Below, piece by piece: positions 1 to 23,638 of a stretch of DNA of 23,638 nucleotides; position 1 is the first letter of the stretch; each line of letters begins with the position of its first letter. The position numbers were made by a program, and so were the translations under genes. The DNA lies in IMG/VR virus record IMGVR_UViG_3300008108_000452, positions 1 through 23,638 of that record, one strand, 5' to 3'. The notes under the pieces are model-generated. The model ran no database searches. It worked only from the letters and a program-made list of their open reading frames with translations, and had not been told where the DNA came from. Source of the DNA: a virus.

Positions 1-1
1 T

Positions 2-412
2 CTAGTTATAGATTGGGATGGAGAAGAAGTTATTGGAGAAATTAAAACTGCAAAGCAAGAAGTTTGGGATACGAGGCAGGCAGAGATGGCCCCTTCCGCA
101 AATCATATGCTACAGCTATTAACTTATATGAAACTTCGCAATGCTAAAGAAGCATTCTTCTTGTACGAAAACAAAAACACACAAGAGATACTTTTGATAC
201 CAATACAAATGACAGATAAAAATAAAGAGATCATAGATAACTTATTTATCTGGCTATGCGAGGTATATGATAATTTCAAGAATGGCGGCATACCAATGAG
301 ACCATTTTTAAAAACCAGTTATGCCTGCAAAGGATGCCCCATTAAAAAAGAGTGTTGGAGTGGAGAAACTGGAACGGTACAGATAGAGCCATATGAGGTG
401 CCAAAATTATGA
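2..412 (+). CDS. Cas4/RecB-type PD-(D/E)XK exonuclease, 5' end cut by window edge
   Basis: The frame is open from the left edge (codon phase at base 2), so the ATG at 86 is internal and the real start lies outside. Visible motifs are an acidic strand followed by GEIKTAK (the ExK part of PD-(D/E)XK), a QLLTY segment matching the QxxxY motif, and a C-terminal CKGCPIKKEC cluster (CxxC then Cx5C), as in iron-sulfur Cas4/AddB-type nucleases. The family cleaves or resects DNA ends; in phages it is usually linked to recombination or replication. No cas1/cas2 is nearby, so a CRISPR role is not indicated. It overlaps the next gene by ATGA and heads the operon that includes the RuvC-like gene. Confidence 0.8.
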   Translation, partial: LVIDWDGEEVIGEIKTAKQEVWDTRQAEMAPSANHMLQLLTYMKLRNAKEAFFLYENKNTQEILLIPIQMTDKNKEIIDNLFIWLCEVYDNFKNGGIPMRPFLKTSYACKGCPIKKECWSGETGTVQIEPYEVPKL

Positions 413-687
413 TATGTGCTAATAAAGAATGTGCCAAAGAATTTAATGCAAAAACACACAATCAGAAATATTGTTCTGATGAGTGCTGCCGAATTGCAAC
501 AAATAGAAGAATAATGGAAAAGTATTATGAAAAGAAAGCTATCCGTAATGGCGCCAAAAGGTTATGCAGGAAATGCGATTCTAGGCTAAGTAGATATAAT
601 GAATCTAATATATGTGCCGCATGTCAGAAAAAAATAGATATAAATGAAAAGAATAAGCTTTTGAGGATGATCAATGAAATTGGGTGA
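409..687 (+). CDS. Small cysteine-rich zinc-binding protein
   Basis: A 92-residue protein with two cysteine groups: CANKEC plus YCSDECC in the first 30 residues, and CRKC plus CAAC near residues 53-71. The first half resembles the short treble-clef zinc fingers common in phages (Cx4C...YCSxxC). Between and after the fingers the sequence is Lys/Arg-rich, which suggests nucleic-acid binding. The start overlaps the upstream stop as ATGA and the end overlaps the next gene by 14 bases, so it belongs to the nuclease operon. The exact function is unknown. Confidence 0.75.
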   Translation: MICANKECAKEFNAKTHNQKYCSDECCRIATNRRIMEKYYEKKAIRNGAKRLCRKCDSRLSRYNESNICAACQKKIDINEKNKLLRMINEIG

Positions 688-1231
688 ACTAATTAAAACC
701 AAAGCTAACAGAGTTCTGGGTATAGATGCTTCAACAAATTCAGTCGCCTTCTGCCTTATGGAAAATGATAAGCCATTAAAGTGGGGCAAAATAGAATTTT
801 CTGGAGCAGATATATATGAAAAAATTCATGACGCTAAAGTTAAAATGCATGCCATGTTAGATGAATTAAAATCTGATTACATTGTTGTAGAGGGAGCAGT
901 GTTTGTCAAATCTCCAGATGCCGTGATAAAATTATCATATGTATACGGTGTCGTCATTGCTGAGCTTATGTCTAGTGGCGCTAGTGTTATTACTATTTCT
1001 CCTACATCTTGGCAGGCTTATATTGGAAATAAGAACCCAACAAAAATGGAGAAAGACAATCTTAGGTTTGAAAATCCAGGACATGCTGACTCTTGGTACA
1101 AAGCAAAAATGAGGGAGATTAGAAAACAGAGAACTGTAGATTATTTTAATAAAAAATATAGTTTGCAGCAATGCGGAGTTACAGTAATGACTATATATCG
1201 TGCTTTAAAAGATAATGGAATGATAAAATGA
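674..1231 (+). CDS. RuvC-like resolvase/RNase H-fold protein with atypical C-terminus
   Basis: The 185-residue protein has RVLGIDASTNSVAF at the N-terminus (first catalytic Asp, D18) and YIVVEGAVF (second acidic residue, E73), then the TISPTSWQAYIG segment usual in phage RuvC-like proteins. These proteins cut Holliday junctions or branched DNA. The C-terminal DxxDA-type helix that supplies the remaining metal ligands is not visible; after RTVDYFNKKY the sequence turns unrelated and ends within about 23 residues. The start is supported by GAGG about 8 bases upstream. Its place beside a Cas4-type nuclease fits recombination or packaging. Fold assignment is good; activity is doubtful. Confidence 0.75.
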   Translation: MKLGELIKTKANRVLGIDASTNSVAFCLMENDKPLKWGKIEFSGADIYEKIHDAKVKMHAMLDELKSDYIVVEGAVFVKSPDAVIKLSYVYGVVIAELMSSGASVITISPTSWQAYIGNKNPTKMEKDNLRFENPGHADSWYKAKMREIRKQRTVDYFNKKYSLQQCGVTVMTIYRALKDNGMIK

Positions 1232-1791
1232 AAATATATGAAAATAGTAATAGTCAGGCCAACCAAGAATCTTTTGTTTTAAATGTTTTAAATGAAAAGA
1301 AAAATGGTTGGTATGTTGAAATTGGTTCTAATGATCCAATAGCATGGAATAATTCTTATATTTTAGAAACAGAATACGGTTGGAGCGGAGTAGGTTTTGA
1401 ATGGAATGAATCTTTAGTAAACCATTATAATAGTATTAGAAAAAATAAATGTATTAAAGCAGACGCAACACAATTTGATTACTTAGATTATTTTGTAAAT
1501 AATAATTTTCCTAAACAAATAGATTATCTGCAGTTGGATATAGAGCCAGCACAACAAACTTTGGCGGCATTAAAAATCCTTCCCCTGCAAGACTACCGAT
1601 TCTCTGTCATAACATACGAGCATGATTTATATGTAGACCCTAAAAATCAAGCAATAAAGGAAGAGGCTTCAAGCATACTTTCTTCTTTAGGATACAGCCT
1701 TGCAGTTGAAAATGTTAATGATGGAATAGAGAGCAGGGTGTTTGAAGATTGGTGGATAGATCCATCTGTAGTTAAGAGTTTAAATATATGA
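1228..1791 (+). CDS. FkbM-type SAM-dependent methyltransferase
   Basis: The 187-residue protein has GWYVEIGSND at residues 27-36 (SAM-binding motif I of FkbM/Methyltransf_21 proteins), a segment ending in FEWN where the second acidic motif falls, YLQLDIEP at about 100-107 and FSVITYEHD at 125-133. The family O-methylates sugars and small molecules. The next gene is a sugar transferase joined by an ATGA overlap, so the pair may decorate a glycan of the virion or of the infected cell. Substrate cannot be told. Codon use is distinctly AT-rich, as in the surrounding operon. Confidence 0.8.
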   Translation: MKIYENSNSQANQESFVLNVLNEKKNGWYVEIGSNDPIAWNNSYILETEYGWSGVGFEWNESLVNHYNSIRKNKCIKADATQFDYLDYFVNNNFPKQIDYLQLDIEPAQQTLAALKILPLQDYRFSVITYEHDLYVDPKNQAIKEEASSILSSLGYSLAVENVNDGIESRVFEDWWIDPSVVKSLNI

Positions 1792-2531
1792 TTCCAAAGA
1801 TTATTTGGCAGACCTATAAGCATCCATATGATGACCTTCAGCCATATATGATTGAGGCATCTGGAACATGGATATATCAAAATCCAGATTATGAATATAA
1901 ATATATGAGCGATATTGATGCCGCAAAATTCATTAAAGAAAATTTTGGACAGGAATGGCTTGATATATTTGTTAATGTCCCGCTTGGGGTTATGCGTGGA
2001 GATATTTGGAGATATATGATTATCTATAAATATGGCGGAGTGTATGCTGACTTAGATACACTTTGTTTGAAACCAATTAGCACATGGATGAAAAATGATT
2101 ATGACATGATAATTTGTCCAGAAAATGATGTTCATTTATGTCAGTGGACTTTTGCAGCCGCCCCAGGTCATCCTGTAATCAAATCAGTATTAGATTGTAT
2201 TTTTGAAGGATTTAAGAATCCAGATTATACGGAAAATCATTTTGTACATAAATTAACTGGTCCTAGCGTCTGGACTAGGGGAATTAGAAAAGCTCTAGAT
2301 ATACCAGAAGGGGCTTTACTAACTGAAATGGATAAGATACAATTAGATTTACCAAAGGCAAAAAAGTATAAATTTTATTCTTACGGGTCTGAGCAATGGA
2401 GGATTTTCCATAATCAGGCTGTTCAGCATTTATACGGAAGTCAAAACTGGCATAATGGATATGACCAGTGGATTAAGCAAGTTCCTTATAGCATACATGA
2501 GGATATTGCAAAGATTAGGTGGGATAGTTAA
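1788..2531 (+). CDS. GT32-type glycosyltransferase (Gly_transf_sug/OCH1-like)
   Basis: The 247-residue protein starts IPKIIWQTYK, typical of the DXD sugar-transferase family that includes OCH1 and capsular polysaccharide enzymes. GDIWRY at 71-76 and YGGVYADLDTLCLKP at 82-96 carry the DXD nucleotide-sugar/metal motif (D88, D90). TGPSVWT near 157 is the usual acceptor-side motif. It is cytoplasmic, with no signal peptide. It overlaps the methyltransferase upstream (ATGA) and the next gene (TAATG), so the three are translationally coupled. The donor sugar is unknown. Confidence 0.87.
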   Translation: MIPKIIWQTYKHPYDDLQPYMIEASGTWIYQNPDYEYKYMSDIDAAKFIKENFGQEWLDIFVNVPLGVMRGDIWRYMIIYKYGGVYADLDTLCLKPISTWMKNDYDMIICPENDVHLCQWTFAAAPGHPVIKSVLDCIFEGFKNPDYTENHFVHKLTGPSVWTRGIRKALDIPEGALLTEMDKIQLDLPKAKKYKFYSYGSEQWRIFHNQAVQHLYGSQNWHNGYDQWIKQVPYSIHEDIAKIRWDS

Positions 2532-2860
2532 TGTTAGAGCCAGTATTTCCAGATTCAAAAACATTTAAATGTGAAGATCTTTATCTGTTAACGGTAGGCA
2601 CAGAGGCTGGAAAAGAAATTCTTGAGACCTGCCATGAAATTGCACTTATGTTAGTAAAAAAGAATATTGCTTATGGCAACTCAGCCCTTGACCCTGTGCG
2701 TATATTTTCCAAGGCGGGACCAAGAGAGCAGCTCCATGTCCGTATTGATGATAAATTAAATAGATTAATGAAGGGTACAGAATATCCAGGAGATAACGAT
2801 ATTGACGATTTAATTGGATATCTAGTTCTATTAAAAATAGCCAAGCAGTTCCAAGACTGA
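2531..2860 (+). CDS. Nmad1/DUF1599-like protein
   Basis: The 109-residue mostly alpha-helical protein contains KKNIAYGNSA, then RIDDKLNRLMKG and NDIDDLIGYLVLLK. This K.xxYG...KxxRL...D..DLIGY order matches the nucleotide-modification-associated domain 1 (DUF1599) family, which resembles MazG-like all-alpha nucleotide pyrophosphohydrolases. A role in nucleotide handling is therefore plausible but not shown. It starts inside the stop codon of the glycosyltransferase (TAATG) and is the last gene before the terminase promoter. Confidence 0.65.
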   Translation: MLEPVFPDSKTFKCEDLYLLTVGTEAGKEILETCHEIALMLVKKNIAYGNSALDPVRIFSKAGPREQLHVRIDDKLNRLMKGTEYPGDNDIDDLIGYLVLLKIAKQFQD

Positions 2861-2876
2861 TTTTAGTCAACTAAGA

Positions 2877-2893
2877 TGGTATAATATCTATAT
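2877..2893 (+). promoter_or_regulatory. Extended -10 promoter for terL, nearly leaderless
   Basis: TG-N-TATAAT lies at 2877-2885. The hexamer ends 8 bases before the terL ATG at 2894, so transcription should start at about 2892 with a leader of 0-2 bases. No clear -35 is seen at 17-bp spacing; the extended TGN motif may compensate. No Shine-Dalgarno sequence precedes the ATG, which agrees with leaderless initiation. Confidence 0.7.
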
Positions 2894-5017
2894 ATGGACA
2901 TTGAATTAGCTGATCATTTTGATCGCATGAATAAGGTAGTCTCAGAACTACTGAAGGGTAGTAACCCTTCCCAGATTGCCGCCACAACAGGTTTTAAGAG
3001 GGCGGAAGTGTTAGAGTATATAGAAGAATGGAAACAGGTCGTTAGAAGCGATTCTGGGGCTCGTGATAGGGCAAAGGAAGCCATATCTGGAGCAGACCAG
3101 CACTACGCTATGCTCATAAAAGAAGCCTGGAAGACTGTAGAAGATGCAGATCAAGCGGGGCAATTAAATGTAAAAGCCACGGCATTAAAGTTAATCGCAG
3201 AGTTATCATTGATTCAGAGGAAGCTAGTGGATCTTAATTTTAATGATCTCATCGATATCCTAGATGGTGAGGAATTTGATGAAAGACCAGTCGATCTCAA
3301 GACATTTGTAACTAGCCCAGAGTATCTTGGGCTTCCACCACTTTCAGAATATCAATATACTCTTATTGAAAAAAGCTCACAAATTTACAAAGAGTCTACC
3401 CTAGTTAAACTGTTTGGAGAAGAAGAGGGCAGACGTCGCTACAAGCAAACCTGTAATGAAGTAATCGCACAACTTGGAAAAGGTAGCGGCAAAGATTACT
3501 GCTCTACAATTTCAGTATCATATATAGTTTATTTGCTATTGTGCCTTAAAGATCCTGCAACATATTATGGTAAGCCTCCAGGAGATACCATAGATATTCT
3601 TAACATCGCTGTCAACGCACAACAGGCAAATAATGTATTCTTTAAAGGTCTTAAAACACGCATAGATAGATCGCCATGGTTTATTGGAAAGTACGACCCA
3701 AAGGCTTCAGAAATCAGGTTTAACAAGAATGTCAACGTTTACTCTGGACACTCAGAAAGAGAAGCATTTGAGGGTTACAACGTAATTGCAGTTATTCTAG
3801 ATGAAATTTCAGGCTTTGCCACTGAGAATACAACTGGACACGATCAGGCAAAGACCGCAGACGCAATATACGATATGTATCGTGGATCTGTTGTTTCTCG
3901 TTTTCCAGACTATGGAAAAGTTATTTTACTTTCATTCCCACGTTTTAAAAATGACCCTATTCAAAAGTTTTACGATTCTGTAATTGCAGAAAAAGAAACC
4001 ATTATTAGAACTAAAACAATGAAGATGGATGATAGCCTGCCAGACGGAACAGAAGGAAATGAAGTTACTGTAGAGTGGGAAGAAGATCATATCATTTCAT
4101 ACAACATCCCAAGAGTATTTGCTTTAAAGAGGCCAACCTGGGAAATAAATCCAACTAAAACAATTGAGAATTTTAAAGTAGAGTTTTATAAAAACATGCC
4201 AGATGCTTTAGGTCGTTTTGCCTGCATGCCACCAGAAGCTGTAGATGCATTCTTTAAGTCTCGTGAAAAAATAGAAAAAGCATTTAACAATATGGCTTTA
4301 GCTGTAGATAACTTTGGTAGATTTGAAAATTGGTTCGCACCAGACCCTGATAAGGAATACTTTATACATGTAGACTTAGCGCAAAAGCATGACCATTGTG
4401 CCGTGTCCATGGCTCACGTTCAGAAGTGGGTAAATGTAAAAGTAACCGACACATACTCCCAGCCTGCGCCAATTGTAGAAGTAGATGCAGTTAGATATTG
4501 GACTCCAACATCTGACAAGTCTGTTGATTTTACTGAGGTAAAAGATTATATCTTATCTCTTAGAACTCGTGGATTTAAAATAAAAGTGTGTACATTTGAT
4601 AGATGGAATTCACATGACATGATGCAACAGTTAAAAGCATATGGCATAAATACAGAGACGCTATCTGTAGCTAAGAAGCACTATGATGATATGGCTATGG
4701 TTGTGGCAGAAGATAGGCTGACTGGGCCACATATTAAGCTGCTTATAGACGAATTATTGCAGTTGAAAATTATGCGTGATAGGGTAGACCATCCAAGAAA
4801 AGGTTCTAAAGATTTGGCGGATGCAGTATGCGGATCAATTTATAACGCTATTAGTAAAACTAAATTTGATAATAGTGAAGAAATAGACGTTCATACATAT
4901 GATTCTTTAATGCGTAAACCAAATAAAGACGACGAAGAAATTAGATTAAATGTAATTAGACCACCTAAAATACCAAAAGATTTGGCGGACGTACTAGATG
5001 GAATGGAAATACTATGA
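2894..5017 (+). CDS. terL: Terminase large subunit with N-terminal HTH extension
   Basis: The 707-residue DNA-packaging motor subunit contains an ATPase: Walker A-like QLGKGSGKD at 193-201, Walker B VILDE at 300-304, and a coupling-motif candidate LLSFPR near 345-350. The RNase H-like nuclease has D494 in FIHVDLAQ, D569 in VCTFDRW, and D640/D643 in GSKDLADA. Residues 1-130 are unusual: a helix-turn-helix-like segment (SQIAATTGFKRAEVLEYI, 26-43) is followed by a long helical region, resembling a small-terminase DNA-binding arrangement. The gene has its own near-leaderless promoter and overlaps the next ORF by ATGA. No portal or capsid gene follows, unlike most phages. Confidence 0.95.
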   Translation: MDIELADHFDRMNKVVSELLKGSNPSQIAATTGFKRAEVLEYIEEWKQVVRSDSGARDRAKEAISGADQHYAMLIKEAWKTVEDADQAGQLNVKATALKLIAELSLIQRKLVDLNFNDLIDILDGEEFDERPVDLKTFVTSPEYLGLPPLSEYQYTLIEKSSQIYKESTLVKLFGEEEGRRRYKQTCNEVIAQLGKGSGKDYCSTISVSYIVYLLLCLKDPATYYGKPPGDTIDILNIAVNAQQANNVFFKGLKTRIDRSPWFIGKYDPKASEIRFNKNVNVYSGHSEREAFEGYNVIAVILDEISGFATENTTGHDQAKTADAIYDMYRGSVVSRFPDYGKVILLSFPRFKNDPIQKFYDSVIAEKETIIRTKTMKMDDSLPDGTEGNEVTVEWEEDHIISYNIPRVFALKRPTWEINPTKTIENFKVEFYKNMPDALGRFACMPPEAVDAFFKSREKIEKAFNNMALAVDNFGRFENWFAPDPDKEYFIHVDLAQKHDHCAVSMAHVQKWVNVKVTDTYSQPAPIVEVDAVRYWTPTSDKSVDFTEVKDYILSLRTRGFKIKVCTFDRWNSHDMMQQLKAYGINTETLSVAKKHYDDMAMVVAEDRLTGPHIKLLIDELLQLKIMRDRVDHPRKGSKDLADAVCGSIYNAISKTKFDNSEEIDVHTYDSLMRKPNKDDEEIRLNVIRPPKIPKDLADVLDGMEIL

Positions 5018-5265
5018 GTATATATCAAGATAAAGCTAAAGAATGTAAATGCTGTGGAAAGCATGTGCCCCTGCCTACTACCTTAAAAGAGTATGCTGGA
5101 TACGTATTATGCCCAACAACATTCGCTAATGTAATTGAGTATAAGAGGCTTTGGAAGTCTCTTGGATCAAGGCCACCAGGAAATATAAGAAAACACTTTT
5201 CTGATTATGTCCAGCAGTTGGTAGAAACAACCATTGACAAAAATGAGGATGGGACAATACAATAG
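5014..5265 (+). CDS. Small cysteine-containing hypothetical protein
   Basis: An 83-residue protein beginning after an ATGA overlap with terL. An N-terminal knuckle (CKCCGK at 11-16) and a further Cys at residue 33 (VLCPTT) may bind zinc; the C-terminal half is helical and mildly basic. No family is recognised. Its coupling to terL suggests late or packaging-related expression, but this is only positional. Confidence 0.65.
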   Translation: MSIYQDKAKECKCCGKHVPLPTTLKEYAGYVLCPTTFANVIEYKRLWKSLGSRPPGNIRKHFSDYVQQLVETTIDKNEDGTIQ

Positions 5266-5271
5266 GGCTAC

Positions 5272-5345
5272 GTGGCGTTAGCTCAGTTGGTTAGAGCCCC
5301 AAACTCATAATTTGGCCGTCGTAGGTTCGAGCCCTACACGCCACA
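5272..5345 (+). tRNA. tRNA with CAT anticodon (elongator Met, or Ile2)
   Basis: A full cloverleaf can be drawn. The 7-bp acceptor stem pairs GTGGCGT with ACGCCAC, the D stem pairs GCTC with GAGC, the anticodon stem pairs CCAAA with TTTGG around loop CTCATAA (anticodon CAT), and the T stem pairs GTAGG with CCTAC around TTCGAGC. The discriminator is A and no CCA is encoded. G1:C72 is paired and the anticodon stem lacks three G:C pairs, so it is not an initiator. It could be elongator Met or the Ile tRNA whose C34 is modified to lysidine; the sequence alone does not decide. Confidence 0.93.
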
Positions 5346-5367
5346 CAAAAGAGAGTATAATAATACT
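5333..5367 (+). promoter_or_regulatory. Leaderless promoter overlapping the tRNA 3' end
   Basis: TATAAT at 5356-5361 ends 6 bases before the ATG at 5368, predicting a transcript that begins on the start codon. With 17-bp spacing the -35 position falls on CCTACA (5333-5338), which is the T-stem of the tRNA and a weak match to TTGACA. There is no Shine-Dalgarno. Confidence 0.65.
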
Positions 5368-5682
5368 ATGGATGAAGAGGAGTACGGCATGGAATTGGAG
5401 CACTATTTAGAAATAGGTGCTGTAACGCTTGAGGGCATAGATGAAAATGGCGAATTGATATTTGCTATTCAAGAAAAGGCAAAAGAGATTGCTCCTGAAC
5501 TATGGGAAGCTCACACTAATTATGTAGATGAGACCCTATTAAAATTATATGAAAAAGGTTTAATGCAAGTTGAATATGATGAAAATCTTGAAGCAACACT
5601 GCATTTAAGTCCAGAGGGACAAAAGATTGCAAAAGAAATGGGGCTAATCCAAATGGATATGCCAGAGCCCCCAAATGATTAG
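5368..5682 (+). CDS. Hypothetical acidic protein, possibly winged-helix
   Basis: A 104-residue acidic protein. The second half (VDETLLKLYEKGLMQVEYD, then ATLHLSPEGQKIAKEMG) has the helix-turn-strand look of a winged-helix domain with a recognition helix followed by a hairpin, but the match is weak. It is expressed from a leaderless promoter immediately downstream of the tRNA and followed by a strong AGGAGG site for the next gene, which starts 9 bases after this stop. Function unknown. Confidence 0.7.
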   Translation: MDEEEYGMELEHYLEIGAVTLEGIDENGELIFAIQEKAKEIAPELWEAHTNYVDETLLKLYEKGLMQVEYDENLEATLHLSPEGQKIAKEMGLIQMDMPEPPND

Positions 5683-5690
5683 GAGGTATT

Positions 5691-5870
5691 ATGCCATACA
5701 ATATTAAACAAAATGTAGCTGGATGCAGAGGGTTTGCAGTAGTTAATGATAAAGGCGAACTTAAAGGCTGTCATCCAAGCAGAGGTAGAGCATTGGCTCA
5801 CCAGAGAGCTCTTTATGCAGCAACAGCTAATGAAGAGAAAATGAAGGAAAAAAAGAAACGAATCTTGTAG
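5691..5870 (+). CDS. Small basic protein with GCHPSRGRALAHQRALYAA motif
   Basis: A 59-residue protein with a strong ribosome site (AGGAGG, 5 bases before ATG). The N-terminal half is FAVVNDKGELKGCHPSRG, continuing into a helix with ALAHQRALYAA; the tail is Lys-rich. The glycine-His-Arg-Ala-Leu-Tyr pattern is familiar from short segments in phage head-maturation and portal-associated proteins, so a virion role is possible, but this is recollection of a pattern. It is the last gene before the hsp20 promoter. Confidence 0.75.
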   Translation: MPYNIKQNVAGCRGFAVVNDKGELKGCHPSRGRALAHQRALYAATANEEKMKEKKKRIL

Positions 5871-5893
5871 TCTGAAAAACGTTTTGCTATAAT
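5865..5893 (+). promoter_or_regulatory. hsp20 promoter
   Basis: TG-C-TATAAT (5885-5893) is an extended -10; with 17-bp spacing the -35 is TTGTAG (5865-5870), which overlaps the end of the preceding gene. The predicted start is about 5898-5900, at the base of a hairpin. Confidence 0.75.
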
Positions 5894-5924
5894 ATATGTG
5901 GGTCGCCGTAAGGGGCCCACATAT
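5894..5924 (+). ncRNA. 5'-terminal hairpin of the hsp20 leader
   Basis: ATATGTGGG (5894-5902) pairs with CCCACATAT (5916-5924). The stem continues with a G-U pair, a C-G pair, one bulged G and two more C-G pairs to close a GTAA loop, which fits the GNRA tetraloop rule. The predicted transcript begins inside the 5' arm, so the mRNA should start with this structure. The Shine-Dalgarno (AAAGGAGG, 5939-5946) lies outside, so direct masking is not evident. There is no T-run, which argues against a terminator. Confidence 0.65.
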
Positions 5925-5952
5925 TAATTTATTCGCTTAAAGGAGGAATAAA

Positions 5953-6372
5953 ATGGTAACAACATTTGCTATGGATCTTTTTAGAGATCCATTTTTTATT
6001 GGCTTCAATCGTGAAGTAGAAAGACTAAATAATATCCATCGTGAGGCTACGGCCCAGTCTTTCCCGCCATATAATATTGTTAAGGTAGACGAAGATTCAT
6101 ATCGTGTATCTTTGGCAGTGGCTGGATTTGATAAAAAGGATATTGAGGTTTCAGTAGACAATCAAACCCTTATTGTTAAGGGTGAGGTAACTACAGAGGA
6201 AACTGGAGAAGTCCTTCACAAAGGTATTGCTGCCCGTAAATTCACACGCACATTTGCGCTTGGTGAATATATGGAGGTAGTTGGAGCGGAATTCAAAAAC
6301 GGAATGCTACATATTGATGTAGACCGTGTAATTCCAGAAGACAAAAAACCAAAGACAATCAAGGTCAAATAA
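5953..6372 (+). CDS. hsp20: Small heat-shock protein Hsp20 (alpha-crystallin)
   Basis: The 139-residue protein has the alpha-crystallin core: YNIVKVDEDSYRVSLAVAGF at about 36-55, then DIEVSVDNQTLIVKGE and a typical late segment FKNGMLHIDV. The C-terminal TIKV resembles the I-x-I motif used in oligomer assembly. It is an ATP-independent holdase; phage versions are thought to protect virion proteins during assembly. The start is fixed by AAAGGAGG seven bases upstream. It has its own promoter and a structured 5' leader. Confidence 0.95.
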   Translation: MVTTFAMDLFRDPFFIGFNREVERLNNIHREATAQSFPPYNIVKVDEDSYRVSLAVAGFDKKDIEVSVDNQTLIVKGEVTTEETGEVLHKGIAARKFTRTFALGEYMEVVGAEFKNGMLHIDVDRVIPEDKKPKTIKVK

Positions 6373-6380
6373 GGTATAAT
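6352..6380 (+). promoter_or_regulatory. Promoter of the FmdB-type gene
   Basis: AAGACA (6352-6357) and TATAAT (6375-6380) are separated by 17 bp. The -35 lies within the last codons of hsp20. Predicted +1 is 6387, exactly the first base of a perfect hairpin. Confidence 0.72.
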
Positions 6381-6386
6381 AGTTCT

Positions 6387-6474
6387 GTCCATGAAGATGG
6401 ACACGGGCTAATAGTTACGCCTTGGGATAGGACCTGAGCACGTCCTTCATAAACTGCTCATTAAAATTTAGGAG
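6387..6474 (+). ncRNA. Structured 5' leader with terminal hairpin and H-type pseudoknot candidate
   Basis: The predicted transcript opens with GTCCAT/ATGGAC (6387-6392 with 6397-6402) around a GAAG loop. Further on, AGGAC (6429-6433) pairs with GTCCT (6442-6446), and the loop of that stem contains TGAGCA (6435-6440), which is perfectly complementary to TGCTCA (6455-6460). Stem 1 is 5 bp, stem 2 is 6 bp, loop 1 is 1 nt and the last loop 8 nt, which is workable geometry for a classical H-type pseudoknot. The segment GTCCTTCAT could alternatively pair with the first hairpin. The ribosome site AGGAG (6470-6474) follows within 10 bases. No known riboswitch class was recognised. Confidence 0.55.
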
Positions 6475-6479
6475 ATAAA

Positions 6480-6662
6480 GTGCCAGCTTATGATTACAAG
6501 TGTGTGATTTGTTCATACACAAAAGAAATACCTAAGCCAATAACGCAAGCTAACACAGTGGAGCTTTGTGAAAAATGCGGTGCGGCAATGGTTAAACAAT
6601 TTAACACATTTGGTATTCAGTTTAAAGGTACGGGCTTTTACAAAACAGATAACGCTAAATAG
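6480..6662 (+). CDS. FmdB-type zinc-ribbon protein
   Basis: A 60-residue protein starting MPAYDYKCVICSY, with a second pair CEKCGAA and the tail GIQFKGTGFYKTDN. The two CxxC knuckles and the ending are diagnostic of the FmdB/CxxC-CxxC regulatory zinc-ribbon family (Zn-ribbon_8). The molecular role is unknown even in bacteria; phage copies are frequent. The start is GTG at 6480, five bases after AGGAG. It is preceded by a roughly 93-base leader that looks folded. Confidence 0.9.
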   Translation: MPAYDYKCVICSYTKEIPKPITQANTVELCEKCGAAMVKQFNTFGIQFKGTGFYKTDNAK

Positions 6663-6667
6663 TTCAA

Positions 6668-6676
6668 TGTTATAAT
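6668..6676 (+). promoter_or_regulatory. Extended -10 promoter of the PA14 gene
   Basis: TG-T-TATAAT lies at 6668-6676. No good -35 is present at normal spacing. Predicted +1 is about 6682-6683, at the foot of a 10-bp hairpin. Confidence 0.65.
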
Positions 6677-6679
6677 TAA

Positions 6680-6702
6680 CTTGTTGCAAAAGTTGTAACA
6701 AG
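6680..6702 (+). ncRNA. 5'-terminal hairpin overlapping the Shine-Dalgarno
   Basis: CTTGTTGCAA (6680-6689) pairs with TTGTAACAAG (6693-6702) around a three-base loop, giving 10 bp with one G-U pair. The 3' arm ends in AAG, which is the first part of the AAGGAG ribosome site (6700-6705). Folding would therefore compete with ribosome binding at the TTG start (6712). Confidence 0.62.
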
Positions 6703-6711
6703 GAGTTATAG

Positions 6712-8739
6712 TTGACTAGGACTAAATTATGGAGATTATCTTTAGCCGCCATTCTAGGCTTTGGTTGGCTGTTTTTAACGCCTGCATATAGTGATGATCC
6801 ATTAGGTTTAGCCGCTCAAGAAATACAACAATTAAACGCAAGTGTCGCTGATTTAAATTATAAAGAAGAATTTCAATCTTTAATTTCTGAAGCAGAAGAT
6901 AAGTATGATGCTGCAGTAACTGCAAAAGAAGCAAAAGACGATGCTTCAGATTCTTATGATGCGGCGGTAGCAGCAGAAGCAACAGCTTTATCTGAAAAAC
7001 AAATAGCTCAAACCTCAGTTGATACCCAGACTGCTATAGTGTCTACAAAATTAACTGATAAAAATAACAAATATAATACTTATAATTCTGCACAAATAGC
7101 ACTTAATGCACATATAGCAACATATGGAAATGGCGGAAGTACAGGTGTTTATTTTAGGATATACCCATTGTCTCGTATGGGTAATTACGCATATTTAGCT
7201 CAAGGAGCTGGATTAATGTGTCATGGAACTATTCCTACATTTGATATATGGGCTGGATCTGGAGCTATTTGTGGTCTATCTCAAAATATAATTGGTATAT
7301 TTGAAGCAACTGTCACAGTACCAGCCGAAATAGATGCAGTAAAATTTGCTGGAGCTACTGATGATGGATTTAGACTTTATGTTGATGGAGTTTTAGCTAC
7401 AGAACAATGGCAAGAGCAGGGAACTGCTTGGAGCCCATATACTCAATGGTTTGATACATCTTCTGATAAAACATTACAGTTGCAAGCTTGGTGGTATAAC
7501 GGCGGCGGTCCAGGAAATATGCATGTAGGAGTTGGAACAAATCAGTGGTGGAGCGGAATTCCAGCAGAGTGGATTGCCTATGGATCTCCATTAACACAAC
7601 AACAAATAGACGATAGAGCCTCTTTGCAATCAGATCGTGATACCAAATATTCTCAATATCAAACAGCGTTATCTGAATATAATTCTGCTAATTCAACTTT
7701 AACAACTTACAATCAAACACTAACAACTAAAACAGCTGCACATAATACTGCAATTACAAACACATCAAATGCTTTAGCCGCAAAAAATAATGCTATAGAT
7801 ACTTATAATCAATCAATTATTGATTTAAATAATGCTATTGATGCTGCTTGGAATTATTATGAAGAACAACTAGCTAGAGAAATTGCAATTGCAATTGCAC
7901 AAGCTGCTGCAAATGCTGCAGCAAATCAACCTAAACCAGAACCTACCCCTGAGCAATCCAATAGCCCAGAACCCACACCAGAACCAACGACAGAAGAGAC
8001 CCTAGAACCAGAACCATCTCCACAGCCTACCCCCTCTCCTGAACCATCGCCTGAGCAAACTGAACCAGTCGATCCCACTCCTGAGCCAACGCCTGAAACC
8101 ACAGATGAACCGAAGCCAGAACCAACTGTTGATCCTGAGCCCACTCCAGAGCCTTCACCAGAGCCTTCACCTCTGCCATCGGATATAGATCCAGAGCCAA
8201 CTCCTGAACCAGAGCCAACTCCTGCTGAACCTTCAAAAGAACCATCAAGTAATAGTATCACAGATGATTTGAGTACGCTAGCTAATTTAACTAGCAAAGA
8301 TAATGTAATTGTTAAATTAACTCCAGAGCAAGCTGCAGCTGTGGCAAATGTTTTAGTGGAATTATCAGCAGAAGCAAAGCAGGAAGTTGCAGAAGAATTA
8401 GGAATCAAGGCTGCGGAAATTGCAGTGATTGCTGAAGCGATGAAAGAAAATCCTATTTTAGCGGCGGCAGTGGTAGAATTTTCTAATAGGGCGGAAGAAA
8501 ATGCTGATGCTCCTATGCCATACACATTAGCAGATGCGACTACAGAATTGGCGGCGGAACAATTATTATCAGATCCTATAGGAGCATTTACAAATATAGA
8601 TTTTGAAAAAGTATTTAGTCCATCAGAATGGGGCAAAGATATGACAGATGATCAAAGAGAAAAGGCACAGGAAGTAATTGTGCCAGTAATTATTGCAGGA
8701 AATATCGTGGCAGCAGCCATGACTAGGAGGATAGGATGA
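6712..8739 (+). CDS. Secreted PA14-domain, coiled-coil, Pro/Glu/Thr-rich surface protein
   Basis: The 675-residue protein starts at TTG, six bases after AAGGAG. A signal peptide (about 1-27, LAAILGFGWLFLTPAYS) is followed by a helical coiled-coil (30-135), a PA14-like beta-sandwich (about 142-292, with VKFAGATDDGFRLYVDGV), a second coiled-coil (295-400), a linker of PEPTPEPSP-type repeats (406-513) and an Ala-rich helical C-terminus. PA14 domains bind carbohydrates. A signal peptide on a phage protein suggests display or release by the infected actinobacterial cell rather than a tail fibre. It overlaps the next membrane gene by ATGA. Exact role unknown. Confidence 0.85.
   Translation: MTRTKLWRLSLAAILGFGWLFLTPAYSDDPLGLAAQEIQQLNASVADLNYKEEFQSLISEAEDKYDAAVTAKEAKDDASDSYDAAVAAEATALSEKQIAQTSVDTQTAIVSTKLTDKNNKYNTYNSAQIALNAHIATYGNGGSTGVYFRIYPLSRMGNYAYLAQGAGLMCHGTIPTFDIWAGSGAICGLSQNIIGIFEATVTVPAEIDAVKFAGATDDGFRLYVDGVLATEQWQEQGTAWSPYTQWFDTSSDKTLQLQAWWYNGGGPGNMHVGVGTNQWWSGIPAEWIAYGSPLTQQQIDDRASLQSDRDTKYSQYQTALSEYNSANSTLTTYNQTLTTKTAAHNTAITNTSNALAAKNNAIDTYNQSIIDLNNAIDAAWNYYEEQLAREIAIAIAQAAANAAANQPKPEPTPEQSNSPEPTPEPTTEETLEPEPSPQPTPSPEPSPEQTEPVDPTPEPTPETTDEPKPEPTVDPEPTPEPSPEPSPLPSDIDPEPTPEPEPTPAEPSKEPSSNSITDDLSTLANLTSKDNVIVKLTPEQAAAVANVLVELSAEAKQEVAEELGIKAAEIAVIAEAMKENPILAAAVVEFSNRAEENADAPMPYTLADATTELAAEQLLSDPIGAFTNIDFEKVFSPSEWGKDMTDDQREKAQEVIVPVIIAGNIVAAAMTRRIG
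7930..8253 (+). repeat. Degenerate repeats encoding PEPTPEPSP-type linker
   Basis: Irregular repeats of codons for Pro, Glu, Thr and Ser (units such as PEPTPEP, PEPSPEP) form a flexible spacer between the coiled-coil and the C-terminal region of the PA14 protein. The reverse strand gives a long spurious Gly/Ser frame. Confidence 0.85.
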
Positions 8740-8930
8740 AAATAATTAAGGGAATCCTAAATTATGCTTGGGAGGTAATTAAAGAAAGCATTGCCCAAAT
8801 ATTTACCCTCCTTGGATTTTTTATAGCATGGCTTACCCTTACTGGCACCGCCCAGCAGGTGGTAGGCGTAGCAACAGTAATTTCTACTGTTATTTGGCTA
8901 GCCACCATACCTCTTCGAAAAGAAGAGTAG
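8736..8930 (+). CDS. Two-TM membrane protein, holin candidate
   Basis: A 64-residue protein with an amphipathic N-terminus (GILNYAWEVIKES) and two hydrophobic segments (about 20-38 and 42-59), ending in the charged tail RKEE. Size, topology and position just before a lipoprotein and endolysin fit a small holin, but no sequence family is recognised. It starts within the stop of the PA14 gene (ATGA), so it is cotranscribed with it. Confidence 0.7.
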   Translation: MKIIKGILNYAWEVIKESIAQIFTLLGFFIAWLTLTGTAQQVVGVATVISTVIWLATIPLRKEE

Positions 8931-8933
8931 AAA

Positions 8934-8948
8934 TGCTATAATAGAGGC
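8934..8948 (+). promoter_or_regulatory. Leaderless promoter of the lipoprotein gene
   Basis: Extended -10 TG-C-TATAAT (8934-8942) ends exactly 6 bases before the ATG at 8949, so +1 should coincide with the start codon. No -35 of quality is seen. The 16-base stretch around it is nearly the same as that at 18329-18346. Confidence 0.78.
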
Positions 8949-9170
8949 ATGAGAAAAATAGGTGCCTCATTAGCTAGCATAATGCTAGCCCTCACAGTTA
9001 CATCGTGTAATTTTGATGGTTCATTCCGTTATGAATGCCAGGACCCAGCAAATTGGGAAAAGGCAGAATGCAATCCTCCAATTTGTGAGACTACTGGAAC
9101 TTGCTCAAGAGATTTAGTTGGGCAGGAAGTATGGGATGAGTACCAGAAATCAAAGGTAAGCAATGGCTAG
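8949..9170 (+). CDS. Small lipoprotein of the lysis region
   Basis: A 73-residue protein with a lipoprotein signal: MRKIGASLASIMLALTVTSC, where C20 would be lipidated. The mature part has five further Cys (ECQDP, AECNPPICETTGTCSRD), so disulfides are likely outside the membrane. Position next to the endolysin suggests a spanin-like, exclusion or envelope role, but none is shown; actinobacteria of this type lack a classical outer membrane. It begins at the predicted transcription start and overlaps the next gene by 8 bases. Confidence 0.8.
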   Translation: MRKIGASLASIMLALTVTSCNFDGSFRYECQDPANWEKAECNPPICETTGTCSRDLVGQEVWDEYQKSKVSNG

Positions 9171-9606
9171 AGAAAGACTAACCCCACAAGATCTTGATGC
9201 AAGATTAAAATTTATACTTGGAATCACTCTTGGAACAATTTTATTGTGTACATCATTAGGAATTTTGTACGCTCTTATATTTGTGACCCAACCAATTGGA
9301 GCACAATCAGAAAATGACAAGATGTTCTTTAACGTGTTGGGCAGCGTAGCAACATTTATCACAGGTACATTGGCTGGTCTATTGATTGGACAATCTGGTG
9401 CAAAAGATGTGATGGCGGCACAGATGGCAAATAAAGAAATTGATGCTAAGAATACACAAGCGGATAAAAAGCTTGAGTCAGAATTAGAAATTAATGAACT
9501 AAAAGCAGAAGTAGAAGCAGACGCAGTAAGGGCTCGTCTGGATGCAAAGCCTGATGGACAAATGCCAGCAGAGCAACCAGTAGACTTAGATTGGGATAAA
9601 GATTAA
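9163..9606 (+). CDS. Membrane protein with two TMs and helical tail, holin candidate
   Basis: The 147-residue protein has a charged N-terminus, a first TM (about 17-41, FILGITLGTILLCTSLGILY), the segment GAQSENDKMFF, a second TM (about 57-75) and a long charged coiled-coil-like tail to residue 125. It ends two bases before the endolysin start, the usual holin position. Two candidate holins therefore occur in this region, possibly a holin/antiholin pair. The start overlaps the lipoprotein stop. Confidence 0.75.
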   Translation: MARERLTPQDLDARLKFILGITLGTILLCTSLGILYALIFVTQPIGAQSENDKMFFNVLGSVATFITGTLAGLLIGQSGAKDVMAAQMANKEIDAKNTQADKKLESELEINELKAEVEADAVRARLDAKPDGQMPAEQPVDLDWDKD

Positions 9607-9607
9607 T

Positions 9608-10150
9608 ATGACAACAGACAATTTTCCACTTCCAGAAGAAACGGCAAAGGCTCCAAAAGGAAGCGCTGCTCGTTTAATACAGATCGCTAAGTCGCAGGTA
9701 GGATATATTGAAGGTCCTAAAGATAATGAGACAAAGTATGGAGCATTCACAAAGGCTAATTTTCAGCCATGGTGTGGATCATTTGTTATGTGGTGTGCTC
9801 ACCACGCTGGAGTAAAGGTGCCAAATACAGTTTATACTCCAGGAGGAGCGGCAGCTTTTAAAAAGAAGGGCGCATGGATAGACGGAGATCTTGCAGATCC
9901 AGAACCAGGGGATATCGCTTATTTTGATTTCCCAGCAGACGGTGTAGATAGAATATCGCATGTTGGAATCGTTATCGAAGACAATGAAGATGGGACTGTT
10001 TGGTGCGTTGAGGGTAATACTTCAAGCAGCAAGAAAGGCAGCCAAAGAAATGGCGGAGAGGCCTGCAGGCAGTTGAGAGCGTTCAAGAAAAATAAAAAGG
10101 GTGTGCCCATTTCTATAGTAGGATTTGGACGCCCTAAGTTTAAAGCATAA
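9608..10150 (+). CDS. CHAP-domain endolysin
   Basis: The 180-residue protein begins after a disordered N-terminus with ARLIQIAKSQVGYIEGP, then PWCGSFVMWC (catalytic C56), DRISHVGIVIED (H118) and CVEGNTSS (E135/N137). This is the Cys-His-acidic arrangement of CHAP amidases/endopeptidases that cleave peptidoglycan peptides. It has no signal peptide, so release needs a holin, which fits the upstream membrane proteins. No separate cell-wall-binding domain is visible. It overlaps the next gene by one base (TAATG). Confidence 0.92.
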   Translation: MTTDNFPLPEETAKAPKGSAARLIQIAKSQVGYIEGPKDNETKYGAFTKANFQPWCGSFVMWCAHHAGVKVPNTVYTPGGAAAFKKKGAWIDGDLADPEPGDIAYFDFPADGVDRISHVGIVIEDNEDGTVWCVEGNTSSSKKGSQRNGGEACRQLRAFKKNKKGVPISIVGFGRPKFKA

Positions 10151-10293
10151 TGAAGACATATAAGGTAAAATTAGAAGTAGAAGCAGAAGTACAGGCATTT
10201 GACGAAAATGATGCTGTAGATTATTTGAATGATATATTCGGAGTTGATGACGAAGTCAGAAATGTCAAAGTTGTCAGCGTAAAGGAGAAGTGA
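10150..10293 (+). CDS. Small DpnD/PcfM-like hypothetical protein
   Basis: A 47-residue protein, MKTYKVKLEVEAEVQAFDEN, then DAVDYLNDIFG and a final strand VRNVKVVSVKEK. The strand-helix-strand pattern with an acidic EA.AVDYL helix resembles the short DpnD/PcfM-like proteins; the minus-strand gene at 21763 is similar in design. It is coupled on both sides (TAATG, TGATG). Function unknown. Confidence 0.7.
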   Translation: MKTYKVKLEVEAEVQAFDENDAVDYLNDIFGVDDEVRNVKVVSVKEK

Positions 10294-11315
10294 TGGCTAA
10301 AGAAGGATACAAGCCAACTGCTGGCATGAAGGCGGCAGCTAAAAGAGCTATTCGTTGGAAAGAACAAGGAAAAGCAACAGGTGCTGGAACTGCAGTAGGC
10401 TGGACTCGTGCAGGGCAACTTGCACGTGGTGAGACATTAAGTTTGTCCACCGTTAAACGAATGTATTCCTTCTTTTCCAGACACGAAGTAGACAAAAAAG
10501 GTAAAGACTTTTTTAATACTTCTAACCCTTCGAATGGTCGAATTATGTGGGACGCATGGGGTGGAGATGCTGGTTTCTCTTGGTCTCGCAAAATTGTAGA
10601 GCGGGAAAAGAATATGAAGAAATCCTATACTCAAGATGAATTAATTGATGAAATTAAAGATATGCTTGATGACGTGGTTAACCCAGTAGATACTGTAATT
10701 GAAATTGATGATGATGAAGATATCAAGAAAGCTCTTCGTCCAGAAATTACAAAAGAACAACTTGGAATGGTAATCGAGCACCTCATGGAAGCAATTGAGG
10801 GAATGATTGAAATGCCTGAAGAGGAAGAAGAAGGCGAGGAAATGGAAGGGGAAGAAATGGAAACCCCAGAAAATCCTGCTCCTGTCGGAGATCCCATGAA
10901 GAATGAAGTAAATTGGCCAGTGACAAAATCTGAACATGAAGATTACGAATCAGATAATGAAGAAGAAGATAAATGGGACAATATGACAAAAGCCTGCTGG
11001 ACTGGATATAAGCAAGAAGGCATGAAAGAAAAGAATGGCCGTATGGTTCCAAATTGCGTACCAGTAGATAAAGCATATGGTGCAAAAGAAGAAGAACTAG
11101 ATAAGGCAAAAGATAAATATAAAGAAGTTATAGATGATCGCAAAGGCGAACCAGCGGATAAAGAACTTTATGCAAGAGTTGTCGCCGAAGCAAAAAGAAA
11201 ATTCGATGTATACCCATCAGCATATGCAAATGGTTGGGTAGTCCAAGAGTATAAACGCCGTGGTGGTAAATATACTGTAAAAAAGTCCATTTGGAATGGC
11301 ACTTTTATTAAATAA
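10293..11315 (+). CDS. Multi-module phage protein with DUF5872-like C-terminus
   Basis: The start is taken as ATG 10293 (TGATG overlap, AAAGGAG upstream) rather than GTG 10290. The 340-residue protein has three parts. Residues about 5-100 carry the phage module with GWTRAGQLARGETLS, VKRMYSFFSRHEVDKKGKDF and IMWDAWGGDAGFSW, also seen appended to head-maturation proteases. Residues 110-220 are extremely acidic. The C-terminal third has GMKEKNGRMVPNCVPVDKA and FDVYPSAYANGWVVQEYKRR, which match DUF5872-like proteins of cyanophages and other large phages. A structural or virion-associated role is inferred. Confidence 0.78.
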   Translation: MAKEGYKPTAGMKAAAKRAIRWKEQGKATGAGTAVGWTRAGQLARGETLSLSTVKRMYSFFSRHEVDKKGKDFFNTSNPSNGRIMWDAWGGDAGFSWSRKIVEREKNMKKSYTQDELIDEIKDMLDDVVNPVDTVIEIDDDEDIKKALRPEITKEQLGMVIEHLMEAIEGMIEMPEEEEEGEEMEGEEMETPENPAPVGDPMKNEVNWPVTKSEHEDYESDNEEEDKWDNMTKACWTGYKQEGMKEKNGRMVPNCVPVDKAYGAKEEELDKAKDKYKEVIDDRKGEPADKELYARVVAEAKRKFDVYPSAYANGWVVQEYKRRGGKYTVKKSIWNGTFIK

Positions 11316-11318
11316 GTA

Positions 11319-11348
11319 TTGACATAGCCGCAGAAATTCCTGTATAAT
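11319..11348 (+). promoter_or_regulatory. Strong sigma-70-like promoter upstream of 11361
   Basis: TTGACA (11319-11324), 18-bp spacer, TATAAT (11343-11348). Both hexamers are perfect. Predicted +1 near 11355 gives about 6 leader bases before ATG 11361, or about 36 before TTG 11391. Confidence 0.85.
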
Positions 11349-11360
11349 ATATATATTGGG

Positions 11361-11624
11361 ATGCTGCGGTTTAGTCTTTTAGGAGACAATTTGTTACATC
11401 TTAATGTTAAAGGTGCAGAACTGTTAGTAAAAAGATTTGCATCTAAAAATAAAATTGCATACTGGGAAAACTATGACCTTGTACTGTGGAATAAAGACCA
11501 CAATGGGTACACAAATAAAAAGGGCATATTTAAAAATAATACTTGGGGTATAGCTGAAAGAGTGTCAGTTAATAATAACGGAACATGGGTTCTACCAAAA
11601 CAATATGTCAAATATTTTAAATGA
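11361..11624 (+). CDS. Hypothetical protein upstream of whiB
   Basis: An 87-residue protein if ATG 11361 is used; an in-frame TTG at 11391 preceded by AGGAG (11381-11385) is a good alternative and would give 77 residues starting at LHLNVKGAEL. Both designs occur elsewhere in this phage. The body (ELLVKRFASKNKIAYWENYD, KGIFKNNTWGIAERV) is basic and aromatic, with no known family. It overlaps whiB by 20 bases, so the two are expressed together from a perfect promoter. Confidence 0.7.
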   Translation: MLRFSLLGDNLLHLNVKGAELLVKRFASKNKIAYWENYDLVLWNKDHNGYTNKKGIFKNNTWGIAERVSVNNNGTWVLPKQYVKYFK

Positions 11625-11916
11625 TCTAGGTATAGATACAGACGATTTCGATTGGTGGCATTTGGGAGTTTGCCGTGGAATGGAAACAAATCTATTCTAT
11701 GATAAATATGAGGCGGACCCGAATGTCGCTAAAAATATAGATGAAGCATGCTTATCCTGCCCAGTTATAAAAATGTGTTACGAATCAGGAAAAGAAAATT
11801 CAGAATATGGTGTATGGGGTGGAGTTTACCTAACTTCTGGAGATATAGATAAAAGTAAAAATTTACACAAAAGCCAAGATATATGGAAAAAGCTAAGGAG
11901 CAAAGGTGTTCATTGA
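11605..11916 (+). CDS. whiB: WhiB-family iron-sulfur transcription regulator
   Basis: The 103-residue protein has four cysteines in Wbl order: C23 (GVCRGM), C49 and C52 (ACLSC), C58 (KMCYES), expected to hold a 4Fe-4S cluster. GVWGG follows at 69-73 and is the sigma-contacting beta-turn of the family; a basic C-terminus (WKKLRSKG) follows. Wbl proteins are restricted to Actinobacteria and their phages and act by binding the housekeeping sigma factor, so the phage may redirect host transcription or block superinfection. This is a strong host marker. Confidence 0.93.
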   Translation: MSNILNDLGIDTDDFDWWHLGVCRGMETNLFYDKYEADPNVAKNIDEACLSCPVIKMCYESGKENSEYGVWGGVYLTSGDIDKSKNLHKSQDIWKKLRSKGVH

Positions 11917-12232
11917 TAAAAGCTTAGATAAGCAAAAAGAACATTTTAAGCACGGCATAAACCAATGGACTGGCGAACCAAATAAACCTGTTTTTTATAC
12001 GCCAGAGATGGCAAAAAGAATAAGAGAAATACCGAAGCCAAATCTGCTACTCATGGATGTAGCAATGTACCCAGACTTTCTAGCTCTGAGACTTTATGAA
12101 GACAATTTTTTACAGTTTGACGGCTCAGCAAAAGAGCATGTTATAGATTATGTAATGAAAGTTAAATCTTTAATTGAATCATACGGTGTAAGATGTGAGC
12201 TAGAGGGGGTACCTAGTGAAAGAGTATTATGA
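11906..12232 (+). CDS. Hypothetical protein, GTG start
   Basis: A 108-residue protein starting at GTG 11906, five bases after AAGGAG, overlapping whiB by 11 bases. It contains PVFYTPEMAKRIREIPKPN, a hydrophobic patch (LLLMDVAMYPDFLALRLY) and a final helix (HVIDYVMKVKSLIESYG). No family is recognised. Because it is coupled to whiB it may be coregulated with it. Confidence 0.75.
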   Translation: MFIDKSLDKQKEHFKHGINQWTGEPNKPVFYTPEMAKRIREIPKPNLLLMDVAMYPDFLALRLYEDNFLQFDGSAKEHVIDYVMKVKSLIESYGVRCELEGVPSERVL

Positions 12233-12416
12233 TGTTGTCAATGTTGTATACATTCACGACGAGAGAGTATTTGGATCTGTGGAAAAACTAGGAGCCTTTG
12301 CTTCCGTCGTTAGATATCAAAAAGACGGTCATGAGTATGAAGAACTTTTAGAAAACAGCGAGTTCGCTATAGTAGACGAAATCGTATTTCATCATGTAGA
12401 GGAAAATAATGGATAA
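12216..12416 (+). CDS. Hypothetical small acidic protein, GTG start
   Basis: A 66-residue protein starting at GTG 12216 behind a G-rich site (GAGGGGG), overlapping the upstream gene by 17 bases. The sequence alternates strands and a helix (YYDVVNVVYIHDERVFGSVE, HEYEELLENSEFAIVDEIVF), suggesting a small alpha/beta fold. No known family. It overlaps the next gene by 8 bases. Confidence 0.72.
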   Translation: MKEYYDVVNVVYIHDERVFGSVEKLGAFASVVRYQKDGHEYEELLENSEFAIVDEIVFHHVEENNG

Positions 12417-12645
12417 AATATTATGCTACAGCTGCAATAAAAGCAAGCATAAATTAAATGCCAAGAAATCATCTTTGCTTCCAATAAATTTATTAATGTG
12501 TGAGACATGCATTAATTCTAAATTGGAGCCACGCTGGGTAATAATTTTGGCGGGGAGATCAAATGGCGCAGACTATGTAAGAGAATTTGTCCTTAAGAAG
12601 CGCTATCTTGGCAACGAAATATCAGCATCTGAATTATTAGTTTAG
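12409..12645 (+). CDS. Small zinc-knuckle protein
   Basis: A 78-residue protein with CYSC (6-9) and CETC (31-34) forming a likely zinc ribbon, followed by PRWVIILAGRSNGADYVREF and a basic helix. It is the last gene of the whiB operon. It starts inside the previous gene without a clear Shine-Dalgarno, so coupling is likely. Confidence 0.75.
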   Translation: MDKILCYSCNKSKHKLNAKKSSLLPINLLMCETCINSKLEPRWVIILAGRSNGADYVREFVLKKRYLGNEISASELLV

Positions 12646-12658
12646 GCTTATTTCAAGG

Positions 12659-12664
12659 TATAAT
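12659..12664 (+). promoter_or_regulatory. -10 element, near-leaderless start of 12674
   Basis: TATAAT ends 9 bases before ATG 12674, giving a leader of about 2-3 bases. The -35 is poor. No Shine-Dalgarno is present. Confidence 0.6.
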
Positions 12665-12673
12665 TAGTTTATT

Positions 12674-12982
12674 ATGGATTATACCTCTGTCATTTTAGCC
12701 ATTGCCGCAGCCATTTTAAGCGGAATGGGAACAGCCATAGTTGCAGGATATAGAGACAATAAAAAAGAGAAAATCCGACAGCAAGAGCGTGATCAGGACC
12801 ATCTCAAAATGGAAATTAAAGACCTTAAAATATCCTTATATCAGCTTGAGCGGGAACTGACAGAATGGAAAGATAAATATTATTCCGCAATTCAGGAATT
12901 AATTGGGGTTAAATCTGAGCTTGAAAATGCCCTTGTTCAATTAAATATAATTGAATTAAGGGATGTGGACTCCGAATTTTAG
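12674..12982 (+). CDS. Single-TM protein with cytoplasmic coiled coil
   Basis: A 102-residue protein with one N-terminal TM (about 5-26, SVILAIAAAILSGMGTAIVA), a basic patch (RDNKKEKIRQQERD) and a heptad-type coiled coil to residue 95. The positive patch after the TM predicts an outside N-terminus and a cytoplasmic coiled coil. It directly precedes the proteasome-like hydrolase, whose promoter lies in its last codons. Function unknown. Confidence 0.78.
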   Translation: MDYTSVILAIAAAILSGMGTAIVAGYRDNKKEKIRQQERDQDHLKMEIKDLKISLYQLERELTEWKDKYYSAIQELIGVKSELENALVQLNIIELRDVDSEF

Positions 12983-12994
12983 AAATAGTACAAT
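12966..12994 (+). promoter_or_regulatory. Leaderless promoter of the Ntn hydrolase
   Basis: TGGACT (12966-12971), 17-bp spacer, TACAAT (12989-12994), ending 7 bases before ATG 13002. The upstream in-frame ATG at 12963 lies within or before this promoter and cannot be in the transcript. Confidence 0.72.
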
Positions 12995-13001
12995 AGGGTA
13001 T

Positions 13002-13568
13002 ATGACCTGTATCGTAGCCCTTGCAGTAGGCAATAAAGTCTTTCTTGGAGGCGATTCCGCCGCATCAGACGAAAAGTCTGGTTTAGTTCTTCAAACAACA
13101 GATCCAAAAGTTTTTAAAGTAGGTCAATTCGGTATAGGGTTTGTAGATAGTTTTAGAATGGGACAAATACTTCAATACAATTGGACTCCTCCAATTTATA
13201 AACCAACTGCAGGTTTTAAAAATCTAGATAAATTTATGCGTACTAAGTTTGTGGAATCTATAAAAGAAGCTTATCAGGAACATGGTTACGGAAGATTTGG
13301 TCAAAACACAGAAGATGGCGACGAAGGTGGAATAATTATAATAGCTGTACAAAACACTGGGCGGATATTTACCATGGATGTAGATTATCATGTTTCAGAA
13401 ATTGATGTAGAATATCTTGCAGAGGGTAGTGGACAACAGGTTGCCTTGGGATCTTTATTCTCAACGTCAGCAGTAAAGACGCCACGCAAGCGTGTTAGGA
13501 TGGCCTTGGAGGCGTCAGCTAAGTTCATAATGAGCGTAAGAGGCCCCTTTACAATAATTGAAGTCTAG
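13002..13568 (+). CDS. Proteasome/HslV-type Ntn hydrolase
   Basis: Starting at ATG 13002 (chosen because of the leaderless promoter) the 188-residue protein begins M-T-C-I-V-A-L. After Met removal Thr1 would be the nucleophile, as in HslV. GGDSAAS follows with Asp at mature position 17, the same spacing as HslV D17, and DPKVFKV supplies a lysine at 35, near HslV K33. The C-terminal part (AEGSGQQVALGSLF, then RKRVRMALEASAKFI) matches the GSGG loop and helix of proteasome beta-type subunits. It would be a self-compartmentalised threonine protease. No AAA+ unfoldase partner (HslU, Mpa) is in the window. Neighbours are membrane proteins. Confidence 0.85.
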   Translation: MTCIVALAVGNKVFLGGDSAASDEKSGLVLQTTDPKVFKVGQFGIGFVDSFRMGQILQYNWTPPIYKPTAGFKNLDKFMRTKFVESIKEAYQEHGYGRFGQNTEDGDEGGIIIIAVQNTGRIFTMDVDYHVSEIDVEYLAEGSGQQVALGSLFSTSAVKTPRKRVRMALEASAKFIMSVRGPFTIIEV

Positions 13569-13576
13569 AGTATAAT
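13548..13576 (+). promoter_or_regulatory. Leaderless promoter of 13583
   Basis: TTTACA (13548-13553), 17-bp spacer, TATAAT (13571-13576), then exactly 6 bases to ATG 13583. The -35 is in the last codons of the Ntn hydrolase. It is one of the clearest examples in the window. Confidence 0.85.
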
Positions 13577-13582
13577 AAAGAT

Positions 13583-13939
13583 ATGAGATGGCTGAATCGT
13601 TTAGCCGCCCTGTTGTTTGGATTAATTACAGCAGGTTTAATAAGAGATTTCCTAAGTAAACATACAGTTATAGTATTAGATAATGAAGTTGACTTAGACG
13701 ACGAGGATGAAAACATGGACGACATAGTTAATTTAAAGCCAGAAAACTATGATAACGCTATGGATCTTCGTGGAGCACCCACACACGTATGTCCTTGCGG
13801 GTGTAACATATTTAACGTAAAAGTTATTTTTTACGAAAATGAAATTGCTACTTATTTTTTAGACATGGAATGTGCAAATTGTGGTAGTTTAGCGACAGCA
13901 CCTACTCCTGTCGATCACACAGAAGGGTTAGATTTTTGA
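13583..13939 (+). CDS. Membrane-anchored zinc-ribbon protein
   Basis: The 118-residue protein has an N-terminal TM (about 4-24, LNRLAALLFGLITAGLI), an acidic stretch (NEVDLDDEDENMDD) and then a zinc ribbon: HVCPCGCNIF with ECANCGSL 30 residues later, ending ATAPTPVD. The ribbon half, starting at an internal ATG (13715), is a pattern common as a free protein in actinophages, so the TM part may be a fusion or the ribbon may also be made separately. The start is set by the leaderless promoter. Confidence 0.8.
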   Translation: MRWLNRLAALLFGLITAGLIRDFLSKHTVIVLDNEVDLDDEDENMDDIVNLKPENYDNAMDLRGAPTHVCPCGCNIFNVKVIFYENEIATYFLDMECANCGSLATAPTPVDHTEGLDF

Positions 13940-14115
13940 GAAAATCTGAAAGATTAAGAATAGCTGAATTAGAAATAATTAGACTTAGTTATGAAATAGA
14001 ATATATGAAAGCCATGCTATCGGCATTGATAGATATTGGCGGTATGAAAGTTCCAGATATGGACGCTGGCAAATGGTATAAGAAATCAAATCGTCCAGAT
14101 ATTCCTAACAACTAG
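13936..14115 (+). CDS. Small coiled-coil protein with TTG start
   Basis: A 59-residue protein starting at TTG 13936 (overlap TTGA with the upstream stop, AAGGG about 10 bases before). The first half, RKSERLRIAELEIIRLSYEI, then EYMKAMLSALID, is a heptad coiled coil; the tail has GGMKVPDMDAGKWYK. No family name is known to me. It ends three bases before the protease -35 element. Confidence 0.75.
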   Translation: MRKSERLRIAELEIIRLSYEIEYMKAMLSALIDIGGMKVPDMDAGKWYKKSNRPDIPNN

Positions 14116-14117
14116 TA

Positions 14118-14146
14118 TTGACGATCTAGTTGTCATTTAGTAGAAT
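14118..14146 (+). promoter_or_regulatory. Leaderless promoter of the subtilase
   Basis: TTGACG (14118-14123), 17-bp spacer, TAGAAT (14141-14146), 7 bases to ATG 14154. The possible TTG start at 14130 lies between the -35 and -10 and is excluded. Confidence 0.82.
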
Positions 14147-14153
14147 AGGCAAC

Positions 14154-15080
14154 ATGAATAAAAAACTAATGGCGGCTGTTGTAGCCTTAATTACAACTAT
14201 CACATCAATTAATATGGTTCAGGCTAATCAGTCTGCTCCTGCAACGGTGGCAATTCTAGATACAGCTATTGATACTTCTCTTCCTGTGTTTAAAGGCAAG
14301 ATTGTACAAGAAGTATGTATTCTTGAATGGAATTCATGCCCAAATGGATCTAATTTTATGGAAGGTCCAGGGGCTGCCGTAATGCCTCAAGCATTAATTT
14401 CTAAGAATGGTTTTGATCATGGAACCAAAATGGCTCATACATCAGTGCTAACCAATCCAAATATCAAAATTGTTTTCGTTAGAATTATTGGCGCAACCTC
14501 TACTGGAACTCGCCAAGTTACGAATGAACCTACATTCGTTAACGCTTTAAACTGGGTTCTTGCTAACAAAGACAAGTATAATATTCAGGCAGTAGCAATG
14601 TCTCAGGGCCATCACAATGTTGGATCAGGACCCAACTATTGCCCATCTACACCACAAACAGAATCTTTAATTAAGTCTCTTCAGAATGTAAACGTGCCAG
14701 TATTTTTGCCTGCTGGAAATAATAGAGATCTAACGAGAATATCTTGGCCATCATGCATTGACGCATCTATTTCTGTTAGTGCAACTGCTTACGGAGATGG
14801 TGCAGCAATCTATACAAACTTTGATGCCAAGAAGACAGATTATTTTGCTATGGGATCAGTTCAGGTTATGCTTCCAGGAGGTAAACTTGTCAATGAGGCA
14901 GGAACTTCTGTTTCGGTTCAAGTTGCTGCTGCTCTTTACATGCATCTAAAAGAAAAAAATCCTACATATAGTTATTCACAAATGCTTTCTCTGCTTGATT
15001 CTAAGTCAGTGCAAACGGTAGGGAAGAGGGCAGTTGCAAAAGGTAAGCTTTTATCTGCAGAGGTAATACTTCGTGGATAA
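14154..15080 (+). CDS. Secreted subtilisin-like serine protease (S8)
   Basis: The 308-residue protein has an N-terminal signal peptide (1-24, KKLMAAVVALITTITSI then VQA) and the S8 catalytic triad: D36 in AILDTAID, H89 in GFDHGTKMAH, S252 in AGTSVSVQVAAA, with the oxyanion Asn in LPAGNN (about 189). The propeptide is absent or very short, since the catalytic Asp is only about 11 residues into the mature part. It would act outside the infected cell, perhaps on host surface or lysis proteins. It overlaps the next gene by 8 bases. Confidence 0.9.
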   Translation: MNKKLMAAVVALITTITSINMVQANQSAPATVAILDTAIDTSLPVFKGKIVQEVCILEWNSCPNGSNFMEGPGAAVMPQALISKNGFDHGTKMAHTSVLTNPNIKIVFVRIIGATSTGTRQVTNEPTFVNALNWVLANKDKYNIQAVAMSQGHHNVGSGPNYCPSTPQTESLIKSLQNVNVPVFLPAGNNRDLTRISWPSCIDASISVSATAYGDGAAIYTNFDAKKTDYFAMGSVQVMLPGGKLVNEAGTSVSVQVAAALYMHLKEKNPTYSYSQMLSLLDSKSVQTVGKRAVAKGKLLSAEVILRG

Positions 15081-15282
15081 GCAAATTACAGTTCTGGAAC
15101 AAATTATAGCGGATGTGGCAACGGATCTATATAACAAATGGTCCGCTGCCGTTCCAGAATCAGAAAGAAATGAAATGGCATTCCGTGCTTTGGCCACAAA
15201 TGCAAAAGAAACTACTTTGTTTGTAGTTCAGCATTTTATGGATAAATTTAATGCAGCAGCGGAAGAATTAAAGAATAAGTAA
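15073..15282 (+). CDS. Small helical protein, GTG start
   Basis: A 69-residue protein starting at GTG 15073 (GAGGT 8 bases upstream), inside the protease stop region. It is almost entirely helical: VLEQIIADVATDLYNKW, ESERNEMAFRALATNAKETT, FMDKFNAAAEELKNK. No family is recognised. It is followed directly by a rho-independent terminator. Confidence 0.75.
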   Translation: MDKQITVLEQIIADVATDLYNKWSAAVPESERNEMAFRALATNAKETTLFVVQHFMDKFNAAAEELKNK

Positions 15283-15286
15283 AAGG

Positions 15287-15311
15287 TTGGGCCAGATATT
15301 GACTGGCCCAA
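15287..15311 (+). terminator. Rho-independent terminator containing the next -35
   Basis: TTGGGCCA (15287-15294) pairs perfectly with TGGCCCAA (15304-15311) around a 9-base loop, followed by a T/A-rich tract (TATTATTTA). The loop and first base of the 3' arm form TTGACT, the -35 of the next promoter. Confidence 0.78.
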
Positions 15312-15327
15312 TATTATTTAGTAGGAT
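15299..15327 (+). promoter_or_regulatory. Leaderless promoter overlapping the terminator
   Basis: TTGACT (15299-15304), 17-bp spacer, TAGGAT (15322-15327), exactly 6 bases to ATG 15334. Terminator, promoter and start codon fit into 50 bp. Confidence 0.78.
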
Positions 15328-15333
15328 TGGATC

Positions 15334-15819
15334 ATGCAAACATTTTTACCAGAGGCGGACTTTGCAAAGACTGCTAAACATTTAGATCGTAAGCGTTTGA
15401 TTAAACAAAGCGTAGAAAATTTACAGGTATTGAAGTCACTTGCTGGCTATTACAATGAGTCTGGGGCTTGGGTAAATCATCCAGCAGTTAAAATGTGGGA
15501 GGGTCATGAAGATTGGCTGTTCCTGTATAATGAAGCCATAGTTAAAGAGATCATTATGCGTGGCTATAAAAATAGTACAAGAGAAACTTTTGATAAGATT
15601 TATCAGGAAAACTTCATGATGCTTGAATCAAATGAGCCGTGGTGGCTAGGAGATGAACGCCTACATTACTCTCACAAGGGCAGATTATATGAAAAAGACC
15701 CAGATAAATATTATTTCTACTCAGAGTTTGCGGACTACCGTGAACTAGGGTATACTTGTTGCGAATCTTGCAGTTACTATTGGCCAACTCATGCGGAGGA
15801 CACAGATGAATCTAACTAA
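15334..15819 (+). CDS. MSMEG_6728-like conserved protein
   Basis: The 161-residue protein starts MQTFLPEADFAKTAKHLDRK, continues with RLIKQSVENLQVLKSL and VNHPAVKMWEGHEDWLFLYN, then EIIMRGYKN. This is the pattern of a conserved actinobacterial family (MSMEG_6728-like) that is sometimes annotated as pyrimidine-dimer glycosylase related; I cannot confirm the activity. The last 25 residues add CCESCSYYWPTHAED, a cysteine group not usual in the family and possibly a zinc-binding extension. It overlaps thioredoxin by 14 bases. Confidence 0.75.
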   Translation: MQTFLPEADFAKTAKHLDRKRLIKQSVENLQVLKSLAGYYNESGAWVNHPAVKMWEGHEDWLFLYNEAIVKEIIMRGYKNSTRETFDKIYQENFMMLESNEPWWLGDERLHYSHKGRLYEKDPDKYYFYSEFADYRELGYTCCESCSYYWPTHAEDTDESN

Positions 15820-16108
15820 TGAAACCTTTAGTAAAGCTTTAGATGACAATAAAGTATTAATTGTAGATTTTTGGGCGGATTGGTGTGGGCCTTGTTTAAA
15901 GGTTGCTCCAATACTAGATGAAATAGCTAACGAGTACAATGTTACTTTTGCTAAAGTTCATGTAGATGAAGAACAAGATTTGGCATATAAGTATGATGTT
16001 TCTACTATACCAACACTATTGGTATTTGAAAACGGATTACCTGTCAAAAGAGTGGTTGGCGCACAGCCTAAACACAAACTCGTGAAAGAGTTTGAAGGAT
16101 GGATTTAA
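15806..16108 (+). CDS. trxA: Thioredoxin
   Basis: The 100-residue protein starts at ATG 15806, six bases after GGAGG (the ATG at 15791 is upstream of that site). It has VDFWADWCGPCLKVAPILDE with the catalytic WCGPC at 26-30 and the cis-proline motif STIPTLLVF (P69). Length matches a single thioredoxin fold. It is a cytoplasmic disulfide reductase; phage thioredoxins may serve ribonucleotide reduction, DNA polymerase processivity or the many thiol/zinc proteins here. Partner genes are not in the window. Confidence 0.95.
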   Translation: MNLTNETFSKALDDNKVLIVDFWADWCGPCLKVAPILDEIANEYNVTFAKVHVDEEQDLAYKYDVSTIPTLLVFENGLPVKRVVGAQPKHKLVKEFEGWI

Positions 16109-16332
16109 CATTTAGTGAATGGATGACATACGGGGTTGAAAAAGGTTGGTGCGGACCTCCTGTATGTTATACCCATGACGGACTACCAATGTCTGAGCAA
16201 GAGTTTGCAGAGTTTGACGAAGGTCAAGATCCCTGCATGCATGTTGTTCGAATGTACGAAGACATTGAAATGAAAAAAGAAATAGAGAATAATCACTCTC
16301 CGTCACAATGGCGGAATTCGTACACAAGATAA
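16099..16332 (+). CDS. Conserved actinophage-type hypothetical protein
   Basis: A 77-residue acidic protein with FSEWMTYGVEKGWCGPPVCY, HDGLPMSEQE and EGQDPCMHVVRMY. Conserved-looking Cys and His residues (WCGPPVC, THDG, PCMH) could bind a metal. I recognise the layout from actinophage genomes but know no function. It overlaps thioredoxin by 10 bases. Confidence 0.75.
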   Translation: MDLTFSEWMTYGVEKGWCGPPVCYTHDGLPMSEQEFAEFDEGQDPCMHVVRMYEDIEMKKEIENNHSPSQWRNSYTR

Positions 16333-16334
16333 GT

Positions 16335-16357
16335 TTCTGCCTCAGAAAGAGACAGAA
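16335..16357 (+). other. Leader hairpin before the surface-protein gene
   Basis: TTCTG-C-CTC (16335-16343) pairs with GAG-A-CAGAA (16349-16357) around AGAAA, eight pairs with one C/A mismatch. It lies just before the ribosome site AAGGAG. A weak promoter candidate (TTGAAA, 17 bp, AATAAT) lies about 75 bases upstream within 16099-16332. It resembles the hairpin-led leaders at 5894, 6387 and 6680. Confidence 0.4.
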
Positions 16358-16379
16358 TGAATAAGGAGAAATAAAAAGA

Positions 16380-17552
16380 ATGACTTCATTCAAGAAAATC
16401 GCTCTAGCCGTGGTTGCAGCCATGACTATGGGTACCCTTGTCGCAACACCTGCAAGTGCTGCCCCAATGACAGTTGCTTTGGATGTTAACGGAACTGCAA
16501 ATACAACTGCTTCCGCTAGCGCCACACCTGCTCTATTGCCAGTACCTTCAGATAACGAAGTAAATGCTGCAGACGCTCTTAAGTTTGTTGCAACTGTTGA
16601 TACAGGAACTGCCGTAACTGCTACATGCACAAACTGCACAATTGTATCAGCACTTCACACATCAACTGCTCCAGTAACTGCATCGTCAGGATCTTCATCT
16701 TTGACAATTGCAACTGGTACAGGAACAACTGCAACGTTTTATGTATATACTAAAACGACAGCAATTGGTACCGTGGTTGTAAATAACCAAGGAACCACAC
16801 TTACATATTATGTACAGGGACAAGTAGGAAAGATCAATACTCTTACCGTTGCTGCCCCTGCAAGCGGTGCTGCTGGAACCAAGCAAACAATTACCGTAAC
16901 TGCTACAGATATCTTTGGAAACAAAGTCTCTGGTAAGTCTGTTACTGGTCGTGTTTTCGGTTCAGGCGGAACTCTTGAAACAACTACTGCCACAACTGGT
17001 GCTACTCTAGCAACATTTGGGGTTGCAGAATTCAAGGTAACTCTACCGACAGACTCAACACGCTCTCTTGTAGAGTTTTCGTTGACAACTGCAACAGATG
17101 GAGAGGCTGCTAACGTAACTGGTTTAACAGCACGTACTCTTGCTCCATATGCAGAAATTGCAGTACGTGATCTCGCTGCTGAACTTGCAAAGGCTCAGGC
17201 AGATCTTGCTGCAGAAAAGACAGCCGCTGCTGCTGCTAAGGCTGCTGCAGATAAGGCTCTCGCAGATGCTGTAGCTAAGGCTGCTGCCGATGCTACCGCT
17301 GCTAAGCTTGCTGCCGATGCTGCTGCTGCAACTGCTGCTGCAGAAATTGTTAAACTCAAGGCCGATGCCGTAACCGCTAAGGTTGCTGCTGATAAGGCAC
17401 TTGCAGATGCACAATCTGCTGCTGCTGCAGAACTTGCAAAAGTTAAGGCAGACAATGCTGCTGCTATTGCAGCCATGAAGAAGGCGTTCAATGCTCTCGC
17501 TAAGAAGTGGAATGCAAAGAACCCAACTGCTAAGGTTGCTCTTGTAAAGTAA
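16380..17552 (+). CDS. Secreted Ig-like/coiled-coil surface protein
   Basis: The 390-residue protein has a classical signal peptide (FKKIALAVVAAMTMGTLVA, cleavage after ASA near 27). A Thr/Ala-rich beta region follows; about 150-255 looks like a Big/invasin-type Ig-like domain (KQTITVTATDIFGNKVSGKS). Residues about 262-375 are an Ala-Lys-Asp coiled coil (KAAADKALADA repeats), then KKWNAKNPTAKVALVK. No membrane anchor or sortase signal is seen. Composition is more GC- and Ala-rich than neighbours, resembling abundant secreted proteins of actinobacteria, so acquisition from a host is plausible. It is followed by a strong terminator. Confidence 0.85.
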   Translation: MTSFKKIALAVVAAMTMGTLVATPASAAPMTVALDVNGTANTTASASATPALLPVPSDNEVNAADALKFVATVDTGTAVTATCTNCTIVSALHTSTAPVTASSGSSSLTIATGTGTTATFYVYTKTTAIGTVVVNNQGTTLTYYVQGQVGKINTLTVAAPASGAAGTKQTITVTATDIFGNKVSGKSVTGRVFGSGGTLETTTATTGATLATFGVAEFKVTLPTDSTRSLVEFSLTTATDGEAANVTGLTARTLAPYAEIAVRDLAAELAKAQADLAAEKTAAAAAKAAADKALADAVAKAAADATAAKLAADAAAATAAAEIVKLKADAVTAKVAADKALADAQSAAAAELAKVKADNAAAIAAMKKAFNALAKKWNAKNPTAKVALVK

Positions 17553-17566
17553 TCTAATTAAATATT

Positions 17567-17600
17567 GGGGCAGGACTTTAGGGTCTTGCCCCTTTATTTT
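17567..17600 (+). terminator. Strong rho-independent terminator
   Basis: GGGGCAGGAC (17567-17576) pairs with GTCTTGCCCC (17583-17592), 10 bp with one G-U, loop TTTAGG, followed by TTTATTTT. The 3' arm carries the -35 (TTGCCC) of the next promoter. Confidence 0.92.
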
Positions 17601-17614
17601 ATAAATGCTAGAAT
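17586..17614 (+). promoter_or_regulatory. Leaderless promoter inside the terminator region
   Basis: TTGCCC (17586-17591), 17-bp spacer, extended -10 TG-C-TAGAAT (17606-17614), 6 bases to ATG 17621. Confidence 0.75.
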
Positions 17615-17620
17615 ATGAGT

Positions 17621-17773
17621 ATGGAATGGGATAATTTCGCAACTATCAAAAAGCAATTTATTCATGACCTAACAAATGATTTAAAAAATCTAGAACTGCC
17701 TCCAGAGTGGAGTCCAAGAGATGTGCTAGGTTTTGTAATTAGAAAAATAGAAGATAAGGGTAATAAAATATAA
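17621..17773 (+). CDS. Small hypothetical protein
   Basis: A 50-residue protein, MEWDNFATIKKQFIHDLTND followed by NLELPPEWSPRDVLGFVIRK. It is helical with a charged surface and contains a PPEWSPRDVL turn. The start at 17621 is set by the -10 element 6 bases upstream; an in-frame ATG at 17615 abuts the -10 and is less likely. It overlaps the next gene by TAATG. No family is recognised. Confidence 0.75.
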   Translation: MEWDNFATIKKQFIHDLTNDLKNLELPPEWSPRDVLGFVIRKIEDKGNKI

Positions 17774-17973
17774 TGTTTGAAAAACTAAAAAATTTCCTTT
17801 TTCCAAAAGAAGAAGAATTTAAATATAATGTATTGATTCAGGCTGAGCCTGAAAGAAAGGTGGTAGCCGTGAAAAAAGCATCGGCTAAGAAGCCAGCAGC
17901 CAAGAAAAAGGCTCCTGCAAAGAAGTCTCCAGCTAAGAAGACTGTAAAAAAGACCACAAAAAAGAAGAAGTAA
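17773..17973 (+). CDS. Histone-H1-like Lys/Ala/Pro-rich basic protein
   Basis: A 66-residue protein. The N-terminal half (FEKLKNFLFPKEEEFKYNVL) is a short amphipathic domain; from residue 35 it consists of KK-rich repeats such as AKKPAAKKKAPAKKSPAKK, ending TTKKKK. Such tails are those of eukaryotic H1 and actinobacterial HU/HupB C-termini and bind DNA non-specifically. A role in genome condensation, host-nucleoid remodelling or nucleic-acid anchoring is inferred. It is coupled to both neighbours. Confidence 0.8.
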   Translation: MFEKLKNFLFPKEEEFKYNVLIQAEPERKVVAVKKASAKKPAAKKKAPAKKSPAKKTVKKTTKKKK

Positions 17974-18114
17974 ATGGGAAAGCATCACGATAAAATAGCG
18001 GCATCGCTTGAGATCCGAAAAAGAAATCATAAAGGACCAGGCGGTAAAGTACCAGGATCTATGAATAAAAAGAAAACTGGATATAATCGTGTAAAGGCTA
18101 ATAACGCCAAATAA
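17974..18114 (+). CDS. Small basic protein
   Basis: A 46-residue, strongly basic, glycine-containing protein: HHDKIAASLEIRKRNHKGPG then KVPGSMNKKKTGYNRVKANN. It starts on the base after the preceding stop and shares TAATG with the next gene. Composition suggests an RNA- or DNA-binding peptide. No family is known. Confidence 0.68.
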   Translation: MGKHHDKIAASLEIRKRNHKGPGGKVPGSMNKKKTGYNRVKANNAK

Positions 18115-18236
18115 TGTCTTACGTAGAGAAGTGTGAGGTTAAAGGTTGCGAAAACGAGGCGACTCGAATAAGTAGCACTGAAACTAAATATATTATGATT
18201 TGCGACGACTGTTGGCACGAGAAATATAAAAACTAG
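18114..18236 (+). CDS. Four-cysteine zinc-knuckle miniprotein
   Basis: A 40-residue protein with C7, C12 (KCEVKGCENEA) and C30, C33 (ICDDCW), a compact Cx4C...CxxC arrangement expected to bind one zinc. Coupled by TAATG to the basic protein upstream. Function unknown; one of a series of similar tiny genes. Confidence 0.75.
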   Translation: MSYVEKCEVKGCENEATRISSTETKYIMICDDCWHEKYKN

Positions 18237-18237
18237 C

Positions 18238-18348
18238 ATGATTCAAAAACTAATAGATATGGTCTGGAGGGCGGTAGAGAAGGTATATGCCCTCCCAGAC
18301 GATATATTTGATATAGATGATGATGAAAATGCTATAATAGAGGAATGA
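18238..18348 (+). CDS. Small amphipathic acidic protein
   Basis: A 36-residue protein, MIQKLIDMVWRAVEKVYALP then DDIFDIDDDENAIIEE: an amphipathic helix followed by an acidic tail. It starts one base after the upstream stop and has no own Shine-Dalgarno. Its last codons contain the -10 element of the next promoter. It could be a real peptide or a by-product of regulatory sequence; continuous coupling favours real. Confidence 0.55.
   Translation: MIQKLIDMVWRAVEKVYALPDDIFDIDDDENAIIEE
18308..18338 (+). promoter_or_regulatory. Leaderless promoter for an upstream minicistron
   Basis: TTGATA (18308-18313) with a long 19-bp spacer, extended -10 TG-C... is replaced here by T-GC preceding TATAAT (18333-18338); 6 bases to ATG 18345. 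The sequence from AAAATGCTATAATAGAGG to the ATG is almost identical to the lipoprotein promoter at 8931-8951. Confidence 0.72.
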
Positions 18349-18383
18349 GCGGCCTTCTAGACCCGCTTAAATACAACCTATAG
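18345..18383 (+). CDS. Leaderless 12-codon minicistron (uORF)
   Basis: MSGLLDPLKYNL, starting exactly 6 bases after TATAAT and overlapping the stop of the upstream gene (ATGA). Its TAG stop shares bases with the AGGAG ribosome site (18382-18386) of the next gene. This is the layout of a leader peptide: ribosomes finishing it would sit on the next Shine-Dalgarno. No amino-acid run suggests attenuation. Translation is inferred. Confidence 0.45.
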   Translation: MSGLLDPLKYNL

Positions 18384-18393
18384 GAGATATAAA

Positions 18394-18552
18394 ATGTCAG
18401 ACGGAATCAACATGACTGGATTTAACCAGACAGGAGAGCAGTCAGGATCAAATAACATTGATGCCAAGTATGCTCCAAATCCAAAGTCAGCATTCCCAGC
18501 CACAGACAAGTCATCACAAGATGGCGCAGGTCTTGGCAACGGAGGCAAGTAG
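18394..18552 (+). CDS. Small disordered Gly/Ser/Asn-rich protein
   Basis: A 52-residue protein starting seven bases after AGGAG. The composition is low-complexity (TGFNQTGEQSGSNN, SSQDGAGLGNGGK), without Cys or hydrophobic core, so probably disordered. Located after the minicistron and before a Cys protein. Function unknown. Confidence 0.7.
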   Translation: MSDGINMTGFNQTGEQSGSNNIDAKYAPNPKSAFPATDKSSQDGAGLGNGGK

Positions 18553-18553
18553 A

Positions 18554-18709
18554 ATGTGCATTGAGTGTGGCTGCGAAAATGTAGGCAGCGAAACTGGAAT
18601 GGCAAAAATTCCAGGCGGAATGCTCGATGTAACACGTGATGGAGAAGCAGGATTAACTCTAAATATGACTGCTACTCAACAGGAGAGATTGCGATTCATT
18701 AATGAATAA
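18554..18709 (+). CDS. Small N-terminal CxxCxC protein
   Basis: The start is ATG 18554, eight bases after GGAGG; the open frame upstream of it is not coding. The 51-residue product begins MCIECGCENVGSETG and ends LTLNMTATQQERLRFINE. The N-terminal cysteine triplet resembles many short phage proteins starting MC.xCGC. A metal-binding role is likely; function unknown. It overlaps the next gene by 8 bases. Confidence 0.75.
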   Translation: MCIECGCENVGSETGMAKIPGGMLDVTRDGEAGLTLNMTATQQERLRFINE

Positions 18710-18911
18710 CGGAACAGGAATGGATACTCCTCCAAACAATGAACCATCAGGTGCAGTAACTTCTGCCGAGGCTACTCGAAAGAAGCCAAGCCAAGGCAAA
18801 TTTAGATCAGGAATTAATGATCGTCCACCTATGAAGATTGATACAAATCGTCATGGTATTCGTAGAGAAACTGTACTTGGTTCAAAGAAAACAAAACCAA
18901 AGAAGGTATAA
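18702..18911 (+). CDS. Small disordered basic protein
   Basis: A 69-residue protein, polar at the start (GTGMDTPPNNEPSGAVTSAE) and basic at the end (RRETVLGSKKTKPKKV). No fold or family is recognised. It overlaps the upstream gene; a hairpin follows immediately downstream. Confidence 0.65.
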   Translation: MNNGTGMDTPPNNEPSGAVTSAEATRKKPSQGKFRSGINDRPPMKIDTNRHGIRRETVLGSKKTKPKKV

Positions 18912-18915
18912 AGAA

Positions 18916-18951
18916 TTCCCCCGCTAATGGCCTTTGGCTGTGGTGGGGGAA
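18916..18951 (+). other. Stem-loop abutting a start codon
   Basis: TTCCCCCGC (18916-18924) pairs with GGTGGGGGAA (the nine bases 18943-18951) with one G-U, enclosing a small GCC-TTT-GGC hairpin. No T-run follows, so it is a poor terminator. The 3' arm (GGGGGA) lies 6 bases before ATG 18958 and is the only possible ribosome site there, so the fold would mask it. Confidence 0.5.
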
Positions 18952-18957
18952 CTTATT

Positions 18958-19044
18958 ATGTGTAGAGAATGTGGCAATTGCACGAAAGAGCACGATAAAA
19001 CTATCGATGACTCTATTGATAATACAGAGGCAATAGGTTTATAA
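18958..19044 (+). CDS. Tiny MCRECGNC protein
   Basis: A 28-residue peptide, MCRECGNCTKEHDKTIDDSI and eight more residues. The start repeats the MCxECG pattern of the gene at 18554. It follows a stem-loop that covers its weak ribosome site and is coupled to the next gene by TAATG. It may be real or a translational lead-in to the next gene. Confidence 0.55.
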   Translation: MCRECGNCTKEHDKTIDDSIDNTEAIGL

Positions 19045-19262
19045 TGGATTTGCAGGCGGCAGAAACAGCTCATAAAAGAGAAGATAAAGTTGAGGCAAAG
19101 AAAAGTTGGGCATGTCCTTGTAATGGATGTGCAAAGGCGGTAAAACAAGAACGTAAAAGAATCTTAGATGAGATTGAAAGCATAGATTTATCTAAACTTA
19201 ATGGACTAGGAATGAAGATATTAGTCAAAGAAATAATAAACGCAGGGGAAAAGAAGAAATGA
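19044..19262 (+). CDS. Small zinc-knuckle and helix protein
   Basis: A 72-residue protein with a charged helix, then WACPCNGCAKAV (C24, C26, C29) and a long basic-amphipathic helix (ERKRILDEIESIDLSKL, MKILVKEIINAGEKKK). The CxCxxC plus helix arrangement recurs in phage small proteins. Linked by TAATG upstream and ATGA downstream. Confidence 0.75.
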   Translation: MDLQAAETAHKREDKVEAKKSWACPCNGCAKAVKQERKRILDEIESIDLSKLNGLGMKILVKEIINAGEKKK

Positions 19263-19414
19263 GAAAGTATCTATTTAGATGTAAGACATGCGGTACGGTC
19301 ATGTCCATCGAAACAGAACTTGAAGATAAATATATTCATTTAGTTCCACCATGCCCTTGCGGTAAATCAAGAATGCAATGGCTTGGATCAGATGAGTACA
19401 AATACAATCTGTAG
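19259..19414 (+). CDS. Zinc-ribbon miniprotein
   Basis: A 51-residue protein, KYLFRCKTCGTVMSIETE with a second pair PPCPCGKSRMQWLG. C8/C11 and C32/C34 make a zinc ribbon similar in layout to FmdB-type domains. ATGA-coupled upstream; overlaps the next gene by 23 bases. Confidence 0.78.
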   Translation: MRKYLFRCKTCGTVMSIETELEDKYIHLVPPCPCGKSRMQWLGSDEYKYNL

Positions 19415-19589
19415 ACACGTATACGAATATGTATATCAGGATATATGCCCAGACTGTGGCAAGGATACCCATGAGCCAGATCGTGAGCTTCATAAGAGGC
19501 TCTTCAAGGAATACTACGAATCAGATGCTCCCAAAGCCTACAAGTGCCCCGTAGAGGGCGGTACAATACGTGGCTGGTGGTCTATCTAG
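19392..19589 (+). CDS. Small Cys/His zinc protein
   Basis: ATG 19392 is preferred over the in-frame TTG 19383. The 65-residue product has ICRHVYEYVYQDICPDCGKD (C7, C19, C22), His residues at 26 and 37 and C52 (YKCPVEGG), ending RGWWSI. Probably a zinc-stabilised mini-domain. It ends five bases before a palindromic promoter. Confidence 0.7.
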   Translation: MSTNTICRHVYEYVYQDICPDCGKDTHEPDRELHKRLFKEYYESDAPKAYKCPVEGGTIRGWWSI

Positions 19590-19593
19590 TCTA

Positions 19594-19622
19594 TTGACAG
19601 TTACTGTCAAATTTACTATAAT
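19594..19622 (+). promoter_or_regulatory. Consensus promoter with palindromic operator
   Basis: TTGACA (19594-19599), 17-bp spacer, TATAAT (19617-19622): both hexamers perfect. The -35 is one arm of the perfect inverted repeat TTGACAG-TTA-CTGTCAA (19594-19610), an obvious site for a dimeric repressor. Predicted +1 is about 19629. Confidence 0.88.
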
Positions 19623-19632
19623 TTAGACCATA

Positions 19633-19653
19633 GTGCGGCGAAAAAGTGCGGCG
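19633..19653 (+). repeat. Tandem GTGCGGCG repeats in a leader
   Basis: GTGCGGCG occurs at 19633-19640 and 19646-19653, 13 bases apart, each followed by a purine run, within the untranslated leader before ATG 19666. The GC-rich octamer stands out against AT-rich surroundings. It may bind a protein or RNA. Confidence 0.6.
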
Positions 19654-19665
19654 GAAAGAGAGAAC

Positions 19666-19770
19666 ATGTCCAAACAAGTAATTTGTCCAACCTGTGCTAA
19701 AGAAATAGAGGTACGATGGGGCATATTTGCCCATGATACTCTCAATCGGCACATGAAGGACCATAAATGA
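19666..19770 (+). CDS. C2H2-like zinc-finger miniprotein
   Basis: A 34-residue protein, MSKQVICPTCAKEIEVRWGI then FAHDTLNRHMKDHK. C7, C10 and H29, H33 (with H23) match a classical C2H2-type single finger, rare but known in phages. It is first in the operon under the palindromic promoter, so it could be an autoregulator; this is inference. The ribosome site is weak (GGAAAGAG). Confidence 0.7.
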   Translation: MSKQVICPTCAKEIEVRWGIFAHDTLNRHMKDHK

Positions 19771-19916
19771 GTAAATGGATGTATTACGACTTTTTTGGGC
19801 GGGAATGGCTGGGATTTTGTGGCTCTTGTCGTAAGGAGCTATTTGCGCCCACTAAGTCAGAATTTATAACCAATCGGTTATATCATACGAGAAATGAATG
19901 TGGAGGCGGATATTGA
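19767..19916 (+). CDS. Small Cys/His protein
   Basis: A 49-residue protein, MYYDFFGREWLGFCGSCRKE then LFAPTKSEFITNRLYHTRNE and CGGGY. C18, C21, H40 and C45 form a plausible C2HC zinc site. ATGA-coupled to the zinc finger; its end overlaps the TTG start of the next gene. Function unknown. Confidence 0.72.
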   Translation: MSKWMYYDFFGREWLGFCGSCRKELFAPTKSEFITNRLYHTRNECGGGY

Positions 19917-20305
19917 GAAACTTTCTTGATGATTCGATTGTAGAGCATAAATCAAGACCACCTTTGAGATGGATCGCAAATTGGGCGGGATCAATAGCGT
20001 CCAAGAATATGCTAGAGCTATCATACATGGAAGATGAAGGCCTAGACAAAGGATTTAGATATAAGTATTATGGATGGCTATGGGATACATTCTGGCCAAT
20101 CTACAGCAAATACGGAACCTTCTATAGGTTAAATATGGACATGTCTGGTCCTGGCTGGAATGACTATGATGAGAATGGAGTTCCATACTGGGAAAAGACT
20201 GGGACAATAGATCCAGATTATGACCATGAGCAATATCATTGGGACTTCGTAGATGAAGAAACAGGCGATGCCTTCAAGGTCATAAATTTCGGCGGGAAAG
20301 AATGA
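19913..20305 (+). CDS. Hypothetical acidic Trp/Tyr-rich protein, TTG start
   Basis: TTG 19913 is chosen because GGAGG (19902-19906) precedes it and it overlaps the upstream stop as TTGA; ATG 19898 lies upstream of that site. The 130-residue product is rich in Trp, Tyr and Asp (YYGWLWDTFWPIYSKYG, DPDYDHEQYHWDFVDEE) and contains LRWIANWAGSIASKN. No TM or known motif. It is the largest gene of the palindrome-controlled operon. Function unknown. Confidence 0.75.
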   Translation: MRNFLDDSIVEHKSRPPLRWIANWAGSIASKNMLELSYMEDEGLDKGFRYKYYGWLWDTFWPIYSKYGTFYRLNMDMSGPGWNDYDENGVPYWEKTGTIDPDYDHEQYHWDFVDEETGDAFKVINFGGKE

Positions 20306-20373
20306 AATACGCCATAGGTATACTTATAGTTATATTCATCATCCTTAATTACTTTGCCTATTTACAACAATGA
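20302..20373 (+). CDS. 23-residue single-TM peptide
   Basis: MKYAIGILIVIFIILNYFAY plus three residues, almost entirely one membrane helix with a positive N-terminus. It is linked by ATGA overlaps on both sides. Small phage membrane peptides can act as toxins, inhibitors or lysis modulators; no specific role can be assigned. Confidence 0.68.
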   Translation: MKYAIGILIVIFIILNYFAYLQQ

Positions 20374-20660
20374 GTTATCCTTTGCCATCAGATCCACAAA
20401 TTGCTGCCTATCTCCAACATTTAAGAGAGAGAAATGTCAGAATAGCTTCAGTCTGTAAATACTGTGAAAAGCAGTCGACTGGAATAAATTCGGCGGGATA
20501 CGAAATAATCTTCGTATGCCAAGATCACTATATAGAAGATAACCCCCATGTAGTACATAGAGTATATCCCCAAGGTATGAGCGTAAATCCAGATATGATG
20601 GATCCAAATATAGGTGGATCATTTGTAGCTACAGAGCCTGTAGAAAATTCACCAGAATAG
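20370..20660 (+). CDS. Small hypothetical protein with Cys/His group
   Basis: A 96-residue protein, PSDPQIAAYLQHLRERNVRI followed by ASVCKYCEKQS (C29, C32) and IFVCQDHYIEDNPHVVHRVY (C50, His residues). This forms a likely zinc site; the last 30 residues are polar. Last plus-strand gene of the window. Confidence 0.75.
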   Translation: MSYPLPSDPQIAAYLQHLRERNVRIASVCKYCEKQSTGINSAGYEIIFVCQDHYIEDNPHVVHRVYPQGMSVNPDMMDPNIGGSFVATEPVENSPE

Positions 20661-20703
20661 ATGCCATCATCTCCTATTCCCCCCACTTTTTTCACGTCTC
20701 TAA

Positions 20704-20722
20704 TAGCCTTGTAAGGCCTTTT
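20704..20722 (+). terminator. Weak terminator candidate at end of plus-strand genes
   Basis: GCCTT (20706-20710) and AAGGC (20713-20717) can form a 4-bp stem with a TGTA loop followed by CTTTT. It is short; no better terminator for the plus-strand operon is visible. Confidence 0.35.
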
Positions 20723-20725
20723 AAA

Positions 20726-20751
20726 GTGGAGTATAGTGGAGCATTGTGGAG
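20726..20751. repeat. Triple 10-bp iteron, GTGGAG core
   Basis: GTGGAG begins at 20726, 20736 and 20746, each followed by four variable bases. The exact 10-bp period places all copies on one face of the helix. Confidence 0.75.
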
Positions 20752-20821
20752 TAAAATGGTTATTATTACATAACGAATTGTTATTGTATATCTATTTTGA
20801 TATATTATGAGTAATTGAGCG

Positions 20822-20866
20822 ATATCCACAATTTAATCGTAATCCTGTGGATAAACATGTGGATAA
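20822..20866. other. Cluster of three DnaA-box-like sites
   Basis: TGTGGATAA at 20846-20854 and 20858-20866 are perfect reverse complements of the TTATCCACA box, 12 bp apart; ATATCCACA at 20822-20830 is an 8/9 match in the opposite orientation. Confidence 0.7.
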
Positions 20867-20925
20867 CTTTGACCATATCATATCAATTTGGATCTGTCAA
20901 TACCTTTATATGCATAAGATAAATC

Positions 20926-21106
20926 TTTCTGGGACATATTTGGGCCTATCGTAAATAGAAAATTTGGCCCATAATTCGTCCAGATTTTGATCTATTCTGG
21001 ATCTATTTTGATCTATTTGTATAACATTTTGTTATATTTTATCCGATAATGCCACAAATTTCTGGGATTTTGGGAAGCTTGTCGTAAATACGACATTTGG
21101 CCCACA
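20926..21106. repeat. 48-bp imperfect direct repeat, two copies
   Basis: Copies at 20926-20973 and 21059-21106, offset 133 bp. Each starts TTTCTGGGA and, 23 bases later, has TCGTAAATA followed by ATTTGGCCCA; the last 25 positions agree at 21. A shortened relative (CTCGTAA...GCCCACATT..CACAGC) lies at 21712-21748, ahead of a minus-strand promoter. Confidence 0.7.
20989..21017. repeat. Triple GATCTATT iteron
   Basis: GATCTATT at 20989-20996, 21000-21007 and 21010-21017, periods of 11 and 10 bp. Located between the two copies of the 48-bp repeat. Confidence 0.75.
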
Positions 21107-21115
21107 TTTACACAG

Positions 21116-21154
21116 CAAAAAGGGCAAATCGGACATTGTATCCGACTTGCCCTT
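21116..21154 (-). terminator. Strong terminator of the minus-strand operon
   Basis: AAGGGCAA-A-TCGGA (21120-21133) pairs with TCCGA-C-TTGCCCTT (21141-21154), 13 bp with one mismatch; read leftwards it is followed by TTTTT. It lies 13 bases beyond the last minus-strand stop. Confidence 0.92.
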
Positions 21155-21166
21155 ATATCTATTTAG

Positions 21167-21430
21167 TTATTTGCCTAATTGTTTCAATGTATCATTGAGA
21201 GCATCTGCAAGGAGAAGGCCTTCTGATGTTTCTCCCGCCTCCCATTCATATTCAAATCTACGACTTGAGTATTTTATTAGATTAGATATTAGTTTCATTA
21301 GCCGTTCTTGTGTATATAACGGATAATCTGTTGTCATGATATTAGCGAATAGAGATGAATTGAAGAAATGGTCATTTAGACATTCTTCCATTAGTTCCGC
21401 CAACTTTTCTTCCTTTGATTTCTTTGCCAT
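21167..21430 (-). CDS. Hypothetical helical protein
   Basis: The 87-residue protein begins MAKKSKEEKLAELMEECLND and ends SEGLLLADALNDTLKQLGK. It is predicted all-helical with mixed charge; the middle is LYTQERLMKLISNLIKYSSR. There is a good ribosome site (GAAAGGAAGG) and its own promoter. It is the terminal gene of the minus block and ends before a strong terminator. No family is recognised. Confidence 0.78.
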   Translation of the reverse strand: MAKKSKEEKLAELMEECLNDHFFNSSLFANIMTTDYPLYTQERLMKLISNLIKYSSRRFEYEWEAGETSEGLLLADALNDTLKQLGK

Positions 21431-21451
21431 AGTCCGCCTTCCTTTCTTGGC

Positions 21452-21460
21452 ATTATATCA
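21452..21460 (-). promoter_or_regulatory. Extended -10 promoter, minus strand
   Basis: Read on the minus strand, TG-A-TATAAT (21460 to 21452). Predicted +1 about 21445, giving a 15-base leader to ATG 21430. It begins three bases beyond the upstream gene's terminator stem. Confidence 0.7.
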
Positions 21461-21462
21461 GA

Positions 21463-21486
21463 AAGGGCTGACTTGCGCCAGCCCTT
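21463..21486 (-). terminator. Terminator of the Lsr2-like gene
   Basis: AAGGGCTG (21463-21470) pairs with CAGCCCTT (21479-21486), 8 bp, loop of 8, with a short TTTC on the minus-strand downstream side. The next promoter's -10 follows at once. Confidence 0.72.
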
Positions 21487-21501
21487 CTCAGATCCAACTA
21501 A

Positions 21502-21648
21502 TTAGTTCTTAGCAGTCTTGGTCTCTGCTGTGAACTTGATTCCCTGCTTGTCCGCCTCAGCTAGGGCCTGCTTTGCTGCTGCCGAGAAACGTCCACGGCG
21601 GCCTACAGTAATTCCCTTTTGAGCTAGATATTCACGCTTTGTTGCCAT
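21502..21648 (-). CDS. Lsr2-type DNA-binding miniprotein
   Basis: A 48-residue protein, ATKREYLAQKGITVGRRGRF followed by SAAAKQALAEADKQGIKF. It matches the C-terminal DNA-binding domain of actinobacterial Lsr2 (R.WA...G..V..RGRIp...v..A), with the RGR loop that inserts into the AT-rich minor groove; the N-terminal dimerisation domain is absent. It could compete with host Lsr2 and relieve silencing of AT-rich phage DNA. The ribosome site is AAAGGA. It sits alone between its own promoter and terminator. Confidence 0.75.
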   Translation of the reverse strand: MATKREYLAQKGITVGRRGRFSAAAKQALAEADKQGIKFTAETKTAKN

Positions 21649-21678
21649 TGTTGTCTATCCTTTCTATGATAGTGTTAT

Positions 21679-21707
21679 ATTTTATCAGGTATCCACGAAT
21701 TTGTAAA
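21679..21707 (-). promoter_or_regulatory. Promoter of the Lsr2-like gene, minus strand
   Basis: On the minus strand TTTACA (21707-21702), 17-bp spacer, TAAAAT (21684-21679). The predicted leader is about 24 bases. A TATCCACGA sequence (near a DnaA box) lies in the spacer. Confidence 0.68.
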
Positions 21708-21762
21708 TACCCTCGTAACGGGGCCTTTGCGCCCACATTCTCACAGCTTAGTCCGATTTGTC

Positions 21763-21948
21763 CTATTTGTCCGCTGTGATAATTTCATTGTCTACGAAGC
21801 TGACCTCAATTACTGAATCAGATTCCATTTGGATCCATTCATGAGTTGCTGCATTGGAGGCAATGTCCCATGCCTCCTCCGCATTCTCGGCTTCAACATC
21901 GATATAGTATTCGTCTACTTTATCTCCATATACTCTGAAATTAGTCAT
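21763..21948 (-). CDS. DpnD/PcfM-like small protein
   Basis: A 61-residue protein, FRVYGDKVDEYYIDVEAENA then EEAWDIASNAATHEW and a final strand SVIEVSFVDN. The strand-helix pattern with EAENAEEAWDIA fits the short DpnD/PcfM-like group. It overlaps the upstream gene by 8 bases. Function unknown. Confidence 0.75.
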   Translation of the reverse strand: MTNFRVYGDKVDEYYIDVEAENAEEAWDIASNAATHEWIQMESDSVIEVSFVDNEIITADK

Positions 21949-22342
21949 CTAATACATTCCAATCTGGTTCATTTCGTTCATTTAGCCACCCGTCCTCATC
22001 TAGAGCAACCAGGAAATTGTTGTCCCTCATCCAATCACGAACACATTCCTCCAGGATTTCGCCGCCATTATCCATGGTGAATCCAAGAGTATCTACATCC
22101 TCCCAGAACTTATCGAAGATTTGTTTTAAAGTAATTCCTTCAGGGACACCTTCATCTGCGATATCTGTTTCAGCGAGGTCAGCAATTTGATTGTTGTCAT
22201 AGATATCTTTGATTATATCAAATGTCCACGCCCACAACAATGAGGGAAATGCTCCAACATTTGAGAGGAGTCTATTAATCTCCAACATCTGATTGTACAC
22301 GTCGTCCCTACGTGTTTGTTCCTGCAGATCTAATTCAGCCAT
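21941..22342 (-). CDS. Hypothetical acidic helical protein
   Basis: The 133-residue protein includes LQEQTRRDDVYNQMLEINRL, a hydrophobic patch (FPSLLWAWTFDIIKDIY) and a very acidic C-terminal half (DTLGFTMDNGGEILEECVRD). No TM or known motif. It starts inside the stop codon region of the GTG gene at 22335. Confidence 0.75.
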   Translation of the reverse strand: MAELDLQEQTRRDDVYNQMLEINRLLSNVGAFPSLLWAWTFDIIKDIYDNNQIADLAETDIADEGVPEGITLKQIFDKFWEDVDTLGFTMDNGGEILEECVRDWMRDNNFLVALDEDGWLNERNEPDWNVLDD

Positions 22343-22502
22343 TCTTCTTTGTCCTTTCGTCGATTGCGAATGCTAATGCATATGTCATTTGGTAAATATA
22401 AGTTAGAGCGTCTACTTGGCCTTCCCAGTACTTCCGCTCGGTCCCAGAGGACCCAGCGTCGACCTGTCTCTGCAGGTGTGGTTCCAGTTCTAGCGTATTC
22501 AC
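22335..22502 (-). CDS. Small hypothetical protein with GTG start
   Basis: A 55-residue protein, NTLELEPHLQRQVDAGSSGT then ERKYWEGQVDALTYIYQMTY and ALAFAIDERTKKNG. The start GTG (22502) has GGAG five bases upstream on the minus strand and overlaps the preceding stop (GTGA); the end overlaps the next ATG by 8 bases. The pattern YWEGQ.DALTY.....A resembles a short conserved phage family. It fills an otherwise empty gap in the operon. Confidence 0.8.
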   Translation of the reverse strand: MNTLELEPHLQRQVDAGSSGTERKYWEGQVDALTYIYQMTYALAFAIDERTKKNG

Positions 22503-22717
22503 ATTATCTCCTCTACATATTCAAGGATGTGCATTGTAGCAGAAACTTGGCCGCTTGTATAGTTATACTCTATATCTAATTCAGCAAAGTCTTTTGAGGC
22601 GGGGTCCAAGGAATCCATTTTATTAGATAACTGAGATAGGTCCTCATTCAATGATTGTACATGTAGTTGTAAATAAGTAACTAGTTGTACTTTTCTATTA
22701 ATATATTCAGATTCCAA
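22499..22717 (-). CDS. Small coiled-coil protein
   Basis: A 72-residue protein, INRKVQLVTYLQLHVQSLNE, then DLSQLSNKMDSLDPASKDFA and ELDIEYNYTSGQVSATMHIL. Two helices form a probable antiparallel coiled coil. It overlaps its neighbours by 11 and 4 bases. Function unknown. Confidence 0.75.
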   Translation of the reverse strand: MESEYINRKVQLVTYLQLHVQSLNEDLSQLSNKMDSLDPASKDFAELDIEYNYTSGQVSATMHILEYVEEIM

Positions 22718-22931
22718 AATAGTCCTCGTCTTCTGGTCCTAGATTATAGAACTCGTTAAATTTATTCTGAAGAATTGGGTCTCCAGAACGCTGTGCTATC
22801 TGCATATCTGCAAAATACTGGCTCTCATCTAAATTAGAATCAATCCAGTCTTGCAGTAATTGGTCAGCGATATCTGAGAATACAGCGTCTCTGACCATAT
22901 CAGGCAAATCATCAAATGCTCCGTGTTGCAT
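22707..22931 (-). CDS. Small acidic hypothetical protein
   Basis: A 74-residue acidic protein, FDDLPDMVRDAVFSDIADQL then LQDWIDSNLDESQYFADMQI, ending GPEDEDYFGI. Helical; no motif. It overlaps the Api92-like gene by 20 bases and the coiled-coil gene by 11. Confidence 0.74.
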   Translation of the reverse strand: MQHGAFDDLPDMVRDAVFSDIADQLLQDWIDSNLDESQYFADMQIAQRSGDPILQNKFNEFYNLGPEDEDYFGI

Positions 22932-23637
22932 TTTCTAGTGCTTCCTTTCTATATTCTGGCACGTGTTCTTCGTCCAAGTATATCTTATGGGTCTGACATT
23001 CTGCTACGCATTCTAGGTCTGCCTCGCCCATATAATTACAAGATGAGCAAATCTCGCCACAGTCATTCTCGCAATAATCTAATGTATCTTCTGAATCACA
23101 ATCTCTGCATTTGTTCTGATACTCAGAATTACTAATCATTTCTCCACGAAGGAACTCGCATTCCCCACCCCAACCTGTTTCTTCCTCATAGGATAAAGTA
23201 AACAATAAACTAGGATATTGTGCAGATAATTTAGAAATGGCAGGCATGGGCGGAGACCAAGCAGTATGCATATTATAATAAACTACTAGATTCTCCCCAT
23301 TTGGAGTAGGACCTTCAATATAAGTATCTGCATACTTCTCATTATCTGATACTGCTACATCCCATTTTGTGCCCCATTCACGGACATTGAATGAATACCA
23401 ATCATTTGTCTTGAATTCCATTGCCTCTTCAATAGGCAAACCACGAGGCGGCTGTGCAAGATAATCCTTATCAGTAATACCTGCTTGTCTATGGTTATAA
23501 ATATTATAGAAAGCAAATACAGGATTAGGATATGTAGTTTGAGTTACTTCCATATTGCCAGTTGTCGCATTCCATGAATCATGGAGCATGACGAATGGCT
23601 TATTCATTTGTTTTACAAGGTCATTTACTAATTCAGG
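22912..23637 (-). CDS. Api92/YubB-like ferredoxin-fold protein with Cys-rich tail, 5' end cut
   Basis: The frame stays open to the right edge beyond ATG 23607 (PELVNDLVKQ precedes it), so the true start is outside. The region YSFNVREWGTKWDVAV, HTAWSPPMPAISKL and EEETGWGGECEF matches the Api92-like/DUF1281 ferredoxin-fold domain of phage and plasmid proteins such as YubB. A cysteine-rich insert near the end (CRDCDSEDTLDYCENDCGEI, CSSCNY) probably binds zinc. It is the first visible gene of the minus operon. Function of the family is unknown. Confidence 0.83.
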   Translation of the reverse strand, partial: PELVNDLVKQMNKPFVMLHDSWNATTGNMEVTQTTYPNPVFAFYNIYNHRQAGITDKDYLAQPPRGLPIEEAMEFKTNDWYSFNVREWGTKWDVAVSDNEKYADTYIEGPTPNGENLVVYYNMHTAWSPPMPAISKLSAQYPSLLFTLSYEEETGWGGECEFLRGEMISNSEYQNKCRDCDSEDTLDYCENDCGEICSSCNYMGEADLECVAECQTHKIYLDEEHVPEYRKEALENATRSI

Positions 23638-23638
23638 A

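Follow-up and report, generated by a model that had tools for sequence, protein, structure and literature searches.

What kind of protein does the frame that closes at position 13568 of the window encode, and how might it act in a phage that seems to bring no unfoldase along? The window is the whole stretch of 23,638 nucleotides of viral DNA analysed here. The preliminary description read the gene as a phage protease of the proteasome or HslV type. Here, we found that one half of this reading stands, a phage Ntn threonine peptidase of the proteasome superfamily, while the other half, HslV proper, does not agree with the phylogenetic tree or with the lack of HslU. The explanation that we favour, and consider reasonably probable, is a peptidase of the AAH type, carried by a clade of actinophages, which would form a ring and degrade proteins without an AAA+ partner of its own.

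Gene start and promoter

On the plus strand, the open frame extends from ATG 12963 to a stop at 13568 (ORF analysis of the window). The coordinates proposed earlier, 12966-13568, were thus one codon late at the front and correct at the end, and the true start lies at ATG 13002. The preliminary description had itself moved the start inward on the strength of a leaderless promoter, and the relatives bear this out. A -10 element, TAGTACAAT (12986..12994, +), is separated from ATG 13002 by 7 bases; a TANNNT box occupies the promoter place in 54 of 54 non-redundant relatives and takes the form TAGTAYAMT, 6 or 7 bases from the ATG, in 51 of them. An in-frame start codon further upstream is present in only 4 of these 54, and in many a stop codon stands four codons upstream of the ATG. 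The longer frame from ATG 12963 was rejected, since its 13-codon upstream extension (12963..13001, +) is not conserved in the relatives; it is spurious and does not code for the peptidase. Because the box is universal and upstream in-frame starts are so rare, we regard the start at 13002 as secure and the mRNA as most likely leaderless, judging from the sequence. A phage-wide test for leaderless starts in the relative G001 gave a weak signal (10 versus 6 expected); we therefore base the start on its conservation at the peptidase gene, without appeal to a rule for the whole phage. Boxes resembling TATAAT, 6-7 bases before an ATG, were also seen at the window genes starting at 2894, 5368, 8949 and 13583 (all +), and further leaderless transcripts are therefore likely.

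The gene so delimited (13002..13568, +) encodes 188 amino acids, and the predicted protein begins MTCIVALAVGNKVFLGGDS. Met-Thr at the N-terminus, as proposed, is kept in all 86 aligned relatives; the case that would have spoken against the reading, homologues without Thr directly after Met, was not encountered. Nor did the start analysis of the 54 non-redundant relatives reveal a propeptide before this Thr, again as described. An fMet that precedes Thr is removed by host deformylase together with methionine aminopeptidase. Since the Met would be cleaved in this way, Thr1 would be exposed on synthesis without a propeptide, and the mature N-terminus would read Thr-Cys-Ile-Val.

Fold, active site and family

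The window protein matches PHROG 1040 ('peptidase HslV family') with an E-value of 2e-15, and reaches 14.6 bits against PF00227, under the curated cut-off of 22.4 bits; 24 of the 86 relatives match this Pfam family at E<=0.1, the best at 2.8e-9. When a profile of the 86 sequences was compared with the PDB, HslV (4e-8), BPH (5e-8, over full length) and 20S beta were matched, and the best 60 matches listed were all of the proteasome family. The AlphaFold2 single-chain model is confident (pLDDT 93.9, pTM 0.89) and shows the Ntn/proteasome beta fold, a two-sheet sandwich with flanking helices, so that the other outcome considered beforehand, a fold that is not the Ntn sandwich, can be set aside. 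The helices form two pairs (51-59 with 75-93, and 145-154 with 161-175; H1-H4), H2 spanning 75-93; the final strand is 184-187, and H5/S12 are absent. Foldseek returned 1058 PDB chains at E<=0.001, the top hits all being BPH, HslV or 20S, in the order BPH (5ovs/5ovt), HslV and 20S beta. The Pfam match is remote, yet profile and fold agree on a proteasome-like Ntn hydrolase, and we hold membership of this family to be virtually certain. Homologues were found by tblastn in 45 named phage records, nearly all alignments beginning at residue 1, and IMG/VR holds at least 80 relatives with 74-100% identity. One homologue, that of Pseudoalteromonas phage J2-1 (L001:4001-5167), is 388 amino acids long and carries about 200 extra C-terminal residues.

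Is the active site intact? We aligned the 86 relatives, with HslV and 20S beta for comparison, and found Thr2, Gly16, Asp18, Lys36, Arg52, Gly142 and Gly144 to be invariant; the catalytic residues are the same as in the aligned HslV and 20S beta. The features that define the family, Thr1/Ser1, Asp17, Lys33 and Gly47, are all present and invariant or nearly so. The nucleophile is Thr2 (mature Thr1; codon 13005..13007, +), and Asp18 (codon 13053..13055, +) falls exactly at the predicted mature position 17, each in 86 of 86 sequences. For Lys36 (mature Lys35; codon 13107..13109, +; also 86 of 86), said to follow HslV spacing, only the identity of the residue holds: it aligns with Lys33 of HslV and 20S, but it stands at 35 in the window clade, where the preceding loop carries a two-residue insertion, and at 33 in HslV and in the majority of the other phage members. 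Gly46 (codon 13137..13139, +), by alignment the oxyanion-hole Gly (Gly45/47), is Gly in 83 and Ala in 3 of the 86. The GSGQ loop noted near the end was confirmed at residues 142-145; its Gly-Ser-Gly (13425..13433, +) corresponds to the G-S-G in HslV and in 20S beta, the Ser129 loop of the latter, and both Gly are invariant in the 86 sequences. The middle residue of this G-x-G varies (Cys 68, Ser 14, Ala 3, Thr 1), and with Cys, Ser or Ala at the position of Ser129 the surroundings of the active site differ from HslV. The dN/dS ratio of about 0.05 over 137 pairs indicates strong purifying selection, which argues against a gene kept by chance. On these grounds, an active threonine peptidase is a likely prediction.

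A further segment sets the protein apart. After helix 2, residues 94-111 (HGYGRFGQNTEDGDEGGI; 13281..13334, +) form an acidic loop at the pore-loop place, with a net charge of -3 to -4 in the window clade and about -1 in other AAH proteins, and near absent in HslV.

To which branch of the superfamily does the protein belong? The maximum-likelihood tree drew on the window clade, other phage proteins and bacterial proteins, with HslV, 20S alpha and beta and, as we read them, four Anbu-like rows for comparison. One clade (99/98) joins the window clade with other phage proteins and with proteins of Azospirillum, Skermanella, Frankia, Actinomadura, Bacillota and others; HslV, the two 20S subunit types and the Anbu-like rows all lie outside it. 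HslV forms its own clade (98/98) with the window protein outside, and the 20S PrcB group is separate as well (100/99), so that the window protein is not in actinobacterial 20S beta. HslV proper was rejected on its separate clade and the lack of HslU. A genome scan located chromosomal relatives in Azospirillum, Skermanella, Frankia, Actinomadura, Paenibacillus and others; among 396 Actinomycetota genomes scanned, the protein was present only in Frankia QA3 itself.

This distribution recalls AAH, a proteasome homologue of alpha-proteobacteria, Actinobacteria, Bacillota and phages described by Fuchs, Alva and Lupas in 2021 (PMC8665760), for which no propeptide, no co-occurring AAA+ and no function were reported. 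The window protein has the AAH architecture, a compact subunit with H1-H4, no H5/S12 and no propeptide (model and start analysis), and it matches the AAH type by taxa, tree and architecture, not by comparison with the representative of that paper, WP_035979212 (PMC8665760). As a kind it is not new, since PHROG 1040 covers such proteins and AAH and PPH were described in 2021 (PMC8665760).

The 2021 survey reported no suggestive genomic context for AAH (PMC8665760). On symbiotic plasmids of Rhizobium and Sinorhizobium, eight AAH genes (L252, L253, L388-L393) have a sigma-54 -24/-12 promoter and a NifA-type TGT-N10-ACA site upstream, a combination that random windows drawn from these plasmid loci show in about 2% of cases, and in four Sinorhizobium species AAH lies between nifQ/rpoN2 and the nifS-nifW-fix genes. 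A role of the whole family in nitrogen fixation, which these plasmids suggested, was rejected by 80 other AAH genome loci, where neither a nif cluster within 8 kb nor a sigma-54/NifA promoter was present. On one Rhizobium etli plasmid (L256), an Hsp20 gene is found about 1.7 kb upstream of AAH.

Carrier phage and gene neighbourhood

Which phage carries the gene? The terminase large subunit (2894..5017, +) is about 60% identical to those of the Streptomyces phages Gilson, Circinus and others (Stanwilliamsviridae). A WhiB transcription factor is encoded at 11605..11916 (+; PF02467, E 1e-9), and all 12 long relatives searched contain such a gene; among the control genomes, the search matched WhiB only in Corynebacterium. 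WhiB is a marker of Actinobacteria and their phages. Based on the terminase and on WhiB here and in all 12 relatives, the host is very probably an actinobacterium. The 2021 survey could not find an Actinobacteria-specific phage with AAH (PMC8665760). Among the actinophages of the phage record collection, DSL-LC01 alone has a further homologue, and this protein branches outside AAH. Proteasome-like proteins of this non-AAH actinophage type (L007:4001-4954, L089, L090) also lie close to a WhiB gene, at less than 1 kb, and the two kinds possibly represent separate acquisitions in a similar context.

Nearly all relatives share the gene order around the peptidase, as do the terminase-anchored relatives that reach the locus in that order; some terminase relatives are ordered otherwise. 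The upstream neighbour (12674..12982, +), with an N-terminal membrane helix and a coiled coil, is conserved in 75 of 79 relatives. The downstream neighbour (13583..13939, +), with an N-terminal hydrophobic helix and a Cys-rich C-terminus, is conserved in 78 of 78 and has its own leaderless promoter, TATAAT-N6-ATG. The conserved block also holds Hsp20 (5953..6372, +; PF00011, E 2e-20; 12 of 12 long relatives), thioredoxin, a CHAP lysin and a secreted subtilisin-like S8 protease (14130..15080, +; PF00082, E 6e-10; 71 of 75 relatives), whose real start is probably ATG 14154. The S8 gene is the next but one after the peptidase, and its product has a signal-like N-terminus and an apparent Asp-His-Ser triad; the thioredoxin gene lies at 15791-16108. 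Two large secreted-looking proteins (6712-8739 and 16380-17552) are kept in most relatives; one of them has long repeats rich in Pro and Glu and matches PA14 weakly, the other is Ala/Thr-rich with a coiled coil. The relative G001 (119.8 kb; L265-L270) contains many paralogous genes of about 210-300 amino acids, with starts like 'PGIxVYKNM', which look like 2-oxoglutarate oxygenase-type proteins.

Could the peptidase serve in the capsid? In G001, a separate S78 prohead protease adjoins the capsid gene. The peptidase is thus not needed for capsid maturation, and its identity as a prohead protease was rejected.

Does the phage supply an unfoldase? The preliminary description saw no AAA+ partner, and the same holds in longer genomes: no ClpX/HslU/ClpB-type AAA+ and no hslU partner (PF07724) was detected in 12 relatives of 78-120 kb, which are perhaps incomplete, so that an AAA+ could be missed. 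PF00004 left sub-threshold traces in 5 of the 12; one of them (L264) was rejected as an AAA+ partner, being a 253-aa kinase/NMN-adenylyltransferase-like protein. At E<=0.001, PF07724 likewise found no match in eight named phages that carry a family member. Ten other viral records included one with a clear PF07724 match (G428) and two with matches barely at the cut-off.

Mode of action and relation to known systems

How might such a peptidase work? Removal of fMet before Thr would free the nucleophile without a propeptide. We propose that the subunits would self-assemble into a BPH-like ring complex, that the acidic loop after helix 2 might line or gate its pore, and that the complex would cleave unfolded or small proteins during infection without an AAA+ partner of its own. 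Holdases such as the phage Hsp20 could possibly feed it, as their co-occurrence suggests. Degradation without a dedicated AAA+ is favoured by the acidic loop, a feature that in BPH has been linked to the lack of an unfoldase (PMC8665760). Three modes had been suggested for the protein, acting alone, using a host ATPase or modifying the host proteasome; of these, the first sits somewhat better with the acidic pore loop and the missing partner gene. Taken by itself, a ring without a dedicated AAA+ falls a little short of even chances in our estimate.

The main rival has a host AAA+ unfoldase (Mpa/ARC, ClpX or ClpC) feed the peptidase, which would yield a hybrid protease for chosen host or phage proteins. 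It would account for the lack of a phage unfoldase in the 12 long relatives and the eight named phages, and host unfoldases should be at hand, since 12 of 12 sampled AAH-bearing bacterial genomes also carry HslV or 20S. However, in its length and acidity the loop after helix 2 resembles that of BPH and not the short one of HslV, docking motifs were not seen, and no co-occurring AAA+ has been reported (PMC8665760); we judge this arrangement unlikely, though the best of the rivals. Slightly less likely still is a specific processing enzyme that acts on a single phage or host protein, by cleavage or by ligation in the manner of connectase, without bulk degradation. A ligase, connectase, is indeed found among proteasome-like homologues (PMC8665760), and nearby genes encode secreted proteins and another protease, but connectase is without H1 and H2, both of which are present in the model of the window protein, and the capsid is already served by its own S78 protease. 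That the peptidase enters or poisons the host 20S proteasome, and so alters host protein turnover during infection, would suit an actinobacterial host, of a phylum where 20S proteasomes are common; it is very improbable for a protein far from actinobacterial 20S beta in the tree, with no alpha partner, and of a family that also occurs in phages and bacteria of phyla having HslV instead. A catalytically dead scaffold that merely keeps the fold, to which the Ala in place of the HslV Ser of the G-S-G loop in some clade members might point, is the most improbable of all, given that even widely diverged sequences retain Thr1, Asp17, the Lys and the oxyanion Gly, and that dN/dS is 0.05.

We return to the favoured reading, an AAH-type ring that degrades proteins without its own AAA+. 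In its boldest form, actinophages would bring into hosts with the Pup-proteasome system a self-standing proteasome-like degradation machine, independent of ATP and of any cellular partner and assisted by the phages' own Hsp20. We regard this form as rather doubtful; if true, the machine would be a viral protease for protein quality or host takeover. An actinophage clade that keeps AAH under strong selection offers both small proteins to purify and a host phylum with well-studied proteasome biology; with them, one could put to the test whether a virus can be served by a proteasome-like peptidase that has no AAA+ unfoldase dedicated to it.

How does the protein compare with known systems? From Anbu it differs by the absence of the long C-terminal coiled-coil helix H5, the chain ending with strand 184-187. 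With PPH it shares the carriage of a proteasome-like peptidase by phages; PPH is, however, a shorter family of about 140 residues without helix H2 (PMC8665760), and this identity was rejected by the 188-residue length and the presence of H2. HslV (ClpQ), which forms a hexameric double ring, has Thr1, Asp17, the Lys, the oxyanion Gly and the G-S-G loop in common with the window protein, but forms a separate clade; the window clade has no hslU, a long acidic loop after helix 2 and Lys at 35 instead of 33. BPH, the betaproteobacterial proteasome homologue (PDB 5ovs), is the best Foldseek match (E 1.5e-10, TM 0.68-0.77), matches the profile over full length and has an acidic loop at the same place, yet is only 16-21% identical in structural alignments; it is chromosomal and solved as a heptameric double ring, whereas the window protein is known from a single-chain model. 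The HslV-like protein of DSL-LC01 (Actinomycetia phage, OQ999401, L007) is likewise actinophage-borne, with an adjoining WhiB gene and the catalytic residues kept, but shows 28-30% identity and falls outside the AAH clade together with L089 and L091. Closest is AAH (PMC8665760), which agrees in fold, catalytic residues, the lack of a propeptide and of an AAA+ partner, and in its nearest chromosomal relatives (Azospirillum, Frankia, Bacillota). Within it, the window clade forms a deep separate branch with 35-43% identity to the bacterial members, has the two-residue insertion before the Lys and the more acidic loop after helix 2, and is carried by an actinophage, the carrier that the 2021 paper could not find. 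The family itself is already described; the new part is the actinophage clade.
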